A stretch of 64,000 bases of DNA from NCBI GenBank assembly GCA_028723425.1, contig JAQYEZ010000038.1, forward strand, positions 17,256 through 81,255, in the 5' to 3' direction. The stretch's first letter is position 1; each line of letters opens with the position of its first letter. This DNA comes from Peptoniphilaceae bacterium (GTDB lineage: Bacteria > Bacillota > Clostridia > Tissierellales > Peptoniphilaceae). The notes beneath the pieces were generated by a model. The model saw only the letters and a list, made by a program, of their open reading frames with translations. It was not told the origin of the DNA and did no database searches. Position numbers and translations under genes: made by a program. Below are positions 1-64,000 of the stretch, piece by piece.

Positions 1-24
1 TCTTAAAGCAGAATTTTTAGCCAT
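1..24 (-). CDS. 5' end of the next dcw-cluster gene (possibly FtsL-like), truncated by window edge
   Basis: ATG on the minus strand at 24-22 encodes MAKNSALR directly downstream of rsmH; identity assumed from conserved mraZ-rsmH-ftsL order. Confidence 0.35.
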
Positions 25-27
25 TTT

Positions 28-948
28 TTATATCCTTTCACACACCCTTAGCTTTGCACTGTGGCTTCTCTTATTTATCTTTTTTTCTTCTTTACTAGGT
101 TCTATTGGTTTTTTTGTAATAATATTTACTTTCTTTACATGATTACAAATACAGACTGGAATAGAGGGAGGGCAAATACAAGCCGTATTTAATTCTTTAA
201 ATTTATTTTTTACTATCCTATCTTCCAGAGAATGAAAAGTAATAATACAAAGCCTGCCATTTTTCTCAAGCCTATCTACAACCTTTTCTATAGTATTTTC
301 TAAAACTTCAAGTTCCCTATTTACTTCTATCCTTAGCGCTTGAAATACTCTTTTTTCTGGATGAGCTTCTTTAGTTCTAACAGAATCTTCTACAATTTTT
401 CTAAGTTCTTTAGTTCTACTAATCTCTCTTTTCTTCCTGTAGGTAACAATGTTTTTTGCTATAGTTCTTGAAAATCGCTCTTCTCCATATTTAGAAAAAA
501 TATTTTGAAGCTCATCCAAAGAATAAGAATTGACAATATCTTTTGCTGTTAACTCACTATTTGTGTCCATTCTCATGTCTAAAGGTCCGTCCTTCATATA
601 TGAAAATCCCCTATCACTATTGTCAATTTGATAAGATGAAACACCAATATCCATCAAAGCACCATTGATTTTATCAACACCTGCCTTTGACAAAATCTCA
701 TCAACATTTTCAAAGTTGCTATTGATAAAAATAACATTTGAATAGTCTTTAAGATTTATTTTGGCAGCTTCGATAGCTTCATTATCTTGATCAACTGCTA
801 TTAAAAGACCGTCTTTTGCCAAATTTTCCAAAATTCTTTTACTATGACCGCCTTTGCCCAAGGTTAAATCCATATAAATACCATGAGGCTTAATATTTAA
901 ATTTTCTATACATTCTTCTAAAAGAACTGATACATGTTCAAATTTCAT
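28..948 (-). CDS. rsmH: 16S rRNA (cytosine(1402)-N(4))-methyltransferase RsmH
   Basis: Protein motifs (HVSVLLEECIENL, DLTLGKGGHS, ALMDIGVSSYQID, HPEKRVFQALRIEVNREL, FHSLEDRIVK). Confidence 0.97.
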   Translation of the reverse strand: MKFEHVSVLLEECIENLNIKPHGIYMDLTLGKGGHSKRILENLAKDGLLIAVDQDNEAIEAAKINLKDYSNVIFINSNFENVDEILSKAGVDKINGALMDIGVSSYQIDNSDRGFSYMKDGPLDMRMDTNSELTAKDIVNSYSLDELQNIFSKYGEERFSRTIAKNIVTYRKKREISRTKELRKIVEDSVRTKEAHPEKRVFQALRIEVNRELEVLENTIEKVVDRLEKNGRLCIITFHSLEDRIVKNKFKELNTACICPPSIPVCICNHVKKVNIITKKPIEPSKEEKKINKRSHSAKLRVCERI

Positions 949-950
949 AT

Positions 951-1364
951 CTATTCGTCCATTATATCGGACAAATTCACCTCTACTTCATTTATATAAG
1001 AATTCCAATTATCAATATCCCATACTTCAATATTGGTATTGTTGCCGATTATCATAGCCATATCTTTTAGGCCTGCATAATCTCTTAATTGCTTATTTAT
1101 CAAGATTCTTCCTTGTTTGTCTAAAGTTATTTTTAAAGTTGAAGAGAAAAATAATCTTTTCATGGCACGATTGTTCTTGTTTTGATAGGACAAGTCTTCA
1201 AATTTTTTTGCCCTATTTTCAAATTCATTGCTTGTGTATATGAGCAGAGATTTTTCGGGTCCCTTGGTTATATAAAATTCTTCGCCAAGCTCTCCTCTAA
1301 ATTCTGAAGGGATCATTATTCTATTTTTGGAATCAATTTTATGAGTGAATTCTCCAAGAAACAT
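951..1364 (-). CDS. mraZ: Transcriptional regulator MraZ
   Basis: MFLGEFTHKIDSKNRIMIPSEFR; adjacent to rsmH. Confidence 0.97.
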   Translation of the reverse strand: MFLGEFTHKIDSKNRIMIPSEFRGELGEEFYITKGPEKSLLIYTSNEFENRAKKFEDLSYQNKNNRAMKRLFFSSTLKITLDKQGRILINKQLRDYAGLKDMAMIIGNNTNIEVWDIDNWNSYINEVEVNLSDIMDE

Positions 1365-1370
1365 TTCCCT

Positions 1371-1400
1371 CTCCTACACTTTTTACCACTATTTTCCACT
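1371..1400 (-). promoter_or_regulatory. Candidate MraZ operator: three direct repeats AGTGGAAAAT / AGTGGTAAAA / AGTGTAGGAG with exact 10-bp period
   Basis: Read directly upstream of the mraZ ATG on the minus strand; TTTACT-N17-TATTAT promoter-like boxes lie just upstream. Confidence 0.6.
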
Positions 1401-1440
1401 TCACATATATAATATCCTATTTTGCTCAAAAAGTAAACCA

Positions 1441-1474
1441 AAAAAAATCAGACCAAAAAGTCCGATTTTAAATG
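1441..1474 (-). terminator. Probable Rho-independent terminator downstream of lgt
   Basis: Minus strand AAATCGGAC-TTTTTG-GTCTGATTT followed by T-run (one imperfect pair). Confidence 0.55.
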
Positions 1475-1513
1475 TTTTATTTAATTTAAAAATAGGGTGG
1501 TAGGATTGCCCTA

Positions 1514-2287
1514 TTATTTTCTTTTTAAGCCAAAGCCTGGCATATTATTGTATTTTGATTTGTAAAACATAAATAAGCCAATTATCACAAATACTATAGA
1601 TACAATTTGTGCTATCCTAAATGAACCTATCATCAAAGAGTCTGTTCTCATTCCTTCTACGAAAAACCTCAAGATACCATAAGCTATAAAATAAATAGCG
1701 GCTACTTTTCCTTTTTCAGGATTTTTCTTTCTGTAATTTATCAAAAACAAGAAGATAATAAAATCTCCTAATGATTCATATAAGAAAGTAGGGTGGTAGC
1801 TTTTCCCATCGATCATTATTGCCCAAGGAAGCTTTGATGGGCCTCCGTGGGCCTCTTGATTTACGAAGTTACCCCGCCTGCCTATTGCCTGTCCCAAAGC
1901 AAGTGATGGAGTTAAAACATCTATCATATCTACAAGTGTTATTTTTTTATTTCTTGTAAATAAGTAAAGGGCTAGAGTTCCTCCAATTATTCCCCCATGT
2001 ATGGCAAGTCCGCCACCTCTAAGATTTAAAATTTGCCAAGGATTTTGCATGTAATAATCCCACTCAAATATCACATACCATAATCTAGCTCCTATTATTG
2101 CAGATGGCAAAACAACAAAGAGCATATCATAAACAAAATCCTCGCTTAAGCCTCTTCTGACAAATTCTTTTTGGGCAAATTTTGCACCTAATAATATGCC
2201 TGAAACTATTAAAATAGCATACCAATATATATCAATACCAAAAAGTGAAAAGGCAACTGGATTTATATGTGACTCAATTACTAACAT
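1514..2287 (-). CDS. lgt: Prolipoprotein diacylglyceryl transferase
   Basis: Membrane protein with RGGGLAIHGG and GRRGNFVNQEAHG motifs. Confidence 0.97.
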   Translation of the reverse strand: MLVIESHINPVAFSLFGIDIYWYAILIVSGILLGAKFAQKEFVRRGLSEDFVYDMLFVVLPSAIIGARLWYVIFEWDYYMQNPWQILNLRGGGLAIHGGIIGGTLALYLFTRNKKITLVDMIDVLTPSLALGQAIGRRGNFVNQEAHGGPSKLPWAIMIDGKSYHPTFLYESLGDFIIFLFLINYRKKNPEKGKVAAIYFIAYGILRFFVEGMRTDSLMIGSFRIAQIVSIVFVIIGLFMFYKSKYNNMPGFGLKRK

Positions 2288-2295
2288 ATCTTATC

Positions 2296-3042
2296 CTATT
2301 CTAATTCAAGATCATCTGGCATAGCCCAGTTTGTATAAACATCTTGTACATCGTCATTGTCTTCTAGGGTATCAATTAATTTTAACAAGGATTTATAATT
2401 ACTTGGATCAACTTCAATTTCATTTTTTGCAAGATAAATAATATCTGCACTTTCTAGCTTGTAATTAGCTTCTTTTAGAGCACCAACAGCCGTGTTAAAG
2501 TTTTCTATTGTTGTAATAAGTATATAAAAATCTTTTCCATCATCTTTAACATCATCACAGCCTGCATCCAAAGCTTGCATCATAAGCTCATCAAAGTCGA
2601 TCTTATCATCCTTTTTTATTGTGATATAACCAACTCTGTCAAACATATACATAACTGACCCATCTGTTCCAAGATTTCCACCTGCTCTATCAAAAGCAAA
2701 TCTTACTTCTGGAGCTGTTCTGTTTTTATTGTCAGTTAAACAATCTACAATTACCGCTACTCCACCTTTGCCATATCCTTCATAGATAACTCTTTCAAAA
2801 TTATCAGCACCAGAATCACCAGCAGCTTTTTTTATAGCCCTATCTATATTATCATTTGGCATGTTTTCTGCCTTAGCCTTTTCGATAGCAGTTTTTAAAG
2901 AAGGGTTATAATCAGGATTATCTCCGCCCTCTCTTACAGCCACACTTATATTTCTAGCAAGTTTAGTAAAGATTTTTGCACGTCTAGCATCTTCACTTCC
3001 TTTTTTATTTTTAATTTTGCTCCATTTATTATGTCCTGACAT
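2296..3042 (-). CDS. yebC: YebC/PmpR family regulator / translation factor
   Basis: MSGHNKWSKIKNKKGSEDARRAKIFTKLARNI, YEGYGKGGVAVIVDCLTDNKNRT. Confidence 0.97.
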   Translation of the reverse strand: MSGHNKWSKIKNKKGSEDARRAKIFTKLARNISVAVREGGDNPDYNPSLKTAIEKAKAENMPNDNIDRAIKKAAGDSGADNFERVIYEGYGKGGVAVIVDCLTDNKNRTAPEVRFAFDRAGGNLGTDGSVMYMFDRVGYITIKKDDKIDFDELMMQALDAGCDDVKDDGKDFYILITTIENFNTAVGALKEANYKLESADIIYLAKNEIEVDPSNYKSLLKLIDTLEDNDDVQDVYTNWAMPDDLELE

Positions 3043-3051
3043 CTTATCCTC

Positions 3052-3678
3052 CTAATCAAATAACATTTTTTCATCAGATATTTCTATATTAATATTTGCA
3101 CTAGTCATATCTATGAGGGTCTTTTTAAAATCATCAAATTCATCATCTCTTATATATAAGGTACTTATGACCCTATCGAGGAATTCTTTATTGATTATTT
3201 TGTAATTATTTTTATTTATAAAGTTGTCTATTTGACCCAAAACTGTATAGGCATGAGTTAATTTTACTTCATAGAATGGTCTTTTGTAAAGAATTTTATC
3301 TTTAATACAATCACTAACTGCTCTGGTGTAGGCTCTGATAAGTCCACCTTTACCAAGTTTTTTGCCACCAAAATACCTAGTAACAACTACAACAATATTT
3401 TTTACATCTTCTTTTTCCAAAACTGAAAGCATAGGAAGACCAGCAGAGCCTTGTGGTTCCCCATCGTCAGAATATCTTTTTATTTCTGGACTATGATTAA
3501 TAATATAGGCTATACAATTGTGATTAGCATCCTTGTACTTATCTCTTATTTTTTCTATAAAATCAAGAGCCATTTCTTCACTTTCAACATACTGGGCACT
3601 TGTAATAAAAATGGATCTTTCTTCTTCAAATTTAGCATATGCACTTTCTTTAATTGTTCTAAATGTTTTTTCTTTCAT
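3052..3678 (-). CDS. yigZ: YigZ/IMPACT family protein
   Basis: YSDDGEPQGSAGLPMLSVLE, VVVTRYFGGKKLGKGGLIRAY. Confidence 0.93.
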   Translation of the reverse strand: MKEKTFRTIKESAYAKFEEERSIFITSAQYVESEEMALDFIEKIRDKYKDANHNCIAYIINHSPEIKRYSDDGEPQGSAGLPMLSVLEKEDVKNIVVVVTRYFGGKKLGKGGLIRAYTRAVSDCIKDKILYKRPFYEVKLTHAYTVLGQIDNFINKNNYKIINKEFLDRVISTLYIRDDEFDDFKKTLIDMTSANINIEISDEKMLFD

Positions 3679-4907
3679 ACTATAAATTCTTCATATTTTT
3701 TATAATCTTTGTTAGATATATCAAATTCAATAATAGTGCCAAGATTATCATACTTAGTTTTATCTATATCATAATTTGTCATAATAAAATCCAAGATTTG
3801 GCCTTGGGAAAAAGGTATGTGCATTACAACGTGTTGATAAGATTCTTTGATAATCTTAACAATCACTTCTTTAAGCCTTTCTATATCCTTATCTGATTTT
3901 GCAGATAAGTAAATTTTTTTCTTGGATGCCTTGTAACCTTTTATACTTATTTCATTTTCCACTAGGTCTATCTTATTAAAAACATAGAGAATTTTTTTAT
4001 CAACAATATCTATATCTTTTAGGGCTTTATCTATAGTTTTTATTTGATTTTCTAAATCAGATGAAGAATCAAGCACTATTAGGAGCATATCTGCAAACTT
4101 TATTTCTTCTAAAGTTGTAAGAAAAGAATCATTTAATTCTTTACTTAAATTATCAATAAAACCTACTGTATCTGTTAGGGTGACCTTTGTATTGGCAAAG
4201 TCTAGCCTTCTAGTTGATGTATCTAAGGTCGCAAACAATAAATCATCTGAGTATACATACTTATCTGACCCATAGATTTTTAACATTTGATTTAGGATTG
4301 TTGACTTACCAGCATTTGTATAGCCTAATAAAGAAATATTTATGATATCTCTCCTACCTTCTCTATTTATGCTTTGTGTTTTTCCTATCTTTTTTAATTG
4401 GCTTTCTAAAGATCTTATATCTCTAACTATAGCACGCTTATCAGTTTCAAGCATGGTTTCACCAGGTCCTCTGGTTCCTATACCACCAGACTGACGAGAA
4501 AGATAGGCAAAGTATTTGTTTATTCTTGGCAGTTGATATTTAAGTTGGGCAAGTTTTATCTTTAATTTAGCCTCTTTAGTGTTGGCTCTTTTGGCAAAGA
4601 TATCCAGAATTAAAGTGGTCCAATCTACTACGTGAAGTTTCATTGTCTCTTCTAAATTTCTAAGTTGTGAGGCTGATAATTCCTTATCAAATATTACAGT
4701 ATCAACTTCTAGCTTTTTTGCCATATCTTTTATTTCATCAACCTTGCCTCTTCCTATATAAAAAGTAGGATTTACTTTATTAATAACTTGAGAAATATAG
4801 GCAACACTTTCTCCACCTGCCGTATTTATCAAGGACTCTAGTTCGTATATTTTATTTTCTTCATTATCGTTTTTATCCAAAACATTAACTTGTATTACTC
4901 TCTGCAT
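3675..4907 (-). CDS. hflX: GTPase HflX
   Basis: GYTNAGKSTILNQM, DTVGFIDNLSKELNDSFLTTLEE; start of yigZ overlaps stop (ATGA). Confidence 0.95.
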   Translation of the reverse strand: MQRVIQVNVLDKNDNEENKIYELESLINTAGGESVAYISQVINKVNPTFYIGRGKVDEIKDMAKKLEVDTVIFDKELSASQLRNLEETMKLHVVDWTTLILDIFAKRANTKEAKLKIKLAQLKYQLPRINKYFAYLSRQSGGIGTRGPGETMLETDKRAIVRDIRSLESQLKKIGKTQSINREGRRDIINISLLGYTNAGKSTILNQMLKIYGSDKYVYSDDLLFATLDTSTRRLDFANTKVTLTDTVGFIDNLSKELNDSFLTTLEEIKFADMLLIVLDSSSDLENQIKTIDKALKDIDIVDKKILYVFNKIDLVENEISIKGYKASKKKIYLSAKSDKDIERLKEVIVKIIKESYQHVVMHIPFSQGQILDFIMTNYDIDKTKYDNLGTIIEFDISNKDYKKYEEFIV

Positions 4908-5118
4908 AAATTTCCTTTCTACAATAAATTATACAATTAAAATTGATAAATAAAAGCTTTAGCTAAGAATTAAACATATAAAACATATATAACCATAATA
5001 CAACCTATTACATTTATACATACTTATAGATAAAAAGCTTAAAAGATGATAAAATAGATATGAGTTTACGGACAAAAAAATTATTTTTTAATAAAGATAA
5101 AATATATAGGAGGTCCAT

Positions 5119-8067
5119 ATGTATAAAAAAATCTCCGCTATAGTTTTAAAAGTGATATTAACTGCAATTTTTATTATTGGACTTTTTGTGACTGTTTTTG
5201 CAGGTCTTGCAGCAGGGTCAATCCTTGAAGTAATGAAAAAGAGTCCAGCCATAGATGCAGAAAGTATAAAATATGAAATGAGTGAAAACTCAACTATAGT
5301 CGATAAAGATGGAAAAGAACTCGAGTCTATAAGAACATCGGAATACAGAGATATAATAGACTTCAAACAAATGCCTCAGTATTTGAAAGATGCTTTTGTC
5401 GCTGTAGAAGATGAGAGATTCTACGACCACCATGGTATAGACCCACTTTCAATTGTAGGCTCTATGCTTGCTAATATAGAACAAGGTGCCATAGTAAGAG
5501 GTGGTTCCACACTTACTCAACAGCTAGCAAGAAACACCTATCTTTCTAATGATCAAACTTATGAAAGAAAGATTAAAGAAATATATCTAGCCTTAGAAAT
5601 AGAAGATAAACTAAATAAAGATGAAATATTAGAAGCTTATATGAACAGGGTATTTTTAGGGCAAAATTCTTTTGGTGTACAAGCTGCGGCCAAAACTTAC
5701 TTTAATAAAGAAGCCAAAGATTTAAGCTTAGCAGAATGTGCTGCCATGGCAGGTATTGTACAATCACCTACAAACTTTGCTCTGTACAAATCAATACCAA
5801 CCAGTGAAATAACTGATCAAAGAGTATTGGGTGAGTTTTCAATTGATGGAGAAAAATACTCAGCTGTTTATAATGAGGCTCCTTTGGAAAGAGCCAAATA
5901 TGTTCTAAAGAAAATGTTGGAAAATGGTTACATCAACCAAGACAAATACCAACAAGCTTTAAGCGAAGATGTTGCTAGCGAAATTCAACCGCCAGAGAGA
6001 AATTTAGAAAATACTTCCTCCTACTTTAATAGCTTACTAGAAAAACAAGTTGTTAAAAAGTTGATGGATATATACAATATCAACGAAACTCAAGCCTGGG
6101 ATAAGTTAAACTATGGTGGCCTCAAAATTACAACAACTCTTAATCAAGATATGCAAATGAGCTTGGAAGATTTATATGAAAACTTTTCATCATATATAGT
6201 AGGTCCAAGTCAAGGATGGAATTCTCCACCTTTACTAGCCTTACAATATGATAATTATGGAAACATATTGGATAGAGATGGTAAACTTATTTATTGGAAA
6301 AAATCTAATCTTATTAACGATAACAACGAAGTAAGCCTAAGACCAGATGAAGCTTATTATGATGAAACGGGAAATTTGATTATTAACTCCTACAAGTTAA
6401 AATTAAATAAAACCAGCCTAGTCTTTGATGATTACTACACTTTAGATGATGAAAATTCCAATCTTAGAACCCATAAAACGGGCTTTATTAACTTCTCTTC
6501 TAATGATGTAATTTCAAAGGATAGTGAAGGTAATATAAAAATTTCAAAATCCTATCTTAATAATCATAAGGACTTTGCTATAAGTAATGATAATGGTTCT
6601 ATTTCAATAAATAAGGATTACTACGATATAGATTTAGAAGGAGTCATCCAACCACAAGCTTCAACAGTAATAGTTGATCAAAAAACTGGTCAAATACAAG
6701 CTATCATGGGCGGACGTAATCAACAAGGCATAAGAATCCTAAACAGAGCCTCAGCTCAACCAAGACAACCAGGTTCATCTATTAAACCTATTGCAACTTA
6801 CACAGCTGCTTTAGATAATGGCTACAATCTTGCCACAGGAATTGATGATATTCCATTTATGAGAAACGAAGATGGTCAAATATGGCCAGAAAACGTCTAT
6901 AAATCTTATAAGGGAATTGTATCCTTAAGAAAATCTATAGAATTTTCTATTAATACTAATGCAGTTAGAACCTTAGATAAAATTGGAATAGATACATCAA
7001 AAAAATACTTAAAGAATTTTGGAATAATAAAAGAAAATCCCGATGATGATAACTTTGTATCCAAAGAAGAAGATAGTCAAACTAATGATGAGAATTTGGC
7101 TGCTTTAGGACTTGGTGCTATGACCAATGGTCTTACAACCCTAGATATGACAGGTGCCTATGCGGCTCTTGCTAATGGAGGAGAATATATAGAACCCTTG
7201 ACTTTCTCAAAAATAGAAGATAACCATGGCAAGATAATTTTTTCAAGCAAGGATGCAAATAAAAACAAAGTAACAAGCAAAGAAACTGCTTATCAAATGA
7301 CCTCTGCCCTACAATCAACTGCTCAATCTTATGAAACTATAGGATTAAATGGCAACGACTTTGCGGCAAAGACAGGAACATCAGAATATAATACCGACTT
7401 TTGGTGTATGGGTTATACGCCTCAATACACAGTTGGACTTTGGGTTGGAGCTGACAATCAAAACTTATCCTTGAGCGGATATTCTTATCAGGTAGCTGGA
7501 AGTTTTTGGTCTGTCATAAACAATAAAATTTTAGAAGGAAAAGAAGTAGAACATTTTGAAGAGCCTGAAGGTATAATCCATGCCAAGGTTGATACGATCT
7601 CTGGCAAACTACCAACCCAACAATCTTATGCTGATCCAAGAGGAACAGTCATAGATGAAATTTTCTCAAAAGATAATCTTCCAACAGAAGAAGATGATAT
7701 GCACGTTTGGGTAACAGTAGATTCTAGAAATAATCTTTTGGCTTCTATGATAACTCCAAACGAATTTAAAGTAACTAGGTCCTTTGTAGATAGGAAAGGA
7801 TCCTATGACCCAAGTCAATGGGATAACATAATTCCTGAAGACTGGAAATACGGACCACCTACTTCATATTCTAACCTTGGACAAGAACCAAAAGAAGATG
7901 AAAAAGACAAAGATAAAGAAGATAAAGACAAAGATCCAGATAAGGATAAGGAGACCGATAAGGATAAAGATTCTGAAAATCCAACCGATGATCCTAAAGA
8001 TTTGCTAAAACCTGTAACGGATGCCCTAAATCAAATCATAAATGCAGGTAAAAGAAATAATAATTAG
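5119..8067 (+). CDS. Class A penicillin-binding protein (transglycosylase/transpeptidase, PBP1A-like)
   Basis: EDERFYDHHGIDPLSIVGSMLAN, GGSTLTQQLARNTYL, QPGSSIKPIATY, KTGTSEYNTDFW; K/D-rich C-terminal tail. Confidence 0.96.
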   Translation: MYKKISAIVLKVILTAIFIIGLFVTVFAGLAAGSILEVMKKSPAIDAESIKYEMSENSTIVDKDGKELESIRTSEYRDIIDFKQMPQYLKDAFVAVEDERFYDHHGIDPLSIVGSMLANIEQGAIVRGGSTLTQQLARNTYLSNDQTYERKIKEIYLALEIEDKLNKDEILEAYMNRVFLGQNSFGVQAAAKTYFNKEAKDLSLAECAAMAGIVQSPTNFALYKSIPTSEITDQRVLGEFSIDGEKYSAVYNEAPLERAKYVLKKMLENGYINQDKYQQALSEDVASEIQPPERNLENTSSYFNSLLEKQVVKKLMDIYNINETQAWDKLNYGGLKITTTLNQDMQMSLEDLYENFSSYIVGPSQGWNSPPLLALQYDNYGNILDRDGKLIYWKKSNLINDNNEVSLRPDEAYYDETGNLIINSYKLKLNKTSLVFDDYYTLDDENSNLRTHKTGFINFSSNDVISKDSEGNIKISKSYLNNHKDFAISNDNGSISINKDYYDIDLEGVIQPQASTVIVDQKTGQIQAIMGGRNQQGIRILNRASAQPRQPGSSIKPIATYTAALDNGYNLATGIDDIPFMRNEDGQIWPENVYKSYKGIVSLRKSIEFSINTNAVRTLDKIGIDTSKKYLKNFGIIKENPDDDNFVSKEEDSQTNDENLAALGLGAMTNGLTTLDMTGAYAALANGGEYIEPLTFSKIEDNHGKIIFSSKDANKNKVTSKETAYQMTSALQSTAQSYETIGLNGNDFAAKTGTSEYNTDFWCMGYTPQYTVGLWVGADNQNLSLSGYSYQVAGSFWSVINNKILEGKEVEHFEEPEGIIHAKVDTISGKLPTQQSYADPRGTVIDEIFSKDNLPTEEDDMHVWVTVDSRNNLLASMITPNEFKVTRSFVDRKGSYDPSQWDNIIPEDWKYGPPTSYSNLGQEPKEDEKDKDKEDKDKDPDKDKETDKDKDSENPTDDPKDLLKPVTDALNQIINAGKRNNN

Positions 8068-8104
8068 TAATTTATATTTTAAATATAAAGCTCTAAATGA
8101 GTGC

Positions 8105-8140
8105 ATTTTAATAGAGGTGGAAGACCACCTCTATTAAAAT
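8105..8140 (+). terminator. Rho-independent, potentially bidirectional terminator between convergent genes
   Basis: Perfect 16-bp stem ATTTTAATAGAGGTGG-AAGA-CCACCTCTATTAAAAT. Confidence 0.85.
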
Positions 8141-8178
8141 ATATAAAATTTTCTATAGAGTTTTCATAAATTTTTTCT

Positions 8179-8691
8179 TTAAATACTTATTGAATCCAAA
8201 AACAAATCTTTTTTATTCTTATTATCGATAATTATTATTTTCTTTTCTAGCTTTATTTCATTTAACTTACAAAGAATTTTCTTTCTATCATCTTTTTCAA
8301 AATTAATTAGCCAATTAATATATTTCAAATTTATTTTTCCTGTATGATCAAGGTCTGGATCCTTATTATCTGCATTGTCCTCAGTAAAATTTTTCTTTAA
8401 AGATTGAGTAAGATTTGTAGAAGTTTTAAAATCCAAAAAGATAATAGTATCTGATGCTTGTATTCTTAAATCCAAAGTTGACATATAGTTGCCATCAAAG
8501 ATAAATTTATCATGATTTCTTATAATATCTTTTTGTATCTCTATGAACTCTTCTTCACTTATATGGTGGTCCTTATCCTTCCACCAAATTTTATTTAAAT
8601 AAAAAACTTCTATTCCGAGTTTTTCTCCCAACTCTCTTGCAAGAGTAGATTTGCCCGAGCCACCTGCTCCAATAATTGAAATTTTCTCCAT
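8179..8691 (-). CDS. P-loop kinase (adenylate kinase/FlaR-like, topology-modulation family)
   Basis: MEKISIIGAGGSGKSTLARELGEKL Walker A at the more likely start (ATG 8691); ORF track extends upstream. Confidence 0.75.
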   Translation of the reverse strand: MEKISIIGAGGSGKSTLARELGEKLGIEVFYLNKIWWKDKDHHISEEEFIEIQKDIIRNHDKFIFDGNYMSTLDLRIQASDTIIFLDFKTSTNLTQSLKKNFTEDNADNKDPDLDHTGKINLKYINWLINFEKDDRKKILCKLNEIKLEKKIIIIDNKNKKDLFLDSISI

Positions 8692-8763
8692 AATTCCTCC
8701 ATGTCGAGTAATTATACTAGTAAATTTATATTTGTAAAACAAGAAAATACTTAAATTTCTAAT

Positions 8764-8820
8764 TTAATATAGCGCTATGTCTGTTTATTATAACGCTATG
8801 TCTGTTTATTATAGTGCTAT
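8764..8820. repeat. 21-bp tandem repeat, about 2.7 units, overlapping the thyA 3' end
   Basis: gctatgtctgtttattataac | gctatgtctgtttattatagt | gctatgtctat on the plus strand. Confidence 0.9.
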
Positions 8821-9672
8821 GTCTATATTATATTTTTTATCATTAGGTTGATAATCTACTAGCTTAAAGTCATCTATGGTGAAATCTTTGAATTCTTTGA
8901 CAGCTGGATTTATTATAAGCTTTGGAATCTTAGTTTCATCATAAGTATTTCCCATAATATCCTCAACTATTGGTATGTGCCTTTTATATATATGAGCATT
9001 TTGAATAAAGTGAACAAATTGACCTGGTTTAAATCCTGTTACTTGGCTAACCATTCTCATAAGGGCATAATATTGAAAAGCATTTATACCTCCAGGTGCA
9101 GCTGCTGCCAAAAAATCTCCTGATCTTTGGATTAAAGTCATATTTAAATAATCTCCCGTTACTGTCCACATAGTCAAAAATGCACATGGTATTAAAGTCA
9201 TATCAGACAAATCATCGACATCATAGAGTGACATTATAAGTCTTCTATTTAGAGGATTATCTCTAAGTTGTTCTATAAGCCTGTCAATTTGATTTGTTAT
9301 TTTCTTGGTTTCTGGAGAAACAAACTCCTTATTTATTTGATAGCCATAGGCTTTTCCAAGATTTCCCTCTTTATTTTTCCATGAATCCCAATATTTTACC
9401 TTATACTTACGAGCCAATAAATTTACATCATTTGACCTGTCTTTATAAATCCATAAGATTTCTTTGATAGCAGACTTCCAAAATATTTTCCTTAAGCTAA
9501 TTATAGGGACAACTCCTTTCTCATAGGTCACTACTTGTTGGGGTAAATATTTTGTATAAGCCTTGTTTCCATCTTCCCAAACTGGTCTTACATCATTTTT
9601 TCTTTCTTCTTCATCATAACCATTTTCTAGAATATTTTTTGCAAATTCTATATATTTTTTATTTACATCCAT
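8809..9672 (-). CDS. thyA: Thymidylate synthase
   Basis: PCAFLTMWTV, LNMTLIQRSGDFLAAAAPGGINAFQYY, HIYKRHIPIV; start probably MDVNKKY at 9672. Confidence 0.95.
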   Translation of the reverse strand: MDVNKKYIEFAKNILENGYDEEERKNDVRPVWEDGNKAYTKYLPQQVVTYEKGVVPIISLRKIFWKSAIKEILWIYKDRSNDVNLLARKYKVKYWDSWKNKEGNLGKAYGYQINKEFVSPETKKITNQIDRLIEQLRDNPLNRRLIMSLYDVDDLSDMTLIPCAFLTMWTVTGDYLNMTLIQRSGDFLAAAAPGGINAFQYYALMRMVSQVTGFKPGQFVHFIQNAHIYKRHIPIVEDIMGNTYDETKIPKLIINPAVKEFKDFTIDDFKLVDYQPNDKKYNIDIAL

Positions 9673-9773
9673 AATACTTTTATTATATATGATATTTGTA
9701 ATCTTTGCATCAAAAAAGACTTTTAAAATAAACAAAAGTCCTTATTGATTATAATAATTATTTAACGATTCTC

Positions 9774-10016
9774 TTATTTTTTCCCTTGAATAGCATTGAT
9801 AATGGCAAGTAAAATTACTGCTCCTACAACGCCAACAACAATTTGACCGATATTACCGCCAGCTTTAAGACCAAAAAGTCCAAATACCCATGAACCAATG
9901 GCTCCGCCAATAATACCAACAATAACATTAGCTATGATACCCATTTGAGCATCTTTCTTCATTATCATACTAGCTATCCAGCCAGCAATTCCGCCTAAAA
10001 TTAATGACCAAATCAT
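9774..10016 (-). CDS. GlsB/YeaQ/YmgE (transglycosylase-associated) family membrane protein
   Basis: Small Gly-rich membrane protein MIWSLILGGIAGWIASMIMKKDAQMG...NIIVGIIGGAIGSWVFG type. Confidence 0.9.
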   Translation of the reverse strand: MIWSLILGGIAGWIASMIMKKDAQMGIIANVIVGIIGGAIGSWVFGLFGLKAGGNIGQIVVGVVGAVILLAIINAIQGKK

Positions 10017-10202
10017 ATTATTCTCTCCTTTATTTTATTGATTGTATTATATTTATACCCATTTTTTAGATTTTAATCATGAATTAATAATAATAAGATT
10101 TTCTTGAAATTACCTTGTCTAAAAATAGGGCTATATTTACTTTTTTTGCTTAGCTAAATAAATTAAAAATACGTGGTATAATAAGAAATGAGGTGAAAAC
10201 TT

Positions 10203-10916
10203 ATGAATGATATTAATATTTTGATAATAGAAGATGAAGAAATCATCGCTAATATAATAAAGACAGCTTTGGAAAAAGAAGGTTATAAGGTATTTTTAGC
10301 CTTTGATGGCAAAGTAGGTTTGGAAATTTTTGACCAAAACCAAATAGATTTAGTAATACTTGACCTTATGCTTCCAAAAGTATCTGGAGAAGAAGTAATA
10401 AAAGAAATCAGATCTAAATCTGAAGTTCCAGTTATTATGACTACTGCAAAGATTGATGAAGAAAATATTATTAATGGTCTAAGGCTTGGAGCTGATGATT
10501 ATATAAAAAAACCTTATTCATACAAAGAATTAGTAGAAAGAGTAAAAACTGTATTAAGAAGAATTGAAAAATACAACCTTCCAAGGGCCGACTTAATCAT
10601 CACAACCGATGGTAGGCTTGAAATGGATTTAGAATATAATAGATTTTTTAAAGACGGCAAGGAAGTTTTTTTAACCAAAAATGAATTTCAAATTATTAAA
10701 ACTCTTTTCTCAAATCCTAACAAGATTTTTACAAGAGAGGAAATTATTGAACTTACCTTTGGTTATGACTACGATGCCTATGATAGAGCTATAGATACCC
10801 ACATCAAAAATATTCGTCAAAAAATTGAAGATGATCCAAAAAAACCAGTTTATATTAAAACTATTTATGGAATGGGCTATAAGTCTGGTGGCTTAGATGA
10901 CGACATTAAAAAATAA
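10203..10916 (+). CDS. OmpR/PhoB-family response regulator
   Basis: Receiver domain (IIEDEE, DLVILDLMLPKVSGEEV, KKPYS) plus winged-helix C-terminus. Confidence 0.95.
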   Translation: MNDINILIIEDEEIIANIIKTALEKEGYKVFLAFDGKVGLEIFDQNQIDLVILDLMLPKVSGEEVIKEIRSKSEVPVIMTTAKIDEENIINGLRLGADDYIKKPYSYKELVERVKTVLRRIEKYNLPRADLIITTDGRLEMDLEYNRFFKDGKEVFLTKNEFQIIKTLFSNPNKIFTREEIIELTFGYDYDAYDRAIDTHIKNIRQKIEDDPKKPVYIKTIYGMGYKSGGLDDDIKK

Positions 10917-12213
10917 AATTTTAAAAAACTTTATAGCCGGCATCCTTGCCTGCATACTTATTTTTTCTATCTTGGTATCATTTTTACTGGGAAGAATTTC
11001 AAGAAATTATATAGAACAAACCCAATATATAAAACCTGACAAAGTAAAAAATGAATTCCAATATATAATGGCAAAAAATAATACCCATCTTTTAAGTGAA
11101 AGACTTTTGGAATATTCAAAAAGAGAAGATGTAAATATAGAAGTACTTGATTCAGACAAAACCTCTATTCTTAGGGTTGATGGCCTTAAGAATATTCCCA
11201 AATCACTTCTTGAAACAAAAAAGTATTCCTTAGTTTCTCCAGAAGATAAGGAGTATATTGGTGAACTTCAAATTACATATGAAAAGCAAAGTGATGCAGT
11301 AGAAGAATTAAGAAAAAATTTTACTGCATCTGTTCTTATTGCTATAACTTTTTCTATATCAATTGGAGGAATCATAGCCCTTATTTTATCTTATAACATT
11401 ACAAAACCAATAATCTCTATTTCTGATGCTACTTTAAAGATTAGAGATGGTGACTATGATATTAAACTTGATGAGTCTGTTATAGAGGAACTTGAAAACT
11501 TAAAGGAGAATATTACCTATCTTTCTATTAACCTTAAAAACCAAGAAAATATTAGAAAACAATATGCTCAAGATATATCTCATGAATTAAGAACGCCTCT
11601 AACCAACCTTCAACTTTATATAGAAGCTCTAAAAGATGGACTTGTAGATTTAAATGATGAAACCTTGGATATGATCTTAAATGAAGTATTAAGATTAAAC
11701 ACCTTAGTAACTAATCTAAATAAAACTTTCCAAGATAATATAGAATATATGAAAGTAAATAAAGAATCCTTTAACCTTTCCAAGCACTTAGACCTTATTG
11801 TAAAAAACTTTATGCCTAGGTCCAAGGCAAATAATATAAATTTTGCTACAAAAATCCAAGAAAATGTAATAATATATTCTGATAAGGAAAAAATTACCCA
11901 AATTGTCCAAAACTTGATATCAAACGCCTTTAAAGCTATTGGTGAAGATGGAAATATAACTATAAAACTTACAGAAAATAAAGAAAAGATTATTATTGAT
12001 GTTGAAGATGACGGTGTTGGTATAAGTAAAGAAAGACTACCTATGATTTTTGGTAGATTTTATAGGATTGACGATGCAAGAAATACCAAAGAAAATGGAC
12101 TCGGTCTGGGTCTTTCTATTACAAAAAACTTTGTCGAATCTTTGGGAGGAAGAATTAAAGTTTCATCCGAACTTGGCAAGGGTACAAAGTTTACCGTAAG
12201 TTTTTCCAAATAA
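10897..12213 (+). CDS. Sensor histidine kinase
   Basis: Two TM segments, HAMP-like region, QDISHELRTPLTNLQ H-box, NLISNAFKAI, GLGLGLSITK. Confidence 0.95.
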   Translation: MTTLKNKILKNFIAGILACILIFSILVSFLLGRISRNYIEQTQYIKPDKVKNEFQYIMAKNNTHLLSERLLEYSKREDVNIEVLDSDKTSILRVDGLKNIPKSLLETKKYSLVSPEDKEYIGELQITYEKQSDAVEELRKNFTASVLIAITFSISIGGIIALILSYNITKPIISISDATLKIRDGDYDIKLDESVIEELENLKENITYLSINLKNQENIRKQYAQDISHELRTPLTNLQLYIEALKDGLVDLNDETLDMILNEVLRLNTLVTNLNKTFQDNIEYMKVNKESFNLSKHLDLIVKNFMPRSKANNINFATKIQENVIIYSDKEKITQIVQNLISNAFKAIGEDGNITIKLTENKEKIIIDVEDDGVGISKERLPMIFGRFYRIDDARNTKENGLGLGLSITKNFVESLGGRIKVSSELGKGTKFTVSFSK

Positions 12214-12232
12214 TTTATAAATAGGAAAATAT

Positions 12233-13603
12233 ATGAGAAAAAAAAGAAAAATAAGCCCTTCCAGGGATAAATATATTAAACAAAGAAAAAAAGATGTGAC
12301 TATCAAACAAAAAAGTCCATCTTCTAGAAAAAGAGCCCAAAAAAGAAAAAAGCAAATGCAAAAAGTCTATAGAAGAAGAAGGATAATCCTAGCTTTTGCT
12401 TGTTTTCTTATAATTTTCGGTCTTGGTAATTTTGTTATTAACAAAATAAACTCCTACGGCTCTTACTCCTATCCTAACTTTAGAGATCAAGTAAGAGAAG
12501 ATATGGGCAAAGAGATTTTTATAGGGTCTACAGATGATAGATCCCTTACTACAGCAGAAAAACTTTCAGACCTTGAAACACTTTATGAGACTATTTCTAG
12601 AAACTATGCAGTAAGAGCATCAAACAGAGATGACTTTGTTAATTTTGTTAAAGCATATGAAATAACCAAAAAGAAGGTCCTACTAACCAAAACAGATCAA
12701 GAATATTTTGATCTTTTGATAAAATACACAGATCTTTTGGCCAATAGCAGAAGTAAAATATTGGATAAAAAATCATACGATGACTTACTAGACTACTACA
12801 AAAACAACAACAAAACTTACAAGTCTAAAGTAATCCAAAATCCACAGGCTGTAAATAGATACAAGAGAATGATTAGTGAAAAATATCCAGAAAAACAATC
12901 AATTTTTACTTTAAGATCTCATGTCTTAATTCTTTCAATGAATGACTTTAAGCCAGGAAATATAAATAAGGATATCAAAGAATTTACAAAAATAATAGAG
13001 CAAAACCAAGGCTTATCAAAAATATTGATAGACCTTACAGACAATGATTCTCTGGATAATGTATATTGGCAAAAATTCTTGCCTTTACTAGCTCACAAAA
13101 ACTATGAGGATACTTATATGGTATTTTATAGGGGTCAAATAATTAATAAGTCTCTGGAAGATATGAAAAAAGAAAATAAGAATTTCCAAACAACTTTTGT
13201 TAAAAATCAAGCTTCCAAGTATAGAGAAAAACTTGATCAAATTGATTTAAATGACTATATGTATTATGATGAAGTTAAACTAAATTTAGAAAATGACAAT
13301 AAGATTAAAAAAATGGGAATTTATGTAATTTTAAATGATAAATCTTCAAATGAAGCTATAAACTTTGCCAAATCCCTAAAAGAATCATCTGATGCTATGC
13401 TAATTAAAAATTCTAGCAAGACTGATCCTTCGCAAAATGATTTGATAAATAACTATCCTGTTGACTTCTTTGTCCTTGAACATTCTGGGCTTTTGGTTTC
13501 TATAGACAATTCATTTTCAACAAAAAAAGATCAATCATATCTATCTTATGATCAATTCATAAATACGGATAACCCTCTTGAGGCTATCTTATCAACACTA
13601 TAA
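12233..13603 (+). CDS. Membrane-anchored protein with distant S41 (tail-specific) peptidase-like architecture
   Basis: Very basic N-terminus plus one TM; LSDLETLYETISRNYA, KILIDLTDNDSLDNVYW and VILNDKSSNEAINFAKSLKESSDAMLI resemble S41 segments by eye. Confidence 0.45.
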   Translation: MRKKRKISPSRDKYIKQRKKDVTIKQKSPSSRKRAQKRKKQMQKVYRRRRIILAFACFLIIFGLGNFVINKINSYGSYSYPNFRDQVREDMGKEIFIGSTDDRSLTTAEKLSDLETLYETISRNYAVRASNRDDFVNFVKAYEITKKKVLLTKTDQEYFDLLIKYTDLLANSRSKILDKKSYDDLLDYYKNNNKTYKSKVIQNPQAVNRYKRMISEKYPEKQSIFTLRSHVLILSMNDFKPGNINKDIKEFTKIIEQNQGLSKILIDLTDNDSLDNVYWQKFLPLLAHKNYEDTYMVFYRGQIINKSLEDMKKENKNFQTTFVKNQASKYREKLDQIDLNDYMYYDEVKLNLENDNKIKKMGIYVILNDKSSNEAINFAKSLKESSDAMLIKNSSKTDPSQNDLINNYPVDFFVLEHSGLLVSIDNSFSTKKDQSYLSYDQFINTDNPLEAILSTL

Positions 13604-13609
13604 AAGCAG

Positions 13610-13648
13610 AGAGCTATTACTTATTTTTTATTTTGTAATAGCTCTTTT
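13610..13648. terminator. Bidirectional terminator between convergent genes
   Basis: AGAGCTATTAC ... GTAATAGCTCTTTT. Confidence 0.8.
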
Positions 13649-13652
13649 AATC

Positions 13653-14639
13653 TTATATATTATCTGATGGGTAAATAATTCCAGCTCCAAGTCTTGCTTC
13701 TTCTACTAAGTTTAATACCTTTATTGAATGTTGAAGTTTTTCTTTCATCTTCTTATAATCTTTTTCTCTTATTATTCTTTCAAATTCCACAAACTCATAA
13801 TATAGCCTGTGCTCATCATTTTGAACATTTATTCTTTTAGAATCTTTATTATTTAAATTCAAGTCAAAATATCTAACTTCATTTGGCACTTCAAAAACTA
13901 TGGAGCCCTCATCGCCTTGTATTGTAGAATTTAATGGAGCGGTAGAATCTTTTGCTCCTATTGCTATAGCCTTAAAATCTCCATAATCTAAGCATAGGAT
14001 ACCTGATGTATCAATTCCTTTATTTACATTAGCAAGATAGGTTGATTTTTGAGGTTGTCCAAATAGGTCAACCATAAGATGAATATTGTAGATATTTAAA
14101 TCAACCAAGGCTCCCCCATCTTTGTTCACATCAAATACAGGTGCAATTTTTCCTACTTTAAAGGCATCATATCTAGATGAATATTGAGAATAGTTAAAGC
14201 TTACTATTCTTACATTTCCTATTTCTTTAAGAGAATCTTTTATCTTTGCTACATTTGGCAAATAAATATTAGAAATTGCCTCTAGTAAAATAAGATTTTT
14301 ATTTCTTGCAAGATCAATTAATTCATTTAATTGTCTGCTATTAGAAGTAAATGGTTTTTCACAAATTACATGCTTATTTGCCTTTAAAGCTTTTTTTGCC
14401 ATATCATAATGCAAAAAATTTGGAACTGCTATATAAGTAACCTCTACATCAGGATCATTTAGCAAATCTTCTCCCGTTTTATATGCTTTTTTTATCCCAT
14501 ATTCTTCTTTTAATTGTTGACATTTTTCATAAGATCTTTCTGTAGAGCCAATAGCTTCAAGTTCTATATCCTCAATTTTTCCAATAAAACTTAGGACATC
14601 TTTTACTATTTTGCCACTACCTATTATCCCTAATTTCAT
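13653..14639 (-). CDS. Gfo/Idh/MocA family oxidoreductase
   Basis: MKLGIIGSGKIVKDVLSF, YIAVPNFLHYDMAKKALKANKHVICEKPF. Confidence 0.93.
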   Translation of the reverse strand: MKLGIIGSGKIVKDVLSFIGKIEDIELEAIGSTERSYEKCQQLKEEYGIKKAYKTGEDLLNDPDVEVTYIAVPNFLHYDMAKKALKANKHVICEKPFTSNSRQLNELIDLARNKNLILLEAISNIYLPNVAKIKDSLKEIGNVRIVSFNYSQYSSRYDAFKVGKIAPVFDVNKDGGALVDLNIYNIHLMVDLFGQPQKSTYLANVNKGIDTSGILCLDYGDFKAIAIGAKDSTAPLNSTIQGDEGSIVFEVPNEVRYFDLNLNNKDSKRINVQNDEHRLYYEFVEFERIIREKDYKKMKEKLQHSIKVLNLVEEARLGAGIIYPSDNI

Positions 14640-14649
14640 ATAACCTCCA

Positions 14650-15561
14650 TTAATATTTATTATGAGCTATCTCTATCTCCTCTATCATATCTCTACCGTC
14701 TAGCATTTTCTTTATATTTTTTACATCAAGTATAATAATCTCATGCTTATTTAAAGTTGCTTTTGATTTTTCTGTCAAAAATGAAGTATTTATAACCAAA
14801 AGTGGTTTTATCTTGCCAAGTATGCCTTCCAAATTATCGATCATATCTAAAACAAAATTATGGTCAATTTCATCCTTACTATCATAATTCTTAACCTTTA
14901 TAGCATATCTCATATCACCCTTTTTTGCATAAAGGTCAAACTTGGTTGATACTTGGTATTCTTCTTGGTAGTCTTCAACCCCATAGCCGCACTTTTCAAG
15001 AGCTATTGTAACCAATCTCCTTGAAGTTAAATCTTCATTAATCTTTCTAAGAGCATGGAGTAGATTTTTCGGTACTATCTTAAAAATACCCGTAACAGCC
15101 TCACTATATTTATCAACTGACTTAGTATCAAAACCAATAATCAAGTCATCTACAATGTTAAAAGATCCATGAGCTATAGCATTTCTTATATGTCTTAACA
15201 TTGACTCTGCCTTAGTTTCATTGTCCGATTTTGTAAAAATCAATTTTTGAGAATTGGTACAAATTCCTTTCTTGTAAAAATTCACTATATCAGGATCAAT
15301 CTTGTCTGTAAATAATACATCCTCATCTCTAAGTTTCATATAGGACATTATCTCCAAAAAAGTGTAATTATCATATAGAATATTAGAAATTAACTCGTTA
15401 GATTTTGATTGAACTGAGGATATATCTGGCACATACCATAAAAGATAAGATATTGCCTCCCACAAATCCTTTGTCATTGGCAAGGGTATCACTTTATGTA
15501 TCAAAGAATATTTTTTTATATCTTTGCACGAATCTATCTCAAATTTGTCTGTAAGCTTCAT
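14650..15561 (-). CDS. Putative HEPN-like plus Mrr/PD-(D/E)XK-like restriction endonuclease-fold protein
   Basis: SMLRHIRNAIAHGSF (RX4H) in the N-terminal helical half; KFDLYAKKGDMRYAIKVKNY in the C-terminal half resembles the Mrr catalytic strand (D ... xxK). Confidence 0.6.
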   Translation of the reverse strand: MKLTDKFEIDSCKDIKKYSLIHKVIPLPMTKDLWEAISYLLWYVPDISSVQSKSNELISNILYDNYTFLEIMSYMKLRDEDVLFTDKIDPDIVNFYKKGICTNSQKLIFTKSDNETKAESMLRHIRNAIAHGSFNIVDDLIIGFDTKSVDKYSEAVTGIFKIVPKNLLHALRKINEDLTSRRLVTIALEKCGYGVEDYQEEYQVSTKFDLYAKKGDMRYAIKVKNYDSKDEIDHNFVLDMIDNLEGILGKIKPLLVINTSFLTEKSKATLNKHEIIILDVKNIKKMLDGRDMIEEIEIAHNKY

Positions 15562-15669
15562 ATAATCACCTTCTCCATATATTTACCCCTATTAGTAAAA
15601 ATTAATAAAACAATTTGCCTACACTTTATTAAAAATAACTGTATAATATTGTCTAGAAAAGGAGGACTT

Positions 15670-16548
15670 ATGCATTATACAGGTCAAGTTTATAGACCAC
15701 CCCTAGAAGCCTACACACCATTATTGGAGGTAACTATTGGGTGCTCACATAATAAATGTGCTTTTTGCACTATGTACAAACAAACACCTTTTAGCCTTGC
15801 GCCAAAAGAAAATATAGAAGCAGATTTAAAGGAACTTTCAAATTATGATTCTTTTATAGATAGGATTTATCTATTAAACGGTGATCCCTTTGTTCTTTCT
15901 ACAGATAAACTTGTAGATATAGCAAATATGATTCATTCAAATCTTTCTAATGTAAAGACCATAACTTGTTATGCTTCTTTTTATAATTTAAAAAACAAAT
16001 CAGTTGACGAGCTTAAAAAGCTAAAAAGTTTGGGATATAATGAACTTTATATAGGCGTAGAAAGTGGCTATGATAAAGTTTTATCCTACCTTAACAAAGG
16101 AGCAAATCTTGATGAATATAAGGAGGGCTTGGAAAAATTAAAAGAAGCCTCTATAGAATATCATGCTATTATTATGCTAGGAATTGCAGGAAGAGGAAAT
16201 TCTAAAATAAATGCTCAAAAAACAGCAGAATTTTTAAATCTTTACCCTCCAAGATCTGTTTTTCCTATGACTACTGATGTACAAAAAGGATCCATGCTTT
16301 ATGAAATGAGAAAAAATGGTTTGTTTGAAGAAGCGACCATAAGAGAAATATTAGAAGAGCAAATCGAATTAGTAGAAAATCTACAACTTGATGATAATGC
16401 TCTTTACTCATCAGCTCATGCAGTTAATATGTTGTCTATAAGACATAGATTTAAAAATAAGGATAAGATACTTGAAAAGCTACATTATGCTTTAAATCAT
16501 GCACCTGATGAAATACTAAACTCTACCAACCAAAGAGTTGCTAGATAA
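15670..16548 (+). CDS. Radical SAM protein
   Basis: CSHNKCAFC (CX5CX2C) cluster motif, YIGVESGYDKVL; ATG 15670 preceded by AGGAGGACTT, so the ORF track start at 15496 is too long. Confidence 0.9.
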   Translation: MHYTGQVYRPPLEAYTPLLEVTIGCSHNKCAFCTMYKQTPFSLAPKENIEADLKELSNYDSFIDRIYLLNGDPFVLSTDKLVDIANMIHSNLSNVKTITCYASFYNLKNKSVDELKKLKSLGYNELYIGVESGYDKVLSYLNKGANLDEYKEGLEKLKEASIEYHAIIMLGIAGRGNSKINAQKTAEFLNLYPPRSVFPMTTDVQKGSMLYEMRKNGLFEEATIREILEEQIELVENLQLDDNALYSSAHAVNMLSIRHRFKNKDKILEKLHYALNHAPDEILNSTNQRVAR

Positions 16549-16551
16549 GAT

Positions 16552-16598
16552 AAAAGGCTCTTAGAAAAGATAAAAATCATCTTTTATAAGAGCTTTAA
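16552..16598. terminator. Bidirectional hairpin terminator
   Basis: AAAGGCTCTTAGAAAAGAT...ATCTTTTATAAGAGCTTT. Confidence 0.65.
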
Positions 16599-16621
16599 TT
16601 CTTTTATTATAAAAACTATCT

Positions 16622-18064
16622 TTACTTGCTATAAATTTCTTTTGTAATATTTCTATCTTTATTTGACAAATTTTTAACCCATATTCTCTTTTTAACCAGA
16701 CTAAGTCCTAAAATTACTTTATACAAATCTACTAAACATATTATCATGTACATATTAACAATAGAAAGATTTGTATAGTGGGCAAGAAAGTAAGATACAG
16801 GAAATGATACAAAGATTGTTCCAACAGAGTCAAACAAAAGAGTAATTATTGTCTTGCCACCAGACCTAAGAGTAAAGTAGGAAGCATTGTAAAGTGAGCC
16901 AATCCAAAGTAAACCTCCTCCTACTCTTAACATATTTGTTGCAGTTAGCTTTACATTTAGACTAGTGTTGTAAAAGTTTGGGAAAATTGGTGCTAGGCTA
17001 AACAAAATTAATCCTAAAACAAAAGCTACAATACAGTCAAAGACTATAAGTTTTCTATCTGTATCCACAGCTTCTTCTATCTTATTTGCCCCTAAAAGTC
17101 TACCAACAACTATAGAAATACAATCTCCCATAGAAAGATGAAAGACTACAAAAAGTCCAATTATAGTAGAAGAAATATTGTAACTTGCCAAGGCTTCTAT
17201 ACCTCTTATAGAATAGGATTGAGTTATAGCTGCATTTCCTACTGAATATAAGATTTCATTTATAATAAGAGGAATGCCTCCCTTGGTAATATCTTTAAAA
17301 AGTTCTTTGTCTATATGGAAATCTTTGAAAAAATGCTCATAAAATCTAAATCTATGCTTATTATTCTTTGCAAGATAAATAAAAAGACTTAGTTCCACAA
17401 ATCTAGATATAATCGTTGCTATGGCTGCTCCTTTTGGACCTAAGGCTTTAAATCCAAATTTACCAAAGATAAGTATCCAGTTAAAGACAAAATTCACAAA
17501 AACTGTAACTATAGCAACAAACATTGGAAGTCTTGTTTCTCCATCTACTCTCATTGAAGAAGAAATAGCTTGAGAAAAGGCAAAGGGAATAAAACCTATA
17601 GTCATAATTTTTATATAAGATAAAGCATAGGCTGTTGTTTTAACAATATTTTCTGTAGAATTTGCTTCTTTATTCATAAAAAGAGAAAGTAGATTATCTC
17701 CAAATTTAAAGAAAATAAAAATTGCCAATATAGAAACAAAACTTCCTGTAACAATATTATAATAAATACATGATCTAACCTTATTATAGTCTTCTTTTCC
17801 TGCAAATTGAGCAGCAAAAATCGATGCTGCCGAAATTAGCCCAAAAATAGCAAGATTAAAAATTGCTATTAGCTGATTGGCGACAGAAACACCAGACATG
17901 GCAAGAGTACCTGTTTGGCCAACCATAATATTATCCAACATATTCACAAAGCCTGTAATAAGTTGTTGAATAATTATCGGTATGGCAAGGATTAGTATAT
18001 TCTTATAAAATTTTTTGTCTCCGAAATATTTATCAAAATTTATATATTTTGATATCTGCATCAT
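16622..18064 (-). CDS. MATE family efflux transporter
   Basis: IIIQQLITGFVNMLDNIMVGQTGTLAMSGVSVANQL, 12-TM pattern. Confidence 0.93.
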   Translation of the reverse strand: MMQISKYINFDKYFGDKKFYKNILILAIPIIIQQLITGFVNMLDNIMVGQTGTLAMSGVSVANQLIAIFNLAIFGLISAASIFAAQFAGKEDYNKVRSCIYYNIVTGSFVSILAIFIFFKFGDNLLSLFMNKEANSTENIVKTTAYALSYIKIMTIGFIPFAFSQAISSSMRVDGETRLPMFVAIVTVFVNFVFNWILIFGKFGFKALGPKGAAIATIISRFVELSLFIYLAKNNKHRFRFYEHFFKDFHIDKELFKDITKGGIPLIINEILYSVGNAAITQSYSIRGIEALASYNISSTIIGLFVVFHLSMGDCISIVVGRLLGANKIEEAVDTDRKLIVFDCIVAFVLGLILFSLAPIFPNFYNTSLNVKLTATNMLRVGGGLLWIGSLYNASYFTLRSGGKTIITLLFDSVGTIFVSFPVSYFLAHYTNLSIVNMYMIICLVDLYKVILGLSLVKKRIWVKNLSNKDRNITKEIYSK

Positions 18065-18073
18065 TTTCTCCTT

Positions 18074-18820
18074 TTACAAATAAGATTTTAAAATTTCAGC
18101 ATAAGATCTAGGTTCCTTGTATATTTTTTCGCAATGCTTAAAATAAGGCCACTCAAAAAAATTAGCCTTGGGATAAATTTTGTTTAATCTTTTTTTCGCC
18201 TGTTTTATATTAAAATCTTTTGTTCCATAATAAAAATTAAGATTTGCTTGTATCTTTCATCTTAAATAAGGTAAATCTACTCTACTATAGTCTTTTATCA
18301 TATTATCTATGGATTCTTTGGACATATTAACAAGTTCATTTACCATGACTGTAGAGATTTTCTTCTCAATTAAAATTGATAAAACTTTACTTGCAAAATT
18401 TTCAGATAAGCTTACAAGACTTTTTAGTCCATTCAAATATTTTGAAAATACAAATTGTTTAAAAAATGAACTTTTTCTAACACTAGCACCTTCCATGATT
18501 ACTGAATCAATCTTAATATCTTGATATTTTAAAAGCTCAAAGATAACATTTGACCCAAGAGAAACTCCAAAAGCAAACTTTATTTCTGATATTCCCTTGG
18601 CTAGAAAATACTTGTGAAGTATAAAAGCTTCTCTACTAGAAGAAATATAGGTTTCTCCCTTTGCCTTACCATGACCTGTCAAGTCTGGTATTATAACGCG
18701 AACATCACTAAGCTTCATTCTATCAACTAATATTCTTTTTAGCTCGTAAGCATTTGTTAACATAGAATGAATTAATAATATTGTCTTTTCACTATTACTA
18801 TTTAAATCATGTATGTACAT
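18074..18820 (-). pseudogene. Alpha/beta hydrolase interrupted by one in-frame TGA (18259-18257)
   Basis: GVSLGS nucleophile elbow upstream; after the TGA the same frame continues 60 codons (KIQANLNFYYGTKDFNIKQAKKRLNKIYPKANFFEWPYFKHCEKIYKEPRSYAEILKSYL) to TAA at 18076-18074. Confidence 0.8.
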
Positions 18821-19014
18821 CTCTACCTCTAAATCTATTTTTGTGTATACAATATTATTTAAGCATAGAAATATGTGTATTTTATCAATATTTATTGTTT
18901 TACAAAAAATTCCCTTGGTCACAAAAGAGTCACCACAACCGATGACTCCTTATACTTATATTAAAATTTCTATACTTCTTTTCTATCAGCTAGTGATAAT
19001 TATAAATTTACAAA

Positions 19015-19221
19015 TTAATCCTCTATTTTTAACACATTAAAGGCAGTAGGTCCTCTACCTAAATCAACTCTTTCAAATTCCACAGTTTGACCTTCCAAAA
19101 GCGTTTTTCTTTCTTCATCGGATCTTATTTCAGAATAATGCACAAAAGTATCTATCCCGTCTTCTGACTCAATAAAGCCAAAACCTTTTTTATTGTCAAA
19201 AAATTTAACTTTCCCTTGCAT
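19015..19221 (-). CDS. Cold shock domain protein
   Basis: [32 protein letters not shown]. Confidence 0.95.
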
Positions 19222-19229
19222 CTTATCTC

Positions 19230-19958
19230 CTATTTTTTTCTAGCTTTAAAGAGAATTCTTAAAGTATCTTCTTTGACAAAAGAAAAATCATCTTCATCAA
19301 ATGTTTCTATGTCTGCAAATCCTGCCTTTTGTAATTCTTTTTTTATAAATGTTGGACTATAAATCCTTTGAACTTGATTTTCTTTTATCCTTCTATAACT
19401 TCCATCTTCATCTTCTAAAAAGAAATTTAGGTACATATAAATCAAATCATCTTCCTTGTAATTCTCCCATGTATAAAAAACATCTTCGTATTCATAAACA
19501 TAAGATTCATTGCCAAAAATATTTTCCATCTTATATAGCGAATTAATATCAAAAACCAAAAGTCCACCTTTTTTTAAGTTTTTATATGAATTTTCAAAAA
19601 GCTTACCTATATCGCTTTTGTTAAGAAGATAATTAACAGAATCAAGAAGAACTACTATTAAATCATAGCTGTCTTCTTTTATATATTCTGTCATATTTGC
19701 CTGATAAAGGTTAAGATTTTCTCTTATAAATTTTTTCTTAAAAACATCCAGCATATCTCTTGATAGATCCAAGGCATCTATATATTTGAAATCATCAAAA
19801 AAATATGATGTTAACTTACCAGATCCGCAGGCAAGCTCTAGCATTCTGTCATTGTCTATAGCGTCTTTTTTTACTAGTTTTTTTATATTGTCTGCATAAA
19901 AGTCATAAGGGATATCAAAAGAAAGTTTATCATATATATAAGCAAAATCTTTATACAT
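19230..19958 (-). CDS. Class I SAM-dependent methyltransferase
   Basis: [14 protein letters not shown], overlaps valS stop. Confidence 0.9.
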
Positions 19959-22585
19959 TACTTATCTTTTATCTCTTCTAGACTAGCCTTGGTTTTTTCT
20001 AAAAGATCCTTATAATTTTCTAGTTTTTCTCTTTCTTCATTTACTACTTTTTCAGGAGCCTTATTTACAAAGTTTTGGTTGTTTAATTTTTTAGAAGCTC
20101 TGTCGATTTCAGACTCATATTTTTTTATCTCATCTGTAAGTCTGTTTCTCTCTCTTTGGTAATCAACCAAGTCATCAAGAGATATCAACACTTTAAAGTT
20201 ATTAAATAGCAAGGTTACAGCATCTTCTATATCAAATTCATCAAGACTTATTTTTACTTCTTTTGAAGAGGCAAGATTTATAAATTGAGGTTTCAACTCT
20301 TCTAACAAGTCTTTAATCTCTTGATTTTCTGAAACTATACAAAGATCTTGTTTAACTTTTGCCCCTACATTTAATTTTGATCTTTGATTTCTAATAGCTG
20401 TTATGGCATCTATTGCTGAATTTACTGCTTTTTCTTCCAAATCAAAGTCAAAGTCATCTCTAACTTGTGGGAAATCTTCTACAATTAACATATCTTTTTT
20501 GTTTGGAAGAGATTGGTAAATTTCTTCTGTTATAAATGGCATAAATGGATGAAGAAGGGCAATCATATCTTTTAGTACATATAATAATACTTTTTTAACA
20601 TTTGCTTTCTTCTCCTCATCATCACCATAGAGTCTGATTTTTGCAAATTCTATATACCAATCACAGTATTCATTCCAAATGAAGTCTTCTATTCTTGAGG
20701 CTGCAAGACCTATTTCATACTTATCTAGATTTAAAGTGATTTCACCAATAGCATTGTTAAGTCTTTTAAGGATCCATTTATCTTCAAGCTCTAGAGTATT
20801 TATATTAAAGTCTAAATCATCTCCATCTTCTATATTCATAAGGACAAATCTAGTAGCATTCCAAAGTTTATTGGCAAAGTTTCTATTTGAGATAAGTCTT
20901 TTTTCATCATATCTCATGTCATTTCCTGGTGAGTTTCCAGTAATAAGAGTAAATCTTAAAGCATCTGCTCCATACTTGTTAACAACCTCAATAGGATCAA
21001 CACCATTACCTAAAGATTTGCTCATTTTTCTTCCTTGTGAATCTCTGATTAGACCTGTAAATAGTACATGGTGGAAAGGAACTTTGTTTGTGAAATGTAA
21101 GGATGAAAATACCATTCTTATTACCCAGAAGAATAAAATATCATAGCCTGTTACAAGTATATCTGTTGGGAAGAAATAAGCTAAATCTTCTGTTTGATCT
21201 GGCCAGCCAAGGGTCGCAAATGGCCAAAGAGCTGAAGAAAACCAAGTATCAAGTGTATCTTCTTCTTGGCTTACTTTCTTTCCTTCAAGCATACCATTTT
21301 CATCTGGATCTTCTTCTGAAACTATTATTTCTCCATCTTCAGTGTAAAATACAGGAAGTCTGTGGCCCCACCATAATTGCCTAGATATACACCAATCTTT
21401 GATATTGTTTAACCAGTTTAGATAAACTTTACCCAAGCTTTCTGGAATTAGAGTAAGCTCTCCTTTCTCATAGACTTCGATTGATTTTTTTGCAAGTTCA
21501 TCCATTTTTACAAACCATTGTTTTGATATCAATGGTTCTATTACAACATGAGTTCTTTCTGAAAAACCAACAGCATGACTTATAGGTTCAATTTTTTCTA
21601 AAAGTCCAAATTTTTCAAGATCCTTAATAATTTCTTTTCTTGCCTCATACCTGTCAAGACCAGAATATTTTCCATATCCTTCTGCTATTCTTCCCTTGGT
21701 ATCTATAACTATACATTGACCAAGCTTATGTCTTTCTCCAACCTCAAAGTCATTAGGGTCATGTGATGGTGTTATTTTAACACAACCTGTACCGTATTGG
21801 GCATCTACATAAGAATCTTCTATCAAAGGTATTTTTCTTCCAACAAGTGGCAAAACTAAGTTCTTTCCTACCTTATCTTTAAATCTTAAATCTTCTGGAT
21901 TAACAGCTACTGCAAGGTCTCCTAACATAGTTTCTGGTCTAGTTGTTGCAATGGTAATAAAATCATTTGAATCCTCAAAGGGATACTTAATATACCATAA
22001 TGAACCTTCCACGTCCTCGTGATAAACTTCTGCATCTGAAATTGCAGTTTCTGCTTCTACATCCCAATTTACAATTCTATTGCCTTGGTAAATAAGACCT
22101 TCATCATACATTTTTTTGAAAACTCTTCTAACAGCTTTCGTTAGATTTTTATCCATAGTAAAGGAATCTCTATCCCAATCGCAAGAAACACCAATTGTTC
22201 TAAGTTGTTTTTTTATAGTTCCCCCATATTTGTAAGTCCAGTCCCAACATTCTTCAAGGAATTTTTCCCTACCAAGATCTTTTTTAGTTTTTCCTTCATT
22301 TCTAAGTTTTTCTACAACTTTTGCCTCTGTAGAAATTGAAGCATGGTCTGTACCTGGTATCCAATTTGCTTCATAACCTTGCATTCTTTTATATCTAATT
22401 ATAATATCTTGTATTGTATTATTTAAAGCATGTCCTAGATGAAGTTGACCTGTTACATTTGGCGGTGGCATAACAATAGTAAAGGGCTTTTTATCTTTGT
22501 TTATTTTAGCCTTAAAATAACCGCCTTCTTCCCATTTTTTATAAATCTCTTTTTCAAATTTTAAAGGTTCATATTTTGTTTCCAT
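19958..22585 (-). CDS. valS: Valyl-tRNA synthetase
   Basis: PPPNVTGQLHLGHALN, KMSKSLGNGVDP, coiled-coil C-terminus. Confidence 0.98.
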   Translation of the reverse strand: METKYEPLKFEKEIYKKWEEGGYFKAKINKDKKPFTIVMPPPNVTGQLHLGHALNNTIQDIIIRYKRMQGYEANWIPGTDHASISTEAKVVEKLRNEGKTKKDLGREKFLEECWDWTYKYGGTIKKQLRTIGVSCDWDRDSFTMDKNLTKAVRRVFKKMYDEGLIYQGNRIVNWDVEAETAISDAEVYHEDVEGSLWYIKYPFEDSNDFITIATTRPETMLGDLAVAVNPEDLRFKDKVGKNLVLPLVGRKIPLIEDSYVDAQYGTGCVKITPSHDPNDFEVGERHKLGQCIVIDTKGRIAEGYGKYSGLDRYEARKEIIKDLEKFGLLEKIEPISHAVGFSERTHVVIEPLISKQWFVKMDELAKKSIEVYEKGELTLIPESLGKVYLNWLNNIKDWCISRQLWWGHRLPVFYTEDGEIIVSEEDPDENGMLEGKKVSQEEDTLDTWFSSALWPFATLGWPDQTEDLAYFFPTDILVTGYDILFFWVIRMVFSSLHFTNKVPFHHVLFTGLIRDSQGRKMSKSLGNGVDPIEVVNKYGADALRFTLITGNSPGNDMRYDEKRLISNRNFANKLWNATRFVLMNIEDGDDLDFNINTLELEDKWILKRLNNAIGEITLNLDKYEIGLAASRIEDFIWNEYCDWYIEFAKIRLYGDDEEKKANVKKVLLYVLKDMIALLHPFMPFITEEIYQSLPNKKDMLIVEDFPQVRDDFDFDLEEKAVNSAIDAITAIRNQRSKLNVGAKVKQDLCIVSENQEIKDLLEELKPQFINLASSKEVKISLDEFDIEDAVTLLFNNFKVLISLDDLVDYQRERNRLTDEIKKYESEIDRASKKLNNQNFVNKAPEKVVNEEREKLENYKDLLEKTKASLEEIKDK

Positions 22586-22604
22586 ATTTGCTCCTTTTTT
22601 ATAA

Positions 22605-22800
22605 TTTAAAAGGTGGTAAGGACTAACTCTTAGGACGAGTTAATCGCGTTACCACCTAAATTTCTTAATTAAAAGACACTCTTTGCACCTATGCGTGCTA
22701 CATTGAAACTATTTAAAAGCAACCTTCATAGGTTCATAAAAAAGATTTTCACCAACCATCTTCTCTCTAATTTTATAAAATCCTACTACTCCTCTTTCTC
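22605..22800 (-). promoter_or_regulatory. T-box leader of valS
   Basis: Minus strand AGAGAGAAGATGGTTGGTGAAAATC ... AGGTGGTAACGCG antiterminator motif, then terminator hairpin GGTGGTAA...TTACCACCTTTT before valS. Confidence 0.9.
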
Positions 22801-22864
22801 AAAGTTTCTATATTTACTTGTAATTAATTATATTTTAAATATTTAATTTGTCAAACGCTACAAC

Positions 22865-23638
22865 CTAGAGTCCAAGCGATATTTTAGCGTCATTTAATCT
22901 CTTCATGCTTGAATTTACATTTTTGTACCAATTTTTAGCACTTGCATAGTATTTATTAACGCCCTCAACACTGCCATCCACGTAATATTTTCCATTTGGT
23001 GATAGGTAATTTGTAGCTAAAAATCTTGCTGGACCTATAATTGCAGCAGAATAAGTGTCAAACTTACTAGCCTTGTTAAATGGATCATGATCATAAGCAG
23101 TCCATGACATTAGATTATTCTTTTTTTTCACTAAATTTGAAAATTCTCCACGCATAATTGGATTTTCAGTATTTATAATACCCAAAATAAAAAATGGATT
23201 TATGCCAAGTTCATTTTCAAGTTCTACCAAAGTCTTGGTAAAGCCTTCAATTAAGATTGGATCATTATCCTTTATTAACTTATTTTTAGGATAGGCCTTA
23301 TTTATTACAAGAGCAAGTTCTTGTGGATTAAGTCCAAGCCTACAAAGAGGTGACAAAGGATTTGCAGTATTTTTAGCTAAGGGTGTTACTGCTACAGGAT
23401 CTAAACTTCTATCTTCCTTATTTACAACAACTTTATTTGTATTTTGACTCATATAAGATTTAGCTTTGAAAGTAACAACTGATGATTTAGATTTATTTCC
23501 CAAAAAGCCATTGTCAATGTCAACATTTTCATAATAATATATACTATTTCCACTAGCCAAAGAAGTATTTGCTTGTAAGAAAATACCAGTAAAAACAAGG
23601 GATGAAAAGATTAGTTTATGTATCTTATTAATTTTCAT
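22865..23638 (-). CDS. Secreted protein, glucosaminidase-like domain
   Basis: Signal peptide; LENELGINPFFILGIINTENP ... NNLMSWTAYDHDPFNKASKFDTYSAAIIGPARFLATNYL resembles lysozyme-like GlcNAcase folds. Confidence 0.6.
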   Translation of the reverse strand: MKINKIHKLIFSSLVFTGIFLQANTSLASGNSIYYYENVDIDNGFLGNKSKSSVVTFKAKSYMSQNTNKVVVNKEDRSLDPVAVTPLAKNTANPLSPLCRLGLNPQELALVINKAYPKNKLIKDNDPILIEGFTKTLVELENELGINPFFILGIINTENPIMRGEFSNLVKKKNNLMSWTAYDHDPFNKASKFDTYSAAIIGPARFLATNYLSPNGKYYVDGSVEGVNKYYASAKNWYKNVNSSMKRLNDAKISLGL

Positions 23639-23901
23639 TTTTCCTCCAAATATTACAACTTTTTTACAACTAATAAGATTATAATATAATTCATATGTAA
23701 TTACAAGACTTTCTATACTTTTTTAAGATATTTTTGTCTTCATTTTGTAACTTTTTATTAATATTTGTTTTTTTATCATATTCTTTAAAGCGATTAACAT
23801 TTGATAAAAATTACCTAATTTTTAATAAAGTAGTGAAAACCTTTATTTTTTTTTCTACATTTGGTATAATTTCTATGAGTTCTAAGAGGGAGAGGATTTT
23901 T

Positions 23902-24720
23902 ATGGTTATCAATATAATTTCAGATACAAGTGGCCATGCTACTGAACATCTGGTAAAAAAGACCATGATACAATTTGATATTAAATTTAAAATAAAAGTT
24001 TATTCATATATTGATAATATGATAGATTTGGAAAAAGTTTTAAATATTATAAAGGATCAAAATAATGAACAAATCCTCTATTACTCTATCCAGGATTCTA
24101 AGATGAATGTATATATCGACAATTTTTGTGATCTATATCAAATAGATAATATTAACCTTATGGGATTTTCTGTAAATAAAATTTCAGAGGTTCTTGGCAT
24201 CAAACCTAAGGATAATTTTGATAGCAACAACTTATATGAATCAGAGTTTTTTAGAAAAATGAACGCTCTGGACTTTGCTATTAAATATGACGATGGTAAA
24301 GATTTTAGGTCATTAAAAGCTTGTGATCTTGCACTCATTGGAGTTTCTAGATCGTCAAAAACCCCTACTTCCATGTATTTGGCAAGCAAGGGTTATAAGG
24401 TTTCAAATATTCCTATTTTGTTGGGAAATAATGTACCAAGAGAGCTTTATGAAATCGATAACAAAATAATATTTGGTCTCGATATCAATCCCAAAGTATT
24501 GAGGGAATATAGGCTTCAAAGACTAAAATCTCTAAAACTTTCTACCGACTCGCAGTACAGTGATATGAAAAGAATAAAAGAGGAATTGGCCTATGCAAAG
24601 GAAATAATGGAAGACTTGGATTGTACAGTTATTGATATTACCAACAAGTCGATAGAAGAAACTTCGGAAATTATTATTAACAAATTAAAAAATTTAGAAA
24701 GGGGTAACAAAAGTGACTGA
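23902..24720 (+). CDS. Pyruvate,phosphate dikinase regulatory protein (DUF299 kinase/pyrophosphorylase)
   Basis: ISDTSGHATEHLVKK, LIGVSRSSKTPTSMYLASKGYKVSNIPI, next to ppdK; ATG 23902 preferred over ORF-track start. Confidence 0.93.
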   Translation: MVINIISDTSGHATEHLVKKTMIQFDIKFKIKVYSYIDNMIDLEKVLNIIKDQNNEQILYYSIQDSKMNVYIDNFCDLYQIDNINLMGFSVNKISEVLGIKPKDNFDSNNLYESEFFRKMNALDFAIKYDDGKDFRSLKACDLALIGVSRSSKTPTSMYLASKGYKVSNIPILLGNNVPRELYEIDNKIIFGLDINPKVLREYRLQRLKSLKLSTDSQYSDMKRIKEELAYAKEIMEDLDCTVIDITNKSIEETSEIIINKLKNLERGNKSD

Positions 24721-27337
24721 AAAATATGTCTATAGTTTTAATGAAGGTAACAAAGATATGCGTGATACACTTGGTGGAAAGGGTGCAAACCTTGCAGAAA
24801 TGACCAACCTAGGTATTAGAGTACCATTTGGTTTTACTGTAACCACACAAGCTTGCGCAAGATTTTATCAAGAGGACCAAAAACTTTGGGATACTCTAAA
24901 TGAAGAAATATCCGAACATATAGTAACTCTTGAAAAGGAAAATAATAAAAAATTTGGTTCTGTAGAAGATCCTCTACTAGTATCTGTAAGAAGTGGAGCT
25001 CCAATCTCTATGCCTGGTATGATGGATACTATTTTGAATCTTGGTCTAAACGATGAGGCTGTAGTTGGACTTGCAAACAAAACTAACAACGAAAGATTTG
25101 CCTATGACTCATACAGAAGATTCATCCAAATGTTTGCAGATGTTGCAATGGGTGTAGATAAAAATAAATTTGAAGATGTATTAACAGCAAAAAAAGAAGA
25201 AAAGAATGTTGCAAACGATACAGATCTTACAGCCGAAGATTTAAAAGATGTTGTTGACAAATATAAAGTCGTTTATAAAGAAAATTTGGGCCAAGAATTC
25301 CCACAAGAACCAAGAAAACAGCTTGATGCTGCAATCACAGCAGTATTTGCTTCTTGGAATAACGAAAGAGCAATTCTTTATAGAAAATTAAACGATATAG
25401 ATGATAATATGGGAACAGCAGTAAACGTACAAACCATGGTATTTGGTAATATGGGAGATACTTCAGGAACTGGTGTTGCCTTTTCAAGAAACCCTGCTAC
25501 AGGTGAAAATAAGCTATTTGGTGAATATTTAATTAATGCCCAAGGTGAAGATGTAGTTGCTGGTGTTAGAACTCCTCAAGAAATTGCAAAATTACAAGAA
25601 GTTCTTCCTGATGTATATAAAGAGTTTAGCGATACAGCTGATAAACTTGAAAAACACTACACAGACCTACAAGATATGGAATTTACTATCCAAGAAGGTC
25701 AATTATTCTTACTTCAAACAAGAAATGGAAAAAGAACTGCAAAGGCTGCTATAAAAGTTGCTACAGACCTAGTTCATGAAGGTTTAATCGATAAAGAAGA
25801 AGCTATACTAAGAGTAGGAGCTAAGGAACTTGACGCTATCCTCCACCCTACATTTACAAAAGAAGCTTTAGATAATAACCAAGCTATAGCCCAAGGTCTT
25901 GCAGCATCTCCAGGAGCTGCTGTTGGTAAAATCGCCTTTACAGCCGATGAAGCTAAAGAAAGAACAGAAAATGGAGAAACAGTTATCCTTGTAAGAGAAG
26001 AAACATCTCCAGAAGATTTAGCTGGTATGGTTTCAGCTGTTGGTATTTTAACAGCAAGAGGTGGTATGACTTCTCATGCTGCAGTAGTTGCTAGAGGTAT
26101 GGGTAAATCTTGTATTTCTGGTGCAAATATTGTTGTATCTGAAAAAGACAGAGTTTTAAAAGCAAACGGCAAAACTTATACAGACCAAGATGTAATTTCT
26201 ATTGACGGTTCTACTGGTAAAGTTTATATTGGTAGACTTGAACAAGAAAATCCAAAACTTGAAGGCGAATTTGGTGAATTCATGGGTTGGGTAGACGAAA
26301 TAAGAGATATGAAAGTTAGAACAAATGCCGATACTCCAAAAGATGCTGCCCAAGCTTTAGAATTTGGTGCTGAAGGTATTGGACTTTGTAGAACAGAACA
26401 TATGTTCTTTGCAGAAGATAGAATTTTCCAAGTAAGAAAAATGATAATTGCTGATGACTTTGAAACAAGAAAGAAAGCTCTTGATGCAATTCTTCCTATG
26501 CAAGAAGAAGATTTCTATCAAATTTATTCTTTAATGAAGGAAAGACCAGTAACTGTTAGACTTCTTGATCCACCTCTACACGAATTTTTACCAAAAGAGG
26601 ACAAAGAAATTCAAAAATTAGCCGATGATTTAGGAAAAGATGTAGAAGCTATAAAAGAAAGAATAAGTGAGCTTGCAGAAGTTAACCCTATGCTTGGCTT
26701 TAGAGGTCTAAGACTTGGTGTAATCTATCCAGAAATTTCAAGAATGCAAGGACGTGCTATCATTCAAGCTGCTCTTAGATGTAAGGCTGATGGTATAGAT
26801 TTAGTACCAGAAATCATGATTCCACTTTCTTCAGAAGTAAAAGAACTTTCTTATGTAAAAGCTGAAATCGTAGATGAAATTGAAAAAGTATTTGAAGAAA
26901 AGGGACAAAGAATAGACTACCTACTAGGTACAATGATTGAAATACCAAGAGCTGCTATAACAGCAGATGAAATTGGAAAAGTAACTGACTTCTTCTCATT
27001 TGGAACTAACGACTTAACACAAATGACCTTTGGTTTCTCAAGAGATGACGCCGGTAAATTCCTTCCTACCTATTTGGATAAAGAACTTTTGGAAAAAGAT
27101 CCATTCCAAGTATTAGATCAAAAAGGAGTTGGTTTCTTGGTAGAAACAGCTGTCGAAAGAGGTAAAAAAGCTAACCCTAAACTTCACCTTGGAGTTTGTG
27201 GAGAACACGGTGGAGAGCCAACTACTGTTAAATACTTATATAACGTAGGTCTTGATTATGTATCTTGCTCACCATTTAGAGTTCCTATAGCAAAACTTGC
27301 AGCAGCTCAAGCTAAAATTGAAAAAGACAGAAAATAA
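24713..27337 (+). CDS. ppdK: Pyruvate, phosphate dikinase
   Basis: GGKGANLAEMTNLG, TARGGMTSHAAVVARGMGK, GVCGEHGGEP; GTG start overlapping upstream stop (GTGACTGA). Confidence 0.98.
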   Translation: MTEKYVYSFNEGNKDMRDTLGGKGANLAEMTNLGIRVPFGFTVTTQACARFYQEDQKLWDTLNEEISEHIVTLEKENNKKFGSVEDPLLVSVRSGAPISMPGMMDTILNLGLNDEAVVGLANKTNNERFAYDSYRRFIQMFADVAMGVDKNKFEDVLTAKKEEKNVANDTDLTAEDLKDVVDKYKVVYKENLGQEFPQEPRKQLDAAITAVFASWNNERAILYRKLNDIDDNMGTAVNVQTMVFGNMGDTSGTGVAFSRNPATGENKLFGEYLINAQGEDVVAGVRTPQEIAKLQEVLPDVYKEFSDTADKLEKHYTDLQDMEFTIQEGQLFLLQTRNGKRTAKAAIKVATDLVHEGLIDKEEAILRVGAKELDAILHPTFTKEALDNNQAIAQGLAASPGAAVGKIAFTADEAKERTENGETVILVREETSPEDLAGMVSAVGILTARGGMTSHAAVVARGMGKSCISGANIVVSEKDRVLKANGKTYTDQDVISIDGSTGKVYIGRLEQENPKLEGEFGEFMGWVDEIRDMKVRTNADTPKDAAQALEFGAEGIGLCRTEHMFFAEDRIFQVRKMIIADDFETRKKALDAILPMQEEDFYQIYSLMKERPVTVRLLDPPLHEFLPKEDKEIQKLADDLGKDVEAIKERISELAEVNPMLGFRGLRLGVIYPEISRMQGRAIIQAALRCKADGIDLVPEIMIPLSSEVKELSYVKAEIVDEIEKVFEEKGQRIDYLLGTMIEIPRAAITADEIGKVTDFFSFGTNDLTQMTFGFSRDDAGKFLPTYLDKELLEKDPFQVLDQKGVGFLVETAVERGKKANPKLHLGVCGEHGGEPTTVKYLYNVGLDYVSCSPFRVPIAKLAAAQAKIEKDRK

Positions 27338-27355
27338 TAATATTACAATTACCTT

Positions 27356-27386
27356 AGGCTAGAACATTAGTTTCTAGCCTTTTTGT
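27356..27386 (+). terminator. Rho-independent terminator after ppdK
   Basis: AGGCTAGAA-CATTAG-TTTCTAGCCTTTTT. Confidence 0.85.
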
Positions 27387-27492
27387 GTGCCTATTTTTTC
27401 TAAATTGTCTCAATCTATAAGGCATAAGTATACTTTTCTATAATTTTTTTCTTATTAACACTTGATAAAAATCAAATAACTTGTATACTGAT

Positions 27493-27506
27493 TAAAAGCG
27501 CTTTGC
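27493..27506 (+). promoter_or_regulatory. Candidate CcpA cre-like site
   Basis: TAAAAGCGCTTTGC upstream of the aldehyde dehydrogenase, overlapping a possible -35 of a TTTGCA-N17-TATAAA promoter. Confidence 0.4.
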
Positions 27507-27566
27507 AATTATTTGTCAATTGCATATAAAATATAATAAACTTAATTAAACATTCAAGGAGGAAAA

Positions 27567-29048
27567 ATGAATATGGTTAATTTACAAGAACAATTTGAGC
27601 TATATATTAATGGTCAATGGAAGAAACCAGAAAGCGGCAAATATTTAGAAACAAAATCTCCTTCCAATGGTAAACTTATAACAAAATTTGCGCAAGCAGA
27701 AAAAGCTGATATAGACGAGGCTGTAAAGGCAGCAAGAGATGCCTTTGAAGGAGGCTGGAAAGATACATCAACAGAAGAAAGAGCAAAACTTTTAAATAAA
27801 ATTGCCGATGTAATTGATGAAAACAGACAAAGACTTGCCACAGTCGAGTCAATGGATAACGGTAAACCAATAAGAGAAACACTATATGTTGATATACCTG
27901 CAGCAAGTGATCATTTTAGATACTTTGCATCAGTAATTAGAAGTGAAGAAGATAGTGCAAAAACCTTAGATGGTCATCTTTTATCTTTGGTAATTAAAGA
28001 GCCTATCGGTGTTGTAGGACAAATTATTCCTTGGAACTTCCCATTTTTGATGGCAGCATGGAAGATAGCCCCAGCACTTGCTGCTGGTGATACAATAGTT
28101 ATCCATCCTTCATCCTCTACACCTTCATCTTTACTAGAATTTACAAGATTGATAGACGGCATATTGCCTAAAGGAGTATTCAATGTTGTAACTGGAAAAG
28201 GATCAGTTTCTGGAGAAATTTTACAACATCATCAAGGTCTTGATAAACTTGCCTTTACAGGATCTACAGAAGTTGGTAGAGAAATTGGAATTTCTGCTGC
28301 AGAAAATTTAATTCCTGCTACCCTAGAACTTGGTGGAAAATCTGCTAATATTGTCTTTGATGATGCTAATATTGATAAGGCTATAGATGGAGCAATGATG
28401 GGCATACTCTTTAACCAAGGACAAGTTTGCTGTGCAGGATCAAGGCTATTTATCCAAGAAGGAATTTACGATCAATTCTTAGAAAAATTAAAGGATAAAT
28501 TCGAAAATGTAATTGTTGGCGATCCCCTAGACGAAAAAACACAAATGGGATCTCAAATAAATAAGGGACAAGTAGAAAAAATAAAATCATATGTAGATTT
28601 TGCTAGAGAAAGTGGGGCTAGAATAGTTACAGGTGGTAAGGCTAAAGAAGTTAAAGATTTACCAGATGGTGCTTTCTTTGAGCCAACCTTAATTGCTGAT
28701 ATTGAAAATACAAACAAGTGTGCCCAAGAAGAAATATTTGGACCAGTTTTGGTTGTCCAAAAATTCAAAACTGAAGAAGAAGTAATAAAACTTGCCAATG
28801 AGTCAGATTATGGTCTTGGTGGAGCAGTATTTACTTCAAATCTAAATGTTGCCTTTAGAGTTGCCAAATCAGTAAGAACAGGAAGAATGTGGGTTAACAC
28901 CTACAATCAAATCCCAGCTGGTGCACCATTTGGCGGTTACAAGAAATCAGGTATAGGAAGAGAAACTCACAAGATGATTCTTAATGCCTATAGCCAAACA
29001 AAAAATATTATGATCGACCTAAACGAAGAAACTTCAGGTCTATACTAA
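27567..29048 (+). CDS. NAD(P)-dependent aldehyde dehydrogenase
   Basis: IPWNFPFLMAAWKIAPALAAG, LELGGKSANIVFDDA, FNQGQVCCAGSRLF. Confidence 0.97.
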   Translation: MNMVNLQEQFELYINGQWKKPESGKYLETKSPSNGKLITKFAQAEKADIDEAVKAARDAFEGGWKDTSTEERAKLLNKIADVIDENRQRLATVESMDNGKPIRETLYVDIPAASDHFRYFASVIRSEEDSAKTLDGHLLSLVIKEPIGVVGQIIPWNFPFLMAAWKIAPALAAGDTIVIHPSSSTPSSLLEFTRLIDGILPKGVFNVVTGKGSVSGEILQHHQGLDKLAFTGSTEVGREIGISAAENLIPATLELGGKSANIVFDDANIDKAIDGAMMGILFNQGQVCCAGSRLFIQEGIYDQFLEKLKDKFENVIVGDPLDEKTQMGSQINKGQVEKIKSYVDFARESGARIVTGGKAKEVKDLPDGAFFEPTLIADIENTNKCAQEEIFGPVLVVQKFKTEEEVIKLANESDYGLGGAVFTSNLNVAFRVAKSVRTGRMWVNTYNQIPAGAPFGGYKKSGIGRETHKMILNAYSQTKNIMIDLNEETSGLY

Positions 29049-29088
29049 ACTATATTTAACTAACAAAGTTATCTAAGTATAAAAATAA

Positions 29089-29152
29089 AGCCATTTATAG
29101 CACACTATCCATGTCAATTTCTAATTTGATACGGATAGTGTAGCTAATGGCT
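29089..29152. repeat. Long imperfect inverted repeat (about 64 nt hairpin) downstream of the aldehyde dehydrogenase
   Basis: AGCCATTTATAGCACACTATCC ... GGATAGTGTAGCTAATGGCT. Confidence 0.7.
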
Positions 29153-29242
29153 TAAAAGCTTTAAAATAAATAAGCTAATTAATAATATTTCCTATACTTA
29201 TAAAGCATTATTTTTGTTATTAATTAAATCTCACTACATGTA

Positions 29243-29611
29243 TCAATTATTTATTACTATTTTTTCTGCTAAATATACTGCAAAAACTCCACATAAGATA
29301 CTCAAGACAACATAGGCTAAAGCTGTAAGCTTAAATCCTTTTTCAAATAGCTTTTCTGTTTCTAGTGCAAATGATGAAAATGTTGTAAATCCTCCACATA
29401 TACCTACTTTTAAGAATAACTCTAGTTTTGGACTTATTGCATTTTTTGAAGCAATAGATGCAACTATTCCTATTACAAAGGCACCAAATATATTTATAAG
29501 AAATGTCTTTATTGGAAATCCTGTATTAGTATTTACTTCTAAAAGCCCTATTAGATATCTAAGAACTGATCCCAAAAATCCCCCAGCTCCTACTATAAAA
29601 CAATCAAGCAT
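29243..29611 (-). CDS. crcB: Fluoride channel CrcB/FluC
   Basis: GAGGFLGSVLRYLIG, GFCGGFTTFSSFALE-type motif (GICGGFTTFSSFALE). Confidence 0.95.
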   Translation of the reverse strand: MLDCFIVGAGGFLGSVLRYLIGLLEVNTNTGFPIKTFLINIFGAFVIGIVASIASKNAISPKLELFLKVGICGGFTTFSSFALETEKLFEKGFKLTALAYVVLSILCGVFAVYLAEKIVINN

Positions 29612-29729
29612 ATTAACTCCTCTTTAGCCAATGATTTATCATATAATTTTTAAATAATTTTTTAGTTTTCTACTTAAGTACAAAAACCTATCTTTACTCT
29701 AACCAAGTAAAAAAATCTAATATCTACTA

Positions 29730-30392
29730 TTAATCTATCTCTAGTAATTTATTTATCATATAGTCGGCTGGATCTATTATATCTAGTTTTGTATATCTTT
29801 TTAGGCTGTTCTTAAGATAAGGAAAATGAGTACAAGCAAGTACTATAGCATCAATCTTATATTTTGGATCTTTTATCCCCTCTAGATAAGAAAGTAGAAC
29901 TTTTAGATTCATATCGTCAATAATTTTTTCAGGATCATCTTTTCTCTCTATAGCCATTACAATTGAAAGATTTCCTATAGAAATAGTATTGATATCATCT
30001 CTTGATTCAAGGATTATTTTATCAACTTTGTAAGCAGAAATTCCGTTTGCAGCAAATATTGCCACATTTTTATAGCTAGGATTAATATTTTTATAGGCAT
30101 CTAGGGGTGTTATAAGGGGTATATTTAACAACTTTTGTATCTTTTCACAGTCAATGGCAGAAGATAAGGAATTACAATAGATAAAAATCTTATCCATACC
30201 TTGCTTGATACCAAGCCTTGCTTTTTTTATAAAAATCTCTTCTAGCTTTTCTTTAGAATAATATTGCATCTTTGTCTGTTCTTTAGGATTTACAGACATA
30301 GGAAAAGATAAGCTTTCTATTTTCCTACTTTTTAACAAATCTACTCCCAATTGAGTATCAACACTAGTTCCAGCAAAAACTCCTACCTTCAT
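29730..30392 (-). CDS. Aspartate/glutamate racemase family protein
   Basis: MKVGVFAGTSVDTQLG, IYCNSLSSAID, VLACTHFPYL paired catalytic Cys motifs. Confidence 0.8.
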   Translation of the reverse strand: MKVGVFAGTSVDTQLGVDLLKSRKIESLSFPMSVNPKEQTKMQYYSKEKLEEIFIKKARLGIKQGMDKIFIYCNSLSSAIDCEKIQKLLNIPLITPLDAYKNINPSYKNVAIFAANGISAYKVDKIILESRDDINTISIGNLSIVMAIERKDDPEKIIDDMNLKVLLSYLEGIKDPKYKIDAIVLACTHFPYLKNSLKRYTKLDIIDPADYMINKLLEID

Positions 30393-30455
30393 AGGTCCTC
30401 CTCTTATGAGTAAGCTTTCAAGTAAAACATACAATATCAGTTAAAATATAAATTT

Positions 30456-31550
30456 TTATTTATATTTATCTCTAAATTTTTCACTTATTGACTTAATATA
30501 ATTCTCATTATTAAAATAATCAATACCCATGGCTTTGTGCACTTGGGCTATTTTCTTTTGCCCTATTAGTCTTGCTTCTTGTGAAGATTTTTCTAGCATT
30601 TTAAAGATTTTTTCCATATCTTTAGCGTATTCTTTTCTTCTTTGCCTAATAGGTCTAAGCTCTGCTTGTAGAATTTCATTTAGGAATTTTTTTACCTTTA
30701 CATCACCAAGACCTCCTCTTTGGTAATGCTCTTTTAATTGATCCAAATTTTTATATTCAGGCAGGTATTTTTCAAAATCTGAGTCCTTGGCAAAGACATC
30801 AAGATAAGTAAATACTATATTTCCTTCTATCTTTCCTGGATCACTTACTTTTATATGATCTGGGTCTGTAAACATTGACATTACTTTTCTTCTTACTTCT
30901 TCTTCTGTATCTGAAAGATATATACAATTATTCAAGGACTTACTCATTTTGGCATTGCCATCAATACCCGGTAGTCTTCTTTGATATTTATTTTCAGGAA
31001 TTACAGCCTTAGGCTCTACAAAAGTTTGACCATAAATTGAATTGAAAGCTCTTACAAGTTCTCTGGCTTGTTCTATCATTGGTTCTTGATCTTCCCCTAC
31101 TGGGACTATATTTGCATCAAATAAAATAATATCTGATGTTTGACTTACAGGATAAATTAAAAATCCTGCTGGCAAAGATTCTCCAAATCCTTTTTGTTTG
31201 ATTTCAGCTTTTACAGTTGGATTTCTTTGTAGTCTTCCCAAATGAACTAAATTTAATAGATAAAAAGTTAATTCTGTTAGTTCTTGGACATAGGATTGAA
31301 CGAAAATCGTAGTTTTTTGTGGATCTATTCCTACACTTAAATAATCTAGTACAACCTCTCCTATGGATTCTTTTATTTTTTCAGGGTTAGTAAAGTTATC
31401 TGTCAAGGCTTGAGCATCGGCAATCATGACATACATTTTATCATAATTACCTTCATTCTGGATTCTAACTCTATTTTTAAGGGATCCAACATAATGACCT
31501 AAATGAAGTCTCCCAGTTGGTCTATCTCCTGTTAATATTATATCTGCCAT
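30456..31550 (-). CDS. trpS: Tryptophanyl-tRNA synthetase
   Basis: LTGDRPTGRLHLGHYVGSL, KMSKSLNN. Confidence 0.97.
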   Translation of the reverse strand: MADIILTGDRPTGRLHLGHYVGSLKNRVRIQNEGNYDKMYVMIADAQALTDNFTNPEKIKESIGEVVLDYLSVGIDPQKTTIFVQSYVQELTELTFYLLNLVHLGRLQRNPTVKAEIKQKGFGESLPAGFLIYPVSQTSDIILFDANIVPVGEDQEPMIEQARELVRAFNSIYGQTFVEPKAVIPENKYQRRLPGIDGNAKMSKSLNNCIYLSDTEEEVRRKVMSMFTDPDHIKVSDPGKIEGNIVFTYLDVFAKDSDFEKYLPEYKNLDQLKEHYQRGGLGDVKVKKFLNEILQAELRPIRQRRKEYAKDMEKIFKMLEKSSQEARLIGQKKIAQVHKAMGIDYFNNENYIKSISEKFRDKYK

Positions 31551-31636
31551 ATTATCTCCTATTTTTTATTTAACAATAATATTATACTTTTTGATTAATT
31601 TTATCAAATTATATTTTTCTTCTGTATTAGAAAAAA

Positions 31637-31662
31637 ATCTCTGAAATTTGCTTCTCAGAGAT
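31637..31662 (-). terminator. Terminator downstream of prfB
   Basis: Minus strand ATCTCTGAGAAGCAAATTTCAGAGATTTTTTT. Confidence 0.8.
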
Positions 31663-31669
31663 CTTACTT

Positions 31670-32789
31670 TTATTTTTTTTCGCTATGACATAAGGATAAA
31701 TAAGCGTCTATAAAGCCTTCTATATCTCCATCCATTACACTTTCCACATTGCCAACTTCAAAGTTTGTTCTGTGATCTTTTACAAGTGTATAAGGTTGGA
31801 AAACATAAGACCTAATTTGGCTGCCCCAAGCTATTTGTGAATAAGTTCCTTGTATATCTTCTATCTTTTCCTTATGTTCTTCTTCCTTAATTTGAACAAG
31901 CTTACTGATCAAAAGTTTCATAGCTGTTTCTCTATTTTGTATTTGACTTCTTTCAGCTTGAGAAGAAGCTACAACTCCTGTCGGCAAGTGGGTTATCCTA
32001 ACAGCAGAGTCTGTCATATTTACGTGCTGACCTCCAGCTCCAGATGCCCTAAAGGTGTCAATTCTTAAATCTTTTGGATCTATTTCTACACTCATATCAT
32101 CATCAAGCTCTGGGAAAATATCTACAGAGGCAAATGAAGTATGACGTCTTTTTTGAGAATCAAAGGGAGAAATCCTTACTAATCTATGAACTCCTTTTTC
32201 CGCCTTTAAATATCCATAGGCAAAAGGTGCTTTTACAAGAAGAGTCGCCGATTTTATTCCTCCTGCCTCTTCATTGTTCATATCTTGGACTTCGTACTTG
32301 TATCCCTTTTTTTCAAAAAATCTTTTGTACATCCTCAAAAGCATTTGCGCCCAATCAGTTGCCTCAAGCCCACCAGCTCCAGCGTGGATTACTAGATAAG
32401 CATTGTTTTTGTCATATTCCCCATCTAGTTGAGTTTTTATTTTAAATGAATTTATTTTTTTCTCAAGTTTTTTTAGTGACTCATCTACAAAATCCAAGCT
32501 ATCTTTTTCGGAAGATTCACTCATCTCTATCAATTCTAATAGATCTTGGTTATCATTTAGCTCATTTTCATAATCATTATAAGTATCCAAATCATTTTTC
32601 TTATCGGAAAGTTCTGCCATGATTTTTTGAGCCTTTTGTCTATCATTCCAAAAATCAGCTTGAGTTGTTTTTTTCTCAAGATCTCTAACTAAAACTTTCA
32701 AATTTGAAATGTCAAAGAGAGTCTCCAATCAATTTTAACATCTTTTGTAAATCTTTTATATGTTCACGTAATTCATAAATTTCTGCCAT
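31670..32789 (-). CDS. prfB: Peptide chain release factor 2, expressed by programmed +1 frameshift
   Basis: GGQHVNMTDSAVRITHLPTG motif; zero-frame ATG 32789 encodes MAEIYELREHIKDLQKMLKLIGDSL-TGA, then +1 at CTTTGAC gives FDISNLK... Confidence 0.95.
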
Positions 32790-32791
32790 GA

Positions 32792-35521
32792 TTAACCTTT
32801 TTTGACTTGAGTTTTCTTTCTTTCTCTTTCAAGTCTTCTTCTTTCAGCTCTGGATAAATCTTCTTCATTTATCTTTTCAGTTCCTTGATCACTGGATTCT
32901 TCTTTTGGAACATTGACTTGTTTTCTTTCGATTCCTTGTCTGATTTGAACACTCATCATAAGTCTTATAGTTTCTTCTTGAATTTCTGATGTCATCTTTT
33001 CATACATTTCGAAACCTTCATTTGTGTAAGCTCTGACAGGGTCTTCGTTACCCATAGCTCTTACGCCTATTTCCTTACGCATTTGATCCATTGAATCGAT
33101 ATGTTCCATCCATTTTGTATCAATAACTCTTAAGAGAACAACTCTTTCTATTTCTCTCATGTTTTCACTACCAAATTTTTCTTCCTTCTCTTGGTACTTA
33201 GAAAGAGATGTTTTGTAAATATAATCTATTAATTTATCTTGGGTGAAATCATTTATATTTTCAAAATGTAATTCTTCAACTGGTAAAGCAAGGCTATTTA
33301 GGTAGTTTAATAAGGCTACCATTTCCCAATTTTCTGGTTTTACATCAGGATTTGTAAATGAATAAACTGAAGTTTCGATAATATCTTTTAACATGCCTAA
33401 GATAGATTCTCTCATGTCTTCACCGAAAAGAACTTGTTTTCTTTCGTTATAAATAATGCCTCTTTGTTTATTCATAACATCATCGTATTGGAGAACTCTT
33501 TTTCTTGTTGCAAAGTTATTGGCTTCTACTCTTGTTTGTGCCTTTTCTATAGCTCTTGAAACCATTTTTGAAACTATTGGCTCATCCTCTGGGAAGTCAT
33601 AAGAATCTACAAACTTGCTAACTGCTTCTCCACCATTTAATCTGATTAAATCATCTTCAAGGGAAATGAAGAATCTAGATTTTCCAGGATCACCTTGACG
33701 GCCTGAACGACCTCTTAATTGGTTGTCTATACGTCTTGATTCGTGCCTTTCTGAACCAATTATATAAAGACCTCCAGCTTTTCTAACTTGCTCTGCTTCC
33801 TTGTCTATACCAGGTTTAAATTGGTTTTTGTATTGTCTATATTTTTTTCTTGCTTCTAGTATTTCTTGGTTGTCAGTTTCTGAAAAAGCATCTACTTGTT
33901 CAAGAACTTCATCAGCAATGCCTTCTCTTTTTAATTTTTGTTTAGCCATGTGATCAGCATTTCCACCAAGCATAATATCAGTACCACGACCAGCCATATT
34001 GGTAGCTATAGTGATAGATCCAAACCTACCTGCTTGAGCAACTATATCTGCTTCTCTCTCATGGTTTTTAGCATTTAATACTACATGAGGAATTTGATTT
34101 TTCTTTAATTCTTTGGAAAGTTTTTCTGAATTTTCGATGGAAACTGTACCAACAAGGATTGGTTGACCAGTTTGGTGAACCCTCTTTATTTCATCAATGA
34201 TAGCATTAAACTTTCCTCTTTCATTAATATAAACATGATCTGGATCATCAATTCTTTGTACAGGTTTATTGGTTGGAATTTCAACAACATCAAGTTTATA
34301 TATTTCAGAAAACTCATCTTCTTCTGTTTTTGCTGTACCAGTCATTCCTGATAACTTATCATACATTCTAAAGTAATTTTGGAAAGTAATTGTAGCAAGT
34401 GTTTTACTTTCTGCCTTAACTTCTACTCCTTCTTTAGCTTCTATAGCTTGGTGAAGACCATCAGAATATCTTCTACCATACATAATACGTCCTGTAAATT
34501 CATCTACAATTTGTACTTCACCATTAGTTACTACATAGTCTATATCTCTTGTCATAGTAGTATTTGCCTTTAAGGCATTGTTAATATAGTGGGCTAGTTC
34601 CAAATGTTCAGGGTCTGAAAGGTTATCAATTCCAAAAAACTTCTCTGCCTTTGCTGTACCTTTTTCTGTTAGGTTAGAAGATTTTCTCTTCTCATCAACC
34701 AAATAGTCTACATCTTCTACAACAAACTCCCTATCAAATGGGTCTATATCTGCATCTTCGTTTGGATCAAGTATTCTTCCTTCCAAAGTTTGAATAAACT
34801 CATTTGCTTTTACATAAGTATCTGTAGATTCTTCGCCTTGACCTGAAATAATAAGTGGAGTTCTAGCCTCATCAATAAGAATAGAGTCAACCTCATCGAC
34901 TATAGCATAATGAAGACCTCTTTGTACCATGGAATTTTTATAAATAACCATATTATCTCTTAGGTAATCAAAACCAAATTGGTTATTGGTACCATAGGTA
35001 ATATCGCAAGCATAGTTTACTTGTCTTTCTGAGTTAGTTAGGCCATAAAGTATACAACCTACACTTAGACCTAAGAAAGAGTAAATCTTACCCATCCACT
35101 CTTGGTCACGTTTAGCAAGATAGTCATTTACTGTTACTATATGAACCCCCTTACCTTCCAAAGCATTTAAGTAGGCAGGCAAAGTTTCAACCAAAGTTTT
35201 ACCTTCTCCTGTCTTCATTTCTGCAATCTGACCATTATGTAGAACAATTCCACCCAACAATTGAACAGGGTAGTGTTTAAGTCCTATAACCCTATCACTT
35301 GCTTCTCTAACAACTGCAAATGCCTCAACCAACAAATCATCTAAAGTTTCGCCATTTGCTAATCTTTCTTTAAATTCATTAGTTTTATTTTTTAATTCTT
35401 CGTCTGTTAATTTTTGCATTTCTTCATCTAGTGCTAAAATTTGATCAACAAGTTTTTGATTGTTGTCGATTTCTTTCTGACTAAATGATTTGAAAAAGTT
35501 AAATATTGCCAAATTTTTCAC
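32792..35521 (-). CDS. secA: Preprotein translocase ATPase SecA
   Basis: QLLGGIVLHNGQIAEMKTGEGKTL, TNMAGRGTDIMLGGN. Confidence 0.98.
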   Translation of the reverse strand: MKNLAIFNFFKSFSQKEIDNNQKLVDQILALDEEMQKLTDEELKNKTNEFKERLANGETLDDLLVEAFAVVREASDRVIGLKHYPVQLLGGIVLHNGQIAEMKTGEGKTLVETLPAYLNALEGKGVHIVTVNDYLAKRDQEWMGKIYSFLGLSVGCILYGLTNSERQVNYACDITYGTNNQFGFDYLRDNMVIYKNSMVQRGLHYAIVDEVDSILIDEARTPLIISGQGEESTDTYVKANEFIQTLEGRILDPNEDADIDPFDREFVVEDVDYLVDEKRKSSNLTEKGTAKAEKFFGIDNLSDPEHLELAHYINNALKANTTMTRDIDYVVTNGEVQIVDEFTGRIMYGRRYSDGLHQAIEAKEGVEVKAESKTLATITFQNYFRMYDKLSGMTGTAKTEEDEFSEIYKLDVVEIPTNKPVQRIDDPDHVYINERGKFNAIIDEIKRVHQTGQPILVGTVSIENSEKLSKELKKNQIPHVVLNAKNHEREADIVAQAGRFGSITIATNMAGRGTDIMLGGNADHMAKQKLKREGIADEVLEQVDAFSETDNQEILEARKKYRQYKNQFKPGIDKEAEQVRKAGGLYIIGSERHESRRIDNQLRGRSGRQGDPGKSRFFISLEDDLIRLNGGEAVSKFVDSYDFPEDEPIVSKMVSRAIEKAQTRVEANNFATRKRVLQYDDVMNKQRGIIYNERKQVLFGEDMRESILGMLKDIIETSVYSFTNPDVKPENWEMVALLNYLNSLALPVEELHFENINDFTQDKLIDYIYKTSLSKYQEKEEKFGSENMREIERVVLLRVIDTKWMEHIDSMDQMRKEIGVRAMGNEDPVRAYTNEGFEMYEKMTSEIQEETIRLMMSVQIRQGIERKQVNVPKEESSDQGTEKINEEDLSRAERRRLERERKKTQVKKG

Positions 35522-35652
35522 CTCTAATTCTCTGTTTATCCTATCATTTTATAAAAAATTATTCAATTACAAAATAAGATAAGCAAAACTTGTCAAATAC
35601 TATAATAAAGTAAATCCCGTAATTTGTAAACTATTATTTTAAATTATAGGCA

Positions 35653-35685
35653 CTAAAAAATGCTAGCCCTAAAAACTAGCATTTT
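35653..35685 (-). terminator. Terminator downstream of hpf
   Basis: AAAAATGCTAG...CTAGCATTTTT. Confidence 0.8.
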
Positions 35686-35696
35686 TATACTTAAAT

Positions 35697-36233
35697 TTAT
35701 TTCATAGTTGGAATTATTTCACCATAATTTCCATCTTTTCTTTTATAAACAACTCTTACTTGCATTTCTTGATCATCTAAAAATACGAAAAAGTCGTGAT
35801 TTAATAGTTCCATTTGTAAAACTGCTTCTTCTTCGTTCATTGGTTTTACTGAAATTTCTTTAAATCTAACAATTTTACTGGTGGATTCTTTTTCTTCTTC
35901 TAAATCATCAGACAATGATTCAAATCTTATAGACTCTCCACTTTTCCTGTCTCTTTGGAGTTTGGTCTTATATTTTCTTATTTGTCTAACTAATGAATCT
36001 ACAATCATATCCACAGAATCCATGAAGTCCTCTGATTTTTCTTCAGCTCTAAGAATTGTGCCACCCTTTAAATATATAGTTGATTCAACTTTTTTCTCTA
36101 TACCCTCAACAGCAAGATTTACATCCATTTCTTCTTCATGGAAATACTTATCAAGTCTATCAAACTTTGCTTGGCACATCTCTTTTAAATCTTCAGTAAC
36201 ATTAATGTTTTTACCTCTTATATTAAGTTTCAT
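35697..36233 (-). CDS. hpf: Ribosome hibernation promoting factor, long form
   Basis: MKLNIRGKNINVTEDLKEMCQAKFDRLDKYF plus C-terminal KPMNEEEAVLQMELLNHDFFVFLD. Confidence 0.95.
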   Translation of the reverse strand: MKLNIRGKNINVTEDLKEMCQAKFDRLDKYFHEEEMDVNLAVEGIEKKVESTIYLKGGTILRAEEKSEDFMDSVDMIVDSLVRQIRKYKTKLQRDRKSGESIRFESLSDDLEEEKESTSKIVRFKEISVKPMNEEEAVLQMELLNHDFFVFLDDQEMQVRVVYKRKDGNYGEIIPTMK

Positions 36234-36349
36234 ATAGTTACCTCCTATCTTATTTTTTATATACCCCTTTCGTATTTGTGTAAACGTTTTTAATTTTATT
36301 AATTTATAAAAACAAGTATAGTAAAAAAGAATAAATTAAGGAGAAAATT

Positions 36350-38266
36350 ATGGACAAAACACAGCTAAAAGACATATTAAGCTATGAATTTATCAACAGC
36401 TTAGAAATTTCTGGTGACAAAAAAAATTTGGCTTATAAAACTACCAAGGCCAACGAAAAAGAAAATAGGTATGATACTTTTTTAAACTTACTTGACTTAG
36501 ATAGTAAAAAATTTTATAGGATTTCAGATAATCCAAATATATCTATTTTTACTTTTGACAAAGAGTCTAAACTTATTTTTAAGGAAAAAACTGATGATGA
36601 ATATGACTATTTCTATAGTAAAGATTTATCTGCCCAAGTTGCAAGCCAAGCATTTAAAATTGATAAAAATGTTAGCAGTATAGAACACATAAAAGATAAT
36701 GTATTTCTAATATTTGCAACTGATAAAAAATCAAAAGAAGATAAAGAAAAATCAGAAGATCAAGATAAGGTATTTAAAGAAGTTACTAGCCTACCTTTCT
36801 GGTTTAATGGACAAGGCTATCTAAAATTGGAAACTGTCGGTATTTATTTATATAATAAAGATGAAAATAAACTAAAACATCTTATGACTTCAAATATAAA
36901 TAATGACATATCTCTTCTAAAAATATCCGATGACTTAAAGAAATTAGCCTATACAAAAGCTATCTATAGCAATGGTTATAACAAAATTTATGAAGACTTA
37001 TATATCTATGACCTAGAAAAAAATGAAGAAAAACTACTATTAAAAGAAAAATTCTCATATGCCTATATAAATTTCTATAAAGATGGTCTAGTATTTGTAG
37101 GATCTGATATGAAAAAGCATGGAATAAACCAAGATCCTTTTATTTATAAGGTTGACTTTGAAGGAAATCTTATAAAAATTTCTGATGATAATTTTGATAT
37201 AGACTTTGGTGTTTCTACTGGAACTGATGCAAGATTTGGTCATGATACTACATTTAGACAAGAAAATGAAAAACTCTATTTTACAGCTACCAAAAATGAG
37301 GATTCTAAACTTTATTGCTTTAACCTAGAAACAGGAAAACTTGATTTGCTAATTGAAGGTGGTCTTGAAAGCTTTGCCTTAGGAGATGATAAAATATATT
37401 ATAGCAAGATGAGTAAAGATTCTCTTTGTGAAATTTATGAAGAAGGTAAGACTAAAGCCTTAGTTGAAAATAAAATTAAGACTCGCCTTGGAAAAATTGA
37501 AGAATTTTTCTTTGAATCAAATGGAGATAAATTAAGAGGTTATGTACTACTTCCTACAGATTTTGATCCAAATAAAAAATATCCAACCCTATTAAGCATA
37601 CATGGTGGACCAAAAACTGAATTTTCTGATATTTTCCACCATGAACATCAAGTTTTTGCCAATGATGGTTATATAATAATCTATACTAATCCACACGGAG
37701 CAAGCGGCAATGGTGTCGCATTTTCTGATATCAGGGGTAGGTATGGAGAAATTGATTATGAGGATTTGATGAATTTTACAAATGAGGCAATAAAAAGATA
37801 TCCTCAAATAGATACAGAAAATATGGGAGTTTATGGAGGATCTTATGGTGGTTTTATGACCAATTGGATTATATCTCATACAGATAGATTTAAAGCTGCC
37901 AATGCCCAAAGATGTATATCAAACTGGATTTCCTTCTATGGAGTTTCAGATATAGGCTATTATTTTGCAAGCGATCAAACTGATTCAAATCCTTGGGATA
38001 GCCTTGATAAGATGTGGGAACTTTCGCCATTAAAGCATGCCAAGAATGTAAAAACTCCAACTCTCTTTATTCATTCTGATATGGACTACAGGTGTCCTTT
38101 GGAACAAGGCCTACAAATGTATACTAGGATAAAATTAAATGGAGTTGAAACAAAAATGTTTATCTTCCATGGAGAAAATCACGAGTTGTCAAGGTCAGGC
38201 AAACCTAAAGGAAGAATAAAAAGACTTACAGAAATCAAAAATTGGTTTGATGGACATTTGAAATGA
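36350..38266 (+). CDS. S9 family (prolyl oligopeptidase/acylaminoacyl) peptidase
   Basis: GVYGGSYGGFMTNWI, HGGPKTEFSDIFHHEHQVFANDGYIIIYTNPHGASG. Confidence 0.95.
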   Translation: MDKTQLKDILSYEFINSLEISGDKKNLAYKTTKANEKENRYDTFLNLLDLDSKKFYRISDNPNISIFTFDKESKLIFKEKTDDEYDYFYSKDLSAQVASQAFKIDKNVSSIEHIKDNVFLIFATDKKSKEDKEKSEDQDKVFKEVTSLPFWFNGQGYLKLETVGIYLYNKDENKLKHLMTSNINNDISLLKISDDLKKLAYTKAIYSNGYNKIYEDLYIYDLEKNEEKLLLKEKFSYAYINFYKDGLVFVGSDMKKHGINQDPFIYKVDFEGNLIKISDDNFDIDFGVSTGTDARFGHDTTFRQENEKLYFTATKNEDSKLYCFNLETGKLDLLIEGGLESFALGDDKIYYSKMSKDSLCEIYEEGKTKALVENKIKTRLGKIEEFFFESNGDKLRGYVLLPTDFDPNKKYPTLLSIHGGPKTEFSDIFHHEHQVFANDGYIIIYTNPHGASGNGVAFSDIRGRYGEIDYEDLMNFTNEAIKRYPQIDTENMGVYGGSYGGFMTNWIISHTDRFKAANAQRCISNWISFYGVSDIGYYFASDQTDSNPWDSLDKMWELSPLKHAKNVKTPTLFIHSDMDYRCPLEQGLQMYTRIKLNGVETKMFIFHGENHELSRSGKPKGRIKRLTEIKNWFDGHLK

Positions 38267-39189
38267 AATTAAAAAAGTTTAAATTTAAGGATTTTTTAAA
38301 AAATCTACTTAATAGAGTATTGGCCCATGACCTGTCGACTATGTCGGCGGCCATGTCCTACTACTATCTGTCGGCTTCCTTACCTCTATTGCTTGTTTTG
38401 ACGAATTTAGTTGGCAAATATTTGGGAGGAAATAGGGATCTACTCTTAGAATTTGTAGAAATATTGCCAGGGCAAACTCAAGATATCATTATATATATAA
38501 TAGATTCTTTTTTTAAATCGAAAAACTCAAGTTCACTTTCAGTAATAACTTTAATTTTTGCGGTTTGGTCAGCATCAAAAGGAATTTTTAAACTTCTTGA
38601 TTCCTTAAATGTAGCTTATGGTTTTGGCAAATTCAAATCAAGTATTTATGAAAAAATTTTATCTTTTCTATATACACTAGTTTTAATTTTAATAGTAATT
38701 ATTTTTATGACTATTAGAATTTATGGTCCTAAACTTATAGATACTATTAATAATTTCCTAAATGATTTTGGCCTAAGTCCCTTAACAGATCAAGTGACTT
38801 TAATTTCAAGACTTATAAGTGGATTTCTACCACTAATAGTGATGTCAATTGCTCTTGCCCTTCTTTATAAGCTTGCTGCAAATAGAGATAAGAACTTCAA
38901 CATAACTTTCAAACAAGGACTTGTAGGTGGAATATTTACTACCCTTGTAATCTATATAGGTTCTTTCATTTACTCATTCTTTTTGGATAATATTTCAAAA
39001 ATGTCTGTGATCTATGGAACTCTAGCAGGAGTTTTATCTCTTTTTATTTGGATAATGATTTTCTCATATTCCATAATATTAGGTGCAGAAGTTATAGCCG
39101 CTTTTATGGAGCAAAGAAAGGGTCTAATTAGAGATATACCAGAAGAAATCGAAGAAAATATACCTGATGGTATAAAGGATAGAATATGA
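38263..39189 (+). CDS. YihY/BrkB-like integral membrane protein
   Basis: LSTMSAAMSYYYLSASLPLLLVL, multi-TM. Confidence 0.9.
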   Translation: MKLKKFKFKDFLKNLLNRVLAHDLSTMSAAMSYYYLSASLPLLLVLTNLVGKYLGGNRDLLLEFVEILPGQTQDIIIYIIDSFFKSKNSSSLSVITLIFAVWSASKGIFKLLDSLNVAYGFGKFKSSIYEKILSFLYTLVLILIVIIFMTIRIYGPKLIDTINNFLNDFGLSPLTDQVTLISRLISGFLPLIVMSIALALLYKLAANRDKNFNITFKQGLVGGIFTTLVIYIGSFIYSFFLDNISKMSVIYGTLAGVLSLFIWIMIFSYSIILGAEVIAAFMEQRKGLIRDIPEEIEENIPDGIKDRI

Positions 39190-39722
39190 AAAAAGAAATA
39201 AGAAGATATTTTTTAAATTTTAAACGTAGGCTTAATAAAAATATTAAAGATGAATATGACAAGAAAATATATGAAAATATAATAAACTCTGATTTATATA
39301 AAAATGCCACTTCAATTTTTATTTATCTATCTATGGATTATGAGATTGACACAAGAGCCTTAATAAAAAAATCCTTTAAGGACGGCAAAAAAGTTTATGT
39401 CCCAAAAATTAGAAAAAAAATGATTATGGATGCTGTTCAAATAGAAAATATGGATCAAATAGTAAAAGGTGCTTATGATTTAGATACTGCAAGTGGAGAT
39501 AATATAATAAAATCACCAGACCTTACTTTAGTTCCAGGGCTTTGTTTTGACGATAATAAGCACAGGGTGGGCTTTGGAGGAGCCTACTATGATAATTATA
39601 TAGCTAATCATGATTCTATTTATATGGGCCTATTTTATAGCCAATTAAAGATGGATAAGATACCTATAGAAGATCACGATCAAGTGCTTGATTATATAGT
39701 TACAGAAAATGGAATAATATAA
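39186..39722 (+). CDS. 5-formyltetrahydrofolate cyclo-ligase
   Basis: DLTLVPGLCFDDNKHRVGFGGAYYDNYI. Confidence 0.93.
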   Translation: MKKEIRRYFLNFKRRLNKNIKDEYDKKIYENIINSDLYKNATSIFIYLSMDYEIDTRALIKKSFKDGKKVYVPKIRKKMIMDAVQIENMDQIVKGAYDLDTASGDNIIKSPDLTLVPGLCFDDNKHRVGFGGAYYDNYIANHDSIYMGLFYSQLKMDKIPIEDHDQVLDYIVTENGII

Positions 39723-39726
39723 TTTT

Positions 39727-39767
39727 AAAATGGATGCTACAAAACTATTGCAGCATCCATTTTTTTG
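39727..39767 (+). terminator. Bidirectional terminator
   Basis: AAAATGGATGCT...AGCATCCATTTTTTT. Confidence 0.85.
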
Positions 39768-39774
39768 CTATCTA

Positions 39775-41235
39775 TTAAAAGAATTTTTCTTCAACTTCAC
39801 TAACATTTATTCTTTTCTTTAAGATCAAAGATACTAATACATTAATTAAAATATTTATGACAAAGGCCCACAAAAATCCTGGAATATTTAAGGGAGAAAT
39901 ATTCAATAGCCTAAAGACAAATAATACTATAACTCCCATTGTCATACCAAGACTAGCTCCTTCTTTTGAAGCATATTTCCAATAAAGCCCTAAGATAAAA
40001 GCAGGAGCAAGCTGAGCAAGACCTGTATAGGCAACATCTTGAACTACTTGAACTAAGGCTTTTGGAGGTCTTATTGCTATTATAGAGGCTATAATTGCTA
40101 TAAGGACAATGATTATTCTTGAAACTCTCATATTAGTTCGATTTGAAATCTTTTCTTTTTTGTTAAAGAAAATCAAGTCTTGAGATACTAGTTGTGCACA
40201 AGATAAGAGCATAGCATTTATAGTTGATAAACCTGCAGACATGGCAGCTGCCATTACAAGGGCTGCTACTATCCAACTGGTGTTTTCTATCATCATAATT
40301 GGTAGGACTTGGTCTGCTCTGTCCAAATTCCCCAACATATTATGACCTGCTAAGCCAATAAATAAAGCTGAAAATCCAAAAATCAAAACTTGAGATACAG
40401 GCACACTTATAGCAGATTTTGCCAATGAATTTGTATCTTTTGCCATAAGGGATTTTGACCAAATATATGGGCAAAGCCAAATTCCAAAAGGTAGGACTAT
40501 AAATTGCATAAGCCAATAAGCATTGGTGTAAGTTCCTTGAGGGCCTGGTCTTGATAAAAGTTCTGGGGCAGAATTTCTTGTTGCTTGGAATAATTCAACA
40601 ACTCCACCAAAAGGTTTGATTGCTATAATTGCAGCAACTACAATACCTGCCATCAGAATTACTGCCTGAAAAGCATCCAAAAGGACAACCCCTCCAGCCC
40701 CACCTATCATTACATATAAAAGTGAAAAGACTACAGAAATCAACAGAGCAACTTTATAATTAAGAAGATCTCCAGTTATTATAGATAAGGCTGTGGCATT
40801 TCCTACATACTGCATAGATAAAAATATCAAAGTCATAAGTACAGAAATACTTGATGCCAAAATCTTTAAATATCCTGATTTAAATCTATCTTGGAAATAA
40901 TCCCCTATAGACATATAGCCGTATTTTTTGGCCTGTTTTCTAATCTTATTTCCAAAATAAATAACCATGAAAGCAACCCAAACTTGGCTTAGAACAATTA
41001 CAATATAAGAAATACCATGAGTATAGTACATGCCTGGTCCACCAAGAAAAGCAAAGGTTGATTGCATACCAGCTATCATTGTCAAAGCCATCAAAAGACC
41101 ACCAACTCCCCTATTAGCCAAGAAAAAACTTTGAGTATCTGTTGATTTTTTCTTTTTTGAATTTACTATAGTTACCCCTAGCATCAAACATAAGTAAATA
41201 ACTACTATTAAAAAACTTGCTAAAGATTTATCCAT
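39775..41235 (-). CDS. Sodium:solute symporter (PanF-like)
   Basis: 13-TM SSS-family pattern, GMQSTFAFLGGPGMYYTHGISY. Confidence 0.9.
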   Translation of the reverse strand: MDKSLASFLIVVIYLCLMLGVTIVNSKKKKSTDTQSFFLANRGVGGLLMALTMIAGMQSTFAFLGGPGMYYTHGISYIVIVLSQVWVAFMVIYFGNKIRKQAKKYGYMSIGDYFQDRFKSGYLKILASSISVLMTLIFLSMQYVGNATALSIITGDLLNYKVALLISVVFSLLYVMIGGAGGVVLLDAFQAVILMAGIVVAAIIAIKPFGGVVELFQATRNSAPELLSRPGPQGTYTNAYWLMQFIVLPFGIWLCPYIWSKSLMAKDTNSLAKSAISVPVSQVLIFGFSALFIGLAGHNMLGNLDRADQVLPIMMIENTSWIVAALVMAAAMSAGLSTINAMLLSCAQLVSQDLIFFNKKEKISNRTNMRVSRIIIVLIAIIASIIAIRPPKALVQVVQDVAYTGLAQLAPAFILGLYWKYASKEGASLGMTMGVIVLFVFRLLNISPLNIPGFLWAFVINILINVLVSLILKKRINVSEVEEKFF

Positions 41236-41237
41236 TC

Positions 41238-41453
41238 TTAATCTTCCTCATCTTTCTCATTTTTTACAAAATCATGCGCAACTATCAAAACAAAAATCAA
41301 GTTTACAAACATCAATATCCACCAGTAAAAAAGTGGAAATGGTAAAAAGCCAAATATATAAGGTTCTGCTGATTTTGTAAAACTGAAGGGAATCATTGCC
41401 AATAGCAAAAGTACAATAAAAATTCCCATGATTATCTTATTTTTCTTCTTCAT
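41238..41453 (-). CDS. Small two-TM protein (DUF3311-like partner of SSS transporter)
   Basis: MKKKNKIIMGIFIVLLLLAMIPF...FPLFYWWILMFV; directly upstream of symporter. Confidence 0.7.
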   Translation of the reverse strand: MKKKNKIIMGIFIVLLLLAMIPFSFTKSAEPYIFGFLPFPLFYWWILMFVNLIFVLIVAHDFVKNEKDEED

Positions 41454-42723
41454 AATAGTCCTCATTTCTATAAATAATCTTTCCATCTACAAGTGTATAT
41501 AAAACTAAGCCAAAAAGTAGTTTATCCTTAAATGGACTATTGGATGACTTAGATTTAAACTTACTATATTTTACAAGCCTATCTTCATCAAAAATTACAA
41601 GATCTGCTGGATATCCTTCTTGCAAAATTCCTCCCTCAAGTCCTATTAGCCTTGCTGGATTGTAGGACATTTTCTTTATAACTTCTTTTAAAGTTAAATA
41701 TCCTGGCCTAACTAAATTTGTTATAGCCAAAGATAGAGCTGTTTCAAGTCCTATAATCCCACTTGGTGCTTTTCTTATGTCTTTTATATTTTTTTCTTCA
41801 TCAGTGTGGGGAGCATGATCAGTTGCAATTACTTCTATGGTATCATCTTGTAAGCCTCTTATTATTGCAAGTCTATCCTTTTCAGTCCTTAAAGGTGGAT
41901 TCATTTTAGCAAGTGCTTTATGTTCAATTATGGCCTCTTCAGTTAAGCTAAAATGATGTGGAGTTGCTTCAGCAAAAATATTTGCCCCCATTTTTTTATA
42001 GGCTCTAACAAGCTCAACAGAATTAGCAGATGATATATGTTGTATATCTATTTTTGTTCCATAATGAAGAGCCAAGGCTCCATCTCTTGCTACCATAACA
42101 TCTTCACTAACATTGGGTGCACCGTCTATACCAAGAGATTCTGCAATTTTCCCCTTGTTAAAACCTGGATTTTTGATAAAAGACTTATCTTCTTCATGAA
42201 AACTTAATACAAGATCTAATTCTTTAGCTTTTTTCATAGCTTTTTTTATAAAATCTTGATTATCTAAGCCAACCCCATCATCTGTAAAGACCTTTGCCCC
42301 CATCTCTTTAAGAGTTTTCATATCTGTAAGTTCTTTTCCTCCAAAATTTTTGGAGATAGCTGCAGCCGAATAAACTTTAATATCTTGTTTTTGCATTATT
42401 AAAAGAACTTCTTTCAAGGTATGTGGATTATCAATTACAGGCTTTGTATTTGCCATAGCAATTACAGATGTAAAGCCACCCCTTGCTGCTGCCATAGAGC
42501 CACTTTCTATAGTTTCCTTATGAGTCATGCCTGGTTGTCTAAAGTGGACATGCATATCTATAAGCCCTGGGCTTACAACCAAGCCTTTAGCATCAATTAC
42601 CTGATCAAAATCTCCTTCTATCTTTTTTGCTATCTTTACTATCTTTCCATTTTTTATCAAAACATCTGCTATTTGGTCAAATCCACTAAGAGGATCTATA
42701 ACTCTACCAGCCCTAATTAACAT
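41437..42723 (-). CDS. pyrC: Dihydroorotase
   Basis: DMHVHFRQPGMTHKETIESG, ATDHAPHTDEEK. Confidence 0.95.
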   Translation of the reverse strand: MLIRAGRVIDPLSGFDQIADVLIKNGKIVKIAKKIEGDFDQVIDAKGLVVSPGLIDMHVHFRQPGMTHKETIESGSMAAARGGFTSVIAMANTKPVIDNPHTLKEVLLIMQKQDIKVYSAAAISKNFGGKELTDMKTLKEMGAKVFTDDGVGLDNQDFIKKAMKKAKELDLVLSFHEEDKSFIKNPGFNKGKIAESLGIDGAPNVSEDVMVARDGALALHYGTKIDIQHISSANSVELVRAYKKMGANIFAEATPHHFSLTEEAIIEHKALAKMNPPLRTEKDRLAIIRGLQDDTIEVIATDHAPHTDEEKNIKDIRKAPSGIIGLETALSLAITNLVRPGYLTLKEVIKKMSYNPARLIGLEGGILQEGYPADLVIFDEDRLVKYSKFKSKSSNSPFKDKLLFGLVLYTLVDGKIIYRNEDYYEEEK

Positions 42724-42926
42724 TTATCAATCCTTTCAATCTACTATATTTGTAAAAGCCCTAAAAATTAGTATCAGATTAGCCTTTATAATAATTTTAT
42801 CAAAACTAGCTTACTTTTTATTTCTACGATGAGTTAATCTTATCCATTTTTCTATCCTTTTTAAATTATTGTGATATTTTCTTGTAAATATTGATAAATA
42901 ATTTGAAACAAATCTAAACTTACTCA

Positions 42927-42972
42927 GAAAAAAGCTGCTGAAAATATTTTAATACTTCAACAGCTTTTTTAT
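42927..42972 (-). terminator. Terminator downstream of serS
   Basis: AAAAAAGCTGCTGAA...TTCAACAGCTTTTTT. Confidence 0.8.
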
Positions 42973-42983
42973 TGTATTGATTT

Positions 42984-44279
42984 TTAAATTTTATTTTTTA
43001 CTGGAACTATCTTTTCTTTTCCACCCATATACATTTGTAAAGGTTGTGGAATTCTAACAGATCCATCTGCTTGTAGCAAGTTTTCAAGAAAAGCAATAAG
43101 CATTCTTGGTGGTGCTACTACTGTATTGTTCAAAGTATGAGCAAAGTAATTTCCTTTTTCTCCTCTTAATCTTATACCAAGTCTTCTTGCTTGGGCATCT
43201 CCAAGATTAGAGCAAGATCCTACTTCAAAGTATTTTTTTTGTCTAGGTGACCATGCTTCAACATCTAGTGACTTAACTTTTAAGTCAGCAAGATCTCCTG
43301 AACAGCACTCTAAAGTTCTAACAGGAATATCAAGACTTCTAAAGAAGTCAACTGTATTATGCCATAACTCTTCGTAATATTTCATAGAATCTTCTGGCTT
43401 ACAAATTATAACCATCTCTTGTTTTTCAAATTGATGAATTCTATAAACTCCTCTTTCCTCTATACCATGGGCTCCAACTTCTTTTCTAAAGCATGGTGAA
43501 TAAGAGGTCATTTTTAGAGGCATTTTTTCTTCTTCATTAATTGTATTGATAAATTTACCAATCATAGAATGTTCACTTGTACCAATTAAATAAAGATCTT
43601 CACCATCGATTTTATACATCATATTTTCCATTTCTTCAAAAGACATTACACCTGTAACAACATCTGATCTAATCATAAATGGTGGAATATAATATGTATA
43701 ACCCCTATCAATCATAAAATCTCTAGCGTAAGATAAGATAGAAGAATGTAATCTAGCTATATCGCCTCTCAAATAATAAAAACCAGCACCAGAAGTATTT
43801 CTTGATGCATCCAAATTTATGCCATCAAAAGATTCCATAATATCAACGTGATAAGGAATTTCAAAATCAGGAACAATAGGTTGACCAAATTTTTCAAGTT
43901 CCACATTTTCTGTATCATCTTTTCCTATTGGCACATCATCTGCTATCATTTGTGGGATAACTTGCATTCTTTTCTTTAATTCTTCGCTGTAATTTTTAGT
44001 ATCTTCTTCCAAGCTAAGTAATTTATCGTTGATATCTGCAACTTCTTTTTTAGCTTTTTCTGCTTCTTCGAATTTTTTTTGACCCATCAAAGCGCCAATT
44101 TCTTTAGAAGTTTTATTTCTAAGTGATCTAAGTCTATCACCTTCAGTTTTTACTTCTCTAAGCTTTTCATCAAGTTCTATAGCTTCATCAACTAGTGGTA
44201 GTTTCTTATCTTGAAACTTCTTTTTTATATTCTCCTTAACTAAATCAGGATTTTCTCTAACAAATTTAATATCTAACAT
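42984..44279 (-). CDS. serS: Seryl-tRNA synthetase
   Basis: MLDIKFVRENPDLVKENIKKKF, FRKEVGAHGIEERGVYRIHQFEK; ATG 44279 with GGAGG upstream. Confidence 0.97.
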   Translation of the reverse strand: MLDIKFVRENPDLVKENIKKKFQDKKLPLVDEAIELDEKLREVKTEGDRLRSLRNKTSKEIGALMGQKKFEEAEKAKKEVADINDKLLSLEEDTKNYSEELKKRMQVIPQMIADDVPIGKDDTENVELEKFGQPIVPDFEIPYHVDIMESFDGINLDASRNTSGAGFYYLRGDIARLHSSILSYARDFMIDRGYTYYIPPFMIRSDVVTGVMSFEEMENMMYKIDGEDLYLIGTSEHSMIGKFINTINEEEKMPLKMTSYSPCFRKEVGAHGIEERGVYRIHQFEKQEMVIICKPEDSMKYYEELWHNTVDFFRSLDIPVRTLECCSGDLADLKVKSLDVEAWSPRQKKYFEVGSCSNLGDAQARRLGIRLRGEKGNYFAHTLNNTVVAPPRMLIAFLENLLQADGSVRIPQPLQMYMGGKEKIVPVKNKI

Positions 44280-44295
44280 ATTTTCCTCCAAAAAA

Positions 44296-44475
44296 ATAGA
44301 CACCACTTAAACTCCAACCAAGGGACGAAGTTCTCGTGGTGCCACCCTATTTTAACAATAAATCTATTGTCCTCATCTTACTTATAGGCTCAAAGACGGA
44401 TTCATCGCTTCCAACCAAAGATTTTCACCAACCATCTTCTCTCTAAAGGTCTTTGTCAACTACTACTTCTTATCA
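44296..44475 (-). promoter_or_regulatory. T-box leader of serS
   Basis: Minus strand AGAGAGAAGATGGTTGGTGAAAATCTTT ... AGGGTGGCACCACGAGAACTTCGTCCC ... GTGGTG. Confidence 0.92.
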
Positions 44476-44634
44476 TCGCCTTATTCAATTACATTAAGTA
44501 TACTTTATAAAAAGAATTTTTTCAAATCTTTAGTAATTATTCCTTATTCTTAAGACTTTAAGAGCCTGACTTTGCCATATTGTAAGGAAAGTTAATTAAT
44601 TTTAAAAATTTAAAATAAGATTTTATTTGTATAA

Positions 44635-45315
44635 TTAGAGTAATTTGATAATTCCCTCTGGGGAATTAATTAAAATATCTGCATATTTAATAAGAGTATT
44701 TGCCTTTCCGGTTCCAGATAATACTCCAATTTTTAAATTATCTGCACTTGCAAATTCCATATCAACTATACTATCTCCGCATACTGCAAGTTCTTTTTCA
44801 GAAAGAGAAAATTTATCTAAAAAAGCATATAAAGATTCTTTATTAGGTTTTTTCTTATATAAATCACCACAAGCATAAAAATCAATATAAGAGCTTAAAC
44901 CTAAATATTCAAAGGAGTATTTTGCTTGCCTAAAATTATCGGAAGTGACAAGTCCAATTTTAATATTTTTTCCCTTTAAAAAATCAAAAAGTTTTTTTAA
45001 ATCACAAGTTGGTCTTATTTGTTCTTTGTTTTTTACCAAAGCCTTATAATAAAAATTGTCCAGTCTTTTGTATATTATACTTCTATCTTCATTCATATAA
45101 GCTGCTATAAAAAAAGCAATATCTTCTATGGTAGCTGATGCCAGTAAAGAATTTTCTAAAACTTTATCTTTTTCTATGCCCAAAAGCCTTAAAAGTTCAG
45201 TCGCTTTTAAAGAATCTAACTTAAAAGAAGATATGAACTTTCTTGTTGCAAGTATCCGAAAATCTGAATATTCAAGTAAGGTTCCATCCTTATCAAACAA
45301 GATTGCTTTAATCAT
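44635..45315 (-). CDS. HAD family hydrolase/phosphatase
   Basis: ILFDKDGTLLEY, GLVTSDNF, AVCGDSIVDMEFA. Confidence 0.9.
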   Translation of the reverse strand: MIKAILFDKDGTLLEYSDFRILATRKFISSFKLDSLKATELLRLLGIEKDKVLENSLLASATIEDIAFFIAAYMNEDRSIIYKRLDNFYYKALVKNKEQIRPTCDLKKLFDFLKGKNIKIGLVTSDNFRQAKYSFEYLGLSSYIDFYACGDLYKKKPNKESLYAFLDKFSLSEKELAVCGDSIVDMEFASADNLKIGVLSGTGKANTLIKYADILINSPEGIIKLL

Positions 45316-46639
45316 TGTAAACTTCCTCGCAAAGTTCTTTCCATGTAAAAATTTTATGACTGACCTTTTCTAAATTAAAGAAATAAGGATTTGTAAAAGC
45401 AAATAAATCATCATCACTATCGATAATATCAACTCTAAGCCAGTGATAGGCTTGATTTAGGTCAAGCTTTAACTTGGAATTTAGGTTTAAGTCTTTTTTT
45501 ATAACTTTACCGTCTAAAATCCAATTTGCGATTAGTTTTTTTCCTAAAAATTCTTTATCAAAAAATTTAAGTAAAAAAGTATCTCCTTCATTTTTTACTT
45601 CTATAAGCTTTCCCCTAGATACTGAAATATTCCCTTTTAACATATTTTCTTTTATACCTTTTAATGATAATTCATTTGAGTATACATAAGTTCTAGGATC
45701 TCCTATTAGGGAAGGTAAGATACTTCCTTCATATTTCTCGTAAGGTAAAAGATGGCTATCACTACCGCCAAGTCCATATACCAGATAACCATTATTTAAG
45801 AGAATATTCCAAGCTTTTAGGGCAAGTTTGGTGGCTAATTTTGAATCAGAATAGGTGGGATCATTAATTATTTCCATAAATTTTAAGTTTTTAAGTTTAA
45901 AATCGCCTAGAGTAAATTTCCATTCTGCCATAAATGGGTGGTTTATTGAAAAAACCTTATTACTAAGTGAATTTACAACTTTTAAGAAACTTTCTTCATC
46001 TAGTAATGATTTTAGGGAAAATTTTTCAAAAATTGATTCATTTTCAAAAAATACATTCACATGACCAAAGACACTGGTGATTTCCGTACCAGCAATTATA
46101 AGAGGGGAATTTTTAGGCCAAGAAAAATGGTTGAAATTGTGGTCAGTAGGTGAAAAAAAGTCAAGTCCTTCTTCAATTGCTTTTTTATTATTATTAACTC
46201 TTGTCATTTTTCCATCCGAAAAGATTGTGTGAGTGTGAAAATCCCCTCCATACCATCTTTTATCAATACTTAGTATTTTATCTTCTCCTATTGGAAAATC
46301 ATTAATCTTTTGACTTAAATTTATATCTTTATAGACTTCAAAGAGAAGTGGCTTTTTATCCTTTGAAAAATAAATGTATTCAACTGTAAAATTTCCATAA
46401 TTTTTTAGCCTTTTAAAGCCGGGTGAAGAATAGCAAATATCCCTTGAAAGATTTCTTTCTACATTTTTGTTTGTTACGATTTGTCCTACAAGTTTATTCA
46501 ATCCATCATATATCATTAGACTTATAAATGATAGGTCACCGGAAAGTTTAAAACTTAAGGATGAAGTATTATCATTTATAGGAAATTGAAAACGGCCGAA
46601 GCCGTTTTTACCTATTTTTATATTAAATATTTTTTCCAT
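45308..46639 (-). CDS. PHP-domain (CehA/McbA family) metallohydrolase
   Basis: GGDFHTHTIFSDGK, DFFSPTDHNFNHF, INHPFMAEW, GLGGSDSH metal-ligand motifs. Confidence 0.85.
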   Translation of the reverse strand: MEKIFNIKIGKNGFGRFQFPINDNTSSLSFKLSGDLSFISLMIYDGLNKLVGQIVTNKNVERNLSRDICYSSPGFKRLKNYGNFTVEYIYFSKDKKPLLFEVYKDINLSQKINDFPIGEDKILSIDKRWYGGDFHTHTIFSDGKMTRVNNNKKAIEEGLDFFSPTDHNFNHFSWPKNSPLIIAGTEITSVFGHVNVFFENESIFEKFSLKSLLDEESFLKVVNSLSNKVFSINHPFMAEWKFTLGDFKLKNLKFMEIINDPTYSDSKLATKLALKAWNILLNNGYLVYGLGGSDSHLLPYEKYEGSILPSLIGDPRTYVYSNELSLKGIKENMLKGNISVSRGKLIEVKNEGDTFLLKFFDKEFLGKKLIANWILDGKVIKKDLNLNSKLKLDLNQAYHWLRVDIIDSDDDLFAFTNPYFFNLEKVSHKIFTWKELCEEVYND

Positions 46640-47991
46640 TACTTATTATTAACCTTATCAAGTGCTTCTTGAGCAGTTTTACAAGCTTCATCTAAAGCAT
46701 CTTTTGCAGGAATATTTTGCAATTCTATCTTATCTGCAGCTATGCTTAAAGCATCACTAATTTTTCCATCAGTTGGGTCAATAAAGGCAGGACTTGCAGT
46801 TAAAGCTTGTTCATAGGGGATTTTTGCATATGGATTTTCTTCTGTAAATTTTTTATAGCTTTCAACTTCCATTGCTGATTTTCTTACTGGTATATATCCT
46901 ATTTTTTGTGACCAAAAAGCAGAATTTTCAGGGCTAGTGAAGTATTCTATCCATTTACAAGCAGCCTTTTTTTGCTCTTCTGACGTTTTTTTAGGTACTG
47001 CTAGATAGAGGGCAACTGCAATAGGTTTTGCTTTATTGCCGTTTAGACCAGGTTGTTTTGCTGAATCAATTTTAGAAAAGTCAAGGTTTCCCTTATCTCC
47101 TGATGAACCAGTGTAGCTCATTGCATCCCCATTCATAACATCATCTATTGTTCTGTACCAATATTCCCATCCTTCGCCACCGGATTCTATCATACAAGTT
47201 TTATTATCATTAATTTGTTTTCTAATAAAGTCCCAAGCATCAACCCATTCTGTAGAGTTAATTAAGACTTTCTTTCCATCGTCTGAAAGAATTTTTCCTC
47301 CATTAGATAGGGCAAGATCAACTAAATTATCTTTACCCCACATTGGCAAGTGACCCCATTTAGTAATATTTTTTTCTTGCATAGTTTTTGATGTTTCATA
47401 TACTTTTTCCCAGCTTGAGAAAGCATCCTTAGGATCTATACCTGCCTTATCTAAGAGGTCTTTTCTGTAATACATAACTTGAGTTGTTCCATAAGCAGGT
47501 ATTGCATAAACTTTTCCATCAATTTTTGCAGGATTCATAAATACATCTAGATAATCACCTAAATCTACTTTACTAGAGTCCAAGTATTTTGATAAATCAG
47601 TTAAAATTCCCGCTTGCGCTTGTTGAACCATAGTCTCTGATATGTAGACTGCTGGTGGTTTGTTTGCAGCTATAGCAGCTTGAACTTTTTGGTAAGTTTC
47701 TGTGTAGTCAGCTTGTTGAACTCCGGTAACTTTTACCTCATCTTGGCTTTTGTTGAAGTCATCAATTATTCCTTCCATTGTTTCGCCTGCTACTGAGCCT
47801 AGACCATACCAAAATTGAATCTCAACTGGTCCTTCTTTTGAGCTTTTTTCATTAGTTTGACTACTTTCTTCAATACTTGTTTCATTGTTTTTAGCCTTTT
47901 CTTCTTTTTTTGCCTCTTCTGCTGCCGGTGAGCAAGCAGTTAAGGCAAAAATTGTTGCTAGTGTAAGAGATAGTTTCCTTATTGTTTTCAT
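46639..47991 (-). CDS. Extracellular sugar/glycerol-3-phosphate-type ABC substrate-binding lipoprotein (UgpB-like)
   Basis: Lipobox LTAC; IQFWYGLGSVAGETMEGIIDDFNKSQ. Confidence 0.9.
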   Translation of the reverse strand: MKTIRKLSLTLATIFALTACSPAAEEAKKEEKAKNNETSIEESSQTNEKSSKEGPVEIQFWYGLGSVAGETMEGIIDDFNKSQDEVKVTGVQQADYTETYQKVQAAIAANKPPAVYISETMVQQAQAGILTDLSKYLDSSKVDLGDYLDVFMNPAKIDGKVYAIPAYGTTQVMYYRKDLLDKAGIDPKDAFSSWEKVYETSKTMQEKNITKWGHLPMWGKDNLVDLALSNGGKILSDDGKKVLINSTEWVDAWDFIRKQINDNKTCMIESGGEGWEYWYRTIDDVMNGDAMSYTGSSGDKGNLDFSKIDSAKQPGLNGNKAKPIAVALYLAVPKKTSEEQKKAACKWIEYFTSPENSAFWSQKIGYIPVRKSAMEVESYKKFTEENPYAKIPYEQALTASPAFIDPTDGKISDALSIAADKIELQNIPAKDALDEACKTAQEALDKVNNK

Positions 47992-48003
47992 TTCTTCCTC
48001 CTT

Positions 48004-48822
48004 TTATCCCTTTACTCCGTTATCACTTATGCCTTTTATAAAATACTTTTGAAGTACTATAAAAATAATCAGTAATGGCAAGACTGATATAGTGTTACCT
48101 GCCATTAGTAGGGGTAAGTTTTCTCCAAAATTTCCTTGAGATGTGAAAAATTTATTTAAACCTACCGATATTAAATATTTACTTTTACTATTTGTAATTA
48201 GTGAAGGCCACATGTAGTTGTTATACATGGTTACAAATTGTATAAGAGCGTTTGTCAAAATACTGGATTTACAAAATGGAACTATAACCCTCCATAAAAT
48301 TTGCCAATTTGTTGCTCCGTCAACTTCGGCCGCTTCTATGAGGTCTTTTGGTATTTGAATAAAGGATGTGTATAACATATAAATAGTAAATACTGCAATA
48401 GCATTTGAAACTATAATTCCCATTAGCGTATCTATAAGGTCTAATTTTGAAAGTATTACATAACTTGGTACATAGGTTGCAGCTGCCGGTAACATATAGG
48501 TTAAAAGTACTAAATTAAATAGAACCTTACTGCCCTTAAACTTAAACCTATAAAGGCCATAGGCAAAAAGTATGCCTAAAAAAAGTTGTAAGATTACAAT
48601 TATTACAGCCGTAAATGCAGAGTTTGCTATATAAAGATCAAAGGGGGCAAGTTTCAAAGCTCCGGTAAAATTTCTAAGATCCCAAAAATCAGGCAATAGA
48701 TTTAAGGGACTTCTCATTATAGTTTCCGTACTTTTAAAAGAGTTTGTTATCATCCATAAAAGTGGAAAGAAGGTCATAAAGCTTAAAATAATTAATACAA
48801 GGTATCTTAAAGTTCTCTTCAT
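48004..48822 (-). CDS. ABC transporter permease (UgpE/MalG-like)
   Basis: EAAEVDGATNWQILWRVIVPF EAA loop. Confidence 0.93.
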   Translation of the reverse strand: MKRTLRYLVLIILSFMTFFPLLWMITNSFKSTETIMRSPLNLLPDFWDLRNFTGALKLAPFDLYIANSAFTAVIIVILQLFLGILFAYGLYRFKFKGSKVLFNLVLLTYMLPAAATYVPSYVILSKLDLIDTLMGIIVSNAIAVFTIYMLYTSFIQIPKDLIEAAEVDGATNWQILWRVIVPFCKSSILTNALIQFVTMYNNYMWPSLITNSKSKYLISVGLNKFFTSQGNFGENLPLLMAGNTISVLPLLIIFIVLQKYFIKGISDNGVKG

Positions 48823-49748
48823 TTTTCGCTCCTCTTTCTTACAAGATACATCATTATGGATAGGAGGGCTGTAATTATAACTATGATTACGGAAACAGCC
48901 GTCGCTTTCCCCATATTAAATTGCTCAAATGCCATTTGATAGAATAAGTATAGTAAGGTTCTTGTTGTTCCTGAAGGTCCTCCGCCGGTTAGAACTGAAA
49001 ATTGGTCATAAGCTTGGATTGAGGAAATTAAGTTTATAATCAATAGAAAGAAGCTTGTATTTCTTGTCTGAGGCAAATAAATGTATTTTATCTTTTGAAA
49101 AAATGTCATCCCTTCTAAAGATCCAACTTCAAAAAGTTCCTTAGGAATCTTTGCCATGGTATCCGTATAAAATATCATAGCCCGGCCTGCATTTTTCCAA
49201 ACCGTTACAATTATTACTGCAAGCATGGCAAAAGTCGGATCAGAAAGCCAAGCCGGTCCCTTAGCACCAAATACTGATAATATTTTATTTATAAGCCCAA
49301 TATCAGGTCTAAACATCCAACTCCAGACTATTGACATTGCAACCATCGGTGTTATCCAAGGAGAAAATAAAAAGCTCTTAAATAAAGACTTAAATTTTAT
49401 ATTTCCTTCTAAGAGTAAGGCAAAAATAAAGCCTAAAATTAGTGTAGGGATAACTGTAGCAAAGCCAAATACAACAGTGTTTTTTAAAGCCTGTAAAAAT
49501 TCTCCTGAAGAAAGTATCTCCGAGTAATTAGAAAAATTAACAAGATTATAGTTAGGACTTATGTAGTCCCAATCTGTAAAGCTTATTAAAAAAGAAACTA
49601 TCATAGGAAAAAACCAAAAAACTATCAAAGGTAAAAGTGGAAGTACAATATAGATCACAAATTCTATAGGCTTCATATTGGTTTTTTCAAATATCTGTAC
49701 CTTTTTCTTATTTAAATTTTTACTTTTAGAGCTTACCAATTCAGTCAT
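48819..49748 (-). CDS. ABC transporter permease (UgpA/MalF-like)
   Basis: ELFEVGSLEGMTFFQKIKYIYLPQ EAA-like loop; probable start ATG 49748 overlapping upstream stop (ATGACTGA). Confidence 0.93.
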   Translation of the reverse strand: MTELVSSKSKNLNKKKVQIFEKTNMKPIEFVIYIVLPLLPLIVFWFFPMIVSFLISFTDWDYISPNYNLVNFSNYSEILSSGEFLQALKNTVVFGFATVIPTLILGFIFALLLEGNIKFKSLFKSFLFSPWITPMVAMSIVWSWMFRPDIGLINKILSVFGAKGPAWLSDPTFAMLAVIIVTVWKNAGRAMIFYTDTMAKIPKELFEVGSLEGMTFFQKIKYIYLPQTRNTSFFLLIINLISSIQAYDQFSVLTGGGPSGTTRTLLYLFYQMAFEQFNMGKATAVSVIIVIITALLSIMMYLVRKRSEK

Positions 49749-50835
49749 TATCCAAAACCTCCAAATAAACTCTTTCCCCATTTTCCCTATTAAAGAATCT
49801 TACAGCTTCTTTTCTAAAATTAATCTGAATTTTTTCTCCAGCTTTTATTAATCTATTAGAAGCAGTTTTTATTATCAATTTTTCCTTATAAAGTTTGCCG
49901 ACTATATTTATATCAGCTCCCAATAATTCTACTAAATTTACATCAAAGAAGAGACCCTTTTCTCCTATAAATATATCTTCAGGCCTTATACCCAAGCAAA
50001 TTGGTCTATCTTCTGAGTTTATATTTTCTATTAGGATATATCCGTCAGCTGTTACGAATTTTTTATCCTTTATATATCCGTCTATAAAATTCATAGCAGG
50101 TGAACCTAAAAAGCCTGCAACAAATTTATTTACAGGATTTTTATATAGCTCCTGCGGACTTCCTATCTGTTGGATTAGGCCGTCCTTCAAGCAAACAATC
50201 CTTGTAGCCATAGTCATCGCTTCCGTTTGGTCATGGGTTACATATATAACAGTTGCTTTAAGATTTCGAGCAAGTTCAACAATTTCCTCACGCATTTGAC
50301 TTCTTAATTTAGCATCAAGATTTGATAGAGGCTCATCCATAAGGAAAATATCCGTATCCTTAACAATTGCACGTCCTAAAGCTACTCTTTGCTTTTGACC
50401 ACCTGACAATTCACTTGGTTTCCTATCGAGGTACTTGCTTAAATCTAGCATATTGGCAGTTTCTTTGATTTTTTTATCCCTTAGGTTTTTATCAATTTTT
50501 CTTAATTTTAAGCCAAAACCAATATTATCATAGACTGTCAAATGAGGATATAGGGCATAGGATTGAAAAACCATGGCAAGGTTTCTATCTTTTGGACTTA
50601 CATCATTTACCAGCCTATCGTTTATATATATTTCTCCCCTACTTACTTTCTCTAAACCTGCAATCATTCTTAGCGTCGTAGATTTCCCACAACCGGAAGG
50701 TCCTACAAAAACAATAAATTCATTATCTTCTATTTCTAAAGAAAAATCTTTTACTGCAAACTCTTCATTTGGTTCATATTGTTTGCATACATTTTTTAAA
50801 CTTATCTTTGACAAATGGCTCTCCTTTCCACACAT
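49741..50835 (-). CDS. ABC transporter ATP-binding protein (UgpC/MsmK/MalK type)
   Basis: GPSGCGKSTTLRMIAGLE, LSGGQKQRVALGRAIVKD, VYVTHDQTEAMTMATRI. Confidence 0.95.
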   Translation of the reverse strand: MCGKESHLSKISLKNVCKQYEPNEEFAVKDFSLEIEDNEFIVFVGPSGCGKSTTLRMIAGLEKVSRGEIYINDRLVNDVSPKDRNLAMVFQSYALYPHLTVYDNIGFGLKLRKIDKNLRDKKIKETANMLDLSKYLDRKPSELSGGQKQRVALGRAIVKDTDIFLMDEPLSNLDAKLRSQMREEIVELARNLKATVIYVTHDQTEAMTMATRIVCLKDGLIQQIGSPQELYKNPVNKFVAGFLGSPAMNFIDGYIKDKKFVTADGYILIENINSEDRPICLGIRPEDIFIGEKGLFFDVNLVELLGADINIVGKLYKEKLIIKTASNRLIKAGEKIQINFRKEAVRFFNRENGERVYLEVLDND

Positions 50836-50985
50836 TCCCTAGTCTACTACAGCTATGATAAAAATATATATGAAAAATGTAAAAAGAAAATAAACTAATG
50901 GTTACAAATATTAATTTTTTATACTAATCACTAAATAAGTATTCCAAACATGAGGGTAATGTCAAATTTTTGTGTAAACTCTAAC

Positions 50986-51135
50986 TTATAAGTTCTGTTT
51001 TTTTCCTTCTAACATTTTTCTAAGTTTAGGATATTTGCTTGACCATTTTCTTAGAAATTCAGCTAATCTTTTTTCTGCTGTTTCTATATCTTCTGAGCGA
51101 TAAGTTCTAATACTTTCATCGTTTACTTGCAGAAT
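50986..51135 (-). pseudogene. C-terminal remnant of a mutator (IS256-like) transposase
   Basis: Minus-strand reading VNDESIRTYRSEDIETAEKRLAEFLRKWSSKYPKLRKMLEGKKQNL* resembles the C-terminal linker (xxAEKALxxFxxKWxxKYP) of mutator transposases; no intact ORF. Confidence 0.5.
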
Positions 51136-51285
51136 TTACGCTTTGAGTTTATGGTTGTCTTTTGGGTTTTGTTATCTTTTGCTAACTTACCAACCTGACA
51201 CGCCTTATATCCTGTTCCTGATCGTCAAGCCACGATTTAGCTTAGGGACTTTCACACTAGCATTAGAACATGGCCATCATACAAA
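51135..51285 (-). other. Possible structured-RNA/group II intron domain I relic
   Basis: Minus strand ATGCTAGTGTGAAAGTCCCTAAGC...GACGATCAGGAACAGGATATAAGGCGTGTCAGGTTGGTAAGTTAGC...GATAACAAAACCC looks like noncoding intron sequence by recall; no maturase ORF present. Confidence 0.3.
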
Positions 51286-51287
51286 AA

Positions 51288-51315
51288 AACAGTAACTCTT
51301 TTTAGAATTACTGTT
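51288..51315 (-). terminator. Hairpin downstream of yafQ-like toxin
   Basis: AACAGTAA...TTACTGTT. Confidence 0.55.
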
Positions 51316-51343
51316 CCTACTAATTTCACATATTCTTTTCAAT

Positions 51344-51631
51344 TTATTTTTTCTTTAAAAATAGGTCTGAATGAGAACCTAGTCTATAAAGCAAAAGCAT
51401 AAGGACATCCTCTTGGTACTCATATATTAAGAGCCAATCAGGTTCAATATGACACTCTCTTGTTTCCCTATAGTTTCCAGTAAGAGAATGGTCTCTATAT
51501 TTACTTTCTAATGCCTTGCCTTGGGCAAGTTGATCTATAACTTCAAATAGTTTATCTAAATCTTTTTTCTGTTTCTTAGCAAGTTTAATATCTTTTTTAA
51601 ACTGTGATGTAAATTTTATCTGGTATTTCAT
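51344..51631 (-). CDS. Type II toxin, YafQ/RelE-family mRNA interferase
   Basis: YQIKFTSQFKKDIKLAKKQKKDLDKL...LTGNYRETRECHIEPDWLLIYEY. Confidence 0.92.
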   Translation of the reverse strand: MKYQIKFTSQFKKDIKLAKKQKKDLDKLFEVIDQLAQGKALESKYRDHSLTGNYRETRECHIEPDWLLIYEYQEDVLMLLLYRLGSHSDLFLKKK

Positions 51632-51900
51632 ACTTCCAAGGCCTTCTTAAGGTCTTCTATATTAGAAAATCCTTCTACCCTTTTATCCTTAGCAATCCTT
51701 CTTCCTTCATCAATAGCTGACCTTGTTAAGGCATTAGGAATATCTAATTTCAAGGAAAATGGAATTCCATTTTCTCTAATGGCTGTTCTTAAAAACATAT
51801 TAATGGCTGTTGTCATATTAAGTCCTAATTCTGAAAAGATAACTTCTGCTTGCTCTTTTATTTCCTTATCTGTTCTTATGTTTAAATTTGTTGTTCCCAT
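51628..51900 (-). CDS. Type II antitoxin, RelB/DinJ family
   Basis: MGTTNLNIRTDKEIKEQAEVIFSELGLNMTTAINMFLRTAI; 4-nt overlap with toxin. Confidence 0.92.
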   Translation of the reverse strand: MGTTNLNIRTDKEIKEQAEVIFSELGLNMTTAINMFLRTAIRENGIPFSLKLDIPNALTRSAIDEGRRIAKDKRVEGFSNIEDLKKALEV

Positions 51901-52061
51901 CGTATCAACCTCCATTCTTACCTTTATTTTATAGCTTTATTTGGCTTATGTCAATACGTTGTCATTATTTTAAACGTATTTTCTTTAATTTTCATCTGCA
52001 TTATATAAAAGAGTGAGTAGATAAGCATTGATATTTCTAATATTTAGTATAAAAAGAAAAG

Positions 52062-52104
52062 AAAAGCTCTGTAATGATTACAATTGCAACATTACAGAGC
52101 TTTT
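52062..52104 (-). terminator. Terminator downstream of nnrE
   Basis: AAAAGCTCTGTAATG...CATTACAGAGCTTTT. Confidence 0.85.
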
Positions 52105-52167
52105 TATTTACTGTTAAATTTAGGATTAAAAATACTTTATATAAAAATTTTTTCAACTTATAAGGGC

Positions 52168-52857
52168 TTATTCTTTATTTTTGGTAAGAACTTTTTCTAT
52201 AGCCATAAGTGGTAGGCCTATATCTTCAATTACAGTCTTGTTTTTAAAGTAAGGATTTTTTTCAAGACCTTCTTTCATTAACTGCATTGTTACTACAAGG
52301 TCACTGTCTACTACATCTCCCAAGCTTTCTCCACTACTAGCATCAAGACCTGATGGCAAATCGATAGATATAGTATAAGTTGTTTTTCTATTAATAAGAT
52401 CTATAACAAAGGCAAATTGGCCTTCTATTGTCCTTGATAAACCAGTTCCAAATATGCCATCAACTATAGTATTAACCTTATCCAAATTTTTCTCCATAAA
52501 TTCTATATCTGCTATAGTGTTTACTTGATAAACATTATCTGTCATCATCTTTACAGCTTCTAGATTTAAAGAGAAATCTTTGCTTTTCTTGGATAAATTT
52601 CCGACTATATATATATCAACATACTTACCCATGGCCAAAAGATTTCTTGCAAGTGCAAGTCCATCAGCCCCGTTGTTTCCAACTCCTACAACTATAGCAA
52701 ATGAATGCCTGATTTTTAAATCTATATTCTTTAATACAGCTAGAGCTGCCCTTTCAACCAAGCATATAGATGGAATTTTTAAGGTATTTATAGCATAGTT
52801 ATCTATTTCTTGCATTTGATTTCTGTTTACCAGAAAGTTATTTTGATCCTTATACAT
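52168..52857 (-). CDS. nnrE: NAD(P)H-hydrate epimerase (YjeF N-terminal domain only)
   Basis: IVVGVGNNGADGLALARNLLAMG, VDGIFGTGLSRTIEG, SIDLPSGLDASSG. Confidence 0.92.
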   Translation of the reverse strand: MYKDQNNFLVNRNQMQEIDNYAINTLKIPSICLVERAALAVLKNIDLKIRHSFAIVVGVGNNGADGLALARNLLAMGKYVDIYIVGNLSKKSKDFSLNLEAVKMMTDNVYQVNTIADIEFMEKNLDKVNTIVDGIFGTGLSRTIEGQFAFVIDLINRKTTYTISIDLPSGLDASSGESLGDVVDSDLVVTMQLMKEGLEKNPYFKNKTVIEDIGLPLMAIEKVLTKNKE

Positions 52858-52865
52858 TTTATCTC

Positions 52866-53831
52866 CTAAGAAAAATCTTTTAATCTTAAATCCTCGCCAA
52901 ATATTTCATAGATTGTGGAAGAGCCAATTATTCTTGAAAATACTCTTTCTTCGTATATTTCCTTTAGTCCATCTTCATCAAAATTAGAAGAAAAAATTAT
53001 AGGCTTTTCTGCATTTATTCTCTCATTTACTATATCAAAAAGGTTGGCCTTGTCAGAATCTCTTCCTGCCTCTGCTCCCAAATCATCTATTATCAACAAA
53101 TCACAGGTAAATATTAGGTCGTACTTATCTTGCAAAGCTTCTTTTCTTTCTGAAAAAGCATAGAGATAGTCATTCATAAATCTAAATAATTTTGTAGCAG
53201 TAAGATAAATCACAGAAAAATTCCTGTCAAGAAGCTCTTTAGCTATTGAATTTATAAGGAAAGTTTTTCCCCTACCAACATCTCCAAAAATATAGATATT
53301 TCTTCTTTCTTTTTGGAAATTTTCTATATATTTTTTTACATCCTTAATCACATATTCTATATTGGAAAAGGGACTTACTCCATAATCAAAATATTTATTT
53401 TTAGAGAAAAGATTTATATTAAAGGTACTGAAATTTTCCCTCATAATTACATCTCTTATATTTGATTGTGAGTATTTTTCTTCTATGGAAAGTTGTTTCC
53501 TACAAATACATACCTTATTTCCAACAAAGCCTGTATCTTTACAAATATTACAGTGATAATGCATTTCTAGGTAGTCTTTTGGATATCCATTTTCAACAAG
53601 CAGATTTTTTTTCTTTTGTGAAAGTTCTTTAATCTTTTCTTCATAAGCCTTGGTTTCGCCATCCTTAAAGGCAAGACTTACAGCACTAAAACCAAGTTCT
53701 TTTATTCTTTTGTCTATATAAGAAATTTGGGGAATATTTTTATAAATCTCATTTATTCTATTTTCCAAATCTTTTTGATTATCTTTTCTTCTTTGTTCTA
53801 AAATATCTGATACTTTTTGTTTGGAGCTCAT
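52866..53831 (-). CDS. DnaC/DnaI-like helicase loader ATPase
   Basis: IYIFGDVGRGKTFLINSIAKELL, LLIIDDLGAEAG; zinc-binding CNICKDTGFVGNKVCIC. Confidence 0.93.
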   Translation of the reverse strand: MSSKQKVSDILEQRRKDNQKDLENRINEIYKNIPQISYIDKRIKELGFSAVSLAFKDGETKAYEEKIKELSQKKKNLLVENGYPKDYLEMHYHCNICKDTGFVGNKVCICRKQLSIEEKYSQSNIRDVIMRENFSTFNINLFSKNKYFDYGVSPFSNIEYVIKDVKKYIENFQKERRNIYIFGDVGRGKTFLINSIAKELLDRNFSVIYLTATKLFRFMNDYLYAFSERKEALQDKYDLIFTCDLLIIDDLGAEAGRDSDKANLFDIVNERINAEKPIIFSSNFDEDGLKEIYEERVFSRIIGSSTIYEIFGEDLRLKDFS

Positions 53832-54577
53832 TTTTTATTTTTCAACTCCTCCATTCTTTTTAATCTTTCTTCTCTAGCCTTTTGGGCAAATGAAATATCC
53901 TTGTTGGTATTTGGTGTAGATGATGGATTTTGTCTTCTTTTGTATTGACGAGGTGATCTTTTTCTAGTAAGTTTTCGCCTTTCTTCCATAATCTTTAAGT
54001 CATTTAAGGAGAAAATATTTTGATCTCTCCAAGTCTTTAAAAAGCCCATTACATATTTTACATCTACATTGCCAACTTCCTTAGCCTGTCTAAAGGCCTC
54101 GATTACAAGCTCTGGACTGGAATTATATTCATCCATAGTCTCATGAATCCTTGCAATATCGTTGGGCGTTAGTGTTCTTTCTATAATTCTTTCAACAGTT
54201 TCAAACATGGCTGATTTTCTTTCTGCCAAATCTATGGCTTTTTGGTTTTGTTCCATTTTCATTTGGCTTGTCTTTCCAAAATAGGCCTGCCTCAAAGAAA
54301 CTATTTCTATGTATTCTTCTCCTTCATTAGAAATTTTTCTCCTAAATAAGCCCATGTTAATCCAATATTCTATGGTCTGATTCATGGTCTTATCGTCAAA
54401 ACCTAATTGTCTTTGGATTTTTTCTAAATCAACTCCACCATTTAAGCAATCTTTATAAATTAATAGAAATGATTTTAAACTATCCCCATCTGCCATTTGC
54501 ACATAGGTATTTAAAAACATATTTTCAAAAGGAGTTGTCCCCATATCAACTTGTATATTTTGCATTTGAAATTTCAA
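53828..54577 (-). CDS. DnaD domain replication protein
   Basis: DnaD-like YVMGFLKTWRDQNIFSLNDLK; between dnaI-like and dnaB. Confidence 0.88.
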   Translation of the reverse strand: MKFQMQNIQVDMGTTPFENMFLNTYVQMADGDSLKSFLLIYKDCLNGGVDLEKIQRQLGFDDKTMNQTIEYWINMGLFRRKISNEGEEYIEIVSLRQAYFGKTSQMKMEQNQKAIDLAERKSAMFETVERIIERTLTPNDIARIHETMDEYNSSPELVIEAFRQAKEVGNVDVKYVMGFLKTWRDQNIFSLNDLKIMEERRKLTRKRSPRQYKRRQNPSSTPNTNKDISFAQKAREERLKRMEELKNKK

Positions 54578-54581
54578 ATTA

Positions 54582-55178
54582 TCACCTGTATTCTTTTCTA
54601 ATTTTCATTTTGGTAATTTTTGTATATATTATTCCCTTATGTACTTCAAAATATGTAAAATCAGGATCTATCTTTTGATTTTCAAAAACCTCTAGTGTGT
54701 GGTCATAGACCTTAAAACCAAGTTTTTGATAAAGCCTTAAAGCTCTTATGTTAAAGTCATTTACGTCTAGATATAGCTCTTTAAATTTTATATCATCAAA
54801 AAAATAATCTAAAAGTATCTGCATTGCTTCATATCCATAGCCTAAAGAAACAAAATCTGCATCAAATACTATGCCAAGTTTTGCCGTTTTTGCTAAGGTA
54901 TTATAATTTTTTAGGCCCAAAAAACCAATAAAGAGATCATCTTCTTTCCTTCTTACTGCAAAGTATCTTTTTCTTGGGCCTGTTATAGTAGAATACCAGT
55001 ATCTTACTTCAGCCTCTGTAAAAAATCCATAATTGTAACCTTCCATCCAAGGATTATCAAAATTGCCCCATCTTTGGACACCTATGGCATCCTCATATTC
55101 TATTCTTTTAAGATATACCCTAAAATCTTTTTTATCTTTTAATATCTTCTTGGCCATTCTATTCTTCTCTGTAATCAA
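54582..55178 (-). CDS. GNAT family N-acetyltransferase
   Basis: LGIVFDADFVSLGYGYEAMQILLDYFF, NIRALRLYQKLGFKV. Confidence 0.92.
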   Translation of the reverse strand: MITEKNRMAKKILKDKKDFRVYLKRIEYEDAIGVQRWGNFDNPWMEGYNYGFFTEAEVRYWYSTITGPRKRYFAVRRKEDDLFIGFLGLKNYNTLAKTAKLGIVFDADFVSLGYGYEAMQILLDYFFDDIKFKELYLDVNDFNIRALRLYQKLGFKVYDHTLEVFENQKIDPDFTYFEVHKGIIYTKITKMKIRKEYR

Positions 55179-56484
55179 AATCTCTAAATGTTGTACAAGT
55201 TTTATGAAAGAAAAGTTCCATTAAACCAGTTGGGCCGTTCCTATGCTTGGCTAAAATAACTTTGGCAAGATTTGGATTATCCTCTTCATCATAATAATCT
55301 TCTCTATATAAAAGCATAACTACATCAGCATCTTGTTCTATAGCTCCTGATTCTCTAAGATCAGAAAGAATTGGCTTGTGGTCACTTCTCTTATCAGCCT
55401 CACGGGAAAGTTGAGCTAGGGCAAGAACTGGACAGTTTAATTCCTTGGATAAAGATTTTAAACCTCTGGAAATATTAGCTATTTCTTGTTGCCTATTATC
55501 AAATCTTCCCTCTCCTCTCATAAGTTGTAGATAGTCTATGACGACCAAATTTAGTCCATTTTCCGCCTGAAGTCTCTTACACTTACTTCTTAACTCTGAA
55601 AGGGTTATTCCTGAAGTTTCATCAACATAAAGATCCTTATCTTTTATTGCTTTAACACCTTCAATAATCAAAGGCCACTCTTCATCTGATATTCTTCCAT
55701 TGATGATTTTTTCCAAATCTACTAAACTTGCCATAGAAATTAGTCTTTGATTAAGTTGGTAGTTAGACATTTCAAGTGAGAAAAATGCTACAGCTTGACC
55801 AGCCTTAGCTGCATTCCAAGCTATTGTTAAACCTAGGGCAGTCTTTCCCATAGCAGGTCTTGCTGCCAAAAGTATAAGTTGTGAACTTTGTAGACCTGAT
55901 AATTTAAGATCTATGGAGGATATGCCAGTAGTTACTCCTGTTATTTTGCCTTCATTTAGGGAAAGTTCGTTTAGTTGTTTTAGAGTTTCATCCATAGTTT
56001 CTGAAACTCTAATAAGGCCAGAATCTATATTATCTTGTGTAATCTCAAAGACTCTAGACTCTGCTCTTTCTACTATATTCTTTACATCATCTTTTTGACT
56101 ATAAGAGTCTTCTGTAATTTCATCAGCTGCTTGAATTAGACTTCTTAAAATGGCTTTTTCTTTTACAGCCTTACAGTATTGGTCAATATTTGGAGTATAA
56201 AATGAGGAGAGTGTTATTTCTGTGATAAACTCCTCTCCTCCCACTTCTTCTAGGATGTTTTCGTTTTTAAGTTGACTAGTTAGGCTAACTTCATCAATCT
56301 TTATATCCTTAGAATACATTTTTACTATTGTTTTATATATCCTTTGAGTCCTAGAATCGTAAAACTCTACCGGTTTTATGATTTGTATAGCTTGATCAAT
56401 GGTTGAGTTTTTCTTTAATATACAACCAATAATGGCCTTTTCTGATAAGAAGTCATTAGGCAGTTGCCTAAGACTATCAACCAT
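55159..56484 (-). CDS. dnaB: Replicative DNA helicase DnaB
   Basis: LILLAARPAMGKTALGLTIAWNAA, FSLEMSNYQLNQRLISM, VVIDYLQLM. Confidence 0.98.
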   Translation of the reverse strand: MVDSLRQLPNDFLSEKAIIGCILKKNSTIDQAIQIIKPVEFYDSRTQRIYKTIVKMYSKDIKIDEVSLTSQLKNENILEEVGGEEFITEITLSSFYTPNIDQYCKAVKEKAILRSLIQAADEITEDSYSQKDDVKNIVERAESRVFEITQDNIDSGLIRVSETMDETLKQLNELSLNEGKITGVTTGISSIDLKLSGLQSSQLILLAARPAMGKTALGLTIAWNAAKAGQAVAFFSLEMSNYQLNQRLISMASLVDLEKIINGRISDEEWPLIIEGVKAIKDKDLYVDETSGITLSELRSKCKRLQAENGLNLVVIDYLQLMRGEGRFDNRQQEIANISRGLKSLSKELNCPVLALAQLSREADKRSDHKPILSDLRESGAIEQDADVVMLLYREDYYDEEDNPNLAKVILAKHRNGPTGLMELFFHKTCTTFRDFDYREE

Positions 56485-56927
56485 TATTCTGCCTCAACTA
56501 AAACTTTTAATTCTGCTATAACTTCTGGGAATAATCTGATATTTGCTTTGTATTGACCAGTTTTTACTATATCTTCTTCTAAAGATATTTTCTTTTTATC
56601 AACTTCTATTCCTTTTTCTAATAGGGCTTCTGCTATGTCCTTATTAGTTACAGAACCAAAGAGTTTTCCTTCTTCACCAGCTTTTACTTTGATAGAAACT
56701 GAATTTTCTTCTATTTTTGACTTTGTTTTTTCTGCTTCTGCTCTATTTTTTTCTTCCTCAGCCTTTAACTGTGCTTGCATAGCCTCAAATTTTGCCATAT
56801 TTTCCTTATCAGCAACCACGGCAAGATTATTTGGTAACAAATAATTTCTAAAATATCCAGTCTTTACATTTATTAATTCGCCCTTTTTTCCAACTCTAAC
56901 TACATTTTCAGTTAATATTACTTTCAT
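56484..56927 (-). CDS. rplI: 50S ribosomal protein L9
   Basis: MKVILTENVVRVGKKGELINVKTGYFRNYLLP. Confidence 0.98.
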   Translation of the reverse strand: MKVILTENVVRVGKKGELINVKTGYFRNYLLPNNLAVVADKENMAKFEAMQAQLKAEEEKNRAEAEKTKSKIEENSVSIKVKAGEEGKLFGSVTNKDIAEALLEKGIEVDKKKISLEEDIVKTGQYKANIRLFPEVIAELKVLVEAE

Positions 56928-58905
56928 TTTCCTTTTCCTCCATAAAATATTCTTTTATTGCTTTTTTTAACATATCTTCTGCATCTTCCATAGACATGTC
57001 TAGCTGAGTAGCAGCAGATGTCAAATGACCACCACCGCCAATACGCTCTAATATTAATTGTACTGATATATCACCCAAACTTCTACCCGAAATATGGATT
57101 CTATCATTTGATCTTGTCAAAACAAAACTTGCCTTGACTCCATTTATATTTAAAAGGTCATCGGCTGCTTGACTTGCTATCAAGGTTGACCCATCAATAT
57201 CTCTGTTAAAGTGTCCTATTGCAACAACATTATCAAAAACAATGGCATCTGATATAACTTCTGATTTATATCTTACTATTTCAAAATCATCTTTAAACAT
57301 GGTTTTTATGATGATTGAATCTGCTCCCCATCTTTTAAGTATTGATGCTGCTTCAAAAGTTCTTACTCCTGTTTGATAAACAAAGTTTTTCGTATCGACA
57401 GTTATTCCTGCCAAAAGCCCCTCTGCTACAGGTGTCCTTGCCTTGAAGGACTCATCAAAGTAGTTCATTATTTCAGTAACAAGCTCTGATGCTGATGAAG
57501 CATAGGGTTCTATATAAGATATTGTGGCATTTTTAATATAATCTTTACCTCTTCTATGGTGGTCAATTATAACTATTTGATCAGTTTTATCCAATAAACT
57601 TGGAGCTTCAGTAGAATTTTTCCTATAGTTATCGGTAACAATTATTAAACTTTGAGGAGAAATTCTTTCCAAAGCTTGATTTTCTGTTATTACATCATCT
57701 TTAAAGCCATCCAGACTATTAACTGTTCTCTTATAAATATTTTCTATAGGCTTTGTAACGGCCTCTAAGACAAAATGAACATCTTTTCCTATAAACTTAG
57801 CACATTCATAAACTCCAAGTGCTGACCCAAAAGAATCCATGTCTGGGTTATTGTGACCCATAACATAAATATCTGAAGAATTTTCAATTAGTCTTCTTAA
57901 AGCATGAGAGATAACTCTTGATTTAACTTTGGAAATTTTTTCTGTAGCTTTAGATTTTCCTCCAAAATATTCATAATTATCTTCAAGTTTAATTACAGCT
58001 TGGTCTCCACCACGGCTTAAGGCTATATCAATTGCCATTTTTGAATCTTCATATACTTCATCAGGAGTAGAACCAGCATAGCCAACACCAATAGATAAGG
58101 TTGGATTTATAGCATTTTTACCCTCAATTCCTCTTACCTTATCTAATATAGAAAATTTGCTATCATATATAGCCCTATAGTCTTTATAATTTAATATAGC
58201 AATGTACTTATCATTTTCATATCTTACTATAATAGCATTATGTTCTTGGAAATATTGGATAATAGTCCTATCAACCTTACCCATTAGACCAGTTTTCCTA
58301 GCAGCTTCTGTTATATTTTTGACATCATCATAGTTATCAAAATATATTAGCATGCTCACTAAAAGTCTATCCTTAAAAAGCTTTTTTATTGACTCATCAT
58401 ATGTGTTTGAAATTCCATAGAGGAATATCAAATCTCCCTTATCATCTTCAACATAAGAAAAGTAAAATTCATAAGTTTCATCGCCTATATTTATCTTAAG
58501 AGGTTGTTTTATTTGATCATTAAATTCTTGATTTTTAAATTCAGGAATAAAATTTCCTACATTTTTTCCAACTATAGAATCATCTTCAAAAAGTGCCCTA
58601 AATTTACTATTATGCCATTTAATCCTTTTATCTTTTTCCAAAATCAAAATTGGAAAGGGCATTTCAAAAATAATATTTTTAGAAATCGAGTCAAAAGAAT
58701 AGCTTACACCATCCACATAAGCTTGTAGGAGATTTTTGTTCTTTTCTTCTATTTCTTTAAGATAAAAATAAAGTCCTACAGTTAAAGCCAGTCCCAAAAT
58801 TCCCAAATATAATTTATAAAATAATAGGATTACAGAAATAAGTATTGGTAAGGATAAAATCAATACATAGTTTTCATTCTTTAACAGCCTATTTTTTTCT
58901 TGCAT
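56908..58905 (-). CDS. gdpP: c-di-AMP phosphodiesterase GdpP (PAS/degenerate GGDEF/DHH-DHHA1)
   Basis: VMGHNNPDMDSFGSALG, IIDHHRRGKDYI, GGGHLTSAATQL. Confidence 0.96.
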   Translation of the reverse strand: MQEKNRLLKNENYVLILSLPILISVILLFYKLYLGILGLALTVGLYFYLKEIEEKNKNLLQAYVDGVSYSFDSISKNIIFEMPFPILILEKDKRIKWHNSKFRALFEDDSIVGKNVGNFIPEFKNQEFNDQIKQPLKINIGDETYEFYFSYVEDDKGDLIFLYGISNTYDESIKKLFKDRLLVSMLIYFDNYDDVKNITEAARKTGLMGKVDRTIIQYFQEHNAIIVRYENDKYIAILNYKDYRAIYDSKFSILDKVRGIEGKNAINPTLSIGVGYAGSTPDEVYEDSKMAIDIALSRGGDQAVIKLEDNYEYFGGKSKATEKISKVKSRVISHALRRLIENSSDIYVMGHNNPDMDSFGSALGVYECAKFIGKDVHFVLEAVTKPIENIYKRTVNSLDGFKDDVITENQALERISPQSLIIVTDNYRKNSTEAPSLLDKTDQIVIIDHHRRGKDYIKNATISYIEPYASSASELVTEIMNYFDESFKARTPVAEGLLAGITVDTKNFVYQTGVRTFEAASILKRWGADSIIIKTMFKDDFEIVRYKSEVISDAIVFDNVVAIGHFNRDIDGSTLIASQAADDLLNINGVKASFVLTRSNDRIHISGRSLGDISVQLILERIGGGGHLTSAATQLDMSMEDAEDMLKKAIKEYFMEEKENESNIN

Positions 58906-59794
58906 ATAAAGCTCCTCTTAGGTTAAATATTAAGTCAATTCCTCCCAAAATAAGGAAAAATAGTGACAAAAAACTAAATAATAAGAAAACCAAAATCCAG
59001 GTAAATATTCTATAAACTTTGGATTGTTTTTTCTCTATAACATAATCCATAGTAAAAATACCGTTTATTTGTAAAAGTGAAATTCCAATTGATATGGCAT
59101 TTGCCCTAACCATAGCTTGGTCAAGACCCACATATTTTGCCCCTCCTATCAAAAGCAAAGCTAGCAATAATCCTATAACAACTTCTCTTATAGTTAATTT
59201 TAAAGTATTTATTTTTGAAAAATCTCTGAAAGATTCATCCTTATAATTTAAATAATTCCTTGTTGTTTTTAGAGCTATAAGAGCATATATAAAGCCTATA
59301 ATAGCAAGAATAGCAGGTATGTTTCTAAAACTTTTTTCAAGAATCTCTCTTGGATAAGCTAAGCCTTCATTTTTTAGCATGCTTACAACTTGGTCTATCA
59401 CTTTAGATATATCTATAGCATTTGTTCTGATTAAATAATAATAGAAAATATTTAAAAAAAGTGCACTTAAAATAAATACTATTATTAAAGCATCGGTATC
59501 ATTTAAATCAAGCTTTATAGTTATGCTAATTATTAAGCCTAAGATTAAAGCTGTTAAAAACACAACATTAATTTTTGCTGTAAAACTTAGGACAAAAGAT
59601 ATAAGCCCTAGCAAAAATAATAATATAATTGAATCAATCAGTTTTTCATTTACCAAAAAAATAGCAAAAATAATTGGTACAATCGCCAAACTAATCAGCG
59701 TATAGTTTGCCATAAGAACCATAAATATGGTAATTATTGCAATAGCCATTATGTTGATGGCCCTATTTACATTTATCTTCTCATTCATATTCAT
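58889..59794 (-). CDS. YybS-like DUF2232 membrane protein
   Basis: Polytopic protein upstream of gdpP-rplI-dnaB in conserved order. Confidence 0.75.
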   Translation of the reverse strand: MNMNEKINVNRAINIMAIAIITIFMVLMANYTLISLAIVPIIFAIFLVNEKLIDSIILLFLLGLISFVLSFTAKINVVFLTALILGLIISITIKLDLNDTDALIIVFILSALFLNIFYYYLIRTNAIDISKVIDQVVSMLKNEGLAYPREILEKSFRNIPAILAIIGFIYALIALKTTRNYLNYKDESFRDFSKINTLKLTIREVVIGLLLALLLIGGAKYVGLDQAMVRANAISIGISLLQINGIFTMDYVIEKKQSKVYRIFTWILVFLLFSFLSLFFLILGGIDLIFNLRGALYARKK

Positions 59795-60031
59795 CCTTTC
59801 AATTTATTCTATCATATAGGCTATTTTTTTTAAATGATAAAATGAGCTAGTGTATTCATTTTACTTTAATCTTATACATAAACAAGAATTTCAAGTACAA
59901 TAAATAAGCAAAGATTTGAAATTTTCTTTGCTTTTAGCTATGATAGCTAATAATAAAAACTATTAGAAAATTTAAATTATGGATATAAGATAAGTAATAT
60001 CAAAATAATCACTAAAAGGCAGGCGGTATTA

Positions 60032-62158
60032 ATGCAAAACAAAAATTCTTTTATCTTCTCTATTATTAGCGATACTCATGTTTTAGCAAAGGAGCTGATG
60101 GTAGATAACAAAGATTTTGAAACTTTTACAAAATTTGATAGAAAGCTTTTAGTAGAATCAGAAGCCTTGTTAGAAAGATCTTTGGAACTAGTAAGCGAAA
60201 AAAACACTTCCTATTTGTTGTTAACAGGCGATTTAACCAAGGATGGGGAAAAACTATCTCACAAAAGAGTTAGTCAAATACTAAGGGCATGGAAAAATGA
60301 AGATGAGAAAAGAAAAATATTCATCCTACCTGGTAATCATGATATTAACAATAGCAAGTCTTATGACTACAAAAATAATAGTAGGGCAGAAAATATTTCT
60401 CCAAAAGACTTTCTAGATATCTACGACTTTACTTATCAAGGCTTTGATAAAATTGAAATGTATAAGGATAGCCAAATTTTTAAATCCTATCTAAATAAGG
60501 TAAATGAGGCTTATAAAAGAGAAAGTAATGCTATGTATTATGCTCACGGATTTTTATCCTACATGGCACGAATTAAACAAGAAAATAAAGATACCAATGG
60601 CATAAGCATAATAGCCCTTGATACTTCCATTTACTCATGTGATTTTGAAAATAATCATCTAGATTTTAAGGAAAATGTTCCAGGCTATTTGGAAGAAAAC
60701 CAAATGATTTGGGCCTTGGACATGATAGATGCAGCAAAAAAAAGAAAAGACTTGATTATCATGATAGCCCACCATGCTATTATCCCAAATTTTAGAAATC
60801 AGGAGTTAGTCTTTGCTCCCTTTATTATTAAAAATTGGGCTAGAAAATATAAGTCTGAAGATCCTAGACTTAATGATAAAACTCCTATAGAAGTTTTAGC
60901 CGATAGGTCTGTAAAGTTTATTTTTACAGGTCATCTTCATGAAAATGGTACTGCAAAGTTTAAATCCCAAGCCGGCAATGAAATATTCAATATCCAAACA
61001 GGTTCAATTGTTACTTATCCTTTGCCAATTAGACATATTAAGATTGTGGATGATGTAGAAGATTTTTCGGGTTTTTCACTAGATGTAAAGACTCAATTTA
61101 TTAAAGATTTTACTTTTATAAACCTAAAAGGAAATGTAGAAATAGTCACAGATGCAACTTACTATACCCTAGAAAATCAACTTTCTTTAAAAGATGTTGT
61201 TTTTAATTATGTTAAAACTCAAGCAAACAAACCAGAAATCTACAATATAAACTTAAAAAATGAAATCCTAAAATACGGATCCACTTTCCTAAAAAGAGAG
61301 CTTCCAAGAAGTGGATATATTAATGAAATTTTTCCGCTCTTATTAAAATATTTTCCAAAGGCTATAAAAAATGTTAATATTTCAATAACTGTATACAAAA
61401 AAGACTTTGCTTTTCTTATAAGATTTATGGGCTCAAGGATCATTATAAGATCAGCTTCTATAGAAAGAGCCTTAGAAAATATGTTAAGGCAAATTGAAGA
61501 TAAAATAATTTCCAAAGAATATATAATAGATACTTATGAATTATTGGTAAGAAAATTTCTATCCATGCCACTTGATGAAAATTCTAAAGAAACAATCTAT
61601 GATTTTTCAAACTATCTTTATCAATATAAGGCCTTGGACGAAGAAGAAAGACCTCTATATATAGAAAAATTTATAAATAAGTTAAACAACCCTAATTACA
61701 ATATAATAGACCAAATCTTATCCTATACAAAAGATGAAATAAACTCTGTATATGATCATATATTTAGCTCTATTGTCTTTAAAAAAGATGGATCAAAAAG
61801 TAAATTTTATAACGATTTGTTAATTTCTAAGGGGCTTGCAGCAAAGATTACAATTTTTATGCTTGAGAAAAAATTAAATAACCTAAAAGATCTAATAAAT
61901 TTACTAGCAAGACCCTTATTTGGTAAAAAACAAGTAGAAGGAGTTGATCTTCTTTCCTATATTATCCATCATAGAAAGTTTACCTCTGCAAGATATAAGT
62001 ACACTTCAAAAATGTTTGGAACTAAATCTTTAAGAAAATATATCATAGATCTTATTATGTCAATGTCTAACGAAGTCATAGATCGTTACCAAAATGAGGA
62101 CTTTAACGAGCTAGATCACTATTTTAACTATATAGAATATGATGAGTCTAAAATTTAG
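60032..62158 (+). CDS. Metallophosphoesterase with large helical C-terminal region
   Basis: ISDTHVLAKEL, LLTGDLTKDGEKLSH, LPGNHDIN, IAHHAIIP, FTGHLHENG calcineurin-like motifs. Confidence 0.9.
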   Translation: MQNKNSFIFSIISDTHVLAKELMVDNKDFETFTKFDRKLLVESEALLERSLELVSEKNTSYLLLTGDLTKDGEKLSHKRVSQILRAWKNEDEKRKIFILPGNHDINNSKSYDYKNNSRAENISPKDFLDIYDFTYQGFDKIEMYKDSQIFKSYLNKVNEAYKRESNAMYYAHGFLSYMARIKQENKDTNGISIIALDTSIYSCDFENNHLDFKENVPGYLEENQMIWALDMIDAAKKRKDLIIMIAHHAIIPNFRNQELVFAPFIIKNWARKYKSEDPRLNDKTPIEVLADRSVKFIFTGHLHENGTAKFKSQAGNEIFNIQTGSIVTYPLPIRHIKIVDDVEDFSGFSLDVKTQFIKDFTFINLKGNVEIVTDATYYTLENQLSLKDVVFNYVKTQANKPEIYNINLKNEILKYGSTFLKRELPRSGYINEIFPLLLKYFPKAIKNVNISITVYKKDFAFLIRFMGSRIIIRSASIERALENMLRQIEDKIISKEYIIDTYELLVRKFLSMPLDENSKETIYDFSNYLYQYKALDEEERPLYIEKFINKLNNPNYNIIDQILSYTKDEINSVYDHIFSSIVFKKDGSKSKFYNDLLISKGLAAKITIFMLEKKLNNLKDLINLLARPLFGKKQVEGVDLLSYIIHHRKFTSARYKYTSKMFGTKSLRKYIIDLIMSMSNEVIDRYQNEDFNELDHYFNYIEYDESKI

Positions 62159-62177
62159 CTTTAAAAGTATACTAAAA

Positions 62178-62222
62178 AAGATAAAAGTTGGATTATTTTT
62201 GAGTCTAATCCAACTTTTATCA
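62178..62222. terminator. Bidirectional terminator between convergent genes
   Basis: GATAAAAGTTGGATTA...TAATCCAACTTTTATC. Confidence 0.88.
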
Positions 62223-62229
62223 TCAAATA

Positions 62230-63804
62230 TTACTTATTTAAATTTTCTTTTTTATCTTTGGCTATTCTTTCTACCTTAAATAAAATCAACACTAGGTAAA
62301 ATATAAAGCTTTTTCTACTATAGGAAATATAAAGCGGAGTCCAATTAGTAGCAAATTTTTTCTTATAATTTCTCAAGCCTTCAAATGAATATATTCTATC
62401 CCCGAATTTATAAACCAAAAACGCTAGCTTTTCTTGTAAGAAACTATTTTCATTTACACCAACATTATATAGGGGTGCCATTCCTAAATCAAAATATTCC
62501 TTGCCTATATTCTTACAATATAAGAATAAATTAATAAACAAGTAATCCATGGTTCCGTTGGGTGATTTTTCTTCATCAAATCTCATCAAATCAATAGTTA
62601 AAGTATTTGACTTGCCATTTGGAAGAATATTTGCAAAGGCTATAGGATCTCCATTTTCATCTTTTACTATAGCAATATCTGACTTTTGTAAGTAATCTTT
62701 GTCAAAAAATCCTAGAGAAAATCCCATTTCCTTTCTGCCGTTAAGCCATTTATCGGATATATTTTTTAGTTTGTTTATTAGTTCTTTATCATAAGGAGGC
62801 CTTATTACCTCAAATGAAAAATCAGCCTTTTCAAATTTGTTAATTACATTTCTAAAGGACTTGTTCTTTTTTCCTTCAAGAGAAAACTCTTCGACCCTTA
62901 CACTTGCTGATTCTCCAAACTTCATAAATTGGAAACCATAATCGTGCAAATTCATAAGATATTTTTCTGATATTTCATAAAAGATAGGATTATAGTCATA
63001 CAAATCTGCCTTTTTTATAAACTCATCTATTATCTTTTGATAATAGTCTGGATCTCCAAATGGAGCTCCCATAACTATTAGCTTATCTTTATAAGTGAAA
63101 AATTGTAAGCAAGCTTTCAAATCATTATTTTCATCTACATAATAGAATACTTCTTTATCTGCTAAATAAACAAGACCTGCTGTTGTAGGTGAAGGATAAG
63201 TCTCAAGTAAATAATCAATTTTAGAAAAATCTACTTTTTCTCCTAGGCTAACTTTTTTTAACCTCAAATAAAGATTAAGTAAAATTACACTAATAAATAA
63301 AATTATTACTAAAATAATTATTTTTACCAAGACAACTTCAAAGGGAACAATCACAAAATCATGTATCCTATTTATCCTCATAATATGGTAGTTTCTTGCC
63401 ATAACCATAATAGAAACAAAGGCTATTATATTTAGAAAAATAGCTAATTTTGTTTTATCTTCATAAGAATAAACTAAGCCTTCCTTATAAAGTAAATCTT
63501 TGCTAAAATAAGCCAAGATTAGGCAAAAAGTTATATAGGATAAGGTATAAAGGCTAAATGAAGTTATCCTTGCATAAAATAGACTCAAAATCAATATCAT
63601 TATGGTTGGATAAAAAGCCCTCTTGACCTTTTTACTGTTAATAAGCCCCAAAAATATAAAGAGTATTCCAAATACTATGGATGGAAATTGATATATTAAG
63701 TTTCCTTGTAGGTGGCCAAATTTATTTATCCACCTTATCTTTCCCAGTTCGTCTGGTATAGTAACAGATAAAATAAAAAATACACCAAGTATATAAAGCA
63801 TCAA
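62230..63804 (-). CDS. Phosphatidylglycerol lysyltransferase-domain (DUF2156/MprF C-terminal-like) membrane protein, possibly 5'-truncated
   Basis: SFRNVINKFEKADFSFEVI, LMRFDEEKSPNGTMDYLFINLFLY, LGMAPLYNVGVN; few TM segments compared with full MprF. Confidence 0.8.
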   Translation of the reverse strand: MMLYILGVFFILSVTIPDELGKIRWINKFGHLQGNLIYQFPSIVFGILFIFLGLINSKKVKRAFYPTIMILILSLFYARITSFSLYTLSYITFCLILAYFSKDLLYKEGLVYSYEDKTKLAIFLNIIAFVSIMVMARNYHIMRINRIHDFVIVPFEVVLVKIIILVIILFISVILLNLYLRLKKVSLGEKVDFSKIDYLLETYPSPTTAGLVYLADKEVFYYVDENNDLKACLQFFTYKDKLIVMGAPFGDPDYYQKIIDEFIKKADLYDYNPIFYEISEKYLMNLHDYGFQFMKFGESASVRVEEFSLEGKKNKSFRNVINKFEKADFSFEVIRPPYDKELINKLKNISDKWLNGRKEMGFSLGFFDKDYLQKSDIAIVKDENGDPIAFANILPNGKSNTLTIDLMRFDEEKSPNGTMDYLFINLFLYCKNIGKEYFDLGMAPLYNVGVNENSFLQEKLAFLVYKFGDRIYSFEGLRNYKKKFATNWTPLYISYSRKSFIFYLVLILFKVERIAKDKKENLNK

Positions 63805-63859
63805 AACTAAAAGATCTAGACTTAAAGATCTTGCTAGTTTTGCCCCACGTTCATCTTTT

Positions 63860-64000
63860 GTGTCAAGCGCAAATTAAAATGTCAGTAAAAATATCAAAAC
63901 ATTAGCCCGGTTTTTTCCTTGGGGCTTTGCCCCAAACCCCATCCTCGAAGGATTCGTCAGCCAATTAAATTGGCTGGACACAATAGGATATTTTTTTCTC
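63860..64000. mobile_element. Possible terminus of an insertion element with clustered hairpins
   Basis: Composition shift; TTGGGGCTTTGCCCCAA, ATCCTCGAAGGAT, CAGCCAATTAAATTGGCTG in 58 nt; coding continuity of the adjacent MprF-like frame ends here. Confidence 0.4.

Follow-up and report, generated by a model that had tools for sequence, protein, structure and literature searches.

What does a bacterium do with a protein that joins an N-terminal HEPN-like half to a C-terminal fold of the Mrr type in a single polypeptide? The gene in question lies in a 64-kb stretch of DNA, referred to below as the window and taken, as positions 17256-81255 of contig 38, from a genome of the genus Anaerococcus (1.9 Mb in 85 contigs). 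An earlier note, made from the sequence of this stretch, had proposed a stand-alone defence effector. The features of the gene are collected in Table 1. Its start codon is consistent with the starts found in relatives, and its G+C content (30%, against 31% for the whole window) is so close to that of its surroundings that there is no compositional sign of recent import.

Table 1. Features of the fusion gene, in window coordinates.
Feature	Position	Strand	Basis
HEPN-Mrr-fold fusion gene	14650..15561	-	303 aa, ATG start; ORF and full-length homologues
HEPN-like half, residues 1-178	15028..15561	-	AF2 pLDDT 89.6; PF18736 sub-threshold; hhalign 95%
RNAIAH, the RX4H HEPN catalytic motif, residues 126-131	15169..15186	-	R126, N127 and H131 invariant in 55/55
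Mrr/Hjc-type PD-(D/E)XK-fold half, residues 180-303	14650..15024	-	AF2 topology; Foldseek; Mrr_cat in 23/55 members
Degenerate nuclease core D209...K222-V-K224	14890..14937	-	per-sequence triads and tree

The HEPN assignment was examined at the level of the motif, of the fold and of known families. The earlier note had read an RX4-6H signature in the segment MLRHIRNAIAHGSF (residues 121 to 134), and this reading holds: when 55 homologues were aligned (relatives 31-62% identical to the 303-aa protein), R126, N127, A130, H131 and G132 were invariant, as were H22, P26, LLWY at positions 40-43, P45, S49, Q51, D81 and K106. Because these five residues of the motif region are kept in 55 homologues at identities down to 31%, the RX4H motif of the 303-aa protein, judged from the alignment, is not a product of chance. 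The AF2 model of the full-length protein had a mean pLDDT of 87.5, and the HEPN half modelled alone gave a confident helical model (pLDDT 89.6) with helices at residues 31-42, 61-74, 90-98, 117-130 and 164-177 and a beta-hairpin at 140-162. RNAIAH closes helix 117-130 and runs slightly beyond it, and it is where a core helix ends that members of the HEPN superfamily carry their conserved RX4-6H.

The comparison with known families was less direct. The 303-aa protein did not reach a curated HEPN cut-off in Pfam, with 23 bits for PF18736 (cut-off 26.6, E 7e-5) and 21.3 bits for PF18737 (cut-off 26.8, E 3.5e-4); when the 55 members were scanned singly, 39 matched PF18736 (HEPN pEK499_p136), also below threshold. 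The profile of the HEPN half was aligned by hhalign, with 95% probability over residues 30-136, to a protein encoded at L124:7325-7840, which is itself above the PF18736 cut-off (36 bits). Foldseek found no significant match of the HEPN half among solved structures (PDB), despite the confident helical model. This missing fold match is the weakest point of the assignment and is offset by the sequence evidence; with no such match, and with Pfam scores below cut-off, the HEPN call draws on the motif and its strict invariance, the sub-threshold profiles and the link to the L124 protein. NCBIfam returned nothing meaningful for the 303-aa protein; a match to Cas13e (17 bits for a cut-off of 175) was taken to reflect the shared HEPN motif only, and the sequence matches in the PDB were discarded as chance-level.

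The C-terminal half was modelled as a nuclease fold, with the alpha-beta-beta-beta-alpha-beta core of Mrr-type PD-(D/E)XK proteins (helix 180-190, strands 194-197, 210-214 and 217-223, helix 234-245 and strand 251-256), as the earlier note had supposed from the segment GYGVEDYQEEYQVSTKFDLYAKKGDMRYAIKVKNY (residues 192 to 226). Foldseek matched it to EndoMS/NucS-type nucleases, AF1548, the CRISPR ancillary nuclease Can2 and Hjc, and also to viral Mrr-type nucleases. In the one-by-one Pfam scan Mrr_cat was matched by 23 of the 55 homologues (best 2.7e-9) and not by the 303-aa protein itself, and Hjc, AHJR-like and PDDEXK_9 gave single or few matches among the 55. The catalytic D...(E/Q)xK is missing from the 303-aa protein, which has D209...K222-V-K224 instead. 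The K-V-K pointed out by the earlier note is thus real; it is, however, peculiar to this sequence, the core of the family being D-(E)xK. Position 222 is E or D in 52 of the 53 main-family members and K only here.

The state of the whole active site in these 53 members was DEK in 24, DER in 17, EDK in nine, and DEH, DEI and DKK in one each, the last being the 303-aa protein; six divergent copies had DEK (five) or DDK (one). On the protein tree the deep branches are all DEK, save the divergent DDK copy L072. DER requires at least five changes, EDK has one origin in a clade of nine, DKK is one leaf within Anaerococcus, and the HEPN motif requires no change at all. As far as these sequences tell, KVK is a lineage-specific loss in an ancestral D-ExK core, and E222K may have become fixed in this strain alone. 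Averaged over all pairs, identity amounts to 50% for the HEPN half and 40% for the nuclease half. For close main-family pairs dN/dS was mostly 0.02-0.14 in both halves, and the values of the gene lay within the range of the flanking genes and below several of them. The HEPN site thus looks kept and the nuclease site looks to be decaying. Since the catalytic motif drifts while dN/dS stays low, the nuclease-fold half would be kept, at least in the derived lineages, for something beyond the standard catalytic motif; in the deeper-branching members, which retain the full D-ExK, the second domain may still cut. This pattern of apparent decay in one motif and not in the other supports the suggestion of the earlier note that the nuclease fold serves for sensing or binding.

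We then looked at the distribution of the fusion gene. It was present in all 31 Anaerococcus genomes and, as full-length homologues, in 67 of the 130 genomes of the family (13 of 39 genera); it is missing from the 26 other genera, meaning that it is not essential family-wide. A full-length HEPN half without the nuclease half was not found within the family genomes. Outside the family, searches of the class and the phylum gave partial matches only, save one full-length copy in another family (G177, L122), which comes from a contig of 4.4 kb and is possibly a contaminant. Collections of phages, plasmids and viral contigs contained no relatives of the gene.

Its loci are ordinary chromosomal ones. 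The gene stands beside rplM-rpsI in four deep genera; in most Anaerococcus genomes it occupies one shared site, alongside an envelope-like gene, an S41-like gene (both labels come from our reading of the sequences and not from database matches), a histidine kinase and a response regulator; and the Peptoniphilus-type loci have different housekeeping neighbours. No neighbour is constant across the loci. A GFO/IDH oxidoreductase gene starts 10 bases after the fusion gene in the window, and a radical SAM gene is divergent from it, as the earlier note had remarked; neither adjacency was kept in the relatives inspected, and a partnership with either gene was rejected. The radical SAM ORF, listed at 15496-16548 (+), begins inside the fusion gene, and its true start is probably at about 15670, after AGGAGG. 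A macro-domain gene is near the fusion gene in about 15 loci (in one of them, L012:7496-7990(+), about 10 bases upstream); it was dismissed as an obligate partner, the window genome being devoid of any macro domain. In some Peptoniphilus the fusion gene overlaps at its end with a TadA-like deaminase gene (L015:8869-9348(+)), which suggests co-translation with a tRNA-editing enzyme gene; TadA adjoins the fusion gene only in some Peptoniphilus-type loci and was not retained as a partner. No RNA family was found around the gene, and the promoter-like sites at the gene were uninformative. Elsewhere in the window, at 51344-51915 (-), two overlapping small genes resemble, by sequence reading only, a RelB/DinJ-RelE/YafQ toxin-antitoxin pair.

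As the earlier note had observed, there is no methyltransferase gene in the neighbourhood in the window; the relatives inspected have none there either, and the gene was therefore not considered a component of a restriction-modification (R-M) system. The proposal of a stand-alone defence effector fared less well. The same note had written that a conserved core gene in a housekeeping context would speak against it, and this is what was found: the gene is core in Anaerococcus and occupies conserved housekeeping loci, its dN/dS is like that of its neighbours, it has no phage, plasmid or viral relatives, and the 303-aa protein has no match in PADLOC. The survey of neighbourhoods for defence enrichment, also suggested there, gave housekeeping neighbours instead. 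Core status and genomic context thus rule against a stand-alone mobile defence gene as the default reading. Because it is carried by every Anaerococcus genome examined in an ordinary chromosomal setting, the fusion seems to be a lasting function of the cell rather than a mobile weapon, and a constant role in RNA metabolism or in the stress response fits its core status better than phage defence does.

The distant kin tell something of its past. In other families the HEPN-half profile finds two distant HEPN proteins, both inside Type I R-M operons, one with HsdM, HsdS, HEPN and HsdR (L124) and the other with an N6-methylase, HsdS and HEPN (L123); no more than four matches came up when the class was surveyed with PF18736, so that the R-M link of the kin rests on these two loci. 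They make a defence ancestry of the fusion family plausible. The highly divergent fused copy L072:7239-8183(-), which has the triad DDK, is flanked by a VirD4/TraG coupling gene on one side and by VirB4/VirB6-like genes on the other; being in a conjugative element, it indicates that the family is not wholly immobile. Four genomes have, in addition to the main copy, a second divergent one (L068, L069, L070 and L071), all with DEK and with LRCIRN for LRHIRN, and in one of these genomes (G112) a TAA interrupts the main copy. Genes for pEK499_p136-like HEPN proteins have been found in R-M operons, and several independent HEPN-REase fusions have been described (PMC3710099). The kin in R-M operons, the L072 copy and these published cases together make an origin of the family in conflict systems likely.

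Compared with known systems, the 303-aa protein shares its RX4-6H region, with RNxxAH, with the pEK499_p136-like family (PF18736; Anantharaman et al. 2013, PMC3710099); it differs in being below the curated cut-off, fused to an Mrr fold and encoded by a core chromosomal gene, whereas the operons given for the described family are of the R-M, ART, Macro and Pgl kinds (PMC3710099). With the Mrr_cat/Hjc-type nucleases (PF04471, PF01870) and EndoMS/NucS the fusion family shares the fold and the D-x12-ExK spacing, but the 303-aa protein lacks the acidic E (K222) and the K is replaced in several relatives. The described fusions EC042_2821/DUF3644, DUF4145-REase and HEPN-M with a Holliday-junction-resolvase-like REase (PMC3710099) likewise unite a HEPN domain and an REase fold in one polypeptide; the Anaerococcus fusion, in contrast, belongs to another HEPN family, has no wHTH or Zn ribbon, stands outside R-M operons and has a catalytically decayed REase half. 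It is an uncatalogued version of the known HEPN-REase architecture.

We tentatively favour, at slightly less than even confidence, a chromosomal and vertically inherited HEPN endoRNase of the Anaerococcus/Peptoniphilus group, domesticated and guided or gated by a degenerate Mrr fold that would bind nucleic acid. In known HEPN enzymes the active site is composite and formed by two HEPN domains, so that a homodimer would be expected here, with the N-terminal half cutting RNA through the site made of R126 and H131. The Mrr-type fold, which would have lost its cutting activity in this species, and probably in several relatives as well, may bind nucleic acid and thereby position the RNase or switch it on. 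The family would descend from HEPN proteins of the R-M-operon kind, then domesticated to a constant cellular role, for which RNA processing, RNA turnover or an RNA cut triggered by stress or damage are candidates.

Three other readings have to be weighed against it. A resident effector of the abortive-infection type, stably inherited, would sense invading nucleic acid with its Mrr fold, cut cellular RNA with its HEPN half and so stop growth. HEPN and REase-fold domains are indeed common in defence (PMC3710099, PMC9519451), and the kin in Type I R-M operons and the copy in the conjugative element point the same way; but a genus-core gene at fixed loci among housekeeping genes, with dN/dS as low as theirs, absent from phages and plasmids and giving only weak PADLOC matches in other members, is not what such an effector would lead one to expect, and we regard this reading as somewhat unlikely. 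If both domains cut in most of the family, the HEPN half RNA and the PD-(D/E)XK half DNA, E222K would be confined to one strain, either as a recent loss or as an error of assembly. The 24 main-family members with D-ExK, deep branches included, the D-(E/D)xK of all six divergent copies and the purifying selection on both halves agree with two active nucleases, yet in several separate lineages Lys has given way to Arg, His or Ile, and the clade of nine has D and E swapped. Active Mrr-type enzymes rarely tolerate the loss of this Lys or a D/E swap, and such a dual nuclease seems quite unlikely to us. Still less probable is a protein that binds RNA or acts in regulation and has no cutting domain at all: catalysis by the fusion protein is a prediction, and conservation extends to many residues beyond the HEPN motif (LLWYVP, Q51, D81, K106), but the strict invariance of R126, N127 and H131 over 31-71% identity is what catalysis would lead one to expect.

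The fusion might even be a family-specific bacterial housekeeping HEPN RNase, domesticated from an ancestor linked to R-M systems, whose restriction-nuclease fold now senses nucleic acid and gates RNA cleavage. This is a doubtful but real possibility, and it would parallel the way in which eukaryotes recruited HEPN for rRNA processing (Las1).

What is known of HEPN RNases concerns mobile weapons above all, and where PMC3710099 stresses that they were recruited for constant functions of the cell, the examples are eukaryotic. If the domestication proposed here is true, it would offer a directly testable passage from conflict to housekeeping, with a HEPN protein that all of a bacterial genus has fixed, and the contrast of interest would be that between a frozen RNase motif and the decaying site of the restriction nuclease fused to it, in species that are easily named.
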